This document shows, piece by piece, positions 1 through 64,000 of a DNA stretch of 64,000 nucleotides; the stretch's first letter is position 1, and the number at the start of each line of letters is the position of its first letter. A program made the translations under genes and the position numbers. The notes below the pieces were generated by a model. The model made no database searches, had not been told where the DNA came from, and was given only the letters and a program-made list of their open reading frames with translations. The stretch spans positions 1 to 64,000 of the forward strand of contig JANWYJ010000025.1 of assembly GCA_025055115.1 (NCBI GenBank), given 5' to 3'. This stretch comes from Gemmata sp. GTDB taxonomy: Bacteria > Planctomycetota > Planctomycetia > Gemmatales > Gemmataceae.

Positions 1-157
1 GGACGGCCAGAATGAAGTACTCGCTGCAGCCGGGATAAAAGCGACACATCGGCGGCAACAGCGGTCGGATGAGCTTCTGATAGCCGCGAACCAGCAGAAT
101 CAGGAGACCACTGAGGGCGACAGCGGGTCCGTGCCATAACCAACGGAGTGCATTCAC
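1..157 (-). CDS. yidD: YidD, membrane protein insertion efficiency factor (partial, 3' end off window)
   Basis: Translating the minus strand from a GTG at 155-157 gives a hydrophobic N-terminus followed by [20 protein letters not shown] and SEYFILAV, which is the YidD signature (RCRFYPxCSxYxxxA). YidD is a small inner-membrane-associated protein that helps YidC insert membrane proteins. The GTG lies inside the 3' end of rnpA (overlap 154-157), the usual rnpA-yidD coupling. The gene runs off the left edge after 52 codons; yidC would be expected next, outside the window. It is too short for ordinary ORF cut-offs but the motif match is clear. Confidence 0.88.
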
Positions 158-645
158 GGTGGTGCCTCCCTGGGAAGGTGGGGCGTTTCGGCCTTAGGTT
201 GGCCTGCAGGCGGTTGTGTTGGAGACGGGGCGAGCGTGTGGGCGCTGGGCTGACTGGGCTGAGGCTGGGCGACGGGGTTTTGTCCGCTGGAGGCGGGCGG
301 CGCGAGCTTCCGGGCCGCTTGGTGGGCCAGTTTGACAAGCGACGCTTGGAGGGTGGGCAGCGTCGGTTCGGGTCCGGGGCGGGGAATGAGAATCAGGTCA
401 ACACCGGGTGGCAGTTCGTGTTGTGTGAGGCGAAAGGCTTCACGAAACAACCGCTTGTAGCGTGCCCGAACCACGGCGTTGCCGATTTTTCGCGACACCG
501 AGCAGCCCAACCGCGGATGCGGCAAGCCATTCTCGCAGGCATACACGATCAGCACGTTGTCGGAAACGGAGCGTTTCCGCGCATAGCAGCGCTCAAAGTC
601 CGCGGCACTGCGTAGCCGATGGCTTTTGGGGAAGGTGAATTTCAC
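154..645 (-). CDS. rnpA: Ribonuclease P protein component
   Basis: This is the protein subunit of RNase P, which matures tRNA 5' ends. The N-terminal 110 residues carry the family signature: [18 protein letters not shown], then [20 protein letters not shown] and RLFREAFR (the RNR-type basic helix). I start at the GTG at 643-645 (protein begins [11 protein letters not shown]) because the family begins about there; an in-frame TTG at 679-681 would add 12 residues. The protein is about 163 aa against the usual 110-130. The extra part is a C-terminal proline/alanine/glutamine-rich tail of about 50 residues, probably disordered. Its stop overlaps the yidD start. No rpmH lies upstream, where it is found in most bacteria. 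Confidence 0.92.
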
Positions 646-692
646 CGCATTGACTCCTGCGCTGCCGGGCGCGTGGGCCAACCTGGATTGGC

Positions 693-742
693 TCTGGCAT
701 GTACTGTTCGGGAGCCTTCTGGCATGTACTGTTCGGGAGCCT
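693..742. repeat. Exact 25-bp tandem duplication between dnaJ-like gene and rnpA
   Basis: Bases 693-717 and 718-742 are identical (unit starts TCTGGCATGTACTG). It fills nearly half of the 117-bp spacer between the dnaJ-like stop at 763 and the rnpA start, so it lies in the rnpA leader. No function is visible; it belongs to the short-duplication pattern seen across the window. Confidence 0.95.
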
Positions 743-762
743 AGCTGGTGTGGGTTGGCCCG

Positions 763-1725
763 TTATGCCCAGGGTCCATGAACCCGGGGGTTGTGCGGGT
801 TGCGTCGGGCGAATTCTTCAATCAGCTTGCGGCTGGTGTCGTCGAGTGGCCCTGGGGGCACTTCCACTTTGAAGACCAGGTATTGGTCGCCGCCGGCGAT
901 ACCTTTGCCGCGCAGACGGAGTTTCTTGCCGCCGGAGGTGCCCGGTGGCACGGTGACGGTCAGTTTGGTACCATCCAGCGTGGGGACATCCACTTTGGCC
1001 CCCAGAACCGCTTCGGCCAAGGAAATTGGCACTTCGAGGTAGATGTCGTTACCGTCGCGGCGGAAGTAGGGATGGGGGGCAATCTTCACCCGTAGCAGAA
1101 CGTCGGCAGCGCCGGTCGCTTCGGCTGGAACGCGCAGTTTCTTGCCTTCCTCAATCCCCGCGGGCACTTTGACATCAATGCGTTTGCCGTCGATTTCGAG
1201 CGAAACCGTGCCACCGGTGGCAGCGACCATAAAGGGAACAACCACTTCGCTTTCGATCGGCTCGACGCGGCGGCTGCGGGCACGGCTTTTGCGTCGTGGG
1301 GTGCCGAAAAACTCGCCCAAGTCCACGCCGCCAGGGCCGCCAAGCAGATCGAATAACTGCTGGGCCGTTTCTGGGTCGAATTGCACGCCACCCGGCCCGG
1401 TCGCAAAGCCCCCTGGAAATCCGCCCGAGAACCCCCCCGGAAAACCACCAGGGAAACCTTCGGCCTGGCCACCGCTGAACCCGGTCTGGGGGCCGGCAAA
1501 CCCGAATTGATCGTACTGCGCCCGCTTCTTCTCATCGCCCAAAATGTCGTAGGCGGCCTGGACTTCCTTGTATTTGGCGTCGGCTTCTTTATCCCCGGGG
1601 TTGCGGTCGGGGTGATACTTTTTGGACAGCTTGCGGTAGGCCTTGTTGATCTCCTCCGCGGTGGCGGAACGAGACACACCAAGGACTTCATAGGGGTCGC
1701 GCGGCATAGTGCTGGTCGCGGGCAT
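763..1725 (-). CDS. DnaJ/CbpA-type co-chaperone (J-domain, no zinc finger)
   Basis: J-domain co-chaperone that should stimulate a DnaK ATPase. An N-terminal J domain (about residues 8-72) has the HPD motif in KKYHPDRNPGD. A Gly/Phe-rich linker with repeated GGFPGG blocks follows, then a C-terminal beta-sandwich client domain (VPAGIEEGKKLRV, PPGTSGGKKLRLRGKG). The CxxCxGxG zinc repeats of true DnaJ are absent, so this is a class B (CbpA-like) protein. The start is the ATG at 1723-1725 (320 aa); ATG 1705-1707 is possible. The longer frame to 1866 would run into the divergent DUF1559 gene and has no family similarity. It is transcribed toward rnpA, which is not a usual neighbour. Confidence 0.9.
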   Translation of the reverse strand: MPATSTMPRDPYEVLGVSRSATAEEINKAYRKLSKKYHPDRNPGDKEADAKYKEVQAAYDILGDEKKRAQYDQFGFAGPQTGFSGGQAEGFPGGFPGGFSGGFPGGFATGPGGVQFDPETAQQLFDLLGGPGGVDLGEFFGTPRRKSRARSRRVEPIESEVVVPFMVAATGGTVSLEIDGKRIDVKVPAGIEEGKKLRVPAEATGAADVLLRVKIAPHPYFRRDGNDIYLEVPISLAEAVLGAKVDVPTLDGTKLTVTVPPGTSGGKKLRLRGKGIAGGDQYLVFKVEVPPGPLDDTSRKLIEEFARRNPHNPRVHGPWA

Positions 1726-1851
1726 GGATGATGAAGTCACCACCAGGAGACTGAGAAAATTGTAGCGATCCAGCCAACCTGGCTGGTCTATCAACCGTTT
1801 AGATAGCAGACACCAGGGTAAGATTCGCCTCTTTTTTCGCGAGAAACGCCA

Positions 1852-2724
1852 ATGGTCAGTTCGCATCGCCGAGCCTTCAGCCTGATCGAACTGTTGGTGG
1901 TGATTGCGATTCTCGCCGTGTTGATCGGGCTTTTACTGCCAGCCATTCAGAAGGTGCGGGCAGCCGCGGCCCGCGTGCGGTGCAGCAATAACCTCAAACA
2001 ACAAGCCCTGGGTCTGCACTCGTACGCCCAGGTGAATGACGATCGGTTTCCCCCCGCGTTTGCCGGCCCCGACTTTGGCGGTTCCTGGGGCTGGGGCGCC
2101 TACCTGCTGCCGTTTATCGAACAAGAACCGCTCTTCCGCCAATTGGGCATCGCCACCGGAACCCGCTTCGGCGGCGGTGGCACGTCGGTGCAAGCGACCG
2201 ATGTTCCCGGGGGCTTCAGCCAAGTGGTGCTCAAAATTTTCCTCTGCCCCGCCGATGGAGCCCCCGAACTGAACCCACTGCGCAACCAACACGCCAGCTC
2301 GAACTATCATGCCGTCTGCGGCCCTTATTCCTTCGTGGAAACTCGTATGGACATCGACTACGGCGGCATCATGTACCTCAACAGCCGTACGCGCATCCTG
2401 GACATCACCGACGGCACTTCGCACACGATGCTGGTCGGCGAATGCCTGTTTGATGAAGCGAAACGCTGGCGGGCGGCGATCTGGGCGGGGATGACGGGGA
2501 ACCCCAACGGCGTGGTGCAGATCAGCGACGTGATGTGGTGGCTCGACGACGGTGAATCGCGGCTCTTTGGCACCGCCCCCCAGGCCTATCGCTCGCGTCA
2601 TGGGGAGGGCGTGTTCTTTAGCTTTGCCGATGGCTCGGTTCGTTGGATCAGTGCTTCGGCCAACCCAGCGCAGCTACGGTGGCTAGCCGGGCGGGCTGAT
2701 GGCGCTGTCGTCCCGAGCGATTAG
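1852..2724 (+). CDS. DUF1559 domain protein, pseudopilin-like
   Basis: The type IV pilin/pseudopilin N-terminus ([20 protein letters not shown]) is a prepilin peptidase site followed by a hydrophobic helix, then the DUF1559 start (QKVRAAAARVRCSNNLKQQA). The C-terminus has the family H-x-DG signature (FFSFADGSVRWI). Such proteins are hugely expanded in planctomycetes; they are exported and thought to be structural or surface-associated, with no precise role established. At 290 aa this is a short member. It is divergent from the dnaJ-like gene, and its stop TAG (2722-2724) overlaps the stop of the convergent sigma factor gene by three bases. Confidence 0.93.
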   Translation: MVSSHRRAFSLIELLVVIAILAVLIGLLLPAIQKVRAAAARVRCSNNLKQQALGLHSYAQVNDDRFPPAFAGPDFGGSWGWGAYLLPFIEQEPLFRQLGIATGTRFGGGGTSVQATDVPGGFSQVVLKIFLCPADGAPELNPLRNQHASSNYHAVCGPYSFVETRMDIDYGGIMYLNSRTRILDITDGTSHTMLVGECLFDEAKRWRAAIWAGMTGNPNGVVQISDVMWWLDDGESRLFGTAPQAYRSRHGEGVFFSFADGSVRWISASANPAQLRWLAGRADGAVVPSD

Positions 2725-3341
2725 CCCTCGCCGGCGGCCTGATCGCTATCCATCGCCCGAAGTTCTTCTTGCACAAGCTTTTGCAACCGATGCTTGGCCA
2801 GATACACCTGCGAGACGCGCAGCCCCAACTGATCGGCCACTCTTTGGGGGGCGATGCCGTCGAGCGCGGTCAGCTTGAAGGCCAGCCAAGTGGTCGCCGC
2901 GACACGTTCTTTGGCCCGCAAAAGAGCGATCTCCAGCAATTCTTTATCGAACATGGCCTCCACGCGGCTCGCCAGGTCTTCCCGCGCTTGAAGGGATTGC
3001 AGCTGATCCAGAACGCTGCTGTCGCCACTGCCGCGCGTCCGTTGCCCGGCTTCCGTGATAAAATCGTGCCAGGCATGATGGGTGAGAGTTTTCAACCACG
3101 CCCGAAAACTTTTGCTCGGGTCGTACTTGAACTGCGGCAGTTTCGCGGTCAGTCGTAACAGAACGTTCTGGGCGACATCTTGGGCATCGGCTTCCTGCAA
3201 ACCCCAATGGGTCAGCCAGCCGCGAATGGCCGGACCATACACACGCACGAATTCCGCCCACGAAAGTTGGTCTTGAGGGTCTTGATGGAGGCGATGCAAC
3301 AACGTCACACGTGTCGTATTGGTGGCCGTATCAACACCCAT
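2721..3341 (-). CDS. ECF-type RNA polymerase sigma factor
   Basis: About 206 aa with the two-domain sigma-70 region 2 / region 4 architecture of ECF factors. Region 2 is seen as FVRVYGPAIRGWLTHWGL and EADAQDVAQNVLLRL, and the core-binding tail as FRAWLKTLTHHAWHDF. Region 4 is the helix-turn-helix IAPQRVADQLGLRVSQVYLA with KHRLQKLVQEELR. The start is ATG 3339-3341; a GTG at 3374 would add 11 residues. No anti-sigma gene is adjacent, so control may come from elsewhere. The stop overlaps that of the convergent DUF1559 gene. Confidence 0.9.
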   Translation of the reverse strand: MGVDTATNTTRVTLLHRLHQDPQDQLSWAEFVRVYGPAIRGWLTHWGLQEADAQDVAQNVLLRLTAKLPQFKYDPSKSFRAWLKTLTHHAWHDFITEAGQRTRGSGDSSVLDQLQSLQAREDLASRVEAMFDKELLEIALLRAKERVAATTWLAFKLTALDGIAPQRVADQLGLRVSQVYLAKHRLQKLVQEELRAMDSDQAAGEG

Positions 3342-4055
3342 CCTGAAGCCTCGTGGGCGGACAATCGAAAACACCAGCGGACTGATGATACCTTAGCTGA
3401 TCAACCGGCTTTCAGGAAGGCACAGCGGCTGCCGAATTGCCAGAAATTTGTGACTCGTGACGTATTTGGTACCAGCAGAACCGCGGCGCTGGCCACTCGC
3501 AAGGGCCGTGATCCTGAGAGGTGGATGTCGACGGATAGAGCAATCTTGCCCGGAAAATGTCACGCCGAAACCATGGCCAATTCGGAACATAGGAACACTC
3601 ACGGCTTTTTCATCCTTCTTCAACCCGAATGGGCACGCAACATTCCCCCGGCACAACTCGTCAGGGCTTCGCACTCCCCGTTCCGCTGGCATACCGCCGC
3701 AGACCTCGGCCAGCGATGGGGGCCGTGGGGCTGGCCACAGGGTCCGAAGCGTACCACAGTGTTGGGGGTCGGTCGCCGGGGCAGTCGTGTACTACACGAG
3801 ATAGTGGAACGACCACGGTTCCGATCGACCATCCAACAAATGCCACGTTTCGTCGCAGCCCTCGCAACCATCGGTCTCCTGGATCAACAGCGCATGACTG
3901 AAGGCCCAGCGATGCGATGTTTCGTCGAAGCTCTTGCAACGGAGTCCTGGCAACGGAGCCACCGAACGACCGCGGGCTGTCTGATGCAGGCCGTTACACT
4001 CGGATGCGTTCGGCGTTTTCTTCACCTTCACCCGCGGGCTGTCTGACGCAGGCCG
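3342..4055. other. Intergenic region with no supportable gene
   Basis: About 714 bases between the sigma factor start and the mtfA stop. Frames here give only low-complexity or arginine/serine-rich translations without family motifs. The part next to mtfA holds one arm of a 62-bp duplication, and 3842-3945 carries a degenerate repeat (cgtttcgtcgcagccctcgc / tgtttcgtcgaagctcttgc). Nothing else is recognised. Confidence 0.6.
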
Positions 4056-4094
4056 TTACACTCGGATGCGTTCGGCATTTTCTTCACCTTCACC
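3971..4094. repeat. 62-bp tandem duplication spanning the end of mtfA
   Basis: Copy A (3971-4032) and copy B (4033-4094) are adjacent and differ at two positions. Copy B contains the last dozen codons and the stop of mtfA (stop at 4056-4058); copy A is a second copy just past the stop. The coding frame itself is intact. Confidence 0.95.
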
Positions 4095-4877
4095 CGATTG
4101 GTCGCTCCACCAGGTCAGCGGATCGACGCGATAGTACGCTGCCAGCAATTCGTAAATCGCCGGGTACAGTTTTTTCAAATCTCCTGGCCGGCAGTAGAAC
4201 GCTTCGGTGGCATCGGCGAAGAATTCCGCTTCATTCTCCGCGGCATAGGGGGTGAAGAAGGTCGGTTCGTGCTGTTGGCGGATGGCGCGGCGGTGATCGG
4301 CGAAGGCCACCGCCAGGACATACTTCCAGCGGGTTTCGAGGTCGCGCTGGCCTAGGTGGGGTGTTCCTAGTGCTAATCCCTCGACAAAATCGAGTTGATG
4401 GGCAAATTCGTGAACGACGACATTGAAGCCGGCCTGCGGGTTGCGCCCTTCGTGAAGGACCTCATCCCACGCGAGCAACACCGGGCCACGATCGACCGCT
4501 TGCCCCGCGTGGGGAATATCGGAGAGGAAGTCGTCTTCCCAATCGTCGCCAGCCACCGGGGTTCGGAACTCGGTGGGGAAAACGACCACCCGCTTGACCC
4601 GCGGAAAATAGCCCCGTTCGGCTCCCAGCAGCAATAAGGCCGCTTGGGCCGCAATCGTGACCATCATTTCTTCCGTGACACTCAGCAGCCCACCGCGGGC
4701 CAGCCACTGCTTTTCGGCAATCAAAATCCGAATGATGTCGCGCAAACGGGCTTGTTCCGCTGCAGCCAGCCGCGGATAGTGCCCCACATTGCGTTCCAGA
4801 TGCGGCAGCCACCATGGGGGGAAGGGTTCGGCGAGTAACTTCTGCCGACGCCGCTGGCGGAACCACGACAAGAACAT
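4056..4877 (-). CDS. mtfA: MtfA-like zinc metallopeptidase (M90)
   Basis: About 273 aa, close to the 265 aa of E. coli MtfA, a cytosolic zinc aminopeptidase-like protein that titrates the glucose repressor Mlc. The zinc motif HEFAHQLD follows FNVVVHEFAH, with downstream FADHRRAI and the second-shell glutamates in AAENEAEFFADATEAFY. The N-terminus FPPWWLPHLERNVGHY matches the family. The start is ATG 4875-4877 (FLSWFRQRRRQKLL), because residues further upstream come from repeat-rich intergenic DNA. No Mlc or PTS gene is nearby, so the partner here is unknown. The 3' end is duplicated downstream. Confidence 0.9.
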   Translation of the reverse strand: MFLSWFRQRRRQKLLAEPFPPWWLPHLERNVGHYPRLAAAEQARLRDIIRILIAEKQWLARGGLLSVTEEMMVTIAAQAALLLLGAERGYFPRVKRVVVFPTEFRTPVAGDDWEDDFLSDIPHAGQAVDRGPVLLAWDEVLHEGRNPQAGFNVVVHEFAHQLDFVEGLALGTPHLGQRDLETRWKYVLAVAFADHRRAIRQQHEPTFFTPYAAENEAEFFADATEAFYCRPGDLKKLYPAIYELLAAYYRVDPLTWWSDQSGEGEENAERIRV

Positions 4878-5325
4878 GCCGCTATTGTACGTCCCCAACA
4901 TCCTCCGGCGCTGCGGTCTGAACCTTGCTGGCGGCGGATGATCCGAGGGGGTTGCTTGAACTCGATTCCGTCCCTGTTTCTGCGAGAGTCTCAACCCTGC
5001 TGGTGGCGGATGATCGGAAGGGGGCGATCGTCGGGGGTATGGCGATTCAGTCCCCATTCCATCACCCTCGGTCTACCAGGTTGCTGGGTATGGAAAAGCC
5101 GCAGGCGTCGTGGATAGGGCGATTCAGCCTCCTTTCCGCCAAGAGCGGCTGACGGATGGCGGAAGGCGATTCAGCCCCTTTCCGCCAAGGTCGGCTGACG
5201 GATGGCGGATGGCGATTCAGATGGCGGATGGTCGTTTCAAATACCAACCATGTCAAATACCAGCCATGCCGCATGAACCTTGCTTTTGCGGTGATTTTCG
5301 CGCTGTGAAACTGCCTTGAGCCGGC
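4878..5325. repeat. Repeat-rich intergenic region between mtfA and rsmD
   Basis: No gene is seen. Bases 5118-5163 and 5165-5209 are near copies (GGCGATTCAGCC...CTTTCCGCCAAG...GACGGATGGCGGA), with a further partial copy from 5211. Around 4922 and 4993 there is another degenerate pair (AACCTTGCTGGCGGCGGATG / AACCCTGCTGGTGGCGGATG). CAAATACCAACCATGT and CAAATACCAGCCATGC at 5238-5268 form a third. Confidence 0.85.
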
Positions 5326-5931
5326 TCAGGTCGAAGGGGTGCTCGGGGTGGTTGGCGGTTCTCCTTTGACGCGGATCAACAGCCGGTTGCGGCTATAGGT
5401 GCGAACATCCCATTGTTCCGGTTCGGGAAGGCGGTGGAGGGGGAACCCGTCTTCGGCCTGGATGGTGAGAACCGATTCCGGGGCGACTTTGTGCAGAAGT
5501 TCACGAACAAGCGTGAGGAATTCCTCGGCTTTTTCACTCAAATCGGGGAAGGGTGGGCTGAGGAAGAGGTTGACCGGTTCGGCGGGGGGAACCCAGCGTT
5601 GCGCCCAGCGGTAAGCATCGGCTTTGATAACGTGTGTTTGCTCGGCAATGCGGAAGGCCGTGGCGTGTTTGTGAATGTCCGCCACCTGCCGGGGATCATT
5701 CTCGATGAACCGAGCGGCTTTGGCCCCCCGGCTGATCGCTTCCATCCCCACAACGCCTGTTCCGGCAAAAATGTCGTAGAACTCGCGATCGGGAATCGCG
5801 TTGCCCAAAATGCTGAAGAACGCTTCGCGGACCATCTGGGGCGTGGGTCGCATCCCCGGATGAACAAGCACCGTCAATTTGCGACCCCGGAGCGAACCGG
5901 CCACAATGCGAATCTGGGTTTTCTCCGCCAT
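5326..5931 (-). CDS. rsmD: RsmD-like 16S rRNA (guanine-N2) methyltransferase
   Basis: A 201-aa class I SAM-dependent methyltransferase of the RsmD family, which methylates G966 of 16S rRNA. The N-terminus IRIVAGSLRGRKL and MRPTPQMVREAFFSIL are diagnostic, followed by the SAM-binding YDIFAGTGVVGMEAISRGA and FIENDPRQV. The catalytic loop normally reads (D/N)PP(Y/F), but here it is SPPF (NLFLSPPFPD), so the usual Asp/Asn is a Ser. The start is ATG 5929-5931; 25 residues upstream in frame are not family-like. A short Thr/Pro/Ser tail ends the protein. Confidence 0.9.
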   Translation of the reverse strand: MAEKTQIRIVAGSLRGRKLTVLVHPGMRPTPQMVREAFFSILGNAIPDREFYDIFAGTGVVGMEAISRGAKAARFIENDPRQVADIHKHATAFRIAEQTHVIKADAYRWAQRWVPPAEPVNLFLSPPFPDLSEKAEEFLTLVRELLHKVAPESVLTIQAEDGFPLHRLPEPEQWDVRTYSRNRLLIRVKGEPPTTPSTPST

Positions 5932-6245
5932 GATAAAATTGTACCGCCCCGTCGTGCGGCAATGCGCCCGTTTACCGCTTGTGCTCACTATGGGCATTCT
6001 ACCCACCTGCTACAAGCCCTCCGGACCAACCCCCGCCGGGAACCCGACGGCCACCCTCCGCGCCCGAACCGACACTTCCTCTGCCAATCATGGTATACCT
6101 GCCGGTCATGGTATACCTGCCGGGCAGCGGGAGCTTTCCTCGCCAACCGGTCTTTTCCCTATTGCCGACAAACGCTATAAGGCGACGTCGCAACGCTATA
6201 AGGCGACGTCGCGGAAGCGTGCCCCGCACATCAGGAGGTGGTGAT
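5932..6245. repeat. Intergenic leader with two exact tandem duplications
   Basis: The 314-base spacer between divergent rsmD and the TIGR03009-type gene holds an exact 18-bp tandem repeat (TCATGGTATACCTGCCGG at 6088-6105 and 6106-6123) and an exact 21-bp tandem repeat (6171-6191 and 6192-6212, unit containing CTATAAGGCGACGTCG). A strong Shine-Dalgarno (AGGAGGTG, 6233-6240) ends the region just before ATG 6246. Promoters for both genes must lie here but I cannot place them. Confidence 0.9.
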
Positions 6246-7073
6246 ATGCGTACGGCCGGGTGGATTCTCACTGCACTGCTGATCGGCGCAACCATCAGTG
6301 TGGCGCAACAGCCACCCGCGGCTCCACCGGCCCCGCCGGGTCCGCGGCCGACGACCCCAGCCGATCCCAAACTCGACGCCCATTTGGCCGAATGGGAAAA
6401 GAAAATGGCCCAAGTGATCAACTTCCACACACACATTGAACTCAAACGGACCGATGCCCTGTTCAAGAAAGACACCAAATACACCGGCTCGGTGCTGTGC
6501 ATGAAACCCAAATACGCCATCCTCCGCATCGACCGCATCAACGCCGACGGCAAGAAAGACCCCCTCGACTACGAAGCCTACATCTGCGATGGCAAAGCCA
6601 TCTACGCCTACAACGGTGTGCAAAAAACGGTCACGGAAATCCCGATTTCGCAGCAACAGCAGGGGGTCGATAATCTGATGCTCGACTTTCTTGCCGGTAT
6701 GAAGGCCAAAGACATTAAAGAACGCTTCGACATCACTTTGTTCAAGACCGACGACAACTACATTTACTTGGACATCAAGCCGCGGCGGCCCGCCGATCAG
6801 CGCGAATTCCAACATCTACGCATGGCCCTGTTTGGCCCCGGTCCGCGCACGGCCGCGGTGGCCTATCTGCCAGCGCAGGTGTACCTGCTGAAGCCCAATG
6901 GCGATGCCGAGCTATGGACGTTGAGTGAACAGAAGGTGGATATTCCGAATATTACGGCCGAGGTTTTCAAGTTCAGTAAGGTCCCCGACGGGTGGAAATT
7001 TCAGCAAGCTCCAGCCGCGCCTGGGCCGGGTGTTCCCCCGGGAGGTGCGGTCCGCCCCAATGGTCCGCGTTAG
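6246..7073 (+). CDS. TIGR03009-type secreted protein
   Basis: About 275 aa. A signal peptide (RTAGWILTALLIGATISVAQ) is followed by a Pro/Ala-rich spacer and a domain resembling the Gemmata-specific TIGR03009 family: LDAHLAEWEKKMAQV, then YTGSVLCMKPKYAILRID, EAYICDGKAIYAYNG and QGVDNLMLDFLAGMKAKDIK. The strand-rich pattern recalls LolA/outer-membrane lipoprotein carrier folds, but that is inference. It should be exported; the substrate is unknown. The ATG at 6246 is fixed by the AGGAGGTG six bases upstream; the same frame extends upstream without family similarity. It ends at a good intrinsic terminator. Confidence 0.8.
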   Translation: MRTAGWILTALLIGATISVAQQPPAAPPAPPGPRPTTPADPKLDAHLAEWEKKMAQVINFHTHIELKRTDALFKKDTKYTGSVLCMKPKYAILRIDRINADGKKDPLDYEAYICDGKAIYAYNGVQKTVTEIPISQQQQGVDNLMLDFLAGMKAKDIKERFDITLFKTDDNYIYLDIKPRRPADQREFQHLRMALFGPGPRTAAVAYLPAQVYLLKPNGDAELWTLSEQKVDIPNITAEVFKFSKVPDGWKFQQAPAAPGPGVPPGGAVRPNGPR

Positions 7074-7096
7074 ACAAGAGTAGGGCGTAAACACTT

Positions 7097-7129
7097 AACC
7101 CGCGACCACCCGCGCGGGTTTCGTTTTTT
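7097..7129 (+). terminator. Rho-independent terminator
   Basis: Perfect 8-bp stem AACCCGCG (7097-7104) / CGCGGGTT (7113-7120) with an 8-base loop, followed by TCGTTTTTT. It lies 24 bases past the stop of the TIGR03009-type gene. Confidence 0.85.
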
Positions 7130-7254
7130 CGTACACTTCCTAGTATTTCTCATTCCACTTTCACGCCTTGCGCGTAACGATGTCAACAACCCACCGGTTG
7201 CGCGGGCGACCGGGCGCGGTGTCCGATCCAACCTCTCCTCAAAGGGGGACTCGC

Positions 7255-8064
7255 ATGCGTGCGATCCGTTGCTTCGTGGCAGCTTTGCTCGCTGCTGGGA
7301 TGGTGACTCTCGTTTCGGCTCAGCCGGGGCCGGGCTTCGGCTTCGGCTTCGGCGGCCTGGATGTGACCAATGCCGTCTTAACCAACACCGACTTGCAGCA
7401 AGAAATCAAGGTCACCGACCAACAGAAGGAAAAATTCAAACCATTGGCCGACAAACAAGCCGAGTTCGCCAAAGAACTGCGGGAGGCCTTCGGCGGCGGT
7501 GGCAAGTTCGACAAGGAAAAATTCGCCGAAATCAACGAAAAGCGCACCAAACTCAACGAGGAAATCCGCAAAGTTGTCGATGAAACCCTCACCGCCGAAC
7601 AAAAGAAACGCCTCAAACAAATCAGCATTCAACTGCTCAGCTTCAATGTGTTCAATGATCCCAACGCCAAGGGTGGTGGCGGTGGCAAAGGCGGTGGTGG
7701 TTTCGGCTTCCGACCCACCGAAGCTCAACGCGAATTGATCAAGGAAGTGCAAAGCGCCCTGAATTTGACGGATTCGCAAAAGAACAGCATTAAAGAGTTG
7801 ACCGCCGAGTTCAACCGCACCAGCGGGGAAATCCGCCGCGAAGCCGGCATCGGCTTTGGCTTTGGCAAGGGCAAACAACAACAGCCCGATCCTGAAAAAG
7901 TCGCTGAAGCCAACAAGAAGATCGAAAAACTCCGCAGCGAAACGTGGGCCAAGATCGAAGAAACCCTCGATGACAACCAAAAGAAAGCCTGGAAGGAATT
8001 GGTCGGCGCTCCGTTCGACATCAGCAAGCTGACGCAACCGCGCCAGCCACGGCAACGCGACTAA
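7255..8064 (+). CDS. Secreted LTxxQ/Spy-like helical protein (copy 1)
   Basis: About 269 aa. A signal peptide (RAIRCFVAALLAAGMVTLVS, cut near SAQ) and a Gly/Phe linker precede charged helices carrying four LTxxQ-like motifs: KVTDQQKEKFK, TLTAEQKKRLK, NLTDSQKNSIK and TLDDNQKKAWKEL. LTxxQ motifs define the Spy/CpxP periplasmic family, so an envelope chaperone or sensor role is plausible but unproven. A GGGGGKGGGGFGF hinge splits the protein into two halves. ATG 7255 follows AAAGGGGGA; the frame extends upstream without similarity. It is followed by a close paralogue and a strong terminator. Confidence 0.8.
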   Translation: MRAIRCFVAALLAAGMVTLVSAQPGPGFGFGFGGLDVTNAVLTNTDLQQEIKVTDQQKEKFKPLADKQAEFAKELREAFGGGGKFDKEKFAEINEKRTKLNEEIRKVVDETLTAEQKKRLKQISIQLLSFNVFNDPNAKGGGGGKGGGGFGFRPTEAQRELIKEVQSALNLTDSQKNSIKELTAEFNRTSGEIRREAGIGFGFGKGKQQQPDPEKVAEANKKIEKLRSETWAKIEETLDDNQKKAWKELVGAPFDISKLTQPRQPRQRD

Positions 8065-8146
8065 AGGCGACCGCGTCCGGGTGGCTGTGTCACGCCATTG
8101 TAACGGCGATGGCGCTGGCGTCACAGGATTGTAACAAACCGTTGGC

Positions 8147-8184
8147 CACTGTCCGCGATTTGCCCACGCGGACAGTGTTTTTTT
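8147..8184 (+). terminator. Strong rho-independent terminator
   Basis: Perfect 11-bp stem CACTGTCCGCG (8147-8157) / CGCGGACAGTG (8167-8177) with a 9-base loop, followed by seven T. It separates the two tandem LTxxQ genes, so each probably has its own promoter. Confidence 0.95.
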
Positions 8185-8298
8185 CATTTTCTCATTCCCA
8201 TTTCACGCTTGGTGCGTAACGATGGCAGCAACCGTGCCCGTCGGTCGGGCGTCGGAAGTACAGACCCTATCCCTTTCCTGCTGATGTGAGGAACTCGC

Positions 8299-9066
8299 AT
8301 GCGTGCCATTCGGTGTGTTGTTGCCGCGGTGCTGGCCGCGGGTATTGTGAGTGTAGTGGCTGCCCAACCGGGGGGTGGGTTCAACTTCGGCTTCGGTGGC
8401 GACCTCAGCCTGTTGGTCCTCAACAACAAAGAGTTACAGGAAGAATTGAAAGTGACCGAGGCGCAGAAAGAAAAATTCAAAGTCGCTTCGGAAAAACAAA
8501 GTGAAATGATGAAAGAATGGCGGGAGGCCTTCGCCGGCGGCAAGTTTGACAAGGAAAAGTTCACCGAAATGCGGGAAAAAGGCGAAAAGATCAACGCCGA
8601 AATCAAAAAGATCGTGGATGAGACCCTCACCGCCGAGCAAAAGAAACGGATCAAACAAATCACCATTCAGCAAATGGGCTTTGCCGTCTTCAACGATCCC
8701 GAGGCCAAAGTCGGCGGCAAAGGCGGCTTCGGCTTCCCTGTGGGTGAAGCCCAAAAAGCCATCATGAAGGAAGTCCAAGAAACGCTGAAACTGAGCGATT
8801 CGCAAAAGAGCGGCATTAAGGGCATCAATGCCGATTTCACCAAAGAAAGCCGGGCGATCTTCCAGGACGCCTTCATGGGCGGATTCGACCAAGAGAAAAT
8901 GGCCGAAGTGGGTAAGAAAATCGAAAAACTCCGCAAAGAAATGTGGGCCAAAGTGGAAGAACTGCTCGACGACGATCAAAAGAAAGCGTGGAAGGAATTG
9001 ACTGGGGAACCCTTCGACATAACCAAGCTGATCCCACAATTCCCGTTCCCCAAACAACGGGATTGA
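8299..9066 (+). CDS. Secreted LTxxQ/Spy-like helical protein (copy 2)
   Basis: A 255-aa paralogue of the preceding gene. It has the same signal peptide type (RAIRCVVAAVLAAGIVSVVA), the same Gly/Phe linker and the same four motifs (KVTEAQKEKFK, TLTAEQKKRIK, KLSDSQKSGIK, LLDDDQKKAWKEL). Identity is highest in the helices and lowest in the glycine hinge, which is shorter here. The ATG at 8299 is preceded by GAGGAACTCGC. The leaders of the two genes are also similar (TTCTCATTCC...TTTCACGC...GCGTAACGATG at about 7147 and 8190), so the ancestral duplication included upstream sequence. Confidence 0.82.
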   Translation: MRAIRCVVAAVLAAGIVSVVAAQPGGGFNFGFGGDLSLLVLNNKELQEELKVTEAQKEKFKVASEKQSEMMKEWREAFAGGKFDKEKFTEMREKGEKINAEIKKIVDETLTAEQKKRIKQITIQQMGFAVFNDPEAKVGGKGGFGFPVGEAQKAIMKEVQETLKLSDSQKSGIKGINADFTKESRAIFQDAFMGGFDQEKMAEVGKKIEKLRKEMWAKVEELLDDDQKKAWKELTGEPFDITKLIPQFPFPKQRD

Positions 9067-9494
9067 GAACGGCGGCGGTGGTGGTGCAACGTCCATCCCC
9101 GGCCCGGCGGCCCCAGGCCGGGGACATTCAGACCGCAAGCAGTTCCAAGCCCGATCGCCAGCGCTTCAGAATCGTTGGCTTCTAGCGTCTTCGCAAGCCG
9201 CGGTTGACCCGGTTTGATCGCGCCGCGGCATGCACTGGCGACAACAGGGCTAACCATCGTCTTACTTCCGATAGGCTCCCGGGTTTCGACCGGGCAGCGG
9301 CCTGGGCCGAGCTTCCCCAAGGTTGCTTCTCCAAGGTTCTCGACTCGGTATCGTTGATCGTTGTGGGTGCCTAGTCGACCGGGCAGCGGCCTAGGCCGAG
9401 CTTTCCTAGCCAGCACCGTGCCACACCGTGATTGCCTTCCTTGGCGTACCCGCCGGTGGCCCAGAGAGGCGCGGCGGAAGGATTTCGCAGTCGG
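9067..9494. repeat. Intergenic region with a 31-bp direct repeat
   Basis: No gene is recognised between the second LTxxQ gene and the convergent MDR dehydrogenase. Bases 9286-9316 and 9375-9405 are near copies (start TCGACCGGGCAGCGGCCT; a few mismatches near the end), 89 bp apart. CCAAGGTTGCTTCTCCAAGGTTCTC near 9315-9342 holds a smaller repeat. Confidence 0.85.
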
Positions 9495-10529
9495 TTAGAC
9501 CCATTTCACCAATACGCCGAGATAGTGTTCTTTGTCGTTGAGCAGCCCTTCGTAGGCGGTGCCGAGTTGTTCGGGGGTGATAGTGTGCGTGATCAGCCCG
9601 GCGAGGCTGAGCCGCTCGCGGGCCAGTTGCCGTAGGAGCCACTGTTGTGCTTTGTCGATAGTCCACGCTCCAGCCAGGCGAGTATGGGCCGGTTCAAAGA
9701 GCATGTTGCCATGCGCACCGGTCACTTCCAGGTAGCGGCGGTGGAGATCGTCGTAGAAGTTGACTTCCTTGGCCCGTCCGCGGGGGCTGCCAACAACGAT
9801 GACTTGCCCGGCATCGCAAGCGAGGCTCATTGCGGTGGGAATCGCGTCGGGGATGCCGGTGGCGTCGGCGACGATTTCGGCTCCACGTGTACCGAGAAAG
9901 TCTGCGAGTTGCTCTTTCACATCGCCGCGGGTGGGGTCGATGACATGATCGGCCCCTGCGGCTTGGGCGGCTTGTCGGCGCATGGCTACGGCGTCGATTC
10001 CAACCACGGGGCTGGCTCCCGCGGCGATCAGGCAACGGAGGGCGAATTGCCCGATGATCCCCAACCCCAAAACCGCCGCACTGCGGCCAAGGGTAATCCC
10101 CGCCCGGATCGCTGCCCCCAGGCCGTAGCGGGCAATGCAGGCGGTCGCCGCTTTCTCGAAACTTAAGTTGTTGGGTAGCTTCCAGATACGGCAACGCTCA
10201 TGACCCAGCGTCAGCAATTCCGCCGAGGCATGATTCCCGGGGAAACTGACACGATCCCCCTCGACCCATCCGCCGGGGAAGTCCCGGCCCACTTTCAGCA
10301 CACGCCCAGCCGCCGAATAACCGCTGCGGAAGGGGAATTTCCAATCGGGCAACAGGGGGTCTTTCAGCCATTGGTGCGTCCCGGTGTAGACGGCCAGTTC
10401 GGTTCCCGCGCTGATGGCCGAATATTCAGCGGCCACCAAAATTTGATTGGGGGCCGGATCGGGAAGTTCGACCTCCCGAACTTCTGTCTGAAAAGCTTCG
10501 CGGATGATCGCTTGACGGGCACGCATCAT
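9495..10529 (-). CDS. Zinc-less MDR-family dehydrogenase
   Basis: A 344-aa medium-chain dehydrogenase/reductase. The GroES-like N-domain (VREVELPDPAPNQILV, YSAISAGTELAVYTG) lacks the Cys-His ligands of the catalytic zinc, with SAGTE where the zinc Cys would be. The Rossmann motif is GLGIIGQFALR, followed by DAVAMRRQAAQAAGADHVID. The SAGTE type is common among sugar- or polyketide-linked dehydrogenases, so the substrate is open. The start is ATG 10527-10529 (a second ATG directly follows); a GTG at 10535 is less likely. It is divergent from the FG-GAP-like gene. Confidence 0.85.
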   Translation of the reverse strand: MMRARQAIIREAFQTEVREVELPDPAPNQILVAAEYSAISAGTELAVYTGTHQWLKDPLLPDWKFPFRSGYSAAGRVLKVGRDFPGGWVEGDRVSFPGNHASAELLTLGHERCRIWKLPNNLSFEKAATACIARYGLGAAIRAGITLGRSAAVLGLGIIGQFALRCLIAAGASPVVGIDAVAMRRQAAQAAGADHVIDPTRGDVKEQLADFLGTRGAEIVADATGIPDAIPTAMSLACDAGQVIVVGSPRGRAKEVNFYDDLHRRYLEVTGAHGNMLFEPAHTRLAGAWTIDKAQQWLLRQLARERLSLAGLITHTITPEQLGTAYEGLLNDKEHYLGVLVKWV

Positions 10530-10669
10530 AACCACCTCAATATCGTCAGGGCCATGGTTGAGGCGAATTGTAGATGCCGAAACCGTTCAGGCGATGTTTT
10601 CTCCTCGTTGGACAGCGTACAATCGTCCGCAAGTGGGATTCGCTTCGCCTTCGCCACAGGGGCAAGATT

Positions 10670-12436
10670 ATGGCGCTGCGTTGGGCAATAGCCATCGGCG
10701 GGTCGCTGATGGCCGTGGTGGTGGTCGCCGCACAACCCAAGGGGAAAAACCCGCCGCTGGTGCAGTTTCCGTCATTCGGCACAACACCGGAGCAATTTCA
10801 GCAGTCGGCCTGGAGCCGTTGGAGCGGGCAGCTTCTGCTCGATTTGGAGAATGTCAAAACCGATATCGGAACGGCTCGGCTAACGCTTCCAGTGCGAACG
10901 GCGATCAATGCTCACATCGAGAATGCCATACGTCAAACACTGGAGCTGGATCAGCTCATTCGCCGCGGGGGGAACCGGTCGCAACTGTTGGCTGCGTTGG
11001 CGGAAGTCGAGCGGGCGCTAACGCAACTGGCGGCGACGATCAACCAGAATGCGGCGGCCCGTGCGGCTGCCGCCGCCGCCCTGGGGCGAGCCGATACCGC
11101 CTATCAGCAATTGGCAGTCGCTTTAGGGACCGGCGACAACGACCCAGTCCGCAGCCAACGCCGCCTCATCCGCCTGGGGGATACCCTCGACGATACCGCG
11201 GAGGAATTGCGGAATCTGGTGGGCGAACTGGTGGGCGGCAACGACCGGACGCTCGAGCGTACCCTCGGGGGCTACGCTCGCGAAGCCCGGTTGTTGTCGC
11301 GGCGCGTGCGCGACAATGAGGAGACCACGTTGATCCAACGCACCTACGCCGCGATGGGCCAGCGCTGGGCCGAGGCCGCGACCTTGTTGACCCGCCTGCG
11401 ACCATTGCCCGCACCGATTCAAACGCAGGCCGCCCGGCTCGATGGCCTGCATCGGCGGCTGGGCAGTGTGTTGAATCTGCCCCCGTACCCCCCGGGCGTC
11501 CATCCGCCGCCCTTCGGACCCGAGAAATCCTTCGCCTTCGCCGTCGGGGCCGACCGGGGGGCACAACCGCGCGTTACCGTGTTTGCCGATGAACGTGGTA
11601 CCGTGGCCTACAACTTTTTCGCGTACGATGTGAAATTTGATGGCGGCGTCCGGGTCGATATGGCTGATCTCAATGGCGATGGCATTGCGGAATTGATCGT
11701 CGCCCCGGGGCCGGCGACCACCCCGGTCTCCCTCCCCGTGCGCGTCTACGACGGCCGCGACCTCAACTTATTGGTCGAATTCATCCCGTTCAACAACTGG
11801 AAAGGTGGTCTGTTCGTGGCTGGTGCCAATCTCCAACGCGATGGCCGGGCGATTCTGGCCGTCAATGCCGAGGGCACGCAACATGTGAAGGTTTTCGATC
11901 TGGCCCAAGGCAAGGAGATTGATAGCTTCTTCGTCCATGATCAAAAAGTGACTGGTGGTGTGCGGATTGCGTGGGGCGATGTCAACGCCGATGGCACACC
12001 CGATCTGCTGACGGTCAATGGGCCGGGTAACGCCCCCACAGTGGTGAAGATTTTCAACGGTCGCAACCGCGATGTTCTCGCCGAATTCCCGGTTATCGAC
12101 AACAAATACCGCGGCGGAGCTTACATTGCGGCTGCCGACCTGACCGGCCACGGTTCAGCCCATCCGGTCGTGGGTCTGGATGCCGGCAGCCCGCCGATAG
12201 TCCGTATCTTCGACCCCCGCGGCCGCGTACTGGCCGAATGGCTAGCGTATGATGAAAAATTCCGCGGTGGCGTCCGTGTGGGGGTAACAGCCAACCAGCA
12301 CGTGGTGACCGCTCCCGGCCACGGGATGAAGAATAGCCCCCTCCGCATCTTCAACACCGCTCGCCTGAAAGACCGACCCATCGAGTTCGTCCCGTTCAGT
12401 GGCTTCGATGGGGGACTTTTCGTGGGCGGTCGATGA
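10670..12436 (+). CDS. Secreted protein with helical N-domain and FG-GAP/VCBS-like propeller
   Basis: About 588 aa. After a signal peptide (ALRWAIAIGGSLMAVVVVAA) come about 260 residues of Arg/Ala-rich helices. From about residue 285 there are propeller-like repeats, each with an aspartate-rich loop: MADLNGDGIAELIVAPG, WGDVNADGTPDLLTVNGPG, AADLTGHGSAHPVV. These DxNxDGxxD loops are calcium-binding FG-GAP/VCBS signatures. Inter-repeat linkers recur (FAYDVKFDGGVRV, HDQKVTGGVRI, YDEKFRGGVRV). It is probably an exported adhesion or scaffold protein. ATG 10670 is chosen for the signal peptide. A PQQ propeller gene follows 74 bases downstream, possibly in the same operon. Confidence 0.78.
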   Translation: MALRWAIAIGGSLMAVVVVAAQPKGKNPPLVQFPSFGTTPEQFQQSAWSRWSGQLLLDLENVKTDIGTARLTLPVRTAINAHIENAIRQTLELDQLIRRGGNRSQLLAALAEVERALTQLAATINQNAAARAAAAAALGRADTAYQQLAVALGTGDNDPVRSQRRLIRLGDTLDDTAEELRNLVGELVGGNDRTLERTLGGYAREARLLSRRVRDNEETTLIQRTYAAMGQRWAEAATLLTRLRPLPAPIQTQAARLDGLHRRLGSVLNLPPYPPGVHPPPFGPEKSFAFAVGADRGAQPRVTVFADERGTVAYNFFAYDVKFDGGVRVDMADLNGDGIAELIVAPGPATTPVSLPVRVYDGRDLNLLVEFIPFNNWKGGLFVAGANLQRDGRAILAVNAEGTQHVKVFDLAQGKEIDSFFVHDQKVTGGVRIAWGDVNADGTPDLLTVNGPGNAPTVVKIFNGRNRDVLAEFPVIDNKYRGGAYIAAADLTGHGSAHPVVGLDAGSPPIVRIFDPRGRVLAEWLAYDEKFRGGVRVGVTANQHVVTAPGHGMKNSPLRIFNTARLKDRPIEFVPFSGFDGGLFVGGR

Positions 12437-12452
12437 CGCAGGTTCCGATGAT

Positions 12453-12484
12453 GGCGTTTCCCACTGCAAGGGCGTTTCCCACTG
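12453..12484. repeat. 14-bp direct repeat after the FG-GAP gene stop
   Basis: GGCGTTTCCCACTG occurs at 12453-12466 and 12471-12484, within the 74-base gap before the PQQ propeller gene. Confidence 0.9.
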
Positions 12485-12510
12485 GATGAGTCAGACAGAA
12501 AGGATCGGCA

Positions 12511-13809
12511 ATGCGGCACGGAATTGTGATATTGTTGACGATAATTGTGCCATTTGCCAGCGCACGCGGCGAAGACTGGCCTACGTTCCTAGGGCCAACC
12601 CAAAACGGGGTTTCCCCCGAGAAAGGCCTTCGAGTTCCGTGGCCGAAAACCGGTCTGAAGAAGGTTTGGGAATGCGAGTTGGGTTTGGGTTACGCTGCTC
12701 CGGTGGTCAGCAACGGTCGGTTGTTTCACGCCGACCGTTTTGGCGACCACATTCGCCTCACGGCGCGCGAGGCCGCCACGGGGCGGTTTTTGTGGAAGTA
12801 CGAGTACCCCACGCAATACGAAGACCGCTACGGCTACGACCCTGGTCCGCGGGCCTGCCCAATGGTCGATGGCGATCGCGTCTATATCCACGGTCCGGAC
12901 GGGGTTCTCTGTTGTGTGAATGCCAATAACGGCCAGGAAATCTGGAGGGTGGACACGCACGCGAAATTCTTTGTCCACCAAAACTTCTTTGGGGCGGGCA
13001 GTGTACCGGTGATTGATGGCGACTTGCTCATTCTGCCGGTGGGCGGCAGCGAGAAAGGCCCGCGTCCGATCGACTTTCGTAATGTGCAATCCAACGGCAC
13101 GGCGATTGTCGCCTTCGACAAGAAAACCGGTGCCGTCAAATATGCGGCCGGAGACGAACTGGCCAGTTATGCCAGCCCCATCATCGCCACGATCAACGGC
13201 AAGAAACTGGGGCTGTACTTTGCCCGCGGTGGGCTACTCGGTTTCGACCCGCAAACCGGTACCACCGCGTTCCACTACAAATGGCGGGCCAAAATTGAAG
13301 AAAGCGTCAATGCCAGTAACCCGGTCGTGGTTGGCAATACCGTGCTCGTCACCGAGTGTTACGGCCCGGGGGCCGCTTACATCGACCTGAGTCGTGGCAA
13401 ACCCCAAGAAATTTGGACTGACGCGGCCAAAGACCGTTTCGACAAGTCGCTGATGTGTCACTGGAACACGCCGATTCATGTCGATGGCTTTGTCTATGGC
13501 TCCAGTGGGCGGCATACCGAAGACGCCGACATTCGCTGTGTCGAACTCAAAACTGGAGAAGTCCGCTGGCGGCAGCGACGCACCAAACGCTGCAGCCTGA
13601 CGTTGATCGATGGTCACTTCCTCAGTTTGAGCGAGTATGGCGAGTTGGCCCTCATCAAGGTGAACCCAGAGAAGTACGAGGAGATTTCCAAGTACGAAGT
13701 GCCCGGTTTGGAGTATCCCTGTTGGGCGGCTCCGGTCGTTAGCAACGGCTTACTTTACGTCCGAGGTGATGGCAAGCTGCTGGCTCTCGAACTGATCCCC
13801 AAGAAGTAA
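12511..13809 (+). CDS. PQQ-type beta-propeller protein, secreted
   Basis: A 432-aa exported protein: a signal peptide to about residue 20, then EDWPTFLGPTQNGVSPEKGL, the usual opening of planctomycete PQQ-like propellers. Repeating blade motifs follow: APVVSNGRLFHADR, TGRFLWKYEY, NGQEIWRVDT, KTGAVKYAAG, KTGEVRWRQR. The fold is shared with BamB and PQQ dehydrogenases, but no dehydrogenase catalytic residues are evident, so enzymatic activity is not implied. It resembles the propellers at 50954 and 58465 only at this family level. The ATG at 12511 follows GAAAGGATCGGCA. Confidence 0.85.
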   Translation: MRHGIVILLTIIVPFASARGEDWPTFLGPTQNGVSPEKGLRVPWPKTGLKKVWECELGLGYAAPVVSNGRLFHADRFGDHIRLTAREAATGRFLWKYEYPTQYEDRYGYDPGPRACPMVDGDRVYIHGPDGVLCCVNANNGQEIWRVDTHAKFFVHQNFFGAGSVPVIDGDLLILPVGGSEKGPRPIDFRNVQSNGTAIVAFDKKTGAVKYAAGDELASYASPIIATINGKKLGLYFARGGLLGFDPQTGTTAFHYKWRAKIEESVNASNPVVVGNTVLVTECYGPGAAYIDLSRGKPQEIWTDAAKDRFDKSLMCHWNTPIHVDGFVYGSSGRHTEDADIRCVELKTGEVRWRQRRTKRCSLTLIDGHFLSLSEYGELALIKVNPEKYEEISKYEVPGLEYPCWAAPVVSNGLLYVRGDGKLLALELIPKK

Positions 13810-14093
13810 CGGACTTTGTAGCGATGAGGCGACCTCGTAACCTCCTTCGTGCTCCGGCACCCCCGCTGTTGCTAGGTGCGGAGGAAGAATTCGCCATCGG
13901 ACGGGACCATTGATGCCGGCATGATCGCACGAGCACGCTGGTGGACGGCGATTTCTTCGTACTCCGATTGCTTCGTACTGCGCGGTGTGGTGACAAGGTG
14001 GTGACAAGATCGCAGAAAAACCGACTCCGCGGAAAGAACGGGTCGGGTGGGTCTGATGGCACGCCGACGTAGAATGCCGCCAGGAGGTTCATC

Positions 14094-15341
14094 ATGGGGC
14101 CATTCGCTACGGATGCGGTGCCGCTTCTGCATGGGGTGCGTGTTCTCGATGCCAGCCGCGTGTTGGCCGGGCCGTTCTGCGGCCAATTATTGGCCGATTT
14201 GGGGGCCGAGGTGATCAAGCTGGAACGCCCTGGCCGCGGCGACGACACCCGCGGCTGGGGGCCACCGTATGTGCCCGGCTTCCAGGATCTGTCCGCCTAT
14301 TTCCTGTCGTGTAATCGGGGCAAAAAGTCGCTGACCCTCGACATCGCTTCGCCGCAAGGCCAGGACCTGCTGCACCGGTTATTGGCCCGAAGTGATGTGT
14401 TGATCGAAAATTTTCGCTCCGATAGTGCCGAAAAACTCGGATTGACGCCATCGCAACTGTTGGCGCGGCATCCACGCTTAATCGTTTGCTCGATCTCAGG
14501 ATTTGGCCGCACCGGGCCGATGAAGGACGTTCCGGGCTACGACTTTGCTATCCAAGCCCTCAGTGGTTTGATGAGTATTACGGGTCCGCCGGAGGGTCCG
14601 CCGTACAAGGTCGGTGTTGCGGTGGCTGATATTCTCACAGGGCTTTATGCGTCGTATGGCATTGTGGCCGCGTTGCATGCCCGCGGCCGCACTGGGCATG
14701 GCTACGCCCTCGACTTCGCCCTGCTGGATTGTGCCTTAGCGGCGCAAGTCAATGTGGCGCAAGCCTTTCTGACAGAATCGGCACGCGGTCAGAAACCCTT
14801 GCAAGCGTGTGTGCCGCCGCGGCAGGGCAATGCCCATTTGCAGATCGTCCCCTATCAACTGTTCGCCACCGCGGATGGCTGGCTGGTGTTGAATGTCGGG
14901 AACGATAGCCAATGGCGCGCTTTCTGCACTGCGGCGGATGCCGCGGACCTCGGCCGCGACCCCCGGTATGCGACCAACCGCCACCGGGTGGAACGGCGCG
15001 CCGAATTGGTACCCCAGGTCGAAGCCATCATGAAGCGGTTTTCGACCGCGGAGTGGACCCGGCGGCTTTCTGCGGCGAACGTACCGCATGCCGAGGTCCG
15101 CACTTACGCCGATGTTTTCCGCGACCCACAAACGTTGGCTCGGGGGATGAAAGTGACGGTCCACGATCCGGCCGGCCAGCCGGTGGAACTGATCGGCAAC
15201 CCGATTCACCTGCACGGGGCACCGGTCGCCGCGCCGCAAATGCCGCCACGGCTCGGGGAACAAACGGATGCGATTCTGACCAGCGTTCTGGGCTTAGATG
15301 CAGACGCCATCGACCAATTACGGCAACAAGGCATTGTCTAG
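14094..15341 (+). CDS. CaiB/BaiF family (class III) CoA transferase
   Basis: A 415-aa class III CoA transferase, which moves CoA between carboxylic acids through an aspartyl-CoA intermediate. The opening LLHGVRVLDASRVLAGPFCG and LGAEVIKLERPGRGDDTR are typical, as is LIENFRSDSAEKLGL. The likely catalytic aspartate is D150 in PGYDFAIQALSGLM. The acceptor and donor cannot be told from sequence. The start ATG 14094 has a clear CAGGAGG seven bases upstream. It is followed by a Gfo/Idh/MocA oxidoreductase, 220 bases away. Confidence 0.92.
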   Translation: MGPFATDAVPLLHGVRVLDASRVLAGPFCGQLLADLGAEVIKLERPGRGDDTRGWGPPYVPGFQDLSAYFLSCNRGKKSLTLDIASPQGQDLLHRLLARSDVLIENFRSDSAEKLGLTPSQLLARHPRLIVCSISGFGRTGPMKDVPGYDFAIQALSGLMSITGPPEGPPYKVGVAVADILTGLYASYGIVAALHARGRTGHGYALDFALLDCALAAQVNVAQAFLTESARGQKPLQACVPPRQGNAHLQIVPYQLFATADGWLVLNVGNDSQWRAFCTAADAADLGRDPRYATNRHRVERRAELVPQVEAIMKRFSTAEWTRRLSAANVPHAEVRTYADVFRDPQTLARGMKVTVHDPAGQPVELIGNPIHLHGAPVAAPQMPPRLGEQTDAILTSVLGLDADAIDQLRQQGIV

Positions 15342-15459
15342 CATCACCCCCATAGCGGGTGTACAGAATCAGTACGGGCGAAGGGGGGGAACCAGTCGCT
15401 GGCCGACGACGTTTTCCCAGCCCCTGGGCAACCAGCACAAGCGATCGGCCGGAAACCGA

Positions 15460-15493
15460 TGAGCTTGCGGATTATGTGAGCTTGCGGATTATG
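15460..15493. repeat. Exact 17-bp tandem duplication
   Basis: TGAGCTTGCGGATTATG at 15460-15476 is repeated at 15477-15493, in the spacer between the CoA transferase and the Gfo/Idh/MocA gene. Confidence 0.95.
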
Positions 15494-15561
15494 GATGACA
15501 CACCCCGCGCCGCTTCCTTAGAATTCTCGGCACGCAAACCCTTCTTTTTGGAGTTGCTGCG

Positions 15562-16749
15562 ATGCCAACCAATGCCCCTCTCAATCGGAAACTGCGCATG
15601 GGTCTGATCGGTGGCGGTCACGGGGCCTTTATTGGCCGTGTCCACGCCACGGCGGCCATTCTCGACAATCGGGCCGTCCTGGTCGCCGGGGCGCTGTCCA
15701 GTGATCCGAAGAAAGCCAAGGATTCGGCCCCGGATTACGACATTCCCCCCGATCGGGCCTACGGTTCGTATCAAGAAATGGCCGCAGCGGAGGCGAAACG
15801 GCCCGATAAAGTGGATTTCGTCTCCATTGCCACCCCCAATCACACCCACTTCGAGATCGCTAAAACCTTTGCCGAAGCGGGTTTTAATGTGGTTTGCGAC
15901 AAACCCCTGACCTTCAACCTGGCGCAAGCCGAAGAGCTGTTGCAGGTGGTCGAGAAAACCGGGGTGGTGTTCGCGGTCACGCACAACTACACCGGCTATC
16001 CGTTGGTGCGGCAAGCCCGCGACATGGTCCTCAATGGCGAATTGGGGGAAATCAACGCGATTCGTTCGAACTATATCCAGGGTTGGCTTCGGACCCGGCT
16101 AGAAGCCCAAGATCAGAAACAAGCCAAATGGCGGACGGACCCCAAGCAAAGCGGCGCGGCGGGCTGCTTCGGCGATATTGGCACGCATGCGTACAATCTG
16201 GCCCGCTACATCACCGGGCTGTGGCCGCAGGAATTGTCGTGTTCGTTGAAGATTTTTGAAAGCGGCCGGGCCTTGGACGATTACGGCGTGGCCTTAGTCC
16301 GCTTCGAGAATGGGGCGTTGGCGACAGTCACCGCCAGTCAAATCTCGCATGGTCGTGAGAATGATCTTTTCATCGAGGTTGATGGGACGAAAGCCGCGGT
16401 CGAATGGCATCAGGAAGAACCGAATAAGCTGATCGTGCGGAAAAACGGTGAGCCGCACAAAATCTACACGCGCAACGGCGGTCCGTACCTCAGCGCGATC
16501 GCGACAGCCTCCAGTCGTTTGCCCAGCGGCCACCCGGAGGCGTTCTTCGAGGCATTTGCCAACATTTACACGGCCGCCTACGATGCGATGATCCAGCGTG
16601 CCAGTGGCGCGAAGTTTGAGACCGTCAACACGATCTACCCCAACATCTACGATGGCGTGGAGGGGATGCTGTTTATCACGCGCTGTGTTGAAAGCAGCCA
16701 GCAGAACGGGGCGTGGGTGCCGTTTCGTCATCCCAAAAGCCGTCGCTAG
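15562..16749 (+). CDS. Gfo/Idh/MocA family NAD(P)-dependent oxidoreductase
   Basis: A 395-aa sugar or inositol-type oxidoreductase. The Rossmann motif is [36 protein letters not shown] is the typical second stretch, and [17 protein letters not shown] carries the conserved lysine of the (E/D)KP motif. The C-terminal half has [16 protein letters not shown] with the catalytic-region Asp and His. No Tat signal is visible, so it acts in the cytosol. Planctomycetes have many such enzymes and the substrate is unknown. The start ATG 15562 follows a GGAG at 15550-15553. Confidence 0.92.
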
Positions 16750-16839
16750 GCGCAAGCGGCTGGCTTGTTGAATGGGATCGGGCTCCGCTGGTGGCGGCTG
16801 GGCGAGCAGACCAAGCCGCTTCTCCTGTCGAGAACGCTC

Positions 16840-18540
16840 ATGGATGACCTGTTGCAGAACCCGTTTTACCAATTCGCGGCCATTCTGGCCTTGGCCAGTG
16901 TCGCCGGGGCCGTGGGTCTGTGGCTACGACAGCCGCTCATTGTGATGTTCATCGCGGTGGGCATTGGGGTTGGTCCGGCGGGTCTGGGCATCACCCATCC
17001 TGAGGAAGGGATCGATCTGCTGGCGCGGATGGGCATTGCGGTATTGCTGTTTCTGGTCGGTTTACGGCTCGATTTTCATGTGATCCGCACCATGGGGCCG
17101 GTGGCGCTGGCCACCGGCTTGGGCCAGGTCCTTTTCACCTCGGTTGTTGGCTTTTTGATTGGCTTAGCATTAGGGCTGGATGTGATCTCGGCGGTGTATG
17201 TCGCCGTCGCCCTGACTTTCTCCAGCACCATCATCATCGTGAAACTCCTGTCGGACAAACGGGAAATCGACTCGCTGCATGGCCGCATCGCCGTTGGTTT
17301 TCTCATTGTCCAAGACCTGGTCGTGGTGGTGATGATGATCGCTCTTTCAGCGTTTGGAGCTGCGGGGGAAACAGCGAACCCCATCCTCAATGGCGTGTTG
17401 CTGACCATCAAGGGGGTTGGCTTTCTCACAGCGGTGGCGGTACTGATGCGCTTTATTCTGCCGCGGCTGGTGCGGTGGATGGCGCGGGCGCAGGAATTGC
17501 TGATTCTGTTTGCTGTGGCGTGGGCGATGCTTTTGGCCAGTGTGGGCGATACCCTGGGCTTCAGCAAGGAAGTGGGGGCGTTTCTGGCCGGGGTGTCGCT
17601 AGCCTCGACGCCGTTTCGCGATGCCATCGGCGGGCGCTTGGTCAGTCTTCGCGACTTTTTGCTCCTGTTTTTTTTCATCGAATTGGGGGCCGGGCTGGAT
17701 GTGATGCTTCTGGGCGGGCAATCCGTCGATGCTGTGGTGCTGTCGCTGTTTGTGCTCATCGGCAATCCGCTCATTGTGATGGTGATCATGGGATACATGG
17801 GTTACCGGAAGCGGACGGGTTTTCTCGCCGGCCTGACCGTTGCCCAGATCAGTGAATTTTCCCTGATCCTTGGGGCTTTGGGAGTTAAATTGGGGCACAT
17901 CACCCCCCCGACGCTGGGGCTGATCACGCTGGTGGGTTTGATCACCATTGGCCTGTCCACATATATGATTCTGTATTCGCACCGCCTGTATGAATGGCTC
18001 GCCCCGTGGTTATCCCTGTTTGAACGATCGATCCCGCACCGGGAACAAGGCGACGAACCTCCACCCGTGTCGGTCGACTTCATCCTGGTGGGGCTGGGCC
18101 GCTATGGTAACAATATGGCCCGGGCGCTGCGGCAACGCGGGGCGAGCGTCTTGGGCGTCGATTTCGACCCGCAGGTGATCGCGACCTGGCACAAACATAA
18201 ATACTGGGCACAATATGGCGATGCTGACGATCCCGAACTGGCTGCGTCGCTGCCGCTGGGGCAAACACGCTTCGTGGTGTGTACCGCACCGCGGTTGGAA
18301 ACGAACATCGCGGTCTTCCGGGCCGTAAAAGAACATGGCTACACGGGGAAAATCGCCCTCACCGCGCATCATGCCCACGATGCCGAAGTTCTTCAGGGAT
18401 TAGGGCCGGATCTGCTGTTGATGCCGTTTGTCGATGCGGCCCATGAAGCGGCGGAAGTACTCCTCGCAATGGCCCCAGCGCCGGCGAGTACCCCCCCCGT
18501 CTCTTCCCCCGCGCCGTCCTCTGCCGGAGCCAACCCATGA
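16840..18540 (+). CDS. CPA2 cation:proton antiporter with TrkA-N domain (KefB/RosB-like)
   Basis: About 566 aa. Residues 1-390 contain 12 or so membrane helices with the CPA2 pattern (GIAVLLFLVGLRLDF, ALTFSSTIIIVKLLSDK, FLIVQDLVVVVMMI). A cytosolic Rossmann domain follows (FILVGLGRYGNNMARALR), a TrkA-N type NAD/nucleotide-binding regulator, ending in a Pro/Ser-rich tail. It should exchange K+ or Na+ for protons. The start ATG 16840 (DDLLQNPFYQFAAIL) is chosen because upstream residues are not membrane-like. The stop overlaps the ATG of the Usp gene (ATGA), so the two are translationally coupled. Confidence 0.9.
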   Translation: MDDLLQNPFYQFAAILALASVAGAVGLWLRQPLIVMFIAVGIGVGPAGLGITHPEEGIDLLARMGIAVLLFLVGLRLDFHVIRTMGPVALATGLGQVLFTSVVGFLIGLALGLDVISAVYVAVALTFSSTIIIVKLLSDKREIDSLHGRIAVGFLIVQDLVVVVMMIALSAFGAAGETANPILNGVLLTIKGVGFLTAVAVLMRFILPRLVRWMARAQELLILFAVAWAMLLASVGDTLGFSKEVGAFLAGVSLASTPFRDAIGGRLVSLRDFLLLFFFIELGAGLDVMLLGGQSVDAVVLSLFVLIGNPLIVMVIMGYMGYRKRTGFLAGLTVAQISEFSLILGALGVKLGHITPPTLGLITLVGLITIGLSTYMILYSHRLYEWLAPWLSLFERSIPHREQGDEPPPVSVDFILVGLGRYGNNMARALRQRGASVLGVDFDPQVIATWHKHKYWAQYGDADDPELAASLPLGQTRFVVCTAPRLETNIAVFRAVKEHGYTGKIALTAHHAHDAEVLQGLGPDLLLMPFVDAAHEAAEVLLAMAPAPASTPPVSSPAPSSAGANP

Positions 18541-19451
18541 CGCTGCAGTCGATCGTTGTCCCTCTGGACGGCTCGCCGTTTGGTGAATTCGCGCTGCCGT
18601 ATGCTCTCAGTCTGGCCCGGCGCGCCGGTGCGAAAATCGAAATGATCCATGTCTATCAACTGCCCGAGACCACCGAACGCAGCCTGGTGACAGCCCTGCG
18701 CGACGATCACCAGGCCGCCGAGCAAGCACGCCACTACCTCACAGAGGTCGCCCAGCGTCTCCGCGCGGCGGCCCCCGGCTTGGACATCACCGCCACGCTC
18801 GTGCAGGGCCGCATCAGTGAGGCGATCTGCGATCACCTGACGACAACCTCGCCCAGCCTGGCCGTTCTCACCACCCACGGCCGCGGGCCGCTCAGCCGCT
18901 TCTGGCTTGGGAGTGTAGCTACCGACCTCATGCAGCGCAGCCCCGTACCCCTTCTGCTAGTGCGTCCCAGTGATCATCCCCCCGACTGGACCGCCGATGT
19001 GGCCCCCCAGCGCATCCTCCTGCCGCTCGATGGCTCTCCCTTCAGCGAACAGATTCTCCCGCTGGCCATCGCCATCGGTACCCTGACCCACGCCACCTAC
19101 CGATTGCTTGAAGTGGTTCCCCCCGCGGTACCCGTCGGTGGCGATGGACTGACGCTCTATTCCCCTCCCAGCCCCGCGGTGGTCCAAGAATGGGCCTGCG
19201 AAGCCCAAACGTATCTACACTCGGTGCGGTCGCGTTATCCCGCACTCCACGGAGCCGAAACCTACGTCGCGGCCGGTTGGCCCACCGCCACGACCATCCT
19301 GACCGATGCCGCCGACCACCGCATCGACCTCATCGCCCTAGCCACCCACGGTCGCAGCGGGATTGTGAAATTCCTCCTCGGCAGCGTTGCAGATAAAGTC
19401 GTCCGCGGGGCCGGCGTTCCCGTCCTCCTCAGCCGCCCCACCGCGAGCTAA
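18537..19451 (+). CDS. Tandem universal stress protein (UspA family)
   Basis: A 304-aa protein with two Usp domains in tandem. Each begins with a beta strand plus PLDGSPF (IVVPLDGSPFGEFALPYAL and ILLPLDGSPFSEQILPLAI). Each ends with a nucleotide-loop motif (THGRGPLSRFWLGSVATDLM and THGRSGIVKFLLGSVADKVV). It is a cytosolic ATP-binding stress protein. Its 4-base overlap with the antiporter gene suggests it modulates or responds to ion transport, which is inference. A P2-type ATPase follows 158 bases downstream. Confidence 0.93.
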   Translation: MTLQSIVVPLDGSPFGEFALPYALSLARRAGAKIEMIHVYQLPETTERSLVTALRDDHQAAEQARHYLTEVAQRLRAAAPGLDITATLVQGRISEAICDHLTTTSPSLAVLTTHGRGPLSRFWLGSVATDLMQRSPVPLLLVRPSDHPPDWTADVAPQRILLPLDGSPFSEQILPLAIAIGTLTHATYRLLEVVPPAVPVGGDGLTLYSPPSPAVVQEWACEAQTYLHSVRSRYPALHGAETYVAAGWPTATTILTDAADHRIDLIALATHGRSGIVKFLLGSVADKVVRGAGVPVLLSRPTAS

Positions 19452-19490
19452 CCGCCATGCCCCCTTTCCCTCAGCACCCACGATCCTCCG

Positions 19491-19512
19491 AACACCAGCT
19501 TTTTCTGGTGTT
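19491..19512 (+). other. Short hairpin after the Usp gene
   Basis: AACACCAG (19491-19498) pairs with CTGGTGTT (19505-19512) across a 6-base T-rich loop. No T-run follows, so this is at best a weak terminator or RNA-stabilising stem. Confidence 0.5.
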
Positions 19513-19609
19513 GTTCATCTCCAACAGTGGCGGCTGGTGAACACCAGACCTGTCGGGACCCACCAGCGTTTTTTCGACCACACCTGAAATATTGACCCAC
19601 GGATGAATC

Positions 19610-22315
<2,706 letters not shown>

Positions 22316-22637
22316 AGTCCATGCCCATCACCAACAGACTGCACGGCCGCCGCGACCCTTGCCCCAACCCCCGCTGGCCCACGGCGGAGCCGCTCCTGCG
22401 GGCTGGGAGAGTTGCTCGCCATTCTCTTTCGTTGCTCCAACCCCCGCTGGCCCACGGCGGGGCTGCTCGGCACGACCGTAGGTGACGGTTGTTCGCCAGT
22501 CGCTCGAAAATCCCTTCGGCTTGCCCACAGCAAGGGGGCGCTCGGTGTGATCTCAGGGGGTCGCTGAAAGCAGGAAATGGAGTCAGCCCGCCTACGGAGG
22601 TATGGCGCCATCGCGGCGACCTTCAACCGGAGTGCCA
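22316..22637. repeat. Convergent intergenic region with 24-bp direct repeat (73-bp period)
   Basis: No gene is seen between the ATPase and the convergent hypothetical. An identical 24-bp sequence (CCAACCCCCGCTGGCCCACG plus CGG-type end) occurs at 22364-22387 and 22437-22460, a 73-bp period. Confidence 0.9.
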
Positions 22638-24350
22638 CTACTTCCGCAGCGGTTGGGTCGTTTTCACCCGCATGAAAAGCTTGAAGCCACGGGGTTGGCC
22701 GTGGACAAAAACCTCAACCCGTTCCGCCAACTCAAGAGCTTGCCCCAGAGTTGCCAATTGTTCACCCAGTGCCGGGGCCGCGTCTGGCGGGATCAGATCG
22801 GCCCATGTGAAGAATTTCACAAAGTCCAGACGGTGATCCTTCAAATACCGCCGCAAGTTGGGGCCATGAATCCGGGCCAGCAACACCGCCCCGCCGGGTT
22901 TTGTGTCCGCTGGCGGCGGTGTGAAGGCTGAGATCGCCGCGGGGGAAGTCGCCACCAGCAGGTAGCGGTCTTTGATTGCAAAGCACGGTTGCACCCCGAT
23001 GGGTAGCCCGGTTCCGCGCAGGGAGGTGATGGTCACTCCGTCGACCGTTTCTTCGTGCAGTTCGAGCTGGTCGGTGTGTTGGGCGTTGTAGGTGATACGG
23101 GCCGTTTGGAAGCCGTACTCCAACGATTGCAACAGTGCCTTGTGGACGACAGCGGCTTTTTCACCTTCGGCCGAGATGCGCACGGCTCCAACGAGTACCG
23201 GGAACTTCGCCTCGGGGGCGGGGGGCAGTGCCCACAACCCGGCATCGGGGCCGAGGGCTTGCAGCACCTGAGGCAGTTTGTCTTTACCGATGATTGGCCC
23301 GAACGTCTGCTCGAGGGTTTTTTGGAGAGGAGGGCCGTTGTGGGTGGGGAGCTGGCCTAAGAAATCGAACAGATCGCGAGCGGGCAGGTGGCCGGCGCAG
23401 GCGAACAGGGCGTTGTCGGGAATAGCTCGCCACAGGGTTGAGGGGGTTCGTTCGCCCACCAGCCATTTCGCGGCGGCGGGAGGGAGTTTTTCCTGGTGGA
23501 AGTGTGCGGCCAAGCCCAGTTCCACTCCGTGGTCCGTCGTCAGATAGACGGCGACACTTTCGGCAGCACTCCAAAGCTGGGCGAATTGGGTCAGCAGGGG
23601 TTGTTCTTCGGGCTTGGCATTCTTCAGAACGGCCGCCAGTTCTCGATCTAGCGCCCGTGGCTGCAGCAGCAGAATCGCGGCGGCATCGGCGACCCCCAGT
23701 TGCGTTAACCGACGAACCAATTCCGGTGGTTGATCGCGGGAAGCCCGGTTGGCTCGGTCCAGCGCGGCTTTCAAGTCGCTTTCGGATTGGGTGAAGATGA
23801 ACACCCCGTCGCGGAAGGCGTAGAAGTCGGACGGTCGTTGTGGCCGTTGCCGTTCGAAGTAGCTATGGGTCCCATGTCGGCGTTCGACGACGCCTTGGAT
23901 TTCCTTGGCCTGGGTTTGGGCGTCGTTGAGTTGGCCCATCAGTTGGGTTAGTAACTCCGGCTTGCGGGGGCGTAGCAGAATCACAGAGCGTTCGCCGTCG
24001 GGTTTCTCGGGGGGGGCGGGGTTGTAGGCGAAGACCACCGCATCTCCGATGATGTCGTGGAAGAATTGTTGCGGTGTCACTTCCAAGCTGGCCAGAATGG
24101 GGAAGAGCTGGTCGCGGAGAGTGGCCAGCGGGCCAGTGGTCAGCCATTGCTGGCCCAACGCGGTGGAGGGAAACCATTCGGCAAAAGGCGATGTGAGAAT
24201 CGCGGTCGAATGGTCGCGGAAATTTTGCAGAACCGCGACCAGGGCGAAGTCTGGCGGAGCGAGCTGCAACGCCTCGTCGCGGGGCGCGGCTGTGACCGGT
24301 GGGGTGCTCAGGCTAGCGACGAGAAATAGGGAAAAAAAGCGTGTTTTCAT
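22638..24350 (-). CDS. Secreted hypothetical protein, DUF3352-like layout
   Basis: About 570 aa. A signal peptide (KTRFFSLFLVASLSTPPVTA) precedes APRDEALQLAPPDFALVAVL, an opening common among planctomycete proteins of unknown role that resemble DUF3352. Further segments are FAEWFPSTALGQQW, EVTPQQFFHDIIGDAVVFAY and a C-terminal LGEQLATLGQALELAERVEV. No catalytic motif is seen. It is likely periplasmic or membrane-exposed. The ATG at 24348-24350 is chosen for the signal peptide; six residues upstream are possible. Unlinked to its neighbours by spacing. The DUF3352 relation is tentative. Confidence 0.6.
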   Translation of the reverse strand: MKTRFFSLFLVASLSTPPVTAAPRDEALQLAPPDFALVAVLQNFRDHSTAILTSPFAEWFPSTALGQQWLTTGPLATLRDQLFPILASLEVTPQQFFHDIIGDAVVFAYNPAPPEKPDGERSVILLRPRKPELLTQLMGQLNDAQTQAKEIQGVVERRHGTHSYFERQRPQRPSDFYAFRDGVFIFTQSESDLKAALDRANRASRDQPPELVRRLTQLGVADAAAILLLQPRALDRELAAVLKNAKPEEQPLLTQFAQLWSAAESVAVYLTTDHGVELGLAAHFHQEKLPPAAAKWLVGERTPSTLWRAIPDNALFACAGHLPARDLFDFLGQLPTHNGPPLQKTLEQTFGPIIGKDKLPQVLQALGPDAGLWALPPAPEAKFPVLVGAVRISAEGEKAAVVHKALLQSLEYGFQTARITYNAQHTDQLELHEETVDGVTITSLRGTGLPIGVQPCFAIKDRYLLVATSPAAISAFTPPPADTKPGGAVLLARIHGPNLRRYLKDHRLDFVKFFTWADLIPPDAAPALGEQLATLGQALELAERVEVFVHGQPRGFKLFMRVKTTQPLRK

Positions 24351-24536
24351 GATCGCATATCCTGCCATTCAACAGCTTGACTCCCACCGAAGGTCTGTGG
24401 CCATCGCGCTGGGCGAAGGGTGACACGAAGGCGAGGAACACCACGCCTCGACCGTCCCCCCCACTCCCGGCACGCAGAAGCTTTGCTGTCGTGGCGAAAG
24501 TGTGCCGCGTGGCCGGTTCACCCTGTGGGAAGCCAC

Positions 24537-25301
24537 TCAGGAATTAGGTTTCACACGGCCTAGATCGCGGAGCAAGCGGTCGAAGGCTTTTTCCGCAGTC
24601 CCGGTAATCGGTTCGAGACCCATGCGCGCGATGGTGGGGAATTCCGCGAGTGTCTTGCGCGCCGGTTCGAGAGCCTGGGCCGTCGGATCAGGTAGCGCCG
24701 GCGGTTTCGTGAACGGGGCCGCCAAGGTATCGAGCCATTTGGGAGCAACCGCCATGGATTCACTGAGCGATTGGGGCGTAGTCCAGAGGTTTTCACTGGC
24801 CTTGGCCCACTGTTCGCTCAAACGCACGGGGGCTGGCGGCGCTGGTGGGGGCGGCACGGGTGCTGGTGCCGCGGGTGGCACGGCCACGGGGGGCGGGTCG
24901 GACTGCTGAACGACGTCCACGTTCCCGGGCACGAGGGGGCCTTGGTACAAGACGCCAATGGCCACCAGTACCATCGCGGCGAGCGTCAGACCGCCGATGA
25001 GAGTGGCCCGCCGTCGCCGCCGGCGCGCGCGGCGGTCGGCCATGACGGCATCGAGGATGCGATCGGTCCTACTGTTCGGCGATTCAACCCGGTCAGAGGG
25101 TGCGGTAGCCAGGGTGGTGACAACGAGTCGGGCCGCCTGAAGACGTTCGCGGCAGGCCTGGCAGGCCGCGGCGTGGCCATCGGCTTGTAGCGTGGCCCAA
25201 CTCAGGTCCCCATCGAGGATACGCTGGAGCGTCGCGACCGTGGCCTGGCATTCGGGAGCCAGGGGTTCGCGGTCAGGGATTGAATGGTGTCGGTGAGCCA
25301 T
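24537..25301 (-). CDS. Anti-sigma factor with zinc (ZAS) domain, single-pass membrane
   Basis: About 254 aa. The N-terminal region carries HAAACQAC (H-x3-C-x2-C), the zinc anti-sigma motif. A very basic stretch (ADRRARRRRRRA) leads into one transmembrane helix (TLIGGLTLAAMVLVAIGVLY), then a Pro/Ala-rich linker and an exported C-domain. It should bind the sigma factor encoded just upstream and release it on an envelope signal. The start is ATG 25299-25301, 13 bases after the sigma stop. A much longer reading of the same frame, up to 25796, is only the shadow of the sigma gene. Confidence 0.88.
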   Translation of the reverse strand: MAHRHHSIPDREPLAPECQATVATLQRILDGDLSWATLQADGHAAACQACRERLQAARLVVTTLATAPSDRVESPNSRTDRILDAVMADRRARRRRRRATLIGGLTLAAMVLVAIGVLYQGPLVPGNVDVVQQSDPPPVAVPPAAPAPVPPPPAPPAPVRLSEQWAKASENLWTTPQSLSESMAVAPKWLDTLAAPFTKPPALPDPTAQALEPARKTLAEFPTIARMGLEPITGTAEKAFDRLLRDLGRVKPNS

Positions 25302-25314
25302 GCGTGGATCCGGG

Positions 25315-25872
25315 TTAGGTAGCATGGGGTTGCTCATCCACAGCGATGAAGCCGCGCTGGCGGAGCCGTTCGAAGATTTCGAGCCGGGCGCGGTGCAACC
25401 ACGTTTTGATGGTGCCGACTGGTCGTTCCACAGCGGCGGCAATTTCGTCGTAGGATTGGCCGAACTCGTGGAACAGAACGAAGACCTCACGATAATCGGG
25501 TCGTAACTCATCGACCGCGTTCCGAATGGCGTGGGCCAGTTCGGCGGTGTCGTCGGGGCGATGATGATCGGCGGCCTCGTGGAGGTAATCGGCCAATTCG
25601 GGGCGTTTCCCGCGCCGGCTGATCCAAGTGCGGCAGCGGTTGATCGCGATGCCCAGAATCCACGGCCGCAGCGGCCGGGCCTGATCCCACCGCGATAAGC
25701 TGCGGAAGACGCGCAGAAACACTTCCTGCGTGACATCTTCGGCGTCGTGTTGGTGGCGGAGCAGCCGGCGGCAGATCGCGAAAACCTCGCCCGCAAAGCG
25801 TTCGACCAGTTCGCGACAAGCCGCAGGGTCGCCCCGCATGCACCGGTTCACCAGCGCGGCGTCGGCAGTCAC
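25315..25872 (-). CDS. ECF-type RNA polymerase sigma factor (RpoE-like)
   Basis: A 185-aa ECF sigma factor. Region 2 is seen in AFLxxVF-like VFAICRRLLRHQHDAEDVTQ with EVFLRVFRSLSRWDQ and RPWILGIAINRCRTW. Region 4 contains LRPDYREVFVLFHEFGQSYD and EIAAAVERPVGTIKTWLHRA, the recognition helix. The start is a GTG at 25870-25872 with GAGGA 12 bases upstream. It is followed by its likely zinc anti-sigma gene, a standard sigma/anti-sigma operon. It is divergent from the sigma54 activator gene. Confidence 0.93.
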   Translation of the reverse strand: MTADAALVNRCMRGDPAACRELVERFAGEVFAICRRLLRHQHDAEDVTQEVFLRVFRSLSRWDQARPLRPWILGIAINRCRTWISRRGKRPELADYLHEAADHHRPDDTAELAHAIRNAVDELRPDYREVFVLFHEFGQSYDEIAAAVERPVGTIKTWLHRARLEIFERLRQRGFIAVDEQPHAT

Positions 25873-26307
25873 AATCCATCCTCACTACCCGAATTTACCC
25901 CGTTGACCGGGCGGAGTTTCAAAAATACTTTTCGCCCAGTTGGGTGGACTATTCGTCCGGCGATCGGTTTTTCCTGCGGAAATTTCGCTACGGCCAAGCC
26001 GGCGAGGGGGTTCGGTATTGTCGTTGCGACAATGTTTCCGTTCCGAGTTGGTGACGCGCTCTCGCCTGCGATGACGTGCCCAGCGAAGCGGTGTGCTGCG
26101 GTTGCAGGGGGGTATCTCGGTCACCTTGTCTCCGTCGACCGCGCCCATGGCGTGCCCAGCAAAGTGGTGTGCTGCGGTTGCAGCGCTGCCCCTGCGGCCG
26201 CGGCGCGGCCACACAATCCGCCAACGTCGTGTACAATCGCAGTAGACCTAGCGCGAAGCGGTTGGGAAGCATTTTCTTCACCGCAGAAGGGGGATAACAC
26301 CATTCTG
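25873..26307. repeat. Divergent regulatory region with 33-bp direct repeat (76-bp period)
   Basis: The region lies between the ECF sigma gene and the sigma54 activator. Bases 26075-26107 and 26151-26183 match except at two positions (both include GTGTGCTGCGGTTGCAG), a 76-bp period. It should hold promoters for both genes, but no clean -35/-10 or -24/-12 box could be called. An open frame through it (toward 25747) is not family-like and overlaps the sigma gene. Confidence 0.88.
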
Positions 26308-27933
26308 ATGAATGTGGTGGCGGCGGATTCGGCGTTATCGTCGTCCCCGGTTGGGGGCTTGGTGCAATCGCCTCCCGCCGAGCGGGCCAACGTACTGCTC
26401 GCGGTGGCCCAGGCGGTGGCGGCCCATGCAGACTTGGGGGCGTTATTGCGGGATTTGGCCGCATCCTTGGGCGACCATTTGCCGCCTGGCTATATCAGCT
26501 TTGCCCTGCTGGATGTCGCTTCCCACACAGGGAAATTGCAGTTTCTTGAACCTGTTGGCCGAGCCGCACCCCCCCATCGCGACGATACTCCCACCGAGCT
26601 ACCGGCCAACGAATCCCCCACCGCCCATGTTTGGGACACGCAAAAACCCCTGTGGCTCGACGCCACTGCGGGTGGCGATGGCCGATTCCCTATTCTGCAA
26701 GCCGCCTACATCAAGCAAGGGGTCAAAGCGGCGTGCTTTGTTCCACTCTCCACGCCACGACGGAAGCTGGGCGCGATGGCGTTTGCCAGTTACCGCCCCA
26801 TCGTTCCGGCCCCCGGGGATGTTGATTTTGCCATGCAAGTGGGGCGGCTGGTGGCGTTGGCCGTGGAAGGGGCGTTAACGCGGCAAGAATTGCAACGGGC
26901 CAACGAACGGCTAGCGGCCGAAAAACTGTACCTCGAAGAAGAAATCCGCATCGACCGGCGCAGCGACGAAGTGGTTGGCCAGAGTGCCGCCTTGCAGGAA
27001 GTCCTTCAGCAGATTGAAGTTGTGGCACCAACCGATTCCGCCGTCCTCATCACGGGCGAAACCGGTACCGGCAAAGAGCTGATTGCCCGCGCCATTCACC
27101 GGCTGAGTCGCCGCAGCGATCGGACGTTCGTGAAATTGAATTGCGCCGCGATACCCACCGGTTTGCTGGAAAGCGAATTATTCGGTCACGAAAAGGGGGC
27201 TTTCACGGGGGCGGTCGAACGCCGCGTCGGTCGCTTTGAACTCGCCGATGGCGGCACGCTATTTCTCGATGAAGTGGGGGATATTCCGGCGGAACTGCAA
27301 CCGAAGTTGCTGCGGGTGCTGCAGGAGCAAGAGTTTGAACGTTTAGGCAGTGCGAAAACTCTGCGGGTGAACGTCCGCCTGATCGCGGCCACGCATCGGA
27401 ACTTGGCGAAAATGGTGCGCGAAGGGAAGTTTCGCGAAGACCTTTACTACCGCCTGCATGTTTTTCCGGTTCATTTGCCGCCCCTGCGAGATCGCCGCGA
27501 GGATATCCCGGAGTTGGTGCGGCATTTTGTTCACTTCTATTCGCGTCGCTTCGGCAAAAAGATCGACACCATCCCCGCCGAGGCCCTGCGGGCCTTGGAG
27601 CAATATCCCTGGCCGGGCAACGTTCGGGAATTGCAACATCTGATTGAGCGAGCGGTGATCCTGTCGCCGGGTCCGGAATTGCGCGTGCCTCTCAGCGAGC
27701 TGGTCGTTTCCCCGGTCGAATCTGCGGTCGTACCGCCGGCGGGGGCCTCATCCCGCTCCTGGACCCTCAAAGACAGCGAACGGGAGCTGATCCGCCGGAC
27801 CTTGGAAGAGTGCAACTGGGTGGTGGGGGGGCCACAGGGGGCGGCGGCCCGACTGGGGCTGAAGCGGACAACGCTGTTATCGCGGATGAAGAAACTGGGG
27901 ATTCAGCGGCCCGGGAGTTCGCGTGTCGAATAA
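26308..27933 (+). CDS. GAF-domain sigma54-dependent transcriptional activator (FhlA/NorR-like)
   Basis: About 541 aa: an N-terminal GAF-like sensor (about residues 25-190), a coiled-coil linker (QELQRANERLAAEKLYLEEE), the AAA+ domain with Walker A GETGTGKE, the sigma54-contact loop GAFTGA, Walker B GGTLFLDEVGD and the sensor region, then a C-terminal Fis-type helix-turn-helix (AAARLGLKRTTLLSRMKKLG). It hydrolyses ATP to open sigma54 promoters. There is no receiver domain, so it senses a ligand rather than a kinase. The start is ATG 26308 (NVVAADSALSSSP). A 9-bp hairpin follows its stop directly. Confidence 0.92.
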   Translation: MNVVAADSALSSSPVGGLVQSPPAERANVLLAVAQAVAAHADLGALLRDLAASLGDHLPPGYISFALLDVASHTGKLQFLEPVGRAAPPHRDDTPTELPANESPTAHVWDTQKPLWLDATAGGDGRFPILQAAYIKQGVKAACFVPLSTPRRKLGAMAFASYRPIVPAPGDVDFAMQVGRLVALAVEGALTRQELQRANERLAAEKLYLEEEIRIDRRSDEVVGQSAALQEVLQQIEVVAPTDSAVLITGETGTGKELIARAIHRLSRRSDRTFVKLNCAAIPTGLLESELFGHEKGAFTGAVERRVGRFELADGGTLFLDEVGDIPAELQPKLLRVLQEQEFERLGSAKTLRVNVRLIAATHRNLAKMVREGKFREDLYYRLHVFPVHLPPLRDRREDIPELVRHFVHFYSRRFGKKIDTIPAEALRALEQYPWPGNVRELQHLIERAVILSPGPELRVPLSELVVSPVESAVVPPAGASSRSWTLKDSERELIRRTLEECNWVVGGPQGAAARLGLKRTTLLSRMKKLGIQRPGSSRVE

Positions 27934-27957
27934 TCGTCATCGATGTGACGATGACGA
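27934..27957 (+). terminator. Hairpin just after the sigma54 activator stop
   Basis: TCGTCATCG (27934-27942) pairs perfectly with CGATGACGA (27949-27957), a 6-base loop. It starts one base after the stop codon. There is no T-run, so termination strength is uncertain. Confidence 0.6.
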
Positions 27958-28175
27958 CGAAATATCGTCGCTCATCCTCGGACAGTTAGGCGTTGTCTCC
28001 GAATCAGCGGGGAGCAGAGCTTCAGGATCAGTGAAGGATGTGGGGCTGATCGCGCGGTGCGATGGAATTTGTGCAGGAATTCGGCGTCGGTTGGATGAAG
28101 TGGTACGCCACATGCAGTAAACCCGCCTTAGTGTCTCATTTTCGTCGTGGAAAATCCTTGTGAGGTGAGGTTGTC

Positions 28176-29267
28176 ATGCCCGGTTGTTGTTCGCGCAAGC
28201 CTCATCGCGGCTTCACGCTGATTGAATTGCTGGTGGTGATCGCGATTATCGCGATTCTGATTGGCTTGCTGTTACCGGCGGTCCAAAAGGTCCGCGAAGC
28301 GGCGGCCCGGCTGAAGTGCCAAAACAATCTGAAGCAGTTTGGGTTGGCCACACACAATTATGAAAATACCTTTGGTTATCTTCCTCCGAGCCAACACACA
28401 GTAGTCTATCCCAATCCTTCAACTGGAGTACCCACCACTTACTCATCGGGAGCGACACTCCAAGCATTGTTGCTGCCGTATTTTGAACAAGCGAATAAAT
28501 ATAATCAGTTTGACATGGATTATAATGTAAACAGCGATGCTCCTTTGCACTCAGGCATTCCGGCGAAAACTGGAGCCAACTCGGCTGCTCGCACAGGTGA
28601 CGTGCCGATTTTCCTATGCCCTTCGGATCCCTCGACGCAAACCTACTTTGGTGCTGGTCGTCAAAATTATTTTGGTTCTCTGGGGGCCTATGCGAATTAC
28701 CGAGGTAGTAATCGCACGTACCCCGAACTCGAAGGCATCTTCTCGATTCCATTTCCTCCGGCTGGGCAGCTGATGCGGGGATTTCCGATTCCAAGCATCA
28801 CTGATGGCACAAGCAACACCGTGTTGTTTGCCGAAGTGATGCGGTCAACAACCGCTTGGAACGCAGGTAGTGGTATCCGCGACAATATGACGATCATCAT
28901 TAACAGTGCCAATACTGGTTACAACGAACTCGACGGAACAACGATCAGTATGTGTGCCGATGGCTCCAATTGGAGTAGTTCGATCAAGTATGTGGGCTAC
29001 CAGTATTACCGTAACCTGCCCTCGAATTTCGTGTTCACCCATACGTTGCCTATCAACTGGAATAAACTGAACCCGACCGCTCAGCGATATAGCTGTGGGA
29101 ACACGGCCTTCACCTCAATGCACATCGCCGCGAGTAGCTATCACAGTGGAGGCGTGAATGTATGTATGGCCGACGGGAGCGTGCGATTTGTTCGGGAAAC
29201 GCTGCCCTTTGCCACATGGCGGGCCATGGGAACCCGTGCGGGTGGCGAAACCATCATCAACGACTGA
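28176..29267 (+). CDS. DUF1559 domain protein, pseudopilin-like
   Basis: A 363-aa exported protein. The prepilin-type N-terminus ([19 protein letters not shown]) leads into the DUF1559 opening ([38 protein letters not shown]). The C-terminus has the H-x-DG signature ([18 protein letters not shown]). Its middle is richer in Tyr, Asn and Ser than its neighbours, as is common for these surface-type proteins. ATG 28176 is preceded by GAGGTGAGG. A small lipoprotein gene follows, as in the 56944 locus. Confidence 0.94.
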
Positions 29268-29288
29268 CGAATTTCATCAACTTGAACG

Positions 29289-29312
29289 CCGCCCGCGTTT
29301 CTCCGCGGGCGG
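29289..29312 (+). other. Intergenic hairpin between DUF1559 and lipoprotein genes
   Basis: CCGCCCGCG (29289-29297) pairs perfectly with CGCGGGCGG (29304-29312), a 6-base loop and no T-run. It may stabilise the upstream mRNA or attenuate read-through into the lipoprotein gene. Confidence 0.75.
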
Positions 29313-29351
29313 TACCACTTACGTCACCCTCTTTTTCGACACAACATCGTC

Positions 29352-29768
29352 ATGCTAAGAATCAATGCACTCGCCGTATGTCTTTTTGCGGTTTGTGGTT
29401 GCGCGGGTGAATCGAATGATCTGCCACCTCCACAACAACCTGGAAAAGAAGCAGCCCTGACCGAAGTTGCTGGATTGCTTCGCACTGCAGTGACCGAATC
29501 GGGACATGGTCCCCAAAAACTGAGTGACTTGGCCCGTTTTGAACATGGTTACCCTTTGGGCTATGCCGCCATCAAGTCCGGTGATGTTGTGGTCATTTGG
29601 GGGGCCAAGGCTGCACCAGAGGGGGAAGTTGCGGCGGGGCGCGCCGGTCAAAATATCATCGCCTACGAAAAACAAACTCCCACCGAAGGAGGTTTAGTGC
29701 TCCTCGAAAATGGTACTATTAAGCGGATGACCGCTGAGGAGTTCAAAGCGGCTCCCAAAGCGCGCTGA
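29352..29768 (+). CDS. Small lipoprotein downstream of DUF1559 gene
   Basis: A 138-aa protein with a short signal sequence ending in a possible lipobox (LFAVCGCAGESN), then a soluble domain (PQKLSDLARFEHGYPLGYA, SGDVVVIWGAKAAPEGE). Small lipoproteins commonly follow DUF1559 genes in planctomycetes, but their role is unknown. It is 84 bases after the DUF1559 stop. Two 18-bp near copies (29821-29838 and 29843-29860) lie beyond its stop. Confidence 0.75.
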   Translation: MLRINALAVCLFAVCGCAGESNDLPPPQQPGKEAALTEVAGLLRTAVTESGHGPQKLSDLARFEHGYPLGYAAIKSGDVVVIWGAKAAPEGEVAAGRAGQNIIAYEKQTPTEGGLVLLENGTIKRMTAEEFKAAPKAR

Positions 29769-30129
29769 GACACGATCGGATGATTCGTTCGACCTATCCG
29801 CGAGGCAGCGCCCGACGTGACGACGTCCTGGTCTTGATTGGGCGACGTCCTCGTCTTGATACGGCTGTCGGAATGCGTCTGGCGGACGGCTTTGTTTGAC
29901 CTGATCCCTTATCCGGGGGCTGATGACCCCCGTGTTGGCTTATTGGAACATTTTCAGAACAATTGCCGCACAATCTTCAACTGCAAAAGCCATCGCTAGC
30001 CTTCTCAGCTGCCGTCAACACGTTCGAGGACGTTTGCAAACACCGGGATAGTTGCCGATACGGCTTATCGTTCGGCTTGTGTCGGGTTTTCAAACCGTCT
30101 CTACCAATTCCCCGGCCAACGCCATCGCC
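29769..30129. other. Intergenic region
   Basis: No gene is seen. It contains the 18-bp direct repeat at 29821-29838 / 29843-29860 (one mismatch) and a small stem CGGGGG (29914-29919) / CCCCCG (29927-29932). It separates the lipoprotein gene from the convergent GHL10 gene. Confidence 0.7.
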
Positions 30130-31581
30130 TCACTTGCCCTCAACGGCTTCGCTGGCCCGGCCCAAGCGGTCCAGAACGAACACGCGGACACGCCCCTGCG
30201 CTGGCACGGCCAGGGTTGCGGTGCCGTCGGCTGCCAGGCCGGTGACGTGTGTTTTCCATTCTTGGCCTGCGTGTGTTTGAACGACGACAAAACGCGTTCC
30301 TGCAGCGGCTTTCACCTGCATGGTCGTTCCGTCGCGGTGGACGGTCGGAGCAGCCGGGGGCGGTTTCCCATCCGCCAACCACGCGGTTTCTGGCACCAAC
30401 GCCGGCTCTGCGTAGGTCTTTTTCAACTCGTCGGCGATGCCACCGCTATTGCGGAGCAGAGCTTTCATGCTGAAATGAATGACGCCCGGAGGTTCGACCT
30501 TCTTGCGCGTGAGGGTGATTTGATCGCGAATTTCGGTGGCTTTCCAGCCCTTTTCGGCTCCCGTGACGCGGCTGGTGTACAGTCCGGGCCACAGATGCCG
30601 CTGATGGCTGTTTTGCCCCTGCCACCAGGCCAATAACTTTGGGAAACTTTGCTTCTCTTGGGCGATCGGCCAGTACAGTTGGGGGGTGTAGTAGTCGCAC
30701 CAGCCTTCATTGAGCCACAATTTGGCGTCGGCGTACAGTTCCGCAAACTGGTCGAAGCCGACAATGCCTTCCGGGTGCCCCGGGCGCCAGATACCAAAAG
30801 GGCTGATACCGACTTTCACCCAGGGCTTCAATTTTTTCGTCTGGGTATACATCTGTTTGACAAAGGTATTGACGGCGTCGCGCCGCCAATCGTCGCGGGT
30901 GAGCTTTCCGCCGGCTTTCTGATAGGCGTTCCAGGTATCCTCGTCGGGGAAGGGAATGATCTGCCCGGTGGTGTCCTTCTCTTTGTAGGGGTAGAAGTAA
31001 TCGTCGATATGGATACCGTCGATGTCGTAACGGCTGACAACATCACGGATGACCGCGAGGGAATGGGCTTGGACGTCGGGGTGGGTGGGGTTCATCCAGA
31101 AGTGGGTGCCGTAGGGTTTGGCGATGTCGGGTCGGGATTGGGTGATGTGATTGGGGGATGGAGGGGATTTGGCACTGGGGTGCCGGGCGCGGTAGGGATT
31201 GAACCAGGCGTGCAATTCCAAACCGCGGCGGTGGGCTTCTTCAACGGCGAAGGCCAGGGGATCGTAGCCGGGCGATTTCCCCATGGTTCCGGTGAGGTAT
31301 TCGCTCCACGGTTCCAGCTTCGACTCATACAACGCATCGGCCATAGGGCGAATTTGAAAAACGACCGCATTGAGCCGCAATTCCACGCAGCGATCAAGAA
31401 TCGCCAACAGTTCCTTCTTCTGCTCGTCGGCGGTGAGGCCGGGTTTGCTGGGCCAGTCGATATTGGCGACCGAGGCGACCCAAACCCCACGAAATTCGCG
31501 CGACAGCGGGGGTGGGTCGTGGGCTGTTACCAGTGGTGACAGGCTGCACAATGCCAACGCGGCCATCAGCCAGCGGATCAT
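30130..31581 (-). CDS. GHL10 (DUF187)-family glycoside hydrolase-like protein, secreted
   Basis: About 483 aa. A signal peptide (IRWLMAALALCSLSPLVTA) precedes FRGVWVASVANIDWPSKPG, the family opening. GHL10 blocks follow: RLNAVVFQIRPMADALYES, FNPYRARHP, YDIDGIHIDDYFYPY, KVGISPFGIWRPGH and WCDYYTPQLYWPI. The fold is a TIM barrel with likely carboxylate catalysis in HIDDYFYPY. The start is ATG 31579-31581, with GAGG 9 bases upstream; a GTG at 31593 is possible. It lies 120 bases past the murQ-kinase fusion, the last of six codirectional genes. Its sugar target is unproven. Confidence 0.87.
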   Translation of the reverse strand: MIRWLMAALALCSLSPLVTAHDPPPLSREFRGVWVASVANIDWPSKPGLTADEQKKELLAILDRCVELRLNAVVFQIRPMADALYESKLEPWSEYLTGTMGKSPGYDPLAFAVEEAHRRGLELHAWFNPYRARHPSAKSPPSPNHITQSRPDIAKPYGTHFWMNPTHPDVQAHSLAVIRDVVSRYDIDGIHIDDYFYPYKEKDTTGQIIPFPDEDTWNAYQKAGGKLTRDDWRRDAVNTFVKQMYTQTKKLKPWVKVGISPFGIWRPGHPEGIVGFDQFAELYADAKLWLNEGWCDYYTPQLYWPIAQEKQSFPKLLAWWQGQNSHQRHLWPGLYTSRVTGAEKGWKATEIRDQITLTRKKVEPPGVIHFSMKALLRNSGGIADELKKTYAEPALVPETAWLADGKPPPAAPTVHRDGTTMQVKAAAGTRFVVVQTHAGQEWKTHVTGLAADGTATLAVPAQGRVRVFVLDRLGRASEAVEGK

Positions 31582-31701
31582 GGTGAACCTCACAACAGAC
31601 GGTGGGAAGTTGATAATAGCGGCGGGGAGGCTTCAGCAATGGAGCTTCCCTTCAGTGAGCGTCGGGGCGTGGACCATCCACCGCATGGCGGGGGAAGCGC
31701 C

Positions 31702-33582
31702 TTAAATGGCCGCAGCCGCCTTTTCGAGGGCCAGCCGAACGGCACCTTCGGCTGGTTCAGTGACCAGTGTGATGGGGCAGGGGTTGATGCCGTGTTCGGT
31801 CAATGCCGTTAGGAACCGTTCGCGGTAGCTGGGGCAGCTGATCATCAACCCCCCGGCCAAGGCCAACGGGAAGGCGTTACCCAGATTCAGTTTCTGGGCC
31901 GCGGCCACCGTGGTGGCGGCCAATTCATGGGCCGCTTCCTGGACGATCCGCAAGGCGGTGGGGTCGCCGGCATCGGCCACGGTGAGAATCTGCGGGGCCA
32001 AAGCCGCGATAGTGGCCCGATCAGCCCCCCGATAGACGAAACCCACCAACTGTTCGGGCCGGGCCAATCCGAGAGCCGCCAGCAGTCGTTCGGTCAGGGG
32101 GGTGGCTGTGGCACGGCCATCGGCGGCGCGGGCGGCGGCACGAAGCCCGGCCAGGGCGACGGCATAGCCACTGCCTTCATCACCCAAAAGCGGTCCCCAG
32201 CCCCCCGAGCGGGCAGTGCGGCCATCTGCGGTGCGAGCATAGGCCATCGAGCCAGTCCCCGCGACGACAGCCACCCCCCAGCCCCTTGGCGTGCCTGCGG
32301 CCAGCAGCAGTGCCGCATCTTCAATTACTTCAACAGTTTCCGCCAATTTGACACGATCAGCCCAGTCGCGAATAACCTCTTGATCATCCGGTCGGCCGGC
32401 ACCGGCCAACCCCAAGAATGCCGTGCGTACGCACCGCCGGACTTTTCCAGCGGCACTGAAGGCGCGATCAATAGCTTCATCGAGGGCCGCCAGGGCCGCT
32501 GGGGTGCCGACCACCTGCCGGTTCGACGGTCCTGATTCACCCCGGCCCAAAAGCTTCATGTAACCGTCACGGGTGCGTGTGGCCAACAACGCGACCGTTT
32601 GCGTTCCACCGCCGTCAATACCCAAAAAGAACTCTTCGTGCGAAGCCGAACGGAGATGGTAACCGTTTTGGGTGTGATGACTGCCGTTTTTGCCACTGAT
32701 CATCACCGCGCTGCGGACCCGACCATTCGCTTGACGCAGCCGTTCGCGGGCTTCCTCGGGCGAAACTCCTGCTAAATGGCAAACCAGGGCGGTTTTCAGT
32801 TCCCGATTGCACCGTTCGAGCAGCACATCCGCCGTGTGAACGTCCAAGCCGGTGACTTCCCGGACGATGCGGTTGGTGCGATGACGCAGTTTCTGATTGG
32901 TCGCTCGTAAATCGACCATCAAATTGCCATAGGTTTTGCCCAACTGCACCATCGCGCCGGTACTGAGCATGTTCAGTACCAACTTGGTAGCCGTACCCGC
33001 TTTCAGGCGGGTGGAACCGCTGAGTACCTCCGGTCCCACCACCGGCGTGATCGCCAAATCCACGCGGGCCGCGATTTCCGAGTCCGGATTGCACGACAGC
33101 CCGATGGTGAACGCCCCGACTTGCCGGGCGTAATCGACCGCGGCCAACACATAGGGCGTCCGGCCGCTGGTGGCGATGCCCACCAGCACATCATTCGCCG
33201 TAAGTTTAATCGCAGAAAGGTCTTGCACAGCGTATTCGGGATGATCCTCCGCGCCTTCCACCGCGCGGACCAAAGCGGTTGGCCCGCCGGCGATCAACCC
33301 CACCACCATATCCGGGGGGGCGTTGAACGTGGGTGGGCATTCGCTGGCATCTAACACCCCCAAACGGCCCGATGTTCCCGCACCGATGTACACCAAGCGC
33401 CCCCCGTGCCGCAGCCGAGTGGCGATCACCTCGATCGCTTTGGCAATCGCTTCCGCTTGCGTTGCGACCGCAGGCACGACCCGGGCATCCTCGGCATTCA
33501 TCAACTGCACCAATTGCAGCGGCGTCAGTTCGTCGAGGTTGGACGACGCGGGATTGCGGGCTTCAGTTTGTAGATGATCCAT
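31702..33582 (-). CDS. MurNAc-6-phosphate etherase (MurQ) fused to a BadF/NagK-type sugar kinase
   Basis: About 626 aa with two enzymes in one chain. Residues 1-300 are MurQ, which removes lactate from MurNAc-6-phosphate to give GlcNAc-6-phosphate: TEARNPASSNLDELTPLQLV, GAGTSGRLGVLDASE (Glu81) and GAEDHPE (Glu112), matching the positions of the E. coli catalytic glutamates. From about residue 318 a BadF/BcrA-type kinase begins (FFLGIDGGGTQTVALL), with the phosphate loops VAGTGSMAY and GPLLGDEGSG. Together they could phosphorylate MurNAc and then cleave it. The start is ATG 33580-33582. It sits within a symporter / NamZ-like / GHL10 cluster. Confidence 0.9.
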   Translation of the reverse strand: MDHLQTEARNPASSNLDELTPLQLVQLMNAEDARVVPAVATQAEAIAKAIEVIATRLRHGGRLVYIGAGTSGRLGVLDASECPPTFNAPPDMVVGLIAGGPTALVRAVEGAEDHPEYAVQDLSAIKLTANDVLVGIATSGRTPYVLAAVDYARQVGAFTIGLSCNPDSEIAARVDLAITPVVGPEVLSGSTRLKAGTATKLVLNMLSTGAMVQLGKTYGNLMVDLRATNQKLRHRTNRIVREVTGLDVHTADVLLERCNRELKTALVCHLAGVSPEEARERLRQANGRVRSAVMISGKNGSHHTQNGYHLRSASHEEFFLGIDGGGTQTVALLATRTRDGYMKLLGRGESGPSNRQVVGTPAALAALDEAIDRAFSAAGKVRRCVRTAFLGLAGAGRPDDQEVIRDWADRVKLAETVEVIEDAALLLAAGTPRGWGVAVVAGTGSMAYARTADGRTARSGGWGPLLGDEGSGYAVALAGLRAAARAADGRATATPLTERLLAALGLARPEQLVGFVYRGADRATIAALAPQILTVADAGDPTALRIVQEAAHELAATTVAAAQKLNLGNAFPLALAGGLMISCPSYRERFLTALTEHGINPCPITLVTEPAEGAVRLALEKAAAAI

Positions 33583-33856
33583 AACGCGGCAACCCAACCG
33601 ACGAGGCACTAGGGATGACGAAATTCATGAAACGATTCCAGGAAAGATTCACCATGCAACGAGCGTGCCGCCAGCGAGGCCAGGCTACCAGCACGTCGTC
33701 CACTTGACTATTCCCAGGAGAATCCGAACGTGGGGGGCCTTTCAACAACTTCTGGAAGGAGTATAGCTTGGAATCGTGGGGGTAGACCGTGTCGATGAAG
33801 CCGCCGAGAAATCGACACTTCCCTGTCGAATTATCGACACAGACCGACAGAATCAT
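33583..33856. other. Spacer between symporter and murQ-kinase genes
   Basis: 274 bases on the minus-strand path. An antisense-like frame (33563-33856) gives no family match. Apart from the TGTCGA sites nothing is recognised. The length suggests murQ-kinase may have its own promoter. Confidence 0.55.
33789..33840 (-). promoter_or_regulatory. Cluster of TGTCGA/TCGACA sites between symporter and murQ-kinase genes
   Basis: TGTCGA (33824-33829) and TCGACA (33834-33839) form a perfect dyad with a 4-base centre. GTGTCGAT (33789-33796) and ATCGACAC (33811-33818) form a second, hairpin-capable pair. It lies about 210-260 bases upstream of the murQ-kinase start. It could be an operator or a transcript hairpin; no regulator gene for this pathway is in the window. 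Confidence 0.5.
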
Positions 33857-35368
33857 CTAGCCACCATTCGACCTTCGTTGGTTCGCCAGCCCAGCGGCGG
33901 CGACCGTCGTCACGGTGCCCACCAACGCCAACCAGGGCCAGGCCACAATCGGTTGCCGCAACACCATCGGCAGACCTTCCCAGTGGGCGAATAGGCCAGT
34001 CGACGGTAGCCACACCGCGACGACCACCACCAAGCCGCACACCAGCCCAACCAGCGCCGCCGCCGACGACACCGGCTGCGGCAACCGCCCCAGCGTGAAT
34101 AACCCCAGTATCAGCCCGGTCGTCAGCCCGGCCACGCTCAACACCATCTCGATGACGCTCCGTTGCAACGCCACCGCGGCGAACAACGCCACCCCCACTT
34201 GCGCACAACCGAACACCACAGTGAATCCTCGCGAAACGCGCAGGTAATGCCATTCATCCCGATTCGGATAGGCGGGGCGGTAAAAATCGTTCACCACTGC
34301 CCCCGCGGAGCTGTTCAACGAGGATGACAGGGTGGACATCGCTGCGGAGAGGACCGCGGCAATCAGTAATCCGACCACACCCGGCGGCAACCGGTGCACG
34401 ATGAAATAGCCAAACACCGCATCGCCTTTGATCCCCTCCGGCAGGGCCAACGTACCTTGTTGCCAAATGACATACAGCCCGACGCCAATCAGCAGAAACA
34501 GCAAGAATTGCAGGAAGACGACGAATCCGCTGCCGATCAGGGCGGCCCGGGCCACTCCCAGCGAGCGGGCACAAAGAAACCGCTGCACCATCAGCTGGTC
34601 GGCCCCGTGGCTGGCCATTGTGAAGAACGCTCCCCCGACAAGACCGGACCAAAAAGTGTATACCTTCGTCGGATCGGTGCTGAAGTCGAAGAGGGTGAAT
34701 TTCCCGGCCTGGCTCGCGGTGGTCACAAAACCAGACCAACCATTCTGGATTTCGAGGGCGATAAAAACCGCGGCAATACTGGCCCCCAACATGTAGACAG
34801 AAAACTGAATGACATCCGTCCAAATCACGGCCTCCATACCGCCAAGGTAGGTGTAGAGGATGGTGGCGGCACCCATGACGACAATCGCCACGGCAATATC
34901 CCAGCCGGTGAACTGATTGAGCAGCAGTGCCGTCAGGAAAAGTCGCATACCGTCGGCGATGGTGCGTGTGACGACGAAAATGCCGGAGGCGGTTCGTTGT
35001 ACGCGGGCATCGAAACGCTGGCGTAGCAGTTGGTAGGCCGTCAAGAGTTGCCCGTGGAAGTATTGCGGCAACAGCAGCCACGCAACGAAGCATCGGCCGA
35101 CGATATAGCCCAACGCCAGTTGCAAGAATGTCAGATTGCCGCCCTGGGGGTTGAAACCCAGCCCCGGGACACTCAGAAACGTGACGGTACTGGTTTCCGT
35201 AGCGACCACCGAAATCAAAACGAGCCACACACCGACGCTCCGGCCACCCACAAAGTAACGCTGCGTGTCCCGCTGCCGCCGGGCGAACCACGCCCCCAGC
35301 ACGATTGTGGCAGCGAAGTACACCGCCACCACCGCCACATCCACCACCGGTAACCGCGCCACTAACAT
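33857..35368 (-). CDS. Sodium:solute symporter (SSS family)
   Basis: About 503 aa with 13 or so membrane helices. SSS signatures are seen in GAWFARRQRDTQRYFVGGRS, SVVATETSTVTFLSVPGLGF (the TM2 substrate/Na+ region), GGMEAVIWTDVIQFSVYMLG and AAVLSAAMSTLSSSLNSSAG (TM9 sodium site). Members import sugars, sialic acid, amino acids or vitamins with Na+. Its place between the NamZ-like and MurQ-kinase genes suggests an amino sugar such as MurNAc, which is inference. The start is ATG 35366-35368 (LVARLPVVDVAVVAVYF); a TTG further upstream is unlikely. Confidence 0.9.
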   Translation of the reverse strand: MLVARLPVVDVAVVAVYFAATIVLGAWFARRQRDTQRYFVGGRSVGVWLVLISVVATETSTVTFLSVPGLGFNPQGGNLTFLQLALGYIVGRCFVAWLLLPQYFHGQLLTAYQLLRQRFDARVQRTASGIFVVTRTIADGMRLFLTALLLNQFTGWDIAVAIVVMGAATILYTYLGGMEAVIWTDVIQFSVYMLGASIAAVFIALEIQNGWSGFVTTASQAGKFTLFDFSTDPTKVYTFWSGLVGGAFFTMASHGADQLMVQRFLCARSLGVARAALIGSGFVVFLQFLLFLLIGVGLYVIWQQGTLALPEGIKGDAVFGYFIVHRLPPGVVGLLIAAVLSAAMSTLSSSLNSSAGAVVNDFYRPAYPNRDEWHYLRVSRGFTVVFGCAQVGVALFAAVALQRSVIEMVLSVAGLTTGLILGLFTLGRLPQPVSSAAALVGLVCGLVVVVAVWLPSTGLFAHWEGLPMVLRQPIVAWPWLALVGTVTTVAAAGLANQRRSNGG

Positions 35369-35495
35369 ACAGAGCGTCTTTCGTGTTCCTGGGATCGAGA
35401 AGGACTGTTGTATCAATTGACCGTCAGCAATAGAGCCGCTTGGTAGGGTTCACGCCTCAAGGTCCGCCGACGGTCACCACGGGGTTTTCTCTATT

Positions 35496-35591
35496 GGGCA
35501 TCAGGAATAGAGGCGGTGGGCACCAGGTCCAGGTTCTCATCTTCACCTGAGGAGGACGTTATCTCCAGGGGGCATCAGGAATAGAGGCGGT
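35496..35591. repeat. 22-bp direct repeat, one copy on the DUF1343 gene end (74-bp period)
   Basis: GGGCATCAGGAATAGAGGCG plus GT occurs at 35496-35517 and 35570-35591. The second copy spans the stop (35575-35577) and last codons of the DUF1343 gene; the first is the downstream duplicate. The two are exact. Confidence 0.95.
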
Positions 35592-36741
35592 AGGGGCGGC
35601 TACGTGTGGCGAAGGCCGCTTCGTCCGCGTCCCAGGCGGCGGCGATGGTGCGCCAGGGTGTACCAGCTTCGAGGGCGCGGCGTTCCCGATCGCTGCCGAA
35701 AAGTAGGTCGATGGCGAGGCGATCGGTCACGAATTCGTACTCTTCCGTTCGCCAAGCAAAGCGGGAACCACACAGTTCTCGCAAATGCGCAAGCACCGCC
35801 AGACCGGTCCGTACTGGGAGAAAGGCCCGGCGATCGGTGATATGCAACTGCACGCCGCCGCAATCCAGCCCGGCGAATTTATGGAAGGTGGGGCGGAACC
35901 ATGCGGCCCGAAAGCGCACGCCCGGCAGTTGTTCCGCTTCCAGGCGCTGCGCCAACTGCCGCGGTTCGATCCCTGGGGCACCACACAGTTCAAAGGGCCG
36001 TGTCGTGCCGCGACCTTCGGAGAGGTTCGTTCCTTCTAACAAACACATCCCCGGGTAGACCAACGCGGTGTCGAGTGTTGGCATATTGGGTGAAGGTAGT
36101 ACCCACGGCAATCCGGTTTCGTCGAAGTACCAGTCGCGTCGCCAGCCGTCGCAGGGGATGATTTCCAACGCCACTGTCGGTACACATTCGGCCTGATAGA
36201 GGCGGGCCAGTTCGCCGATAGTCAAGCCGTGCCGGGTGGTTAGCGGATGCGGACCGACGAAGCTTGTGAAAGCTGGCTGCAACAGGGGGCCTTCGATGGT
36301 CGTGCCGCCCAGGGGGTTGGGCCGATCGAGGACCACGACCCGCACGTCATTGTCAGCGCACGCTTGCAAGCAATACAGCAACGTGGCGTGGAAGGTGTAG
36401 TAGCGGCTGCCGATGTCTTGCAGATCGACGACAAGCGTATCGAGGCCGTGGAGTTGTGCGGCGGTGGGGCGCAGCGATGCCACCGACGCACCATAGAGGC
36501 TGTGAATCCGCACCGTGCCGCGGTGAGCATCGCCCACGGGGATGAGGTCTTGGGCGGTTCCTGCGAAGCCGTGTTCGGGTCCAAAAAGAGCCGCGAGAGT
36601 GACACCCGGTGCCAGGGCCAACAAATCGGCCGCATGAACGAGGTGGGAATCGACCGACGCTGGATGACAAACCAAGCCGATCCGCTGCCCACGGAGGGTC
36701 TGAAAGCCCGAATCGCGAAGAACATCAAGACCGCTGCGCAT
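35575..36741 (-). CDS. DUF1343 protein, NamZ/YbbC-like (GH171) exo-beta-N-acetylmuramidase
   Basis: A 388-aa DUF1343 protein. The family opening GQRIGLVCHPASVDSH and FGPEHGFAG are followed by VVDLQDIGSRYYTFHATLLY, VVVLDRPNPLGGTTIEGPLL, PSPNMPTLDTALVYPGMCLL and EGTNLSEGRGTTRPFEL. Bacillus NamZ/YbbC, of this family, releases MurNAc from non-reducing ends of glycan fragments (GH171). The only start, ATG 36739-36741, gives no signal peptide and a stop lies five codons upstream, so this copy is probably cytosolic. The substrate here is inferred from the family and the murQ neighbour. Confidence 0.88.
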   Translation of the reverse strand: MRSGLDVLRDSGFQTLRGQRIGLVCHPASVDSHLVHAADLLALAPGVTLAALFGPEHGFAGTAQDLIPVGDAHRGTVRIHSLYGASVASLRPTAAQLHGLDTLVVDLQDIGSRYYTFHATLLYCLQACADNDVRVVVLDRPNPLGGTTIEGPLLQPAFTSFVGPHPLTTRHGLTIGELARLYQAECVPTVALEIIPCDGWRRDWYFDETGLPWVLPSPNMPTLDTALVYPGMCLLEGTNLSEGRGTTRPFELCGAPGIEPRQLAQRLEAEQLPGVRFRAAWFRPTFHKFAGLDCGGVQLHITDRRAFLPVRTGLAVLAHLRELCGSRFAWRTEEYEFVTDRLAIDLLFGSDRERRALEAGTPWRTIAAAWDADEAAFATRSRPYRLYS

Positions 36742-36813
36742 CAGGAGCCACCATCACGGACGAAGCCCGACAACCGGCAGGGTGGACTCACACCCCCGGT
36801 GAACGGGAATGTA

Positions 36814-37812
36814 TTAAAAGGGGATGGCATCGTCGCCGGGGGGTGATGGGTTGGCTGGGGAAGTCGGGGGAGGAGAGATCCCGCGTGCGTGGGGTGGCCG
36901 CGTCATCATCTTGGCATAGCCGGTGTAGCCGGCGAGGCGGTCGCGGTCGTGCGGATCGCGGCTGCGGGCGAGCTTACGCATGATGTCGCGCAGGCGGGCG
37001 GGCAAGCGCACGCCGCCGTGGCGGGTGAGAATCGCCCCGGTGATCTCAGGTTCTTCCTCGCGTGAGTAAACGCGCCAGCCTTTGTGCGGGTGAAGCGGGT
37101 AGCCGAATTCAGATAAGATCGCCCGCACGCGGACATCGAACCCTGCAGGCGGTGCCGCCCCCACCGACCACGAAAACGCCAGATCGTCGCAGTAGCGGCT
37201 GTAGCGCGCGCCGGCCAGCGCTGCGAGGTTGGCCAGCCGTGTGTCCAAGTCGCGATTGACGAGGTTGCTCAGCCCAGGGCTTGTGGGTGCCCCTTGTGGT
37301 AGGCCGTCGCGATCGGTGGTGAGAACGGTCAGCACCCGGGCGGTATCGTCATCGACACGCTGCCGCCACCATTGTTCCACACGGACGGCGTGTGTGTTGG
37401 GGAAGAAGTCTTGAATATCGGCCAAGATAATCACCGCGGCGCCAGCATGCCTCCAAACGTGATCGGCTGTCGAACGCCCCGCCTGATACGCGAGTGCCGC
37501 GGGGTGCGGTTGTTCTGTGGTCAAGTAGCGGCGAATGATCGCGTGTTGCAGTTTCTTGAGCTTGGCATCGGGTTCAGCGATTTCGCGCCAGCGGCCATCG
37601 CGTTTAGCCCGGTAGAACCGCCGGTAGTGGAAGTGCGGTTCCAAACTTCCGGTCGTGAGGATGTCGCGAAAAACTTGCGGTGGCAGTGCGAGTGTGGCCG
37701 ACTCTTCGTTCGTGAACACTTCGAATGAAGGGATTGCCTCGCCAGAAAGTGGCTCTTCCGCCTGCTGGCGGCGGAGCGTTTGCGCTAGCAGCTCGAAAAG
37801 CGGCCATGCCAT
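36814..37812 (-). CDS. Retron-like reverse transcriptase
   Basis: A 332-aa RNA-directed DNA polymerase, the size of a retron RT with no maturase or endonuclease domain. Palm motifs: AYQAGRSTADHVWRH (residues 108-122), ADIQDFFPN with the first catalytic Asp at 132, GLPQGAPTSPGLSN (170-183), the YCDD box (207-210, against the usual YADD) and KGWRVYSREEEPEITGAIL, whose ITG (257-259) matches the retron VTG motif. The N-terminal 60 residues and a Pro-rich tail are unassigned. The ATG overlaps the SPFH stop (TGATG), so the two genes are translationally coupled. Group II intron and DGR features are absent. Confidence 0.9.
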   Translation of the reverse strand: MAWPLFELLAQTLRRQQAEEPLSGEAIPSFEVFTNEESATLALPPQVFRDILTTGSLEPHFHYRRFYRAKRDGRWREIAEPDAKLKKLQHAIIRRYLTTEQPHPAALAYQAGRSTADHVWRHAGAAVIILADIQDFFPNTHAVRVEQWWRQRVDDDTARVLTVLTTDRDGLPQGAPTSPGLSNLVNRDLDTRLANLAALAGARYSRYCDDLAFSWSVGAAPPAGFDVRVRAILSEFGYPLHPHKGWRVYSREEEPEITGAILTRHGGVRLPARLRDIMRKLARSRDPHDRDRLAGYTGYAKMMTRPPHARGISPPPTSPANPSPPGDDAIPF

Positions 37813-38546
37813 CAGACACTCCCGTTTTTGCGTGGCGTTAACAGATCAGCAAGGTTCGGCAGCAGCACCACGTTGCCGCCTTTGCCGGCCAGAGCCAGAA
37901 GTGCATCGAGTTGCTGAAGACGAACCACTTCCGGCGATTCTGCAAGGATTTTCGCCGTATTCGCCCGCGCCCGGGCGGCGGCGACTTCATGCCGCGCTTT
38001 CACCAACTCGGCCCGGCCGGTGCGGTCGGCTTCGACCTCCAACATCAACACCCGCTGGACTTCCCGCGGCAGAATCACATCGCGCAGGCCCACGCGCGTC
38101 AGCTCAACACCGTACCGCCGTGCCGGTTCCACCGCCAGCTGCAACAGTTCGTTACCTAATTCCGCGCGGCTTTCGAGCAATTGGTCCATCGTTTTGGCCG
38201 ATACGACATCCCGCAACGCCAGTTGCAGCTCTTGGTGAAGCTGCTCAACATAGTTTTCCACGGCCTGGAAGGCGAGTGTCGGATCGGTGACGCGGTATTG
38301 TGCTACCAGTGTGATGCGAACTTCGATCTTGTCGGCGGTCAACAGTCCTTGGCCGGCCACGATGTGGCTCATCTCGCGCAAGGAAATCTTCGCCACTTCG
38401 ACCGGTGCCCAGCGGCCAAAGCGGTACCGACCCGGTTCCAAAACCCGCTCCAGCCGTCCTGCGCGGTATAGCAGCCCCCGCTCGTACTGCAAGATGGTGA
38501 TTTCCTTACGGAAACCCAACCAAATTCGCTTCATCGGTGTCATCAT
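37812..38546 (-). CDS. SPFH/band-7 (stomatin/slipin-like) protein
   Basis: A 244-aa SPFH protein: YERGLLYRAGRLERVLEPGR, DKIEVRITLVAQYRVTDPTL, LQLALRDVVSAKTMDQLLES and the C-terminal helix LKARHEVAAARARANTAKIL-like run ending in PNLADLL. The family forms membrane-associated oligomeric rings. Unlike stomatins it has no long N-terminal membrane hairpin, only FRKEITILQYERGLLYRAG, so it may be soluble or peripheral. ATGs at 38546, 38543 and 38534 are all possible. It is the first gene of the RT operon, with its stop overlapping the RT start. Confidence 0.85.
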   Translation of the reverse strand: MMTPMKRIWLGFRKEITILQYERGLLYRAGRLERVLEPGRYRFGRWAPVEVAKISLREMSHIVAGQGLLTADKIEVRITLVAQYRVTDPTLAFQAVENYVEQLHQELQLALRDVVSAKTMDQLLESRAELGNELLQLAVEPARRYGVELTRVGLRDVILPREVQRVLMLEVEADRTGRAELVKARHEVAAARARANTAKILAESPEVVRLQQLDALLALAGKGGNVVLLPNLADLLTPRKNGSV

Positions 38547-39399
38547 GGTGCAGTCTCTGGGTCAGTTCGAGGGCCGCTCAACCCGGTGGGGATAGCGCGG
38601 GAAACCAGGGGACGCCAGTTGACGCGCTCGTTGTTCGAACCGCGCATGCCGTCCGAACGTCGAACGCGGGTATCCCTAGCGTCGCAAGCCAGTATCCGGC
38701 GTCGGTCTGGGCAAACCGAACACCGCCGGGTCGAGCAGCTCTGACACGTTCTCATTGCGCAGCGCGCAATGAGAACTCACTGACATCCCACATGCGGAAC
38801 ACCCACCCGCACCCGGGCAGCGCCGCTGTCAGCGTTTCCTAGTCTAAAAGAGCCAGAACAACGGCACAATGTTCGTTGTGAAGCGACGATTTTCCCGAAC
38901 TCTCTCAGATTTTGGGGTAACGGAATAATCGCCCCTCTTGAAAGACCGTTCCCAGGCTCAGAGTCATTCCCCAGCCGCGCCTAGTGATCGGAGAACGCCC
39001 GGGAGGCAATATCCATCGGTGCCGAGTGCCGATCCAGTGGATGAGACACACCTTGCGCCAGGAAACTTTGGCTCTTGGCAATAGTTTTTGGCATCTGTCA
39101 AGCACAGAGTGGCTCGTTTATCACCGCGTGACGAGCAATCGTTGGGCCGTCATCACCTTCTTTCTGCTTGCGGCGATACTCAACGATACTCAACTTCTGC
39201 TTGCGGCGATATTCAACGAGCGATCGTGCCGCGGCGAACACCCACGGGCTTTCCGGATCGCGGGCGGCCCAAGGGGTCGGGGGTAACAGGGCCGAAGCCA
39301 TTTTCGGCGGGTTATCCCATCTTCTCCCCTGTGCGCACCTTCGTACACTGATGGGCGAAGGAATCGCCCTCCAACCCTCGCGGAGCGGGTTTGCCCGCC
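38547..39399. other. Long divergent region upstream of the SPFH-RT operon
   Basis: About 850 bases without a supportable gene, between the SPFH start (minus) and the orphan protein at 39400 (plus). It holds a perfect 13-bp hairpin (38748-38776) and a near-tandem 25-bp repeat with 33-bp period (39162-39186 and 39195-39219, TTCTGCTTGCGGCGATA). This is the place to seek a retron-type noncoding RNA. No promoter box could be called. Confidence 0.7.
38748..38776 (-). other. Perfect 13-bp hairpin in the SPFH-RT leader
   Basis: GTTCTCATTGCGC (38748-38760) and GCGCAATGAGAAC (38764-38776) are exact inverted repeats with a 3-base loop, about 200 bases upstream of the SPFH start. No T-run follows on either strand, so it is not a standard terminator. 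It is a candidate part of a structured RNA (msr/msd-like) or a protein-binding site. Confidence 0.85.
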
Positions 39400-40710
39400 A
39401 TGTCGATTGTGCTGTCTGTCGCCGGTCAACTGACGGTCGCGGAAAAGCTGTCGCGGATCGCCGCCCGCGATTGGCTAGCGCGTGCGGCGGTGTGGTTCGA
39501 GAGCATCGGCGATGTGGTCCTCGAGGCTCGCGTGGGTCGCGATGCCGACGAGAAACCGGTGTTGCAAGTGGTTCTTCATCCGGCCGTGCCGCCGGTTGAA
39601 ATCCGCTTGGGCGGCAGCGGCAAGCTCCGCGTCTGGGCCATCACCTGCCCGGCTGGTCCGGGTTATCACATGTACCTGTGCGATTTGTTGCGCCAGATGG
39701 CCGAAGATTTCGTCTTCACATGGATGGACGATGATTGTTTCGACCCGACGGGTTACTTCCACACACGGCAGCGGCTCGTGTGTGAACAGCGTTTTCTCGA
39801 CTGTCTGCGCGAACTGTGCGCGACAGCTCCGGCGACGTTGGGGCTGCCGCGGGATCACGGCTTCACTTACCCGGCGGAAGTGCTGACGCCTGTTGGCCCG
39901 CGAACGCGGGCGTGGTGTGCCGAGGTCGCGGCTGATCCGCTCCAAGGTCGCGATTTCTTCCCGTGGTGGAACCCACAACTCGACGCGGCGTTTTATCGCG
40001 GTCGGGCCTTGGTGCGGTTGTGGTGTGATTTCTTCTGGCGGCCGCCGTTGACTGAAGACGAAGGCGAACTGGCCGATCAAATCGCCAACGATCTGGCCAG
40101 CGCTTTCAAGCTCGATCCGGGCATTGAACTGCCGTGGGTGGAGTGGTTGGAATTGTTAGCTGCCATTGAGAACGACGCTGGTTTTTGCGTCACCCCCAAG
40201 GATCAGGTCTTAAGCATCGAGTTGTGGAAGCGTGCCGGACCGCCGCCGCCGGAGCCGGGCCGCTGCCGGATCGGTTATCGGCGCTGGCCGGTGCGGGTAG
40301 CGCTCGAAGGCGGTTGGCAGATCGAAGTTCCCGGCGAGCTGGCTCGGGAATGGAATCGGGAGGAACAAACCTGGACTGCTTGGGACCAGACGCGCACGGT
40401 ATGGTTCCAAGTGTTGCGTTTCACCAAACGGGATGGTGAACCCCCTACGGCGGAGGAAGCTGCTGACGTTGGGCGTCGGAGTTTACCCGACGGCGAGCAG
40501 CTACCACCGGTGGTTCGTGCCGGCTTGCGCGGCGAAGCTGTCTTCGGTGTGGTGGAGGAGGATGGTCGGAAGTTGTGGCGGCTCAGTAGTGTGACCGGTG
40601 TGCGTGGGCAGCTGGCGGTCTGCAACGTCTACAGTGAAAAAGAAAGCGATCGCGATTGGGCCATCCGCACCTGGCATTCGCTGCAGCACAACCCGTCGCG
40701 CGATCTGTGA
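39400..40710 (+). CDS. Hypothetical protein (orphan, 436 aa)
   Basis: I do not recognise a family. The frame starts SIVLSVAGQLTVAEKLSRIA and is rich in Trp, Cys and acidic residues (FVFTWMDDDCFDPTGYFHTR, LVRLWCDFFWRPPLTEDEGE, PWVEWLELLAAIEND). There is no signal peptide or membrane helix. The late part (WQIEVPGELAREWNREEQTW) looks like a beta domain. The codon use matches coding neighbours and the frame is closed, so it is likely real. The start is ATG 39400; a TTG at 39391 is possible. It is divergent from the SPFH-RT operon across the long leader, so a link is possible but unproven. Confidence 0.72.
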   Translation: MSIVLSVAGQLTVAEKLSRIAARDWLARAAVWFESIGDVVLEARVGRDADEKPVLQVVLHPAVPPVEIRLGGSGKLRVWAITCPAGPGYHMYLCDLLRQMAEDFVFTWMDDDCFDPTGYFHTRQRLVCEQRFLDCLRELCATAPATLGLPRDHGFTYPAEVLTPVGPRTRAWCAEVAADPLQGRDFFPWWNPQLDAAFYRGRALVRLWCDFFWRPPLTEDEGELADQIANDLASAFKLDPGIELPWVEWLELLAAIENDAGFCVTPKDQVLSIELWKRAGPPPPEPGRCRIGYRRWPVRVALEGGWQIEVPGELAREWNREEQTWTAWDQTRTVWFQVLRFTKRDGEPPTAEEAADVGRRSLPDGEQLPPVVRAGLRGEAVFGVVEEDGRKLWRLSSVTGVRGQLAVCNVYSEKESDRDWAIRTWHSLQHNPSRDL

Positions 40711-40720
40711 GCGCGGCGGT

Positions 40721-41554
40721 CTAGTCGGCCGAGGGGCGTGGGCGATGGCTCCAATGGGGCAGCGGGGGGCCTTTCACCACAACGCCTTTCTCGTGCCAAC
40801 CCATGTAAGCGCGCACATCGCCACTGGTGTAGCGAAGTGTCAGCCCGCAGCGGCGGCGCGGGCTGGTGTTGGCGTCCGAGCCATGCAAAAGCAGGTCCGA
40901 GTGCAGCGCGGCTTCACCGGCTTTCAGTTCCACATACACCGGCTCTCCGTATTTCTCGACTTCGGGCACGGTTTGGTTCAGGACGTTGGCTTCGTCGCTT
41001 TCGCTCAGTTTGTAGGTCAGATGACCGAGTCGATGGGTGCCGGGGATGTATTTCATGCAGGCGTTGCCGCGGTCGGCGTCGTCGATGGCCAGCCACACGG
41101 TGATGGCTTTGCTGGGGGTGAGTGGCCAATAGCTGGCGTCTTGATGCCAACTGACCGTTTTGCCATCGTGCGGCATTTTGCAGAAGAAGTGCGCACCCCA
41201 CGCCACGACACTGTCGCCGAGCAAATCGGCAACGAGTGCCACGAGGCGCGGATGTGTCAGAATATCCCAAACCCGGCCATGACGCAGGTGTGCCGAGCTG
41301 ATCGAGTAGCTGTCGTGGCCTTGTGCGAGGTATTGGGCCAGCAAGCGGTCGAAGTAGGCGCGTAGCTCGGTGATTTCGGCATCGTCGAAGATGCGAAAGG
41401 GCATGAGGTAGCCATCGCGGTTGAAGCGTTCGATGTCCGCGGTGGTTAGAACTTGCGGCGTGGGATTGACCGCGGGGTGAAACGACAAATCGCGTTCAAT
41501 AGCCTCAAGCTCGTCGGTGGCAGGAATCGGTTGGAAGGTGGTCGGAGCCGTCAT
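40721..41554 (-). CDS. Phytanoyl-CoA dioxygenase (PhyH) family protein
   Basis: About 277 aa, an Fe(II)/2-oxoglutarate dioxygenase fold. FNRDGYLMPFRIFDDAEITE opens the domain, the HxD iron motif is in SWHQDASYWPLTP, and the distal ligand is in EAALHSDLLLHGSDANTSPR with the 2-oxoglutarate arginine nearby (RRRCGLTLRYT). The start is ATG 41552-41554. The substrate is unknown; members act on varied hydrophobic and natural-product substrates. The stop is only 10 bases from the convergent orphan gene stop. A small gene precedes it by 50 bases in the same direction. Confidence 0.88.
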   Translation of the reverse strand: MTAPTTFQPIPATDELEAIERDLSFHPAVNPTPQVLTTADIERFNRDGYLMPFRIFDDAEITELRAYFDRLLAQYLAQGHDSYSISSAHLRHGRVWDILTHPRLVALVADLLGDSVVAWGAHFFCKMPHDGKTVSWHQDASYWPLTPSKAITVWLAIDDADRGNACMKYIPGTHRLGHLTYKLSESDEANVLNQTVPEVEKYGEPVYVELKAGEAALHSDLLLHGSDANTSPRRRCGLTLRYTSGDVRAYMGWHEKGVVVKGPPLPHWSHRPRPSAD

Positions 41555-41604
41555 GGTTAGCTGAGTGCGGATGCGGGGGGAGGTTAGCCGGGGTTCACCC
41601 CAAG

Positions 41605-42024
41605 TTACGATCGGGATTGGAGTTCTTGCCAGAACAGGTCGCGGCCTGCGGCGTAGATTTCGCTGGCGCGGAAGTCGAAGACCTTTGCCACTTCGCTCGA
41701 TTCTAGCCCGACGGAATCGAAGGCGACATAAAAGAGTCCGTTCAGGTAACTGATGCGGGCATCGCTGATCTTTACCTTGGGTTGCTGGGGTCGCATCTGG
41801 AAGCGGAATTCCGCCACGCCTTCCAGAACTATCCGCAGGCGTAACGGACGCGGAGGTTGGCCAAGGTCCGTAATCGCCTCCCGAGCGCGGATGCGGAATT
41901 CGACGGCTACCGTCCGCGGTCCACGATGGCGGATTTTGACGCTTTGCAACGCACCACCCAGCAGTCGGTGTGTGCGCACGAATTTCGCCAATTCGTGCGG
42001 CTCCAGACGGGTCAATTCCGACAT
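41605..42024 (-). CDS. Small hypothetical protein
   Basis: A 139-aa acidic/basic protein (SELTRLEPHELAKFVRTHRL, LSLSEV-free, RPLRLRIVLEGVAEFRFQMR, SYLNGLFYVAFDSVGLESSE). No signal peptide and no known domain. It is codirectional with the PhyH-like gene 50 bases downstream, so they may be cotranscribed. Starts at 42024 or 42033 are both ATG. Confidence 0.6.
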   Translation of the reverse strand: MSELTRLEPHELAKFVRTHRLLGGALQSVKIRHRGPRTVAVEFRIRAREAITDLGQPPRPLRLRIVLEGVAEFRFQMRPQQPKVKISDARISYLNGLFYVAFDSVGLESSEVAKVFDFRASEIYAAGRDLFWQELQSRS

Positions 42025-42208
42025 ATTGCGCATCCCGGGTTATCGCAGTCTTGTCCACCGCGACTCTTCCTATTCTACCGCAGGCGCGGCCCTCAGCCCA
42101 CGCCCAGGTTCGACGTTCTAGAGGGAGCGCCGAGAGGCCCCTTCCAGTATCATCACCACATCGGTAAACTTTCTGGAAGATTCGTCCTGCCGTTGTGAGC
42201 GTCCCGCC

Positions 42209-43924
42209 ATGATCCGCCTATCGTGTTGGTTTGTCCTGATCGTGTCGTTGGTTGTGCCAAGCACAGGGGTGATGGCGCAGCCACGCCCCGTGGCCCCGCC
42301 CCCGCGTACCAAAGACACGGCAAACGCCCCTCCTGCCGCGGGTCCCAAGCTCCCACTGACCGGATTGACCATCGCCAAGCCCATGTTCGACGCCTGCATC
42401 TACCATTACCCGGTCAGTACCCAAAGCGCACAGTGTCAAGCTTTCGTCGATCAGGGTTTGGGAATGTACTACTCGTATGTATGGATCGAAGCGGCCCGGG
42501 CCTTTGAAACCGCTCTTCAGCACGACCCCGAGTGTGCCTACGCATGGCTGATGCTGCACCGCTCCCTGGAGAAATGGGGGCGAACCGGCAACGTAGTTGC
42601 TCCCCCTGGGCCGCTGACGGCGCTGGTGGGCGGCGCGATTGCTGCCCCACTGCCGGACACCGTCGGCAAGAACGCCCGCGACTATGCCTTGGAACGCGCG
42701 CGACAGCTCATGCCCAAAGCCAACGCCCGCGAGCAACTTCTGATCCAATCACGCTTACAAGAAAAAGGTCTGTGGCCGAATGTCGCTGCCGCCGAGCGGA
42801 TCAAAAAAGCCCAGCAATCCCTCGACGAACTGCTGATGCTCTATGACGACGACGAAGAAGGCTGGTTCTGGCGGGCGCAACTGGCCCGCAGCGATGGCCC
42901 GAACGCTTCCGCGGTGTTCTACAAAGCCCTGCTGAAGGTGAACCCCTTGCATCCAGGGGCGAATCACGAGTTGGTTCACTTCTACGAAAACATCCGCCGC
43001 CCGGCGTTGGGCTGGCCGTACGCGGAGAACTACATCCAATCGTCCCCCGGCATTCCCCATGCCTTCCACATGCAAGCCCACCTGGGCATGCGCATTGGCA
43101 AGTGGGGTGTCACCACCGACTGGAGCTGGCGGGCCATCGAACTGCAACGCGAATACCACGCTTATCAAGGGGTCACACCGGGGGAAGACCATCAGTTCAA
43201 TCACCACATGGAAACCCTCACGCGCAGTTTGGTTCACGATGGTCGCTTTGCCGAAGCTCGGTACATACGATCACTGGCAGAAGGCTACAAGTACAGCTAC
43301 CGGCCCGAATGGCTGCGGATGGCCATCACCCAACAGGATTGGGCCGAAGCCCAACGGCTGGTAGAACAATTCCGCCGCACCGATAAAGCCGCAGGAGCGT
43401 ACTACGCGGCCCTGGTGGCGCTAGAAAAAGGCGACTCCGACCAGGCCGGACGCGAAGTCGATACCCTCCGCCAACTGCAACAGACCAAAAAAAACGACCG
43501 CACCCTCGAACGCCGCCTCTGGGAAGTGCAGGGCCGCTACCTGTGCCAACGCGGCGATAGCGAAGCCGGGCTGAAGCTTCTCAAGAAACTCGTGGATGCC
43601 ACCAAAAACGACTTCAGCCACCACGCCTGGGGTAATGGCGCGGTGTACATGGAATCGTGGGGCCTGGCGGCGCTGGAAGCCGGTGACGCCGAAGTAGCCG
43701 CGGAGGCCTTCCAAGAAGCCCTCGCCCACGATGCCGGCAGCGTCCGCGGCGCGCTGGGCATGTGGGCCGTATGCGAACGCCTGGGTCGTACCGAAGAGGC
43801 CGCCCGCTACATGAAACTGGCCCAGCGAGTGTGGGCCAAGGCCGACCCGAAAGACTTCGCCCGCCTGCAATCCCACATTGCCCAACGTGCCGCCAACATT
43901 AGCGTCGGCCCCCAACGACCATGA
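42209..43924 (+). CDS. Secreted TPR-repeat protein
   Basis: A 571-aa exported protein. A signal peptide (IRLSCWFVLIVSLVVPSTGV) is followed by a Pro/Ala-rich spacer and helical repeats. Tetratricopeptide-type pairs appear in AARAFETALQHDPECAYAWL, RKAQQSLDELL-like segments, and AAEAFQEALAHDAGSVRGAL with GMWAVCERLGRTEEAARY. Function unknown; planctomycete TPR proteins often scaffold envelope complexes. The stop overlaps an upstream reading frame of the thioredoxin-like gene. The start ATG 42209 is given by the signal peptide. Confidence 0.8.
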   Translation: MIRLSCWFVLIVSLVVPSTGVMAQPRPVAPPPRTKDTANAPPAAGPKLPLTGLTIAKPMFDACIYHYPVSTQSAQCQAFVDQGLGMYYSYVWIEAARAFETALQHDPECAYAWLMLHRSLEKWGRTGNVVAPPGPLTALVGGAIAAPLPDTVGKNARDYALERARQLMPKANAREQLLIQSRLQEKGLWPNVAAAERIKKAQQSLDELLMLYDDDEEGWFWRAQLARSDGPNASAVFYKALLKVNPLHPGANHELVHFYENIRRPALGWPYAENYIQSSPGIPHAFHMQAHLGMRIGKWGVTTDWSWRAIELQREYHAYQGVTPGEDHQFNHHMETLTRSLVHDGRFAEARYIRSLAEGYKYSYRPEWLRMAITQQDWAEAQRLVEQFRRTDKAAGAYYAALVALEKGDSDQAGREVDTLRQLQQTKKNDRTLERRLWEVQGRYLCQRGDSEAGLKLLKKLVDATKNDFSHHAWGNGAVYMESWGLAALEAGDAEVAAEAFQEALAHDAGSVRGALGMWAVCERLGRTEEAARYMKLAQRVWAKADPKDFARLQSHIAQRAANISVGPQRP

Positions 43925-44028
43925 CGCCCGACGATCAACTGGCTCGTCAGCCACCGTTTCAACTGCCGCTGGTCACCCAGACCAACGCACAACAGGAAAA
44001 CGCACCGATGGTTGCTCCCGAGGTCATC

Positions 44029-44589
44029 ATGAAAGGCACTCTGTTAGGTTGGATTTTCACCCTGGGTCTGCTGTGTTCGGCGGTGGCCGCGGCCGAACCG
44101 TGCCACTCCGGTCTACCCGTGGGCCAGCGGCCCGGGCCGTATAGCTTCCTCGTGGCTACCGGCCCGCAACGCGGCCAACAGACCTGCTACATCTGCGAAC
44201 AACACGACGAGAACAAACCCGGCGTTATAGTGTTCGCCCGTTCACTGAATTCTACACTCGGCAAACTCCTGAGTCAACTCGAATCGGCGCTCCAGCCACA
44301 CAAAAATTCCGGATGCAAAGTGTGGATGACGTTGCTGACCGACAAGGCCGATCTTGACGCGCTGGCCAAATGGGCGCAACAGCAGGGGCTGAAAGCGTGC
44401 CCGGTGGGGGTGTTCGAGGATGCCGATGGTCCGCCCTCGTACAAGCTCAACAAAGAAGCCGACGTGACGGTGATTTTCTTCACCCAGCAGAAGGTGGTAG
44501 CGAATTTCGCCTTCCGCCCTGGGGAACTCGATGCAACCGCGATCGAAACTGTGATGAAATCCGTGCCGCGGTTGTTTGACAAGAAATGA
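44029..44589 (+). CDS. Thioredoxin-like secreted protein (tentative)
   Basis: About 186 aa. Signal peptide (KGTLLGWIFTLGLLCSAVAA), then TCYICEQHDENKPGVIVFAR, a CxxC motif in a thioredoxin-like strand-helix context, and a later VFEDADGPPSYKLNKEADVT. Disulfide exchange outside the cytosol is possible but not shown. An in-frame start at 43921, which overlaps the TPR gene stop, would remove the clean signal peptide, so ATG 44029 is preferred. The stop (TGA 44587-44589) overlaps the next start, indicating coupling. Confidence 0.65.
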   Translation: MKGTLLGWIFTLGLLCSAVAAAEPCHSGLPVGQRPGPYSFLVATGPQRGQQTCYICEQHDENKPGVIVFARSLNSTLGKLLSQLESALQPHKNSGCKVWMTLLTDKADLDALAKWAQQQGLKACPVGVFEDADGPPSYKLNKEADVTVIFFTQQKVVANFAFRPGELDATAIETVMKSVPRLFDKK

Positions 44590-45497
44590 TGGCTTCGGCA
44601 GTGAACACCCTCTGTGGTTTGTCGTTACGACCGGACGTGACCGACACCTTCTGTCACGAAGCACTGACGGCCTTCGATCGTTACGCGGTTGCCGATAGCT
44701 TTACGACCCGTCGCTATCGCCTGCGCTATGTGGTGTGGAGTCGCCCTGCCATCCGAGGCCATGTGCCCCTGGTGATAATTCACGGGTTGGCCGACGCCGC
44801 CCGTGGCTTGGCGATGGTGATGTATCGCTTGGTCGAACAGATGCCGTGCATTGCCTATGAATTGCCCAACGGGCTTGACGACGGCGCTTCCCTCGGATCG
44901 TACCGCCACCAGCACTATGTGGATGATCTGGTGGCACTCCTCGATCATCTGAAGGTCGATCGCGTGGTGCTGATGGGTTCGTCGTTTGGCACAACGATTG
45001 CGCTGGCGGCCTTGGCCCAGTATCCGCAGCGTTTTCCCGCGGGTGTGCTGAAAAGTGCTTTTGCGTATCGGCCGCTGCGCTGGTATGAGCGACTGGGGGC
45101 ACGACAAGGCCGCTATTGGTCGGGTCGGCTGTGCGAGTTACCCTGGCGCCAGTTCGCGTTGCGCTGGGCAGACCCGGCGACGTGGGCGGGTTGTTCCCCG
45201 TTGGCCCGGCAACTGTTTTTGTACTGCAACGGCCAAACGCCGATTCGTGCCGCCTGCCGTCGTGCCCTACTGCTGGACCGACTCGACCTTCGCCCATTGC
45301 TGAAGGCCATCCGAACACCGATTCTGCTGATTGGCGGCGACCGCGACGGCATTGTGCCGCGTCGCTATGAAGCAGTATTGGAAGCCGGCTTGCCCGATGT
45401 GCGGCGGGTGGAATTGGCCGACTGCGGCCATTACCCGCAGTACACGCACCCGATCGCCACAGCCCACGCGATACGGACGTTTCTGCAAAAGGGTTAA
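44586..45497 (+). CDS. Alpha/beta hydrolase
   Basis: A 303-aa alpha/beta hydrolase. The oxyanion strand (PLVIIHGLADAARGLAMVMY), the nucleophile elbow VVLMGSSFGTTIALAALAQY (Ser in GSSFG), an acid in ILLIGGDRDGIVPRRYEAVL and the His in ADCGHYPQYTHP complete a canonical triad. The substrate is unknown. The ATG at 44586 overlaps the upstream TGA. Its TAA (45495-45497) overlaps the stop of the convergent pdxA. Confidence 0.9.
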   Translation: MMASAVNTLCGLSLRPDVTDTFCHEALTAFDRYAVADSFTTRRYRLRYVVWSRPAIRGHVPLVIIHGLADAARGLAMVMYRLVEQMPCIAYELPNGLDDGASLGSYRHQHYVDDLVALLDHLKVDRVVLMGSSFGTTIALAALAQYPQRFPAGVLKSAFAYRPLRWYERLGARQGRYWSGRLCELPWRQFALRWADPATWAGCSPLARQLFLYCNGQTPIRAACRRALLLDRLDLRPLLKAIRTPILLIGGDRDGIVPRRYEAVLEAGLPDVRRVELADCGHYPQYTHPIATAHAIRTFLQKG

Positions 45498-46522
45498 TCT
45501 CCAGACGCCGCCAGACGGGCTGCCAGCTGCACGGCATGGACGAAACTGGAGACATCGGCCCGGCCTTTCCAGGCGATGTCGAACGCTGTACCGTGATCGA
45601 CGCTGGTGCGGATGATGGGCAAACCCAAGGTGACGTTGACGGCTTCGTCAAACGCCAGGGTTTTGAGGGGGATCAGACCTTGGTCGTGGTACATGCACAC
45701 ATACGCATCGCACTGCGTCCGGTATTTGGGCAGAAAGGCAGTATCGGGGGGCAGCGGTCCTTGCACGTCGATACCCTCGGCGCGTGCGGCGGCAATCGCC
45801 GGGGCGATGAAACGTTCTTCTTCTCCTTGCCCGAACAGGCCATGTTCGCCGGCGTGCGGGTTGAGGCCACAGACGAGTAACCGGGGTTGGCGGCCGCGGA
45901 TGCGGTGCAGGGCGTCGGCGGTCAGTTCGATCGTTGTCAGGATGCGTTCTACGCTCAGTAACTCAGGCACTTCGCGATAGCCCACATGAGCCGTCACCAG
46001 GCTACAAGTGATGGTTGGCGACGTCAGCATCATGCACCACTGTTGGCTTCCGGTCCGGTGGGCGAGAATTTCGGTATGACCTGGAAAGGGGATTCCTGCG
46101 GCGTGAAGGGCTTCTTTGTGAATCGGTCCGGTGGCGATAGCATCGACGCGATCGGCCAAGGCTTCATCAATCGCCCAAAGGATGAAGTCGTAAGCCGCGC
46201 GACCGCAGGCTGCGGAGACCACCCCAGGTTCGACGGCCGCCGCCGGCAGGCTCGGCACGTCGATGACGGTTGCTTGCGCGATGGTACGCCACACGTCGGG
46301 CCACTGTTGTGCAGGCAGTATCCGCGGCACTGTAGGCCACTGGAGTTGCGCGGCTACCCGGGCTAGCACGCCCGCATTACCGACCACCACAGGAATGCAG
46401 AGCGACGTGAGGCGTTCGTCGCGGAGTAGCTGCAAGCACAATTCCGGCCCGATCCCGGCGGGATCGCCCATGGTGATGGCGATGCGCGGTAATCGACGCT
46501 GACGCTGCTCAAGTGCCGTCAC
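45494..46522 (-). CDS. pdxA: 4-hydroxythreonine-4-phosphate dehydrogenase
   Basis: A 342-aa PdxA, an NAD- and metal-dependent dehydrogenase of vitamin B6 synthesis. The opening PRIAITMGDPAGIGPEL, ATGPIHKEALHAAGIPFPGH with the HTE motif, LVCGLNPHAGEHGLFG and CDAYVCMYHDQGLIPLKTLA are all diagnostic. The start is a GTG at 46520-46522, with GGAG 8 bases upstream; no later start fits. The stop overlaps that of the convergent hydrolase by three bases. Confidence 0.95.
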   Translation of the reverse strand: MTALEQRQRRLPRIAITMGDPAGIGPELCLQLLRDERLTSLCIPVVVGNAGVLARVAAQLQWPTVPRILPAQQWPDVWRTIAQATVIDVPSLPAAAVEPGVVSAACGRAAYDFILWAIDEALADRVDAIATGPIHKEALHAAGIPFPGHTEILAHRTGSQQWCMMLTSPTITCSLVTAHVGYREVPELLSVERILTTIELTADALHRIRGRQPRLLVCGLNPHAGEHGLFGQGEEERFIAPAIAAARAEGIDVQGPLPPDTAFLPKYRTQCDAYVCMYHDQGLIPLKTLAFDEAVNVTLGLPIIRTSVDHGTAFDIAWKGRADVSSFVHAVQLAARLAASGD

Positions 46523-46685
46523 GAATCATACTCCATGTATCATGGGGGGCGTTATTGGGGGCGTATTTGGGAATGTCGGTGGGTAGTACCCGACCGCAAG
46601 TGCAATCCAGGTCATCCTCCAGGTATCGTAGCCCCGACGATTTTGCTAGCGAGTTGTGGCTGGGCCGGCGCGGGGGCTGGGGTTG

Positions 46686-48128
46686 TTATTCGTTCGATCG
46701 ACGTTGGGGGGGCTGGCGGTAATCGAGCGGCGGTTTTTGGTCTTTTTCGAGCAGAGGGGTGTATTTCCGTCCGTCGAGTCGCTGGGTGTGTTCGGCTTTG
46801 GCGGCGGCGCGGAGTTTGTCATCGGTGAACAGGTCGTAGGCGGTGGCGGCGAGGGTGCGGGCGGCGAGGTTCATCCCTTTCTTGCCGATGGTGGTGCCAC
46901 CACACGCGACCGCTTGCCATGAGTGCCCCGGCGTGCCGGGAACCCAACAGGCGGTGCTGAAGCCGGCGACTGGCGTGACCCACGAGACATCGCCGACATC
47001 AGTACTACCGCCGCCGGTTTTCCCGGAGTTATCGAAGACTTTGGTGATTTCATCCAGCGGTGGGGCTTTGTCGGGGAAGGTTTCGCGGAGGCGGAGGGCG
47101 AATGCCATTTCGTCGTCGTCGTAGCGGAGGTCGTTGAGGGCGGTGAGATTTTTGCGCACAGCTTCGGCGAGCGGGCGGTTGGGCAAAAGTTCCATCGTGC
47201 CGCCGAGGTAAACGACTTCGAGGCGGGTTTCGGTGGCTAGCGCCGCTCCTTGGGCGCATTTGAGCAGGCGCGGATAGAGTTTCTGCACTATTTCGGCTTT
47301 GGGATGGCGCACGTAGAAGAAGCCTTCGGCGAATTCAGGCACCACATTGGCCGCCCCGCCACCGCTGGTGATGGTATGGTGCAAACGTGTGCCTTCGGGG
47401 GTGTGTTCCCGCAATAGCTCGACGGCATGCATCGTCAGCACCAGGGCATCGAGGGCACTGCGGCCTTTCTCAGGCGAGCCGGAGGCATGGGCGGCGATAC
47501 CGTGGAAGCGGAATTTCACGGCGATGCGTGCCAGGCAACTGGCGTCGCCGGCGGCATTTCGTGAGCTGGGGTGCCAGTGCAGCACGGCGTCGCAATCGTC
47601 GAAAAGCCCTGCGCGGGCCATGAACGCTTTGGCGGCTCCGCCTTCTTCCGCGGGGCACATGTAGAAACGGATCGTGCCTTTCAACTGGCCGGCGTGGATT
47701 TGTTCGGCGATGGCGATCGCCGCCGCAAGCGACGCCACTCCAAAAAGATGGTGCCCACACGCATGGCCGTAGCCGTTGCCGTCGCGACGCGGTTGGCGGA
47801 AGGGCACGGCTTCTTGCGCCAGTTCGGGGAGGGCATCGAATTCCCCCAGAATGCCAATGATGGGCTGGCCCTGACCCGCCTCCGCGATGAAGGCCGTCGG
47901 GATGTCGGCCACCCCCTTCTTCACCTTCATCCCAGCTTTTTCCGCGATCGCGATGAGGGCGGCACACGACTTCTTCTCCTGATAACCGGGTTCGGCCCAG
48001 TCCCAGATTTTCAACGCTGTCGGCCATGCGGCATCGGCCTGCGTGCTGGCCGATTTGATCGCTGCATCCTTCTGACCATAAGCCCTTACGGGAAGCACTA
48101 GCAGCGTAATGGCAACGAAGAAACGCAT
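46686..48128 (-). CDS. M20-family amidohydrolase (AbgB/hippurate-hydrolase-like), exported
   Basis: About 480 aa. A signal peptide (RFFVAITLLVLPVRAYG) is followed by an M20 peptidase domain: PIIGILGEFDALPELAQEAV, GYGHACGHHLFGVASLAAAI (metal-binding His/Cys), MCPAEEGGAAKAFMARAG (catalytic Glu) and LHWHPSSRNAAGD. The dimerisation domain follows. It resembles aminobenzoyl-glutamate and indoleacetyl-amino acid hydrolases; exported versions are common in planctomycetes. The start is ATG 48126-48128. It is divergent from thrS. Confidence 0.9.
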   Translation of the reverse strand: MRFFVAITLLVLPVRAYGQKDAAIKSASTQADAAWPTALKIWDWAEPGYQEKKSCAALIAIAEKAGMKVKKGVADIPTAFIAEAGQGQPIIGILGEFDALPELAQEAVPFRQPRRDGNGYGHACGHHLFGVASLAAAIAIAEQIHAGQLKGTIRFYMCPAEEGGAAKAFMARAGLFDDCDAVLHWHPSSRNAAGDASCLARIAVKFRFHGIAAHASGSPEKGRSALDALVLTMHAVELLREHTPEGTRLHHTITSGGGAANVVPEFAEGFFYVRHPKAEIVQKLYPRLLKCAQGAALATETRLEVVYLGGTMELLPNRPLAEAVRKNLTALNDLRYDDDEMAFALRLRETFPDKAPPLDEITKVFDNSGKTGGGSTDVGDVSWVTPVAGFSTACWVPGTPGHSWQAVACGGTTIGKKGMNLAARTLAATAYDLFTDDKLRAAAKAEHTQRLDGRKYTPLLEKDQKPPLDYRQPPQRRSNE

Positions 48129-48427
48129 AAAAGTTCTCGGTGGAGTTGGGGGACGGTTGTTGTGGGAAGCGGCCTTTTCGGGCAAATCCCGTTACGGCCG
48201 AAGTCACTGCGGGTGTACGCGTCTGGATTGATTGTCGTCCAAAACCTTGAACGCGGAAAGTCGAATTCGTTTCGCGGGATGAGTCGCCAGGCTGTGGGCG
48301 AGTTCAGGGGCTTGGTCGCCGGGCGGCGGCTGCCGGGGGGCATGCGGCCTACTATGTTGAAAGAGGGTGTGGGAGGTTGCATCTGTAGGTATGCGTGCCA
48401 CACACCCGCGTTACAGGATACCATCTC

Positions 48428-50278
48428 ATGGCGACGGAAGCGGAACTGAAAGCAGCGAGTGAAAAATTCATTCCCAAAGGTTATGATCCGCAGCTTTATA
48501 AACTGCGGCACTCCTTGGCCCATGTGCTAGCGCAAGCCGTGGTCGAGCGATTCCCTCAGGCCAAACCGACGATCGGTCCGCCCGTCGAGTACGGCTTCTA
48601 CTACGACTTCGACCTCGATGTGAACCCCACTGAGAGTGATCTCGAATGGATCACCAACCGTATGCGGCAGATCATCCGAGGGAATCATCCCTTCCAGGTG
48701 CGCGAAATCAGCGCTGAGGAAGGCCGCCAACTGTTCCGCGATAACCCCTACAAACTGGAACTGATCGAGGGGCTGACCCGGGGGCACGATGAATACGGCA
48801 ACGCGGCGGCGGGTCCGACAACGATCACGGTCTACCAACACGATACATTTGTCGACCTCTGTCGGGGTCCCCATGTGGCCACCACAGGGGATTTAGACCC
48901 CCAAGCGTTCCAGATTCAGCAGGTGACTGGTTCGTACTGGCGTGGCGATAGCAACAACAAAATGCTCAAGCGTTTTCATGCTACCGCTTGGGCTAGTGCG
49001 GCCGACCTCCAAGCCCACCTGGAGCGGCTCGAAGAAGCGGCCCGACGCGATCACCGCAAACTCGGCCGCGAACTGGAGCTGTTCGCCAACGAACCGATCT
49101 TCGGCAGCGGCTTTCCCATGCTGTTGCCCAAAGGGGCCACGATCCGCCGCATCCTCGAAAGTTTCATCACCGAGTATGAACGCAAGGCAGGTTATCAGCA
49201 CGTCTTCACCCCCGATATTGCCAAAAAAGAACTGTACATCCAATCGGGGCATTGGTCGCACTACAAAGATGGCATGTTCCCGCCGATGGTGATGGGCGAC
49301 AAAGAAGGCGAAGAGGACCTGGTGTTGCGGCCGATGTGCTGCCCTCATCATATTCAAGTGTACAAAAGCAAGGCCCGCAGTTATCGCGACCTGCCCGTTC
49401 GCATTGCGGAATTAGGCACCATGTACCGCTTTGAACGTTCGGGTGTCGTCGGTGGGCTTTCGCGGGTCCGCTGCATGACTCTCAACGACGCTCATTTATT
49501 CGTTCGCCCCGATCAGATCAAATCGGAGATCGCGGGAGTTTTGCAACTGATGAAGAAAGCCTATGCCGATTTGGGCATCCAGGAGTACCGCTTCCGGCTT
49601 TCGAAACACGACCCCAACGACAAAGAAAAGTACGTCGATAACCCGGCGATGTGGGACAGTAGCATCCGCATTTTGCGGGAAGCCTTGGTGGAATCGGGAT
49701 TGCCGTTTTTCGAGGCCGATGGCGAGGCCGCGTTCTATGGCCCCAAAATCGACGTCCAGGTGAAAGATGTGATGGGTCGGGAAGAAACCCTCAGCACCAT
49801 TCAGCTCGATCAACACCTGCCGGAACAATTCCAACTGGAATACAAGGACCGCGACGATACCCCCAAACGCCCCGTGATGATTCACCGGGGGGTCATCAGT
49901 ACGATGGAACGGATGATGGCGTACCTGATCGAACTGTACGCCGGAGCCTTCCCCGTGTGGCTGGCGCCGGTGCAGGTGGCGTTGGTGCCCATCGCCGATC
50001 GTCACTTCGAGTATGCCCAAAAACGCGCCGAGGAATTGATCGACAAAGATTACCGCGTCGAGGTGGACCTCACCCACGGACGCATGCAAGCCAAGATTCG
50101 CGACGCCGCCAAACAGAAGATTCCCTACGTTCTCGTCATCGGCGATAAAGAAGTGGAAGCCAATGCTGTCGCGGTGCGCCTGCGCGATGGCACCGACCTG
50201 GGGGCCAAACCGTGGGCGGAATTCCTCGCCATGCTCGAACACGTGGTCCGAAGCCGCACACAACAACTGATACCGTGA
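48428..50278 (+). CDS. thrS: Threonyl-tRNA synthetase lacking the TGS domain
   Basis: A 616-aa class II synthetase that charges tRNA-Thr. It starts only about 25 residues before the editing domain (LRHSLAHVLAQAVVERFPQA), so the usual 60-residue N-terminal TGS domain is missing. Editing motifs include GFYYDFDLDV and FVDLCRGPHVA. The catalytic core has GSYWRGDSNNKMLKR, the zinc ligands in CCPHH, NDAHLF and MIHRG, and FPVWLAPVQVALVPI at the anticodon domain. The start is ATG 48428; upstream in frame is only an 11-residue stretch. The last five codons and stop are duplicated in tandem downstream. Confidence 0.95.
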   Translation: MATEAELKAASEKFIPKGYDPQLYKLRHSLAHVLAQAVVERFPQAKPTIGPPVEYGFYYDFDLDVNPTESDLEWITNRMRQIIRGNHPFQVREISAEEGRQLFRDNPYKLELIEGLTRGHDEYGNAAAGPTTITVYQHDTFVDLCRGPHVATTGDLDPQAFQIQQVTGSYWRGDSNNKMLKRFHATAWASAADLQAHLERLEEAARRDHRKLGRELELFANEPIFGSGFPMLLPKGATIRRILESFITEYERKAGYQHVFTPDIAKKELYIQSGHWSHYKDGMFPPMVMGDKEGEEDLVLRPMCCPHHIQVYKSKARSYRDLPVRIAELGTMYRFERSGVVGGLSRVRCMTLNDAHLFVRPDQIKSEIAGVLQLMKKAYADLGIQEYRFRLSKHDPNDKEKYVDNPAMWDSSIRILREALVESGLPFFEADGEAAFYGPKIDVQVKDVMGREETLSTIQLDQHLPEQFQLEYKDRDDTPKRPVMIHRGVISTMERMMAYLIELYAGAFPVWLAPVQVALVPIADRHFEYAQKRAEELIDKDYRVEVDLTHGRMQAKIRDAAKQKIPYVLVIGDKEVEANAVAVRLRDGTDLGAKPWAEFLAMLEHVVRSRTQQLIP

Positions 50279-50296
50279 CAACAACTGATACCGTGA
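50261..50296. repeat. Exact 18-bp tandem duplication of the thrS 3' end
   Basis: CAACAACTGATACCGTGA at 50261-50278 (last codons and stop of thrS) is repeated at 50279-50296, immediately past the stop. Confidence 0.97.
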
Positions 50297-50953
50297 TGAT
50301 ACCCTTCCCCGTCCGCGGGTTCCCGCGGTAGATTGCTACTGCGATAAACCATGGGGGCACCCTTACCAGAAAAGAATTTCTCAGCAAGGAGAACGATGTT
50401 TTCGTGACAATACCATTTTCCAAGGAGACCGATGTTTTCGTGACAATACCCTTCGCCGTCCGCAGGTTCCCGCGGTGGGGAAGGTCACGTCGCGGACGCT
50501 TCCGGGTGTTGAGATGTTCGTCGCGGACGCTTCCGGGTGTGGAGATGTTCGCCGTGGAACGTCGGCGATTCTGAGAATGTCGCGCCGAAGTGCTGATCCA
50601 TGATGACTATGTAGATGCTCATTCATTTTTCATGATTTCGTCTCAGAATTGGCACATTTTTGGGGGAACATCAGGCGCCACGCGCGGGGCTTCCGCGAAC
50701 CTGGAAACCCCAACCCGGGAAGCCACCCAATCCCGGCGGGAATCGCCAACGGTTCTGGCGTGGTTCACGGTTCGTTAACTCACCTACCCAGAAAGCCACT
50801 CAAGCCCGGTGGGAATCGCCAACGGTTGTTGTGGCTCCGTTGTCACTGCCTTCGGCACTGCCGCCGACATCTTCGAACTACCGCTGGCATCATCGACAAG
50901 CCCGGTGGGAATCGCTAGCAGTTGTTTTGGGCCCCGTTGGGGGCTGCTATCGT
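50279..50953. repeat. Highly repetitive intergenic region downstream of thrS
   Basis: No gene is seen. Repeats: 50299-50331 and 50446-50478 (33 bp, 147-bp period); 50385-50416 and 50421-50452 (32 bp, one mismatch); 50490-50520 and 50521-50551 (31-bp tandem, one mismatch, GCGGACGCTTCCGGGTGT); 50721-50754 and 50794-50827 (34 bp, 73-bp period) with a third partial copy at 50898-50926. 50556-50595 is similar to sequence at 60069-60125. Confidence 0.93.
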
Positions 50954-52213
50954 CTACTTCTTGGGGGATGACTTGGCTTCAATCCGATACAGGGCTTTCT
51001 CGGTTCGCACAAACAGCGCCTGACCATCGACCGCGAAGCTAGCCAGCGATCGCTCGCCGAGTTTGTTGGTCGCGACCAACTCGAACTTGTCCCCAGGGGT
51101 GAAGATGGTGGTGGTGCCGGCTTCATCGAGAAGGTAGACCCGGCCACCGGCATAGATTGGTGACGCGGAGAACGCCCCACCGATGCGTTCGCTCCACCGT
51201 TCAGCGCCGGTTTTGCCGTCCAAGCAGGTCAGAACGCCGCTATCCGACACCATGTAAATCGCATCCCCTACGGCCAGCAGGGACGGATTGAGCGGGACAT
51301 TCTTTTTCACAGTGAATGCGACGTGGGTTTGTGTGACATCGCCTTGGCCATCAGGGCGGATGGCCAGCAGGGTCGGTGTGGTGTAGCCCGTGCAGATGTA
51401 GACCAAGCCATTGGCGTAGATCGGTTTCGGAACGACCGAGTAACCCTTACCAAAGCTGACCCGCCAAATTTCCCGGCCAGTCTTCGGCTCTAACGCCAGC
51501 ACGACACTACTGCCCACGGAGATAATCTGCTGCTGACCGTTAACGGTAATAACCAGTGGTGTGCTGAACGAAAAGGGCAAACCGGTGATGCCTTTGCGGG
51601 GTGTTTTCCATGCCAATTTCCCGGTGCTTTTCTCTAAGGCGATAATGTGTTGTTTGTCGAGGCCATCGGCACTGAAGATGAGCCGATCGCCTACCAGGAT
51701 GGGGGAACCGCCGTTGCCGTGCATGGGGGCGTAGCTGTGGTCCTGGGTGGCCCATACTTTCGTACCGTCTTGGGCACGTAGGCATGCGGTACCCATGTGT
51801 CCGAAATGAACGTAGACCATACCGGCTTCGACCACTGGGGTCGGGCTGGCGTGGCTGTTTTTCTTGTGGGGCTTGGGGGCGTTGGCATCTTCAACGAACA
51901 CTTCCTGGTTCCAGAGAACCGCTCCGGTGAGGGCATCCAGGGCCAGTGCCCGCAGGGATGGCCCGCCGGTTTTCAAGGGAACCGCGGTGGTGAGATAAAT
52001 CTTTCCTGCCGCAATCACCGGTGACGACCACCCCAGTCCGGGAATCTCCTTCCGCCAGGTGATGTTGGTTGTGGCATCCCATTTCGTGGGCAGGGGGCCT
52101 GGGGCATGGCCTTGGCCGTCAGGCCCCCGGAATTGGTTCCAATCGCCCGCCTTCACCGGCACGATAGCCGCCAACATCCCGCATGCCAAGACGCTAGAAA
52201 CAACACGCTGCAT
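50954..52213 (-). CDS. PQQ-type beta-propeller protein, secreted
   Basis: About 419 aa: a signal peptide (QRVVSSVLACGMLAAIVPVK) then DWNQFRGPDGQGHAPG and blade motifs (WSSPVIAAGKIYLTT, TGAVLWNQEVFVED, AQDGTKVWATQDH, KTGREIWRVSFG, KTGAERWSERIG). Closest in this window to the propeller at 58465, both beginning NW(N/H)..RGP-type. The fold resembles BamB, but no enzymatic residue is visible. ATG 52211-52213 is fixed by the signal peptide; the frame extends upstream into repeated DNA. Confidence 0.85.
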   Translation of the reverse strand: MQRVVSSVLACGMLAAIVPVKAGDWNQFRGPDGQGHAPGPLPTKWDATTNITWRKEIPGLGWSSPVIAAGKIYLTTAVPLKTGGPSLRALALDALTGAVLWNQEVFVEDANAPKPHKKNSHASPTPVVEAGMVYVHFGHMGTACLRAQDGTKVWATQDHSYAPMHGNGGSPILVGDRLIFSADGLDKQHIIALEKSTGKLAWKTPRKGITGLPFSFSTPLVITVNGQQQIISVGSSVVLALEPKTGREIWRVSFGKGYSVVPKPIYANGLVYICTGYTTPTLLAIRPDGQGDVTQTHVAFTVKKNVPLNPSLLAVGDAIYMVSDSGVLTCLDGKTGAERWSERIGGAFSASPIYAGGRVYLLDEAGTTTIFTPGDKFELVATNKLGERSLASFAVDGQALFVRTEKALYRIEAKSSPKK

Positions 52214-52246
52214 AGGAAAAGTCCAATCGGGGCCAGGGAATCGGCT

Positions 52247-52359
52247 CATTCCGTGTCGTCGAGAAAAGTGGCCAACGCAGCAGTCGGCCGGGACCGGTCG
52301 TGGTTGCGGCGCGGTCCATGTCCATTCCGTGTCGTCGAGAACAGTGGCCAACGCAGCAG
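52247..52359. repeat. 37-bp direct repeat (76-bp period)
   Basis: Bases 52247-52283 and 52323-52359 match with one mismatch (both begin CATTCCGTGTCGTCGAGAA and end in GGCCAACGCAGCAG). It lies in the spacer between the PQQ gene start (52213) and the DUF5684-like gene stop (52385). Confidence 0.95.
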
Positions 52360-52384
52360 AGGAAGGAAAAGACGATCTGAAACG

Positions 52385-52765
52385 TCAGCGTCGCGAGGGT
52401 AGTGGCGCAATCGGTGCGAAGGTACCGGCACGATATTCGGCCGAGCCGAAACCGAGCATGGGGTAGAAGATGAAACCGAGTAAGGCTAATCCGAGGCCAA
52501 AAGCTTCCGATTTGCCGAACCGCCGGGCAACTTCCAAATTCACCAGAATGGCCGCGATGATCTGCACCACGGGCAAAAGTACAAGGACGTACCACAGCAG
52601 ACTCAGTCGGGCGACACCCACGACCAGAACGTAGATATTGTAAAACGGCACCAGCGCCGCCCAGGCCGGATGGCCGGCTTTGGGGAAAATTCCCAGCCAC
52701 CCAATCACCACCCCCGGCACCGTGACCGCCGCCCACACGAGCAAATACCACAGCAGATCATCCAC
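52385..52765 (-). CDS. DUF5684-like small membrane protein (copy 1)
   Basis: About 126 aa with four membrane helices (LLWYLLVWAAVTVPGVVIGW, LSLLWYVLVLLPVVQIIAAI) and the family pattern AGHPAWAALVPFYNIYVLVVG plus FGKSEAFGLGLALLGFIFYP. The start is the GTG at 52763-52765, with AGAGG ten bases upstream; a GTG at 52795 would lengthen it. Function unknown. It is a diverged tandem paralogue of the next gene. Confidence 0.8.
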   Translation of the reverse strand: MDDLLWYLLVWAAVTVPGVVIGWLGIFPKAGHPAWAALVPFYNIYVLVVGVARLSLLWYVLVLLPVVQIIAAILVNLEVARRFGKSEAFGLGLALLGFIFYPMLGFGSAEYRAGTFAPIAPLPSRR

Positions 52766-52867
52766 ACCGCGATACCTCTGGCACAGCCCGCGCACCTTCC
52801 GCCCTGGGGCCGCGGGCCTCTGGAGGTGTTGTATACCGCCGCGAACCGATGGGTGAAGAATCCCTCC

Positions 52868-53242
52868 TCACCACGCGTCGTCCTCATCCTTACGCCGGCG
52901 CTGACGATACAGGTACTCGGCTCGGCCAAACGCCAAAATGGGCAAGAAGATCGGAGTGAAGAAGGCCAAACCCAAACCGAAACCAGCACTTTTGCCAAAA
53001 TTCTCGGCCACGGCCACGAAGACAAAAAGGGCCGCGATGGAGTTGACGAAGGGTATCAACATGAGAATGAACCACATCAATTCTTTTTTCGCCACTCCAC
53101 AGGTCAGGACATAGACGTTGTAAATGGGGATGATCGACGCCCACCCCGGTTGTCCAGCTTTCACAAAAATCATCGATATTGAAGCGATCATCAGGAGGAT
53201 GAACCCCAGGTTAAACGCCAGAAAGGAAAATAGCAGCTCCAT
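52868..53242 (-). CDS. DUF5684-like small membrane protein (copy 2)
   Basis: About 124 aa with the same layout: ELLFSFLAFNLGFILLMIAS, AGQPGWASIIPIYNVYVLTC and FGKSAGFGLGLAFFTPIFLP, then a basic tail (YLYRQRRRKDEDDAW). The start is ATG 53240-53242. It lies 103 bases upstream of copy 1. The pair is likely a duplication. Function unknown. Confidence 0.8.
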   Translation of the reverse strand: MELLFSFLAFNLGFILLMIASISMIFVKAGQPGWASIIPIYNVYVLTCGVAKKELMWFILMLIPFVNSIAALFVFVAVAENFGKSAGFGLGLAFFTPIFLPILAFGRAEYLYRQRRRKDEDDAW

Positions 53243-53499
53243 ATGAGCCAACTCCTGCAGGTCGGTAAATCGCGTGGAACGGACCGGTTTCGTTCCATCG
53301 TCAGGGGAAATGGTAATCCGACACGAAGCTGCGCACAATCAGGGAAGTACAATTTTTGCACAGCTTCATGTCGGAACGGTTGTTTTGCAAAAATCGATTT
53401 GAATTATGGCCTCCGCGATGGGAAAAAGCAGCCGCCAGGGCGCGGACGCAGGCGCCCCGGCGGTGGGCGGAGAGTCAGCGTACCTCTCCGTAGGTATGG

Positions 53500-54768
53500 T
53501 CAGATGATGTCCTTGGTGAACGGTTTGGCCTTCTCGACAATTTGGATGGGCCGACCAGTGGCGGTTTCGTTCTTCTTGGTATGGTCGATGCCCATCAATT
53601 CGCACACCGTGGCGAGGAAGTCTTGCGCGGTGGTGGGCCGTTCGATGACGGTGGCCCCTTCTTTATCGGTCTTGCCGATCACCGCGCCTTTTTGCCCAGC
53701 ACCGAACATGGCCAGGCTCCAGGCACGCGGGTAGTGGTCGCGACCGGGTTGGGCGCCGCGGTTGTTGATGTGCGGGGTCCGGCCGAATTCGCCCATCCAG
53801 ATGATCAGGGTGCTGTCCAGCAGCCCGCGTTCTTTCAGTTCCACCACCAGCGTGGAAAGGGCTGCATCCACCTGTTGCGACAAGGTTTTCACGCGGGCGA
53901 AGTTGTTTTGGTGGGTGTCCCAGCCGCCCAGCGACACTTCGATAAACGGCACGCCCACTTCCACCAAGCGGCGGGCCATCAGGACACCATCGGCGAATCG
54001 CCCAGTACCATACTTGCCTTTCGATTTGTCCGTGGAGATGTCGAAGGCCCGGGCTTCGGCCGATTGCATCAGCCTGACCGCCCGTTGGTAGGTCGTTTTG
54101 TGGTCATTGATAACATCGGCTCCGTATTCGCGATGGAAGGCTTTCTCCATTTGCTCCAACAGGCCGACGCGGTTATCGAATTGCGACGCGGAGATGGCGC
54201 TTTTGAGATCTTCCACACCGCGGTTGGGGTCGGTGATCAGCAGTGGTTGGTGTTTGGGCCCCAAAAAGCCCGCGCCGAAGCTGCGGCCGCTGATGCAAAC
54301 GTAGTTGGGCATTGGGCTTTCGGGCCGGCCGACTTCCTGCGACACAATCGAACCGATCGACGGGTAGATGATACCCCCTTGCCCTTCGCGGTAGCCAGTG
54401 TGCATGTAGTATTTGGCCCGAGGGTGGGCACCCTCGGGGGTTGTCATCCCGCGAACAATCGTGCCCCAATGCATGATCTTGGCGACTTCGGGCAGATGCT
54501 CGCTGATCTGCACACCTGGAACGGAGGTTTTGATCGGTTTGAATTCCCCGGCACCTTGGCTATCCGGTTTGAGGTCCCAGGTATCTTTGTGGCTGGGGCC
54601 ACCATCCATCCACAACAGGATGCACGATTTGACTCTCCCCTGGCCGCCTTGGGCAGCGGCTTGGGCCAACAAGGGCAACCAGCCCGATAACGACGGAGCG
54701 AAGACACCGGCTGCAGAGAGCTTCAGGATGTCGCGCCGGGTTTTTTCTTGCAGTTTCACGGAGAACAT
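53500..54768 (-). CDS. DUF1501 domain protein, likely Tat-type signal
   Basis: A 422-aa DUF1501 protein: a twin-arginine-like N-terminus (KTRRDILKLSAAGVFAP), then VKSCILLWMDGGPSHKDTWD, GVQISEHLPEVAKIMHW, and MGEFGRTPHINNRGAQPGRD with HYPRAW near the end. The alkaline-phosphatase-like fold gives a metal site but its reaction is not established. It usually sits with DUF1549/DUF1553 genes, as it does here (77 bases downstream of one), and these pairs are considered a functional unit in planctomycetes. Confidence 0.92.
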   Translation of the reverse strand: MFSVKLQEKTRRDILKLSAAGVFAPSLSGWLPLLAQAAAQGGQGRVKSCILLWMDGGPSHKDTWDLKPDSQGAGEFKPIKTSVPGVQISEHLPEVAKIMHWGTIVRGMTTPEGAHPRAKYYMHTGYREGQGGIIYPSIGSIVSQEVGRPESPMPNYVCISGRSFGAGFLGPKHQPLLITDPNRGVEDLKSAISASQFDNRVGLLEQMEKAFHREYGADVINDHKTTYQRAVRLMQSAEARAFDISTDKSKGKYGTGRFADGVLMARRLVEVGVPFIEVSLGGWDTHQNNFARVKTLSQQVDAALSTLVVELKERGLLDSTLIIWMGEFGRTPHINNRGAQPGRDHYPRAWSLAMFGAGQKGAVIGKTDKEGATVIERPTTAQDFLATVCELMGIDHTKKNETATGRPIQIVEKAKPFTKDII

Positions 54769-54845
54769 AACGTTCCGGTCTCCCCTGGAGGTCGATGGAT
54801 ATTCGCCAATGTTCCGCGTCCTTGGGCGGAACGCACCACAAACAG

Positions 54846-56531
54846 CTAGCGAACCAATGTGAACTCGCTACTATTGAGGACCGCCCAGAGAATATCACTG
54901 TACGCGGTCATACCCCCCACCCGCTCGACGTAACTCATGAGGTTTTTGCGTTCTTCGGCCGTCGGGCGGCGTGAGAGAGCCGTCAGATAAATGCGCTCAA
55001 TCGCCTCGGCGGGGGAGCTATTGCCGACAATCGCCCGAACGACCGCGGGGTTGTTCGTGATGGGAGAGTTCATCAGCCGCAGAGCCTGGGGAATGCCAGC
55101 TTCGTAATCGACGACACTGGCTTCCTCCGCCCCCGCCAGGAAGAAGTTGACGAACTGCTCACGGGCACCGGCCCGCGCTCCTTTGGGGGCTACGCCGACC
55201 CGGCCACCTTTGCCCATCGTCCGTTGTGCCCCCGTCACTTGCGTCAGCGCGTCGAAGAGTTGTTCGGGCGTCAGGACCTTGACGGTCATGTGGCTGAAAA
55301 GCGTTTTGTCGTCTTTGTTGTCGGGTGTCGATTTACTGGTGCGCTGGTAGGTTTCCGACAAGCAAATGGCCTTCAGCAAGTATTTCACGTCGTATTGGCC
55401 GGTGGTGGCGATGTGGTGAGCGAGCGAATCGAGCAGTTGCGGATGGCTAGGGGTGTTCTCCGGCAGCATGTCGTCGATGGGGTTGACAAAACCATAGCCG
55501 AAGAGGTGTGCCCAGAGGCGATTGACCAGCGCCCGGGAGAAGAAGGGGTTCTCAGGAGCCGTCATCCATTGGGCCAAAGCCGGCCGGTAGGGTTGCGTCG
55601 CCTCGAGCTTGGGTTGTTCGCCGCTGAGGAATCGAACCGGGACGTTTTTCGTCGATTCAGGGAAGAAATCCTTCTGACGGCTGCGCGTAAAGCCTTCTCG
55701 GACGCCAATTTGCGTATTATCGCCACCTTTGTTGGCATTCTTGGGGTTATCGGCCTGCACTTTGGCGTAAAACCCGGCCATTCCCCAGTATTCCACCTGT
55801 TTCCAACTGGTGAACGGGTGATTATGGCATTGGGCACATTGCAGTTGGATACCCAGGAAATGCTGAGCCGTGGTGTCGGTCAGCTTATCGACCGAGCGGT
55901 TGGCGAGGAAATAGGTCACGGCGGGGTTGTCGGCCACAGTTCCAGTAGCCGTCACCAAACTTGTGACCAGCTTATCCCAACTGGTGTTGTTGTTGAATTG
56001 CTCTTGCAGCCAATCGTACAGCGGTTCTTTCAATACGAAGCGATTGGCGGAGTCGCGGGGGAAGAGTTTGGCGGTCCAAATATCGGCCATGCGCCGGCCA
56101 AAGTTCGGGTCGGCCAGCAACTCGTCGATGAGCTGGGCGCGTTTGTCGGGCGAGCGGTCGTCGAGGAAAGCCTTGGCCTTCTCAGCAGTCGGAATCGTCC
56201 CGGTCAGGTCGAGATATATGCGCCGGAGGAATTCCTCATCACTGGCCCGGGCCGACGCGGGAATCTTCGCTTCAGCCAATTTCTGCGCGATCGCCGCATC
56301 GATCAGCTGGGCTAGGGCCGCGGCGTCTTTGGTTTTGGGGACTGGCAATGACGCCACCGGGGCTTTCACGGCAGGGTTGGGTTCAGGGAATTTGACGTTC
56401 TCGGGAGGATCGTCCCGCTTGTTCTTGTTCTTTTTGTTGACTTGGGCGTGCACATCCAACAATACCCCATCGCCCACCAGAAGGGCCAAACCGGTCGTGA
56501 GAGTGAATAACGCCAACGAACGCCAACGCAT
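54846..56531 (-). CDS. DUF1549/DUF1553 protein
   Basis: About 561 aa, exported (signal RWRSLALFTLTTGLALLVGD). The DUF1549 half begins ASDEEFLRRIYLDLTGTIPT and carries a heme-like CAQCHNHPF motif (CxxCH). The DUF1553 half includes MTAPENPFFSRALVNRLWAH, FGYGFVNPIDDMLPENTPSH and KAICLSETYQRTSKST. There is no separate PSCyt1 domain, so it is a short member. The start is ATG 56529-56531. It is followed by its DUF1501 partner in the same direction. Confidence 0.92.
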   Translation of the reverse strand: MRWRSLALFTLTTGLALLVGDGVLLDVHAQVNKKNKNKRDDPPENVKFPEPNPAVKAPVASLPVPKTKDAAALAQLIDAAIAQKLAEAKIPASARASDEEFLRRIYLDLTGTIPTAEKAKAFLDDRSPDKRAQLIDELLADPNFGRRMADIWTAKLFPRDSANRFVLKEPLYDWLQEQFNNNTSWDKLVTSLVTATGTVADNPAVTYFLANRSVDKLTDTTAQHFLGIQLQCAQCHNHPFTSWKQVEYWGMAGFYAKVQADNPKNANKGGDNTQIGVREGFTRSRQKDFFPESTKNVPVRFLSGEQPKLEATQPYRPALAQWMTAPENPFFSRALVNRLWAHLFGYGFVNPIDDMLPENTPSHPQLLDSLAHHIATTGQYDVKYLLKAICLSETYQRTSKSTPDNKDDKTLFSHMTVKVLTPEQLFDALTQVTGAQRTMGKGGRVGVAPKGARAGAREQFVNFFLAGAEEASVVDYEAGIPQALRLMNSPITNNPAVVRAIVGNSSPAEAIERIYLTALSRRPTAEERKNLMSYVERVGGMTAYSDILWAVLNSSEFTLVR

Positions 56532-56943
56532 CGACAGTCCTCGTTGTGGTGTGCACCCAACCATGACCACCAACTGATTCCAAACCACACACTCCGATTC
56601 CAACCCACAGGCTCAGACGGAGAAATGACTCCGATCCCGAGACTCTGGAGGATAGAACCCCGTGAGGTCCGCGGGGTTTCGTCCCTGTCCTCATTCTGAG
56701 AATGCCAAGCCACGACCGGCCAGACATGAGAAAAAGATGAGCAAAAAATGAGAAAATTCCGAGAACGACTCGCGGATTCACAGCCCGATGGGTTATAACT
56801 TGTACGAATGCCATGGCGTCCGTTCGCCGCAGTTCGTTCGCCGCATCGGGATGCTTATCAACTGGCTTTCCGGTGTGGCGGGCGCTGAGAAGGTTAGACC
56901 TCTTGGGTTCTGTGACTTTTTCCGTTTTTCCTGCAGGTGCTGT
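56532..56943. other. Divergent intergenic region
   Basis: No gene is seen between the DUF1549/DUF1553 gene and the DUF1559 gene. A hairpin AACCCCG (56656-56662) / CGGGGTT (56672-56678) lies in the leader of the former. An in-frame upstream extension of the DUF1559 gene (to 56788) lacks family similarity. Confidence 0.65.
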
Positions 56944-57924
56944 ATGTTGGTCTGCATCCAACGGGATCGTGGCTTTACGCTCATTGAACTGCTTGTGGTC
57001 ATCGCGATTATTGCGATTCTGATTGCTTTGCTGTTGCCGGCGGTTCAGAAAGTCCGTGAGGCGGCGGATCATCTCAAATGCAGTAATAATTTGAAGCAAA
57101 TTGGTTTGGCGTTCCACTCGTTCAACGATGCCCATGGGGGGCTGCCGACAGCGGGCAGCGCGGGCAATCACGGGGGCCGCTGTGCCGCCAACCCGTCGGT
57201 CTTCCGCGAAGATTTTGGTTGGACCTACGAAATTCTCCCCTTCATCGAACAAACAGCACTGTACAACCTTCCGTCCGACTCGCGCATCAGCGGTAGCCCG
57301 GCCGATGGCACTTGCACCCAATCCGCCGGCCCCAACGATACGCTGATGCGGCGAACGCTGATTGCGACCTACAACTGTCCGGTGCGCCGTTCGCTATCGT
57401 TGTCGCAGAATGTGGCGAAGTCGGATTACGCAGCCAATGGTGGTACGCGGCTGTACAGTTGGCCGTTCGACGGCCCGGTGATCCGTGGTCGCGGTTCCGA
57501 CAATTACTTGCAAGGTGGCCCGCAGCCGATCAGCAACATCAAAGATGGTTTGTCGAACACGATGTTTGTGGGCGAAAAATTGGTGAATATGCACCCGGCC
57601 AAAGACGACTATGTGGATAACGAATCGTGGGCTGGCCCGGGGCAAGACGGCGACATCTACCGCGGCTGCCGCCCCAATGGCAATAGCTGGATGACGCCAG
57701 TACCCGATTTGTACATCCCCGCGCCCTCGTCCTTACCCCCGACCGATCCCAACTACTGGCCCACCGACTTGCACTACCGCTTCGGCTCGGCCCATGTCAC
57801 CGGCATCAACACCGTCTTTGGCGATGGCAGCGTGCGAACGATCCGCTACACTGTCGATCCGGTGGTGTTCATGCGGGTTTGCCGGATCAACGATCGCGGC
57901 GTGGTCAGCCTCAACGACCTGTAA
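56944..57924 (+). CDS. DUF1559 domain protein, pseudopilin-like
   Basis: About 326 aa: the prepilin-type N-terminus ([20 protein letters not shown]) and [20 protein letters not shown], then the C-terminal signature [14 protein letters not shown] preceded by [10 protein letters not shown]. The start is ATG 56944, after a TTTTTCCTGCAGGTGCTGT leader with AGGTG. A small lipoprotein gene follows 75 bases downstream, the same pairing as at 28176-29768. Confidence 0.94.
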
Positions 57925-57999
57925 CCGCTGACATCGGGTCACTTTGAGAGGTTCTTCAACTCCCTGCACTGCAGAAGTTCTCACGAGGAGAAACTGGTG

Positions 58000-58191
58000 A
58001 TGACGGTTCGTGCGCTCACCCTCGCCACCGGCGGCTATGTGCTAGCGGCGGTGCTTCTGATCGGTTGTTCCAAAACGGAAACTGTGCCCACCGATCCCGA
58101 GTCGCTCAAACAAGCCGCGGAGGAATTCAACCGCCGCGCCCAAGAAGAAAACAAGGCCAAACAGAAGGACAAAGCCCAGCCGGTGGATTGA
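58000..58191 (+). CDS. Small lipoprotein downstream of DUF1559 gene
   Basis: A 63-aa protein: signal sequence with a lipobox (AAVLLIGC), then a short charged tail (EEFNRRAQEENKAKQKDKAQ) that should form a helix. GAGGAG lies 9 bases upstream of ATG 58000. It parallels the 138-aa lipoprotein after the DUF1559 gene at 28176, but the two soluble parts are not similar. Confidence 0.8.
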   Translation: MTVRALTLATGGYVLAAVLLIGCSKTETVPTDPESLKQAAEEFNRRAQEENKAKQKDKAQPVD

Positions 58192-58363
58192 CCGCCTCGG
58201 TTCGGCGTTCCGCTTGTTGTCGTCGTCGGTGGTCGAAACGGGAGCCGCAGTGTCCTCCGAGTGGGGATCAACAGCACTGCCACAGCCATCACGACTTTCC
58301 CAAGAAACCTGGGTGACGTTCCGGACCATTTCCCAAGAGGGAAAAGGGTACTCCCAGCGCACC

Positions 58364-58471
58364 CTGGCTGGGCAGTCGACCCCCCGACACGCTCATCGGC
58401 ATCGGGCATCATTACGATCTTCAATCAGACCCCGACTGGCTGGGCAGTCCACCCCCGGACACGCTCATCGG
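58364..58471. repeat. 36-bp direct repeat, one copy at the PQQ gene end (72-bp period)
   Basis: Bases 58364-58399 and 58436-58471 match with about two mismatches (CTGGCTGGGCAGTC, CACGCTCATCGG). The second copy contains the stop (58465-58467) and last codons of the PQQ gene; the first is its downstream duplicate. Confidence 0.93.
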
Positions 58472-59796
58472 TTTTCAATGCAATAGAGGAACTTCTCGCC
58501 GCGCAGGAACAACTGCTGGCCGACCGCCACGGGCGAAGCGTCGATGGTGTCGTCGAGTTTGTTCACTGCGATAACGTCGAGTGAATCGCCGGCTTTCAGT
58601 ACCACTGTGGTTCCATTCCGATCCACGAAATAGACGCGGCCGGCGGCGGTTATCGGGGAGGCATAAAAGCTGCGTACCTGCGGCAGCCGTTCCTTGTCGA
58701 GAATGACCTTGCCGGTTTTCGCATTCAGCACGGTGAGCAAGCCGTCGTTGCGTTCGGTGAAGTAGAGATGATCGCCCACCAGAACGGGGGAGGGAACGTA
58801 GGGTGTCCCGCTGTTGTACCGCCAATTGACAGCGCCGCGTTCGCCCAAGTCGCCCTGGGCCGATAGCGGAACGGAAACCGCGGCCGCCCCCCGATAACCG
58901 CTGACACAAATCACGGCATCACCGAACCGCAGGGGCGAGGGAATGGGATTGACTGTCATGCCCGCGCATTGCCAGATGAGGTCGCCGGTGGCGAGATCGT
59001 AACTGCGGATGCGCGTGGTACCGTTGGTGATCACTTGCGTTCGCCCGTCGTAGTCGACGACCAATGGCGTGGACCAGGTTGTTTTTTCGTCGCGCTGGGC
59101 TTGCCAGCGGGTCTTGCCATCGGCCGTGTTCAGGCACAGGAGCCGGGAATCGGCTTCTTGGTCGTAGTTCAGAAGCAGTGAATTGCCGTGAACCACGGGA
59201 GTTACCGCTTCGCCCCAACCCAGCCGCGTGTGCAGGCGGCCTAGGTCCGTGCGGCTCCACAGAAGCTGGCCTTCCAAGTCGTAACAATACAGGCCAAAGG
59301 AACCAAACGAGACATACAGGCGCTGGCCGTCGGTGGTGGGGGAACCGGCGGCGTAGGAATGGGTTTCGTGGGTCCCTTCGTGGGGCACCATTTCCGCTGC
59401 GGTTTTCTCCCAGAGCTTTTTGCCACTGTGGCGATCAAAACAATACACCACGAACTTGTAGAAGTTCGTCGGCGGTGTCGTTTTGACTTCGAAGCGCGGA
59501 TCACGCGGTGGCAGTTCGTTCGGTTGGGCTTGGCGGTCGGTCTTGATTGCGGTCAGGACGAAGACGCGATTGCCCCAGACGATCGGCGTGGCACTACCTT
59601 TGCCCGCCAACGGGGCTTTCCACGCGATGTGGGTTTTGGCGTCCCATTGCGTCGGAGGGTTGGCTTTGGGGGCCGAACCATTGGCGTGGGGGCCGCGCCA
59701 ATGATGCCAGTTGTCTTCAGCGCCGGGGGGAAATTCGGCCGCACTGGCCACCGCGACAGTGAGCCAAGCGCAGCCAACGGCCGCGAATCGAAGCAT
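58465..59796 (-). CDS. PQQ-type beta-propeller protein, secreted
   Basis: About 443 aa: signal peptide (LRFAAVGCAWLTVAVASA), then EDNWHHWRGPHANGSAPKAN and blades (TPIVWGNRVFVLTA, SGKKLWEKTAAEMV, LEGQLLWSRTDLG, TADGKTRWQAQRD, ATGDLIWQCAGMT). The last strand reads GQQLFLRGEKFLYCIEN. The start is ATG 59794-59796; the same 21-bp module with an identical ATG precedes it at 59815-59817, in frame. Function is unknown beyond the fold. Confidence 0.85.
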   Translation of the reverse strand: MLRFAAVGCAWLTVAVASAAEFPPGAEDNWHHWRGPHANGSAPKANPPTQWDAKTHIAWKAPLAGKGSATPIVWGNRVFVLTAIKTDRQAQPNELPPRDPRFEVKTTPPTNFYKFVVYCFDRHSGKKLWEKTAAEMVPHEGTHETHSYAAGSPTTDGQRLYVSFGSFGLYCYDLEGQLLWSRTDLGRLHTRLGWGEAVTPVVHGNSLLLNYDQEADSRLLCLNTADGKTRWQAQRDEKTTWSTPLVVDYDGRTQVITNGTTRIRSYDLATGDLIWQCAGMTVNPIPSPLRFGDAVICVSGYRGAAAVSVPLSAQGDLGERGAVNWRYNSGTPYVPSPVLVGDHLYFTERNDGLLTVLNAKTGKVILDKERLPQVRSFYASPITAAGRVYFVDRNGTTVVLKAGDSLDVIAVNKLDDTIDASPVAVGQQLFLRGEKFLYCIENR

Positions 59797-59834
59797 GGAA
59801 CAACTCCGCGAAAGCATGGAACAACTCCGCGAAA
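59793..59834 (-). repeat. 21-bp tandem duplication carrying RBS and start codon
   Basis: Bases 59793-59813 and 59814-59834 are identical. Each unit, read on the minus strand, has GCGGAG about 8 bases upstream of an ATG. Because 21 is a multiple of three, both ATGs are in frame with the PQQ gene, giving two complete initiation sites in tandem. Confidence 0.92.
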
Positions 59835-60588
59835 AAAAAACCTCGGAAAGCACACCGCCATCGACTGTCGGGGCGACGGAGGCCAGTGCGGCTCCGATCG
59901 ATCATCCCGTGTGGAGCGTTGCACAGTCGGGGTGATTGTAGCCAGCATGCACAACCGCCGCGAGCTGCTGCGGGAATTTTCTCGGAAGGCAATGGTGACA
60001 GGCCGACGCGACCGCGGCCGTTGGTCCGGCCCTGCCGATGTCGACTTTTTTGGCGAATTGTTCCCCGCGGAACGTCGGCGATTGTCAGAACGTCGGCGAT
60101 TGTCAGAATGTCGCGCCGAAGTACTGGTCCTTTCTAGACATATGAATACTCATGGGGAATTCATGATTTTCGCACTGGAATGGCACGCGATTTCAACTCG
60201 GCAAAGTAGAGATGCCAGTGCGTTCCGGCACTGCCGATCGTCAGAGATGCCACCACGCTCTGGCACTGCCGATCAGTGCGTGTTCATCCGTGGCCGACCA
60301 GGTGAGCAAGGTCTTGGGCCGGTTTGAGAGCAGCTTGGCGGATTGCCGGGTGCGTTTCCTGGTTCACTACGCCGCCTGAGTGGTTGGTCTCGGCAGGCTG
60401 ATGGTGATGACGCGATGGTGATGATGCGATGGTGATGACGCGGGGAATCGTTAGCGCAGTGACGTGGCGAGTAGGACGCAGCCTGACAGCGAAGACGTAC
60501 CAGGGGCCACGCGACTATCGTTACCCGTGGGCCACGCGACTATCGTTGCCCGTGGGCCACGCGACTATCGTTACCCGTGCGTGGGCTC
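59835..60588. repeat. Repeat-rich intergenic region upstream of the PQQ gene
   Basis: No gene is seen between the PQQ gene and the convergent GTPase stop. Repeats: 60070-60087 and 60088-60105 (exact 18-bp tandem, GAACGTCGGCGATTGTCA), 60208-60239 and 60243-60274 (32 bp, several mismatches), 60400-60441 (three copies of a 14-bp GATGGTGATGACGC unit, one variant) and 60504-60578 (three copies of a 25-bp unit with GCGACTATCGTT, two bases vary). 60069-60125 resembles 50556-50595. Confidence 0.93.
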
Positions 60589-61806
60589 TCAGGTAGCTAA
60601 CTTCACGCCCCCTTTGATGGGTACCAACCACGGCTGGGTTGTTTCGAGATCGTCGCGGAGCATGCGGCAGAGGGTGTCGAGTACTCCATCGGGCACTGGG
60701 GCCGCTTCGAGTTGGCTGAGGAAACCGGTCAACAGTGACCAGAGAAACAAAGCATCGACATTGAAGGGGTCTGGCGTTTCGCCTTCTTTCAAAAGCCAGA
60801 TGGGTTCATCGCCAAAGGGTTCCTCGGCAGAACCGGGGGCACCGTGGCGTTCGTGGGCCTGCGGATGCAAAACGGCTTTGCCGAAGCCAAAGGCCGACAC
60901 CGGAATGACAATGGCATCGGCCACATGGTCGGACTGTTGAATGAGGTTCACGAGTGGTCCTAATGCGCGCATCAGGACGTTTTCGGTGAGGGCTTCGCGG
61001 GCCTCGTGCGCTGATGCAAACAAGGCATCCGTTTTGCTTAACACCAAGGCGATCCCGGCCGGGCGTTCGAGTGTGCGCAAGCGTAGGGCCTCGCGTAAGT
61101 AAGCCGCGACGATCCGCAGATCGTTGGCATAGCGGCGGCGGTCGCGGGGACTGGGGGCGGCTGGCGGGCAGGGCACAACGGCCCACAGCACATCGGCATT
61201 CACGAGGCTGCGCAAGTATTCCGTGTAGCGTTCTTGCAATTGCGGCTCAGAATCGGGCATGGTGTGGGTCAGGACCTGCCCGATCACTTCCTGCATCCGG
61301 CAAACCGCTTTGCGTTTGTCGCCTTCCGAAAGGCAATAGCGCGTGTGCGATACCTCCAGCGTCGGCGGCAGCCCCGACTTTTGCAGTAGCTTCTGTGCGG
61401 CTTCCGCTTCCCGAATCATCCGCGCCACTTCACGCGGGTCGGCCGCATCCAGATGCAACCCCGAAGGCAGGTAATTGCCAACAAGGCTTTCGCTGAGGGC
61501 ATGGAAGAGGGCCGATTTCCCAGCATGACCGCGGCCAATACAGCCGATTTGCATCTGGTAGAAATCGGGCTGGCGTGACTTACTAGTTCGCGGTGCTTTC
61601 TCCGCTTTGGCGGCGAGGGCCGGCGGTGGGGTGGGTGCAGCGGCCGGGGGCACGTTGGGAATTTGCGTCCGTGTGCCGCAGGCCGCACAGCGGGCCCGCT
61701 TGCCCGCATACTCCGCCGGCACAAAATACTTCATCCGACATTCCGGATTGGGACAGCGGACCGTCAGTTGCGGTTTGTCCGCATTGGGGCCACGACGACC
61801 AGCCAT
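60589..61806 (-). CDS. Zinc-ribbon P-loop GTPase-like protein
   Basis: About 405 aa. The N-terminal zinc ribbon has CPNPECRMKYFVPAEYAG and CAACG (two Cys pairs). After an Ala/Pro linker comes a P-loop (IGCIGRGHAGKSALFHALSE), a likely G3 region (VLWAVVPCPP) and a G4-type motif (VLSKTDALF), then helical C-terminal parts (LIQQSDHVADAIVIPVSAFG). It is probably a GTPase-type protein with its own nucleotide-loop chemistry; the substrate or partner is unknown. ATG 61804-61806 follows GGTGGG. A 191-aa membrane protein gene lies 40 bases upstream, likely in the same operon. Confidence 0.78.
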   Translation of the reverse strand: MAGRRGPNADKPQLTVRCPNPECRMKYFVPAEYAGKRARCAACGTRTQIPNVPPAAAPTPPPALAAKAEKAPRTSKSRQPDFYQMQIGCIGRGHAGKSALFHALSESLVGNYLPSGLHLDAADPREVARMIREAEAAQKLLQKSGLPPTLEVSHTRYCLSEGDKRKAVCRMQEVIGQVLTHTMPDSEPQLQERYTEYLRSLVNADVLWAVVPCPPAAPSPRDRRRYANDLRIVAAYLREALRLRTLERPAGIALVLSKTDALFASAHEAREALTENVLMRALGPLVNLIQQSDHVADAIVIPVSAFGFGKAVLHPQAHERHGAPGSAEEPFGDEPIWLLKEGETPDPFNVDALFLWSLLTGFLSQLEAAPVPDGVLDTLCRMLRDDLETTQPWLVPIKGGVKLAT

Positions 61807-61846
61807 AACGATTCCCACCTCAACTGCAGGTCAGAGGGAAACGAAA

Positions 61847-62422
61847 TCAATTCTCCGAGCGCGCGGCACGGCGGGCGGCTGAAGCCAACGCGCCGGCGGC
61901 TTCACGGCGTTCAATCGGTCGCAACAACGGCACTCCGACGGGTAACGGTTCTTCGATTTCCTGGGCCTGCGGCATGGCCTCGAGGGGTTCCTGCGCATCC
62001 GCTGGGGGCGTTGTCGTCGCCGGGACGGATGGTCCGTCGGCGGGGGGGGCGGTCGTCGCTGGAACTGCTTTGGGCAACGCTTGTTGCGCCCATCGCGCAG
62101 CCTGCTTCGCCACGTCGATGGCCGCAAGCAACGGGATCAGCGGAGCCACCAGCACACACGCCAGCGACAAACCGAACGCGGGCGAACCAACCGGCGGCAG
62201 CCACCCCAGCGCGCTGGGGAAATCGGCGACGATGGCCGTCAGCTGAGGCGGAACATCCCCCGGCTGAAGCGTCAGGTAAGCGCCGGCACCCAAAAGCAGA
62301 ATCAGGGCTAACCGTAACGCCCAACTGGCGATTGTCAGCACCCCTCGCTGGACGGAAGGAATCGGCAAGCACAGGGGCAGCAGAACCACCAACCCCAACC
62401 ATGGGACAATTTGCTCGGCCAT
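61847..62422 (-). CDS. Hypothetical membrane protein partnered with the GTPase
   Basis: A 191-aa protein: two to three membrane helices (IVPWLGLVVLLPLCLPIPSV, LTIASWALRLALILLLGAGA, GLSLACVLVAPLIPLLAAID), then a Pro/Ala-rich linker and a basic tail (RPIERREAAGALASAARRAA). No known domain. ATG 62420-62422. It is codirectional with and 40 bases upstream of the GTPase gene, suggesting the two work together at the membrane. Confidence 0.7.
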   Translation of the reverse strand: MAEQIVPWLGLVVLLPLCLPIPSVQRGVLTIASWALRLALILLLGAGAYLTLQPGDVPPQLTAIVADFPSALGWLPPVGSPAFGLSLACVLVAPLIPLLAAIDVAKQAARWAQQALPKAVPATTAPPADGPSVPATTTPPADAQEPLEAMPQAQEIEEPLPVGVPLLRPIERREAAGALASAARRAARSEN

Positions 62423-62762
62423 ACCGGAACCTCAACACCTCAGCAAACCCGCTTTCCGTCCATCAGCCGCAACACTTCAGTTTACCGCGCAAACCGCCAG
62501 GAGGGGGAAAAACCCGGCCACCACGGCGGCATTCTTTCAGTGATTCGCAACAAGTTGTGCTATCTTCACGCGTCCAGCGCATCATCGCGCCTTCGCTCAG
62601 GTGTGTTTCCTTGCGTACGATCGACACAACCGCAATAATTGCCGCTACGGACCGGTCACGATGCGCCGGCGGCCGCCATCCAGGAATTCCCCGGTTCCAC
62701 CGCCCTTTCGACCATTGAGGCCCCTTCGGACCTTCTTTCGGACCTTCTGACGGGAGCAACCC
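62423..62762. other. Divergent intergenic region
   Basis: No gene is seen between the membrane protein (minus) and the sulfatase (plus). Near 62725-62750 CTTCGGACCTTCTTTCGGAC is a 12-13-bp tandem repeat. Promoters for both genes should lie here, unplaced. Confidence 0.65.
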
Positions 62763-64000
62763 ATGCGCATGCGAAGGCTACGTCGGATCGTTGTCAGCTT
62801 GGCCTTGTTGACGTTATTTCTGGATAAGAAAGAACTTGCGGCTTCCGATCCCTCGCCGCCACCACAACCTGCACAGGCCCCCAATGTGGTGTTGATCGTG
62901 ATTGACGATCTGGGCTGGCGCGATCTGGGTTGCTACGGCAGCACTTTTTACAAAACGCCGCACATCGACCAATTGGCTCGCGAAGGTCTCCGCTTCACCC
63001 AATTCTACGCGGCCAGTCCGGTTTGCTCCCCCACACGGGCTAGCATCCTCACCGGCCGCTACCCCGTGCGGGTGAACATCACCGATTGGATTCCCGGACG
63101 CAAAGACCAACCCGACCGCCGCTTGAAGCGCCCCGCGATCCGCGACGCCCTCCCTCTCAACGAACTCACCATCGCCGAAGCCCTCCAAGCCCGCGGGTAT
63201 ATCACCGGGCACATTGGCAAATGGCACCTCGGCGGCCCCGGGTTTCTCCCCCAAGACCAAGGTTTCGATGTCAACATCGCCGGCGGGGCCAACAACGTTC
63301 CGTTCGATTACTTCGCCCCCTACAAAAACGCGCAAGGTCAAGTCATGGTAGGACTTGAGAAATCCGAGGCCGGCGAATACCTCACCGATCGGCTGGCCCG
63401 CGAAGCCGAAAAGTTCCTCGACCAATACCACGACAAACCCTTCTTCCTCTACTGGCCGCACTATGCCGTGCACCGCCCACTCCAAGCCAAACCGGATGTC
63501 ATCGCCAAGTACCCGAATGCCCCCCAAGCGGGTCGCCAGAGCAACCCAGTCTACGCCGCGATGATCGAAAGCGTCGACGACGCGGTGGGGCGTCTGGTCA
63601 AGAAACTCGACGACCTGAAACTGACCGAGCAGACACTGGTGATCTTCACCAGCGACAACGGTGGCCTGGCGACGATCGACGGCGGCCCCACAGGGGCCAC
63701 CTTCAACGGCCCGCTGCGCGAGGGAAAAGGCTACCTGTACGAAGGCGGAATTCGAGTTCCGTGTATCATGAAGTGGCCCGGCCATATCCGACCAGCAACA
63801 ACTACCGACGACATCAGCGGCACAATCGACCTCTTTGACACCATCCTCGAAGTGACGCAACCCGCTGCGAAAAGAACCCCCGAACAGCCATCCCCCCCGC
63901 GCGATGGCGTCTCCCTGGTTCCCCTTTTCCGCGGCAAAAAACTCCCCGACCGCGACCTGTTCTGGCACTACCCGCACTACTCCAACCAAGGCGGCAAACC
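62763..64000 (+). CDS. Arylsulfatase-family sulfatase (partial, 3' end off window)
   Basis: The first 412 codons of an exported sulfatase; no stop before the window edge. A short basic signal peptide, then APNVVLIVIDDLGWRDLGCY with the metal Asp pair (48-49), and the CxPxR motif CSPTRASILTGRYP (Cys88), which should be converted to formylglycine. Also GHIGKWHLG and the metal site FTSDNGG. It resembles the many planctomycete sulfatases acting on sulfated polysaccharides; the substrate is unknown. ATG 62763 is taken; a second ATG follows two codons later. Confidence 0.9.
   Translation, partial: MRMRRLRRIVVSLALLTLFLDKKELAASDPSPPPQPAQAPNVVLIVIDDLGWRDLGCYGSTFYKTPHIDQLAREGLRFTQFYAASPVCSPTRASILTGRYPVRVNITDWIPGRKDQPDRRLKRPAIRDALPLNELTIAEALQARGYITGHIGKWHLGGPGFLPQDQGFDVNIAGGANNVPFDYFAPYKNAQGQVMVGLEKSEAGEYLTDRLAREAEKFLDQYHDKPFFLYWPHYAVHRPLQAKPDVIAKYPNAPQAGRQSNPVYAAMIESVDDAVGRLVKKLDDLKLTEQTLVIFTSDNGGLATIDGGPTGATFNGPLREGKGYLYEGGIRVPCIMKWPGHIRPATTTDDISGTIDLFDTILEVTQPAAKRTPEQPSPPRDGVSLVPLFRGKKLPDRDLFWHYPHYSNQGGK

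What the first reader, a model, noticed from the sequence alone, without database searches (positions are those of the whole stretch)
36814..38546. Retron-like reverse transcriptase translationally coupled to an SPFH/band-7 protein
The RT has YCDD, LPQG and an ITG (VTG-like) motif with the compact size of retron RTs, and lacks maturase, endonuclease or DGR features. Its ATG overlaps the TGA of the preceding SPFH gene, so the two are made together. SPFH proteins form membrane rings, and membrane-acting partners are common among RT-based phage defence systems. I know of no described retron or DRT class with an SPFH partner. This could be a new RT defence system or a domesticated RT.
Basis: partly seen in the sequence, partly recalled or inferred. 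Interest (0 to 1): 0.85.

Follow-up and report, generated by a model that had tools for sequence, protein, structure and literature searches.

The report
Retron-like RNA, SPFH and RT cassette
Three parts that travel together in planctomycetes and Chloroflexota - a structured RNA of about 260 bases, a stomatin-like protein and a retron-type reverse transcriptase - look like a new variant of retron whose partner is an SPFH protein, a pairing we did not find in the papers we searched.

Summary
A 332-aa reverse transcriptase (YCDD, LPQG, ITG) starts inside the stop codon of a 244-aa SPFH/band-7 gene. The pair is conserved: 28 distinct loci in Planctomycetota and Chloroflexota carry it in the same order and strand, and their RTs form one clade (SH-aLRT 99). 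Of the other 121 RT loci fetched, none shows the SPFH neighbour in the flank held.

Just upstream of SPFH (window 38567-38826, minus strand) lies an RNA whose structure is backed by compensatory changes over 27 aligned loci (95.4% of cells paired against 69.8% shuffled). It matches nothing in Rfam. In 95 genomes of the family its core was found only in the 10 that have the pair.

The RT is retron-like by profile and fold, but fits no PADLOC retron type well. The SPFH protein lacks the usual N-terminal membrane anchor, which weakens the "membrane ring" reading. Defence-island context was not seen in the few neighbours tested.

Best reading: a retron-like RNA-cDNA-protein complex with a soluble SPFH assembly as partner, possibly a stress or anti-phage device. 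cDNA synthesis, branch point, complex formation and phage protection are untested.

The parts
36814..37812 (-). Retron-like reverse transcriptase, 332 aa (YCDD, LPQGAPTSP, ITG; DHVWRH at the NAxxH position)
   Evidence: AlphaFold2 model mean pLDDT 86.4; best structural matches are retron RTs, Z up to 23.9
37812..38546 (-). SPFH/band-7 (stomatin-like) protein, 244 aa, without an N-terminal membrane anchor; its stop codon overlaps the RT start by one base
38567..38826 (-). Structured RNA element, 260 nt, ending 20 nt before the SPFH start codon; the third component
   Evidence: Found by aligning upstream regions; covariation over 27 loci; no Rfam match near a gathering score; spacing
38794..38826 (-). 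P1 hairpin at the 5' side of the RNA (GCGG...CCGC)
   Evidence: 99.2% of cells paired over 27 loci, 4 of 9 pairs with two-sided changes
38748..38776 (-). P2 hairpin: 13 bp uninterrupted stem, loop of 3; variable in sequence between loci
38723..38744 (-). P3, 5' strand of the long-range stem that closes the 3' domain (candidate a1)
38601..38697 (-). Conserved core hairpin of the RNA (GGGATACC motif); covariance model R1
   Evidence: 70.2 bits, E=4.6e-14 over 73 sources (the window locus was among the model's own sequences)
38567..38590 (-). P3, 3' strand of the long-range stem (candidate a2)

Best explanation
This is a three-part, retron-like cassette in the order RNA - SPFH - RT. Shown: the order, the conserved RNA structure, the linkage of the three parts in every clade member examined, and a retron-type RT with an intact catalytic motif. 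Inferred: the RT binds the upstream RNA and copies part of it into cDNA, perhaps from the domain closed by the long-range stem P3, giving a stable RNA-DNA-protein complex. The soluble SPFH protein assembles into a ring or cage that holds this complex. When a trigger such as phage infection alters the cDNA or the RT, the SPFH assembly changes state and stops growth or damages the cell, perhaps by docking on the membrane or on a protease such as FtsH, as other SPFH proteins do.
For: Linkage: every RT scoring 289 bits or more on the family profile (43 loci, 28 distinct) has SPFH upstream on the same strand; none of the other 121 loci (best 258 bits) has it in the flank held. One RT clade, SH-aLRT 99. 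RNA: 24 of 32 pairs with two-sided changes (shuffled mean 20.8, 3 of 500 as high), 214 two-sided cells against 65, covariation 0.718 against 0.223 shuffled and at most 0.141 slid. RNA core in 10 of 95 family genomes, the same 10 that hold the pair, and in none of 71 RT loci outside the clade (71 of the 121 were given). Held-out: in the deepest pair (L181), not used for the model, the core matches just upstream of SPFH on the right strand, weakly: 17 bits, E=0.0055. Distances correlate: RT-SPFH 0.892, RT-RNA 0.827, SPFH-RNA 0.775, none reached in 5000 permutations. Retron nature: St85 RT profile 158.7 bits against 35.3 for group II; retron chains fill VIA ranks 1-14 (Z 20.0-23.9), DGR and group II RTs reach 18.9 at most; one retron chain lies lower, rank 27, Z 16.2. 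YxDD in 28 of 28. SPFH stop to nearest possible RT start: overlap in 12 of 27, 0-20 nt in 11, more in 4.
Against: No cDNA evidence. The exact NAxxH motif is present in only 7 of 28. The RNA has two hairpins 5' of P3, and a1/a2 and a branch G are not identified. No retron profile reaches a curated cut-off (St85 158.7 against 235). SPFH evolves very slowly (dN/dS 0.03-0.05), which suits a structural or housekeeping role better than a fast-evolving toxin. The neighbourhoods examined look like ordinary loci. The tree has no group II outgroup. Linkage was tested mostly within 1.5 kb flanks. That SPFH binds the RT or RNA is not tested.
Confidence: 0.6

Rival explanations
1. A domesticated, non-defensive RNA-protein device: RT, RNA and SPFH serve a housekeeping or stress role (membrane or protein quality control), and cDNA is a regulatory or structural product.
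For: SPFH under very strong purifying selection; one RNA copy in each of the 10 genomes that have it; ordinary neighbours; a sister group of RTs without an evident common partner in the same phyla.
Against: Patchy presence (10 of 95 family genomes) and at least 3 phylum changes inside the clade suit a transferable cassette better; beyond SPFH and RT, shared gene order was seen only between the window and its closest relative L002.
Confidence: 0.27
2. A DRT-like system: the RNA is not a retron template with a branched product but a template or scaffold for another kind of DNA synthesis (for example protein-primed), with SPFH as the effector.
For: An RNA of 249-303 nt with several domains and no clear a1/a2; a helical stretch before the RT domain.
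Against: The retron St85 profile is far above Drt2 (158.7 against 39.6 bits); retron chains lead the fold ranking, DRT2 and DRT9 lie lower (Z 17.2 and 16.9).
Confidence: 0.1
3. Coincidental neighbours: RT and SPFH happen to be adjacent and the conserved RNA is a 5' UTR regulator of SPFH.
For: The RNA ends 16-198 nt (median 57) before the SPFH start codon, as a leader would.
Against: The RNA core was not found without the RT in 95 genomes; RNA, SPFH and RT stay together over two phyla.
Confidence: 0.03

Closest known systems
Retrons (RT + msr-msd RNA + effector), e.g. Ec86, Ec78, Ec67, Ec83
   Same: RT by profile, sequence and fold; compact cassette; structured RNA; partner gene next to the RT
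   Different: SPFH is not among the effectors named in the passage read (PMC13405049) and the SPFH protein matches no PADLOC-DB model; RNA without an Rfam match, with two hairpins 5' of the closing stem; degenerate NAxxH in most members
PADLOC RT_XIII (retron type XIII RT model)
   Same: Best-scoring PADLOC model for the window RT, 157.3 bits
   Different: A full-length RT_XIII match, L037, scores 537.2 bits; clade members L023 and L006 prefer RT_III-A (193.9 and 189.1 bits). XIII-like rows form a separate group in the tree, support 88
Stomatin / HflK-HflC / QmcA SPFH proteins
   Same: Band_7 domain in 15 of 15 members scanned; Foldseek best hit human stomatin E=4.1e-18, then HflK/C, prohibitin, erlin, QmcA
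   Different: No N-terminal hydrophobic segment in 27 of 27; tied to an RT and an RNA
Defence-associated RTs (DRT2, DRT9)
   Same: RT with a structured RNA (entry titles)
   Different: Far below the Drt2 cut-off (39.6 against 390 bits) and lower in fold ranking
Vault particle (major vault protein; its RNA is recalled)
   Same: Foldseek matches major vault protein, E=4.3e-8; a protein cage with an RNA
   Different: No RT in vaults (recalled); only the SPFH-like part is matched; an analogy, not a kinship claim

Membership tests
Retron | RT belongs to the retron RT group | tested here: met
   NCBIfam St85 158.7 bits (below its curated cut-off of 235) against group II 35.3; PADLOC retron RT models E down to 1.6e-46; PDB phmmer best hit Ec86 RT 6.3e-19; VIA ranks 1-14 are retrons. 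The tree has no group II outgroup.
Retron | Region X motif NAxxH (name recalled) | tested here: inconclusive
   Exact NAxxH in 7 of 28; the others that could be read mostly have H then A, V or I, with the last H kept; one row (L083) was not read at this place by the script.
Retron | Region Y motif VTG (name recalled) | tested here: met
   [VI][TV]G found in 24 of 28; L005 and L009 have LTG; L082 and L083 gave none in the stretch the script searched.
Retron | Structured non-coding RNA beside the RT gene or its partner | tested here: met
   27 aligned loci plus a weak held-out match in the 28th.
Retron | a1/a2 inverted repeats bounding msr-msd | tested here: inconclusive
   A long-range stem P3 in the predicted folds of 26 of 27; own strands pair at -30.4 against -17.5 kcal/mol across loci, 0 of 5000 permutations as low, but the ends were chosen from the folds. 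Whether P3 is a1/a2 is unknown.
Retron | Branching guanosine and msDNA product | not testable with these tools
   Needs nucleic acid from cells or purified RT.
Retron types in PADLOC-DB | RT matches one type model at full strength | tested here: inconclusive
   Best 157.3 bits for the window; 537.2 for a full-length XIII match; the best model changes between the three clade members scanned. No cut-offs are given for PADLOC here.
Group II intron RT/maturase | Match over the curated cut-off of TIGR04416 | tested here: not met
   35.3 bits against 300; 33.8 in the genome search.
DRT2 / DRT3 | Match over the curated cut-off of Drt2 or Drt3a | tested here: not met
   39.6 against 390 and 20.8 against 200 bits.
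Diversity-generating retroelement | Template/variable repeat pair and accessory protein | not tested
   No repeat search was made; DGR RTs rank below most retrons by fold.
SPFH / stomatin | Band_7 domain | tested here: met
   15 of 15 members scanned.
SPFH / stomatin | N-terminal membrane anchor | tested here: not met
   Highest 19-residue hydropathy in the first 60 residues is 0.59 or less in 27 of 27; one protein (L081) has an inner stretch of 1.73.

The most novel reading that the evidence does not exclude
A bacterial ribonucleoprotein in which a soluble SPFH ring or cage, a structured RNA and a reverse transcriptase form one particle: a retron class in which the cDNA-bearing complex is sensed or caged by a vault- or HflKC-like shell rather than by a nuclease, NADase or membrane-spanning effector.
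Probability: 0.4. Interest if true: 0.92.

Novelty: new variant of a known kind. Interest (0 to 1): 0.82.

Why it matters
It adds an SPFH protein to the partners of retron-type RTs and a structured RNA family with strong covariation, conserved over two phyla. It gives bacterial SPFH proteins, whose roles are poorly understood, a defined RNA-protein context. The small cassette (RNA plus two genes, about 2 kb) can be tested directly for cDNA, complex formation and phage protection.

Tried and rejected
Known RNA family: Rfam search of window 36000-40000 and of 7 loci at E up to 5 gave only matches below gathering scores. Promoter scan of 36600-39400 found none (0; shuffled mean 0.4) and its terminator-like sites did not stand out (4 against 3.1); -10-like boxes that I saw by eye before P1 in several loci were not tested. 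Sister RTs: 14 loci looked at by the first residues of their neighbours, without domain searches; no common partner seen. Defence island: 10 neighbours from 6 loci scanned in PADLOC-DB; a kinase-like (L004) and a DEAD-box-like (L006) protein matched, both generic families; the window ORF 39391-40710 matched none. Phages and plasmids: hits all under 60% identity (32 and 94 records). Viral contigs: 64 RT loci, none with SPFH in the flank held. NCBIfam scan of 10 RTs in search of a group II outgroup: none over its cut-off. P2 as a perfect hairpin in every locus: rejected; 18 of 27 have an uninterrupted stem of 8 bp or more there, the other 9 show an interrupted hairpin in the fold. P0, a stem between the leader and the stretch after P1: weak (own -8.1 against -6.0 kcal/mol, own among the best three of its row in 7 of 27, 0 of 5000 permutations as low). 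An earlier spacing figure was cut short by the script for some loci; one search gives the right one. Literature: retron + SPFH, 2 papers, both read by passages, unrelated: a citation in PMC7159879, and in PMC4936722 an SPFH protein of a satellite prophage with retronphage named only as an example; retron + stomatin, the same 2; retrons + band 7, none; RT + SPFH + phage, 3 (listing; one of them PMC7159879); retron + planctomycetes + RT, 8 (listing); SPFH-family names with retron, at least 2 of 6 terms, 10 of 733 shown (listing); (listings). The main retron classification paper is not held and bioRxiv is not held as a library, so 'not in print' goes no further than these searches.

Full report
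What is there. On the minus strand of the window, an RT gene (36814-37812, 332 aa) follows an SPFH/band-7 gene (37812-38546, 244 aa); the SPFH stop and RT start overlap as TGATG. Pfam gives RVT_1 (1.9e-12) and Band_7 (2.3e-27). The genome (4.93 Mb, 98% complete) has a single match to this RT.

Conservation of the pair. A scan of genome contigs gave 13 loci, and searches of family, phylum, order and class samples gave more. Profiles of RT and SPFH run over the 164 loci then held separate cleanly: the 43 loci with an RT score of 289 bits or more have SPFH upstream on the same strand, and none of the other 121 (best 258 bits) has SPFH in the stretch held. After removing copies of the same place, by coordinates, the 43 are 28 distinct loci (list): 17 in Planctomycetota and 11 in Chloroflexota (three named Anaerolineae records and eight genomes of the same order). 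Loci from the genome search carry about 1.5 kb of flank, so absence means absence nearby. Frequencies: 10 of 95 family genomes have pair and RNA; in the Chloroflexota order 11 of 154 genomes match at E <= 1e-70, all 11 with SPFH; in a planctomycete class 15 of 247, 12 with SPFH; of 392 sampled planctomycete genomes 43 had an RT at E <= 1e-50, but of the 30 loci fetched only the window and L045 have SPFH; of 400 sampled Chloroflexota genomes 2 matched at E <= 1e-70, one with SPFH.

Tree and selection. In a 95-row RT tree the 28 SPFH-RTs are one side of a branch with SH-aLRT 99 (quick method, midpoint root, no group II rows, several long branches elsewhere). The nearest rows are RTs without SPFH, mostly planctomycete, and the 14 such loci inspected by eye show no common partner. 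The label planctomycete/Chloroflexota needs 3 changes inside the clade, so the cassette has probably crossed between phyla. Distances of RT and SPFH correlate at 0.892, RT and RNA at 0.827, SPFH and RNA at 0.775, none reached in 5000 permutations. dN/dS is 0.124 and 0.209 for RT and 0.033 and 0.052 for SPFH (Nei-Gojobori, two pairs; synonymous changes are near saturation in the first).

The RNA. Aligning the stretches upstream of SPFH revealed a shared element. In the window it spans 38567-38826. Over 27 loci it is 249-303 nt long and ends 16-198 nt before SPFH, median 57, within 101 nt in 25. Parts: hairpin P1 (GCGGC...CCGC); a variable hairpin P2; a domain closed by a long-range stem P3 that holds a conserved core hairpin with a GGGATACC motif. 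On an alignment not fitted to any structure (A3, 27 loci), RNAalifold finds 32 pairs in P1 and the core, 24 of them with changes on both sides. The count gives 95.4% of cells paired (shuffled 69.8), 214 two-sided cells (shuffled 65), covariation 0.718 (shuffled 0.223; slid partners 0.078-0.141); the number of pairs with two-sided changes is the weakest measure, 24 against 20.8, reached by 3 of 500 shuffles. The structure was predicted from this alignment, which favours it against the slid versions. P3 is supported by a strand-swap test (own -30.4, swapped -17.5 kcal/mol, 0 of 5000 permutations), though its ends were taken from folds. No Rfam family matches near its gathering score.

The RNA goes with the pair. 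A covariance model of the core (R1) finds the 27 loci it was built from. In one search it was run over the window, L045 and 71 of the 121 RT loci outside the clade; only the window matched (the stretch of L045 held then does not reach its RNA). Among 95 genomes of the family it matches in exactly the 10 that bear the pair (strict filters, 44 candidates scored in each genome). The 28th locus was not in the model; when its upstream stretch was fetched, R1 matched just before SPFH on the right strand, weakly, 17 bits, E=0.0055. There the SPFH gene is 536 aa with repeated SPFH domains.

What the RT is. PADLOC retron models match best (RT_XIII 157.3 bits), but a full-length XIII RT scores 537.2, and the two other clade members scanned prefer RT_III-A, so no type fits well. 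NCBIfam: St85 RT 158.7 bits, under its cut-off of 235; group II 35.3 of 300; Drt2 39.6 of 390. The AlphaFold2 model (pLDDT 86.4, pTM 0.78) matches retron RTs at VIA ranks 1-14 (Z 20.0-23.9), above DGR and group II RTs (18.9 and below); one retron chain lies at rank 27, Z 16.2. YxDD is intact in 28 of 28; exact NAxxH in 7 of 28.

What the SPFH protein is. It is stomatin-like by sequence and fold (model pLDDT 75.9, pTM 0.55, so domain orientation is unsure). None of 27 members has a hydrophobic N-terminal segment, so the protein is probably soluble or only peripheral to membranes. Its structural matches include HflK/C, prohibitin, flotillin and vault assemblies; that this protein forms a ring is inferred from them.

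How it most likely works (inferred). The RT binds its RNA and makes cDNA; the complex associates with an SPFH assembly; a trigger changes the complex and with it the SPFH state. Retron kinship, patchy presence and transfer between phyla favour a defence role; the slow evolution of SPFH and ordinary neighbours favour a housekeeping role. I put the three-part retron-like reading at 0.6; the anti-phage role is its least certain step.

Literature. None of the papers found describes an RT with an SPFH partner (listings, with passages read in PMC7159879, PMC8934634, PMC12548924, PMC13405049 and PMC4936722). PMC13405049 speaks of sixteen retron subtypes with effectors from ATPases to transmembrane proteins (passage). 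The main classification paper was not available.

Noticed in passing
L181:1435-3045 (-): In the deepest member the SPFH gene is 536 aa with repeated (apparently three) SPFH domains in one protein next to the RT.
   Followed up: partly
L181:3566-6174 (+); L004:10304-11947 (+); L009:143-3286 (+): Proteins that look like Ser/Thr kinases lie within a few kb of the cassette in three loci (L004 by PADLOC match, L009 by similarity to it, L181 by eye); such kinases are common in planctomycetes (recalled), so this may be chance.
   Followed up: no
L046-L073, L024-L027: A sister group of retron-like RTs, mostly planctomycete, sits among ordinary genes without an evident common partner and without the RNA core; their own RNA or role is unknown.
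   Followed up: partly
window 39165-39225: Short direct repeats (seen by eye) with a unit near CTGCTTGCGGCGATA upstream of the cassette.
   Followed up: no
L006, L023, L078 between SPFH and RT: In these loci 107-155 nt separate the SPFH stop from the nearest possible RT start; not examined for further elements.
   Followed up: no
window 39391-40710 (+): A 439-aa open frame with no Pfam or PADLOC match next to the cassette; not found among the neighbours of the seven other loci compared.
   Followed up: no
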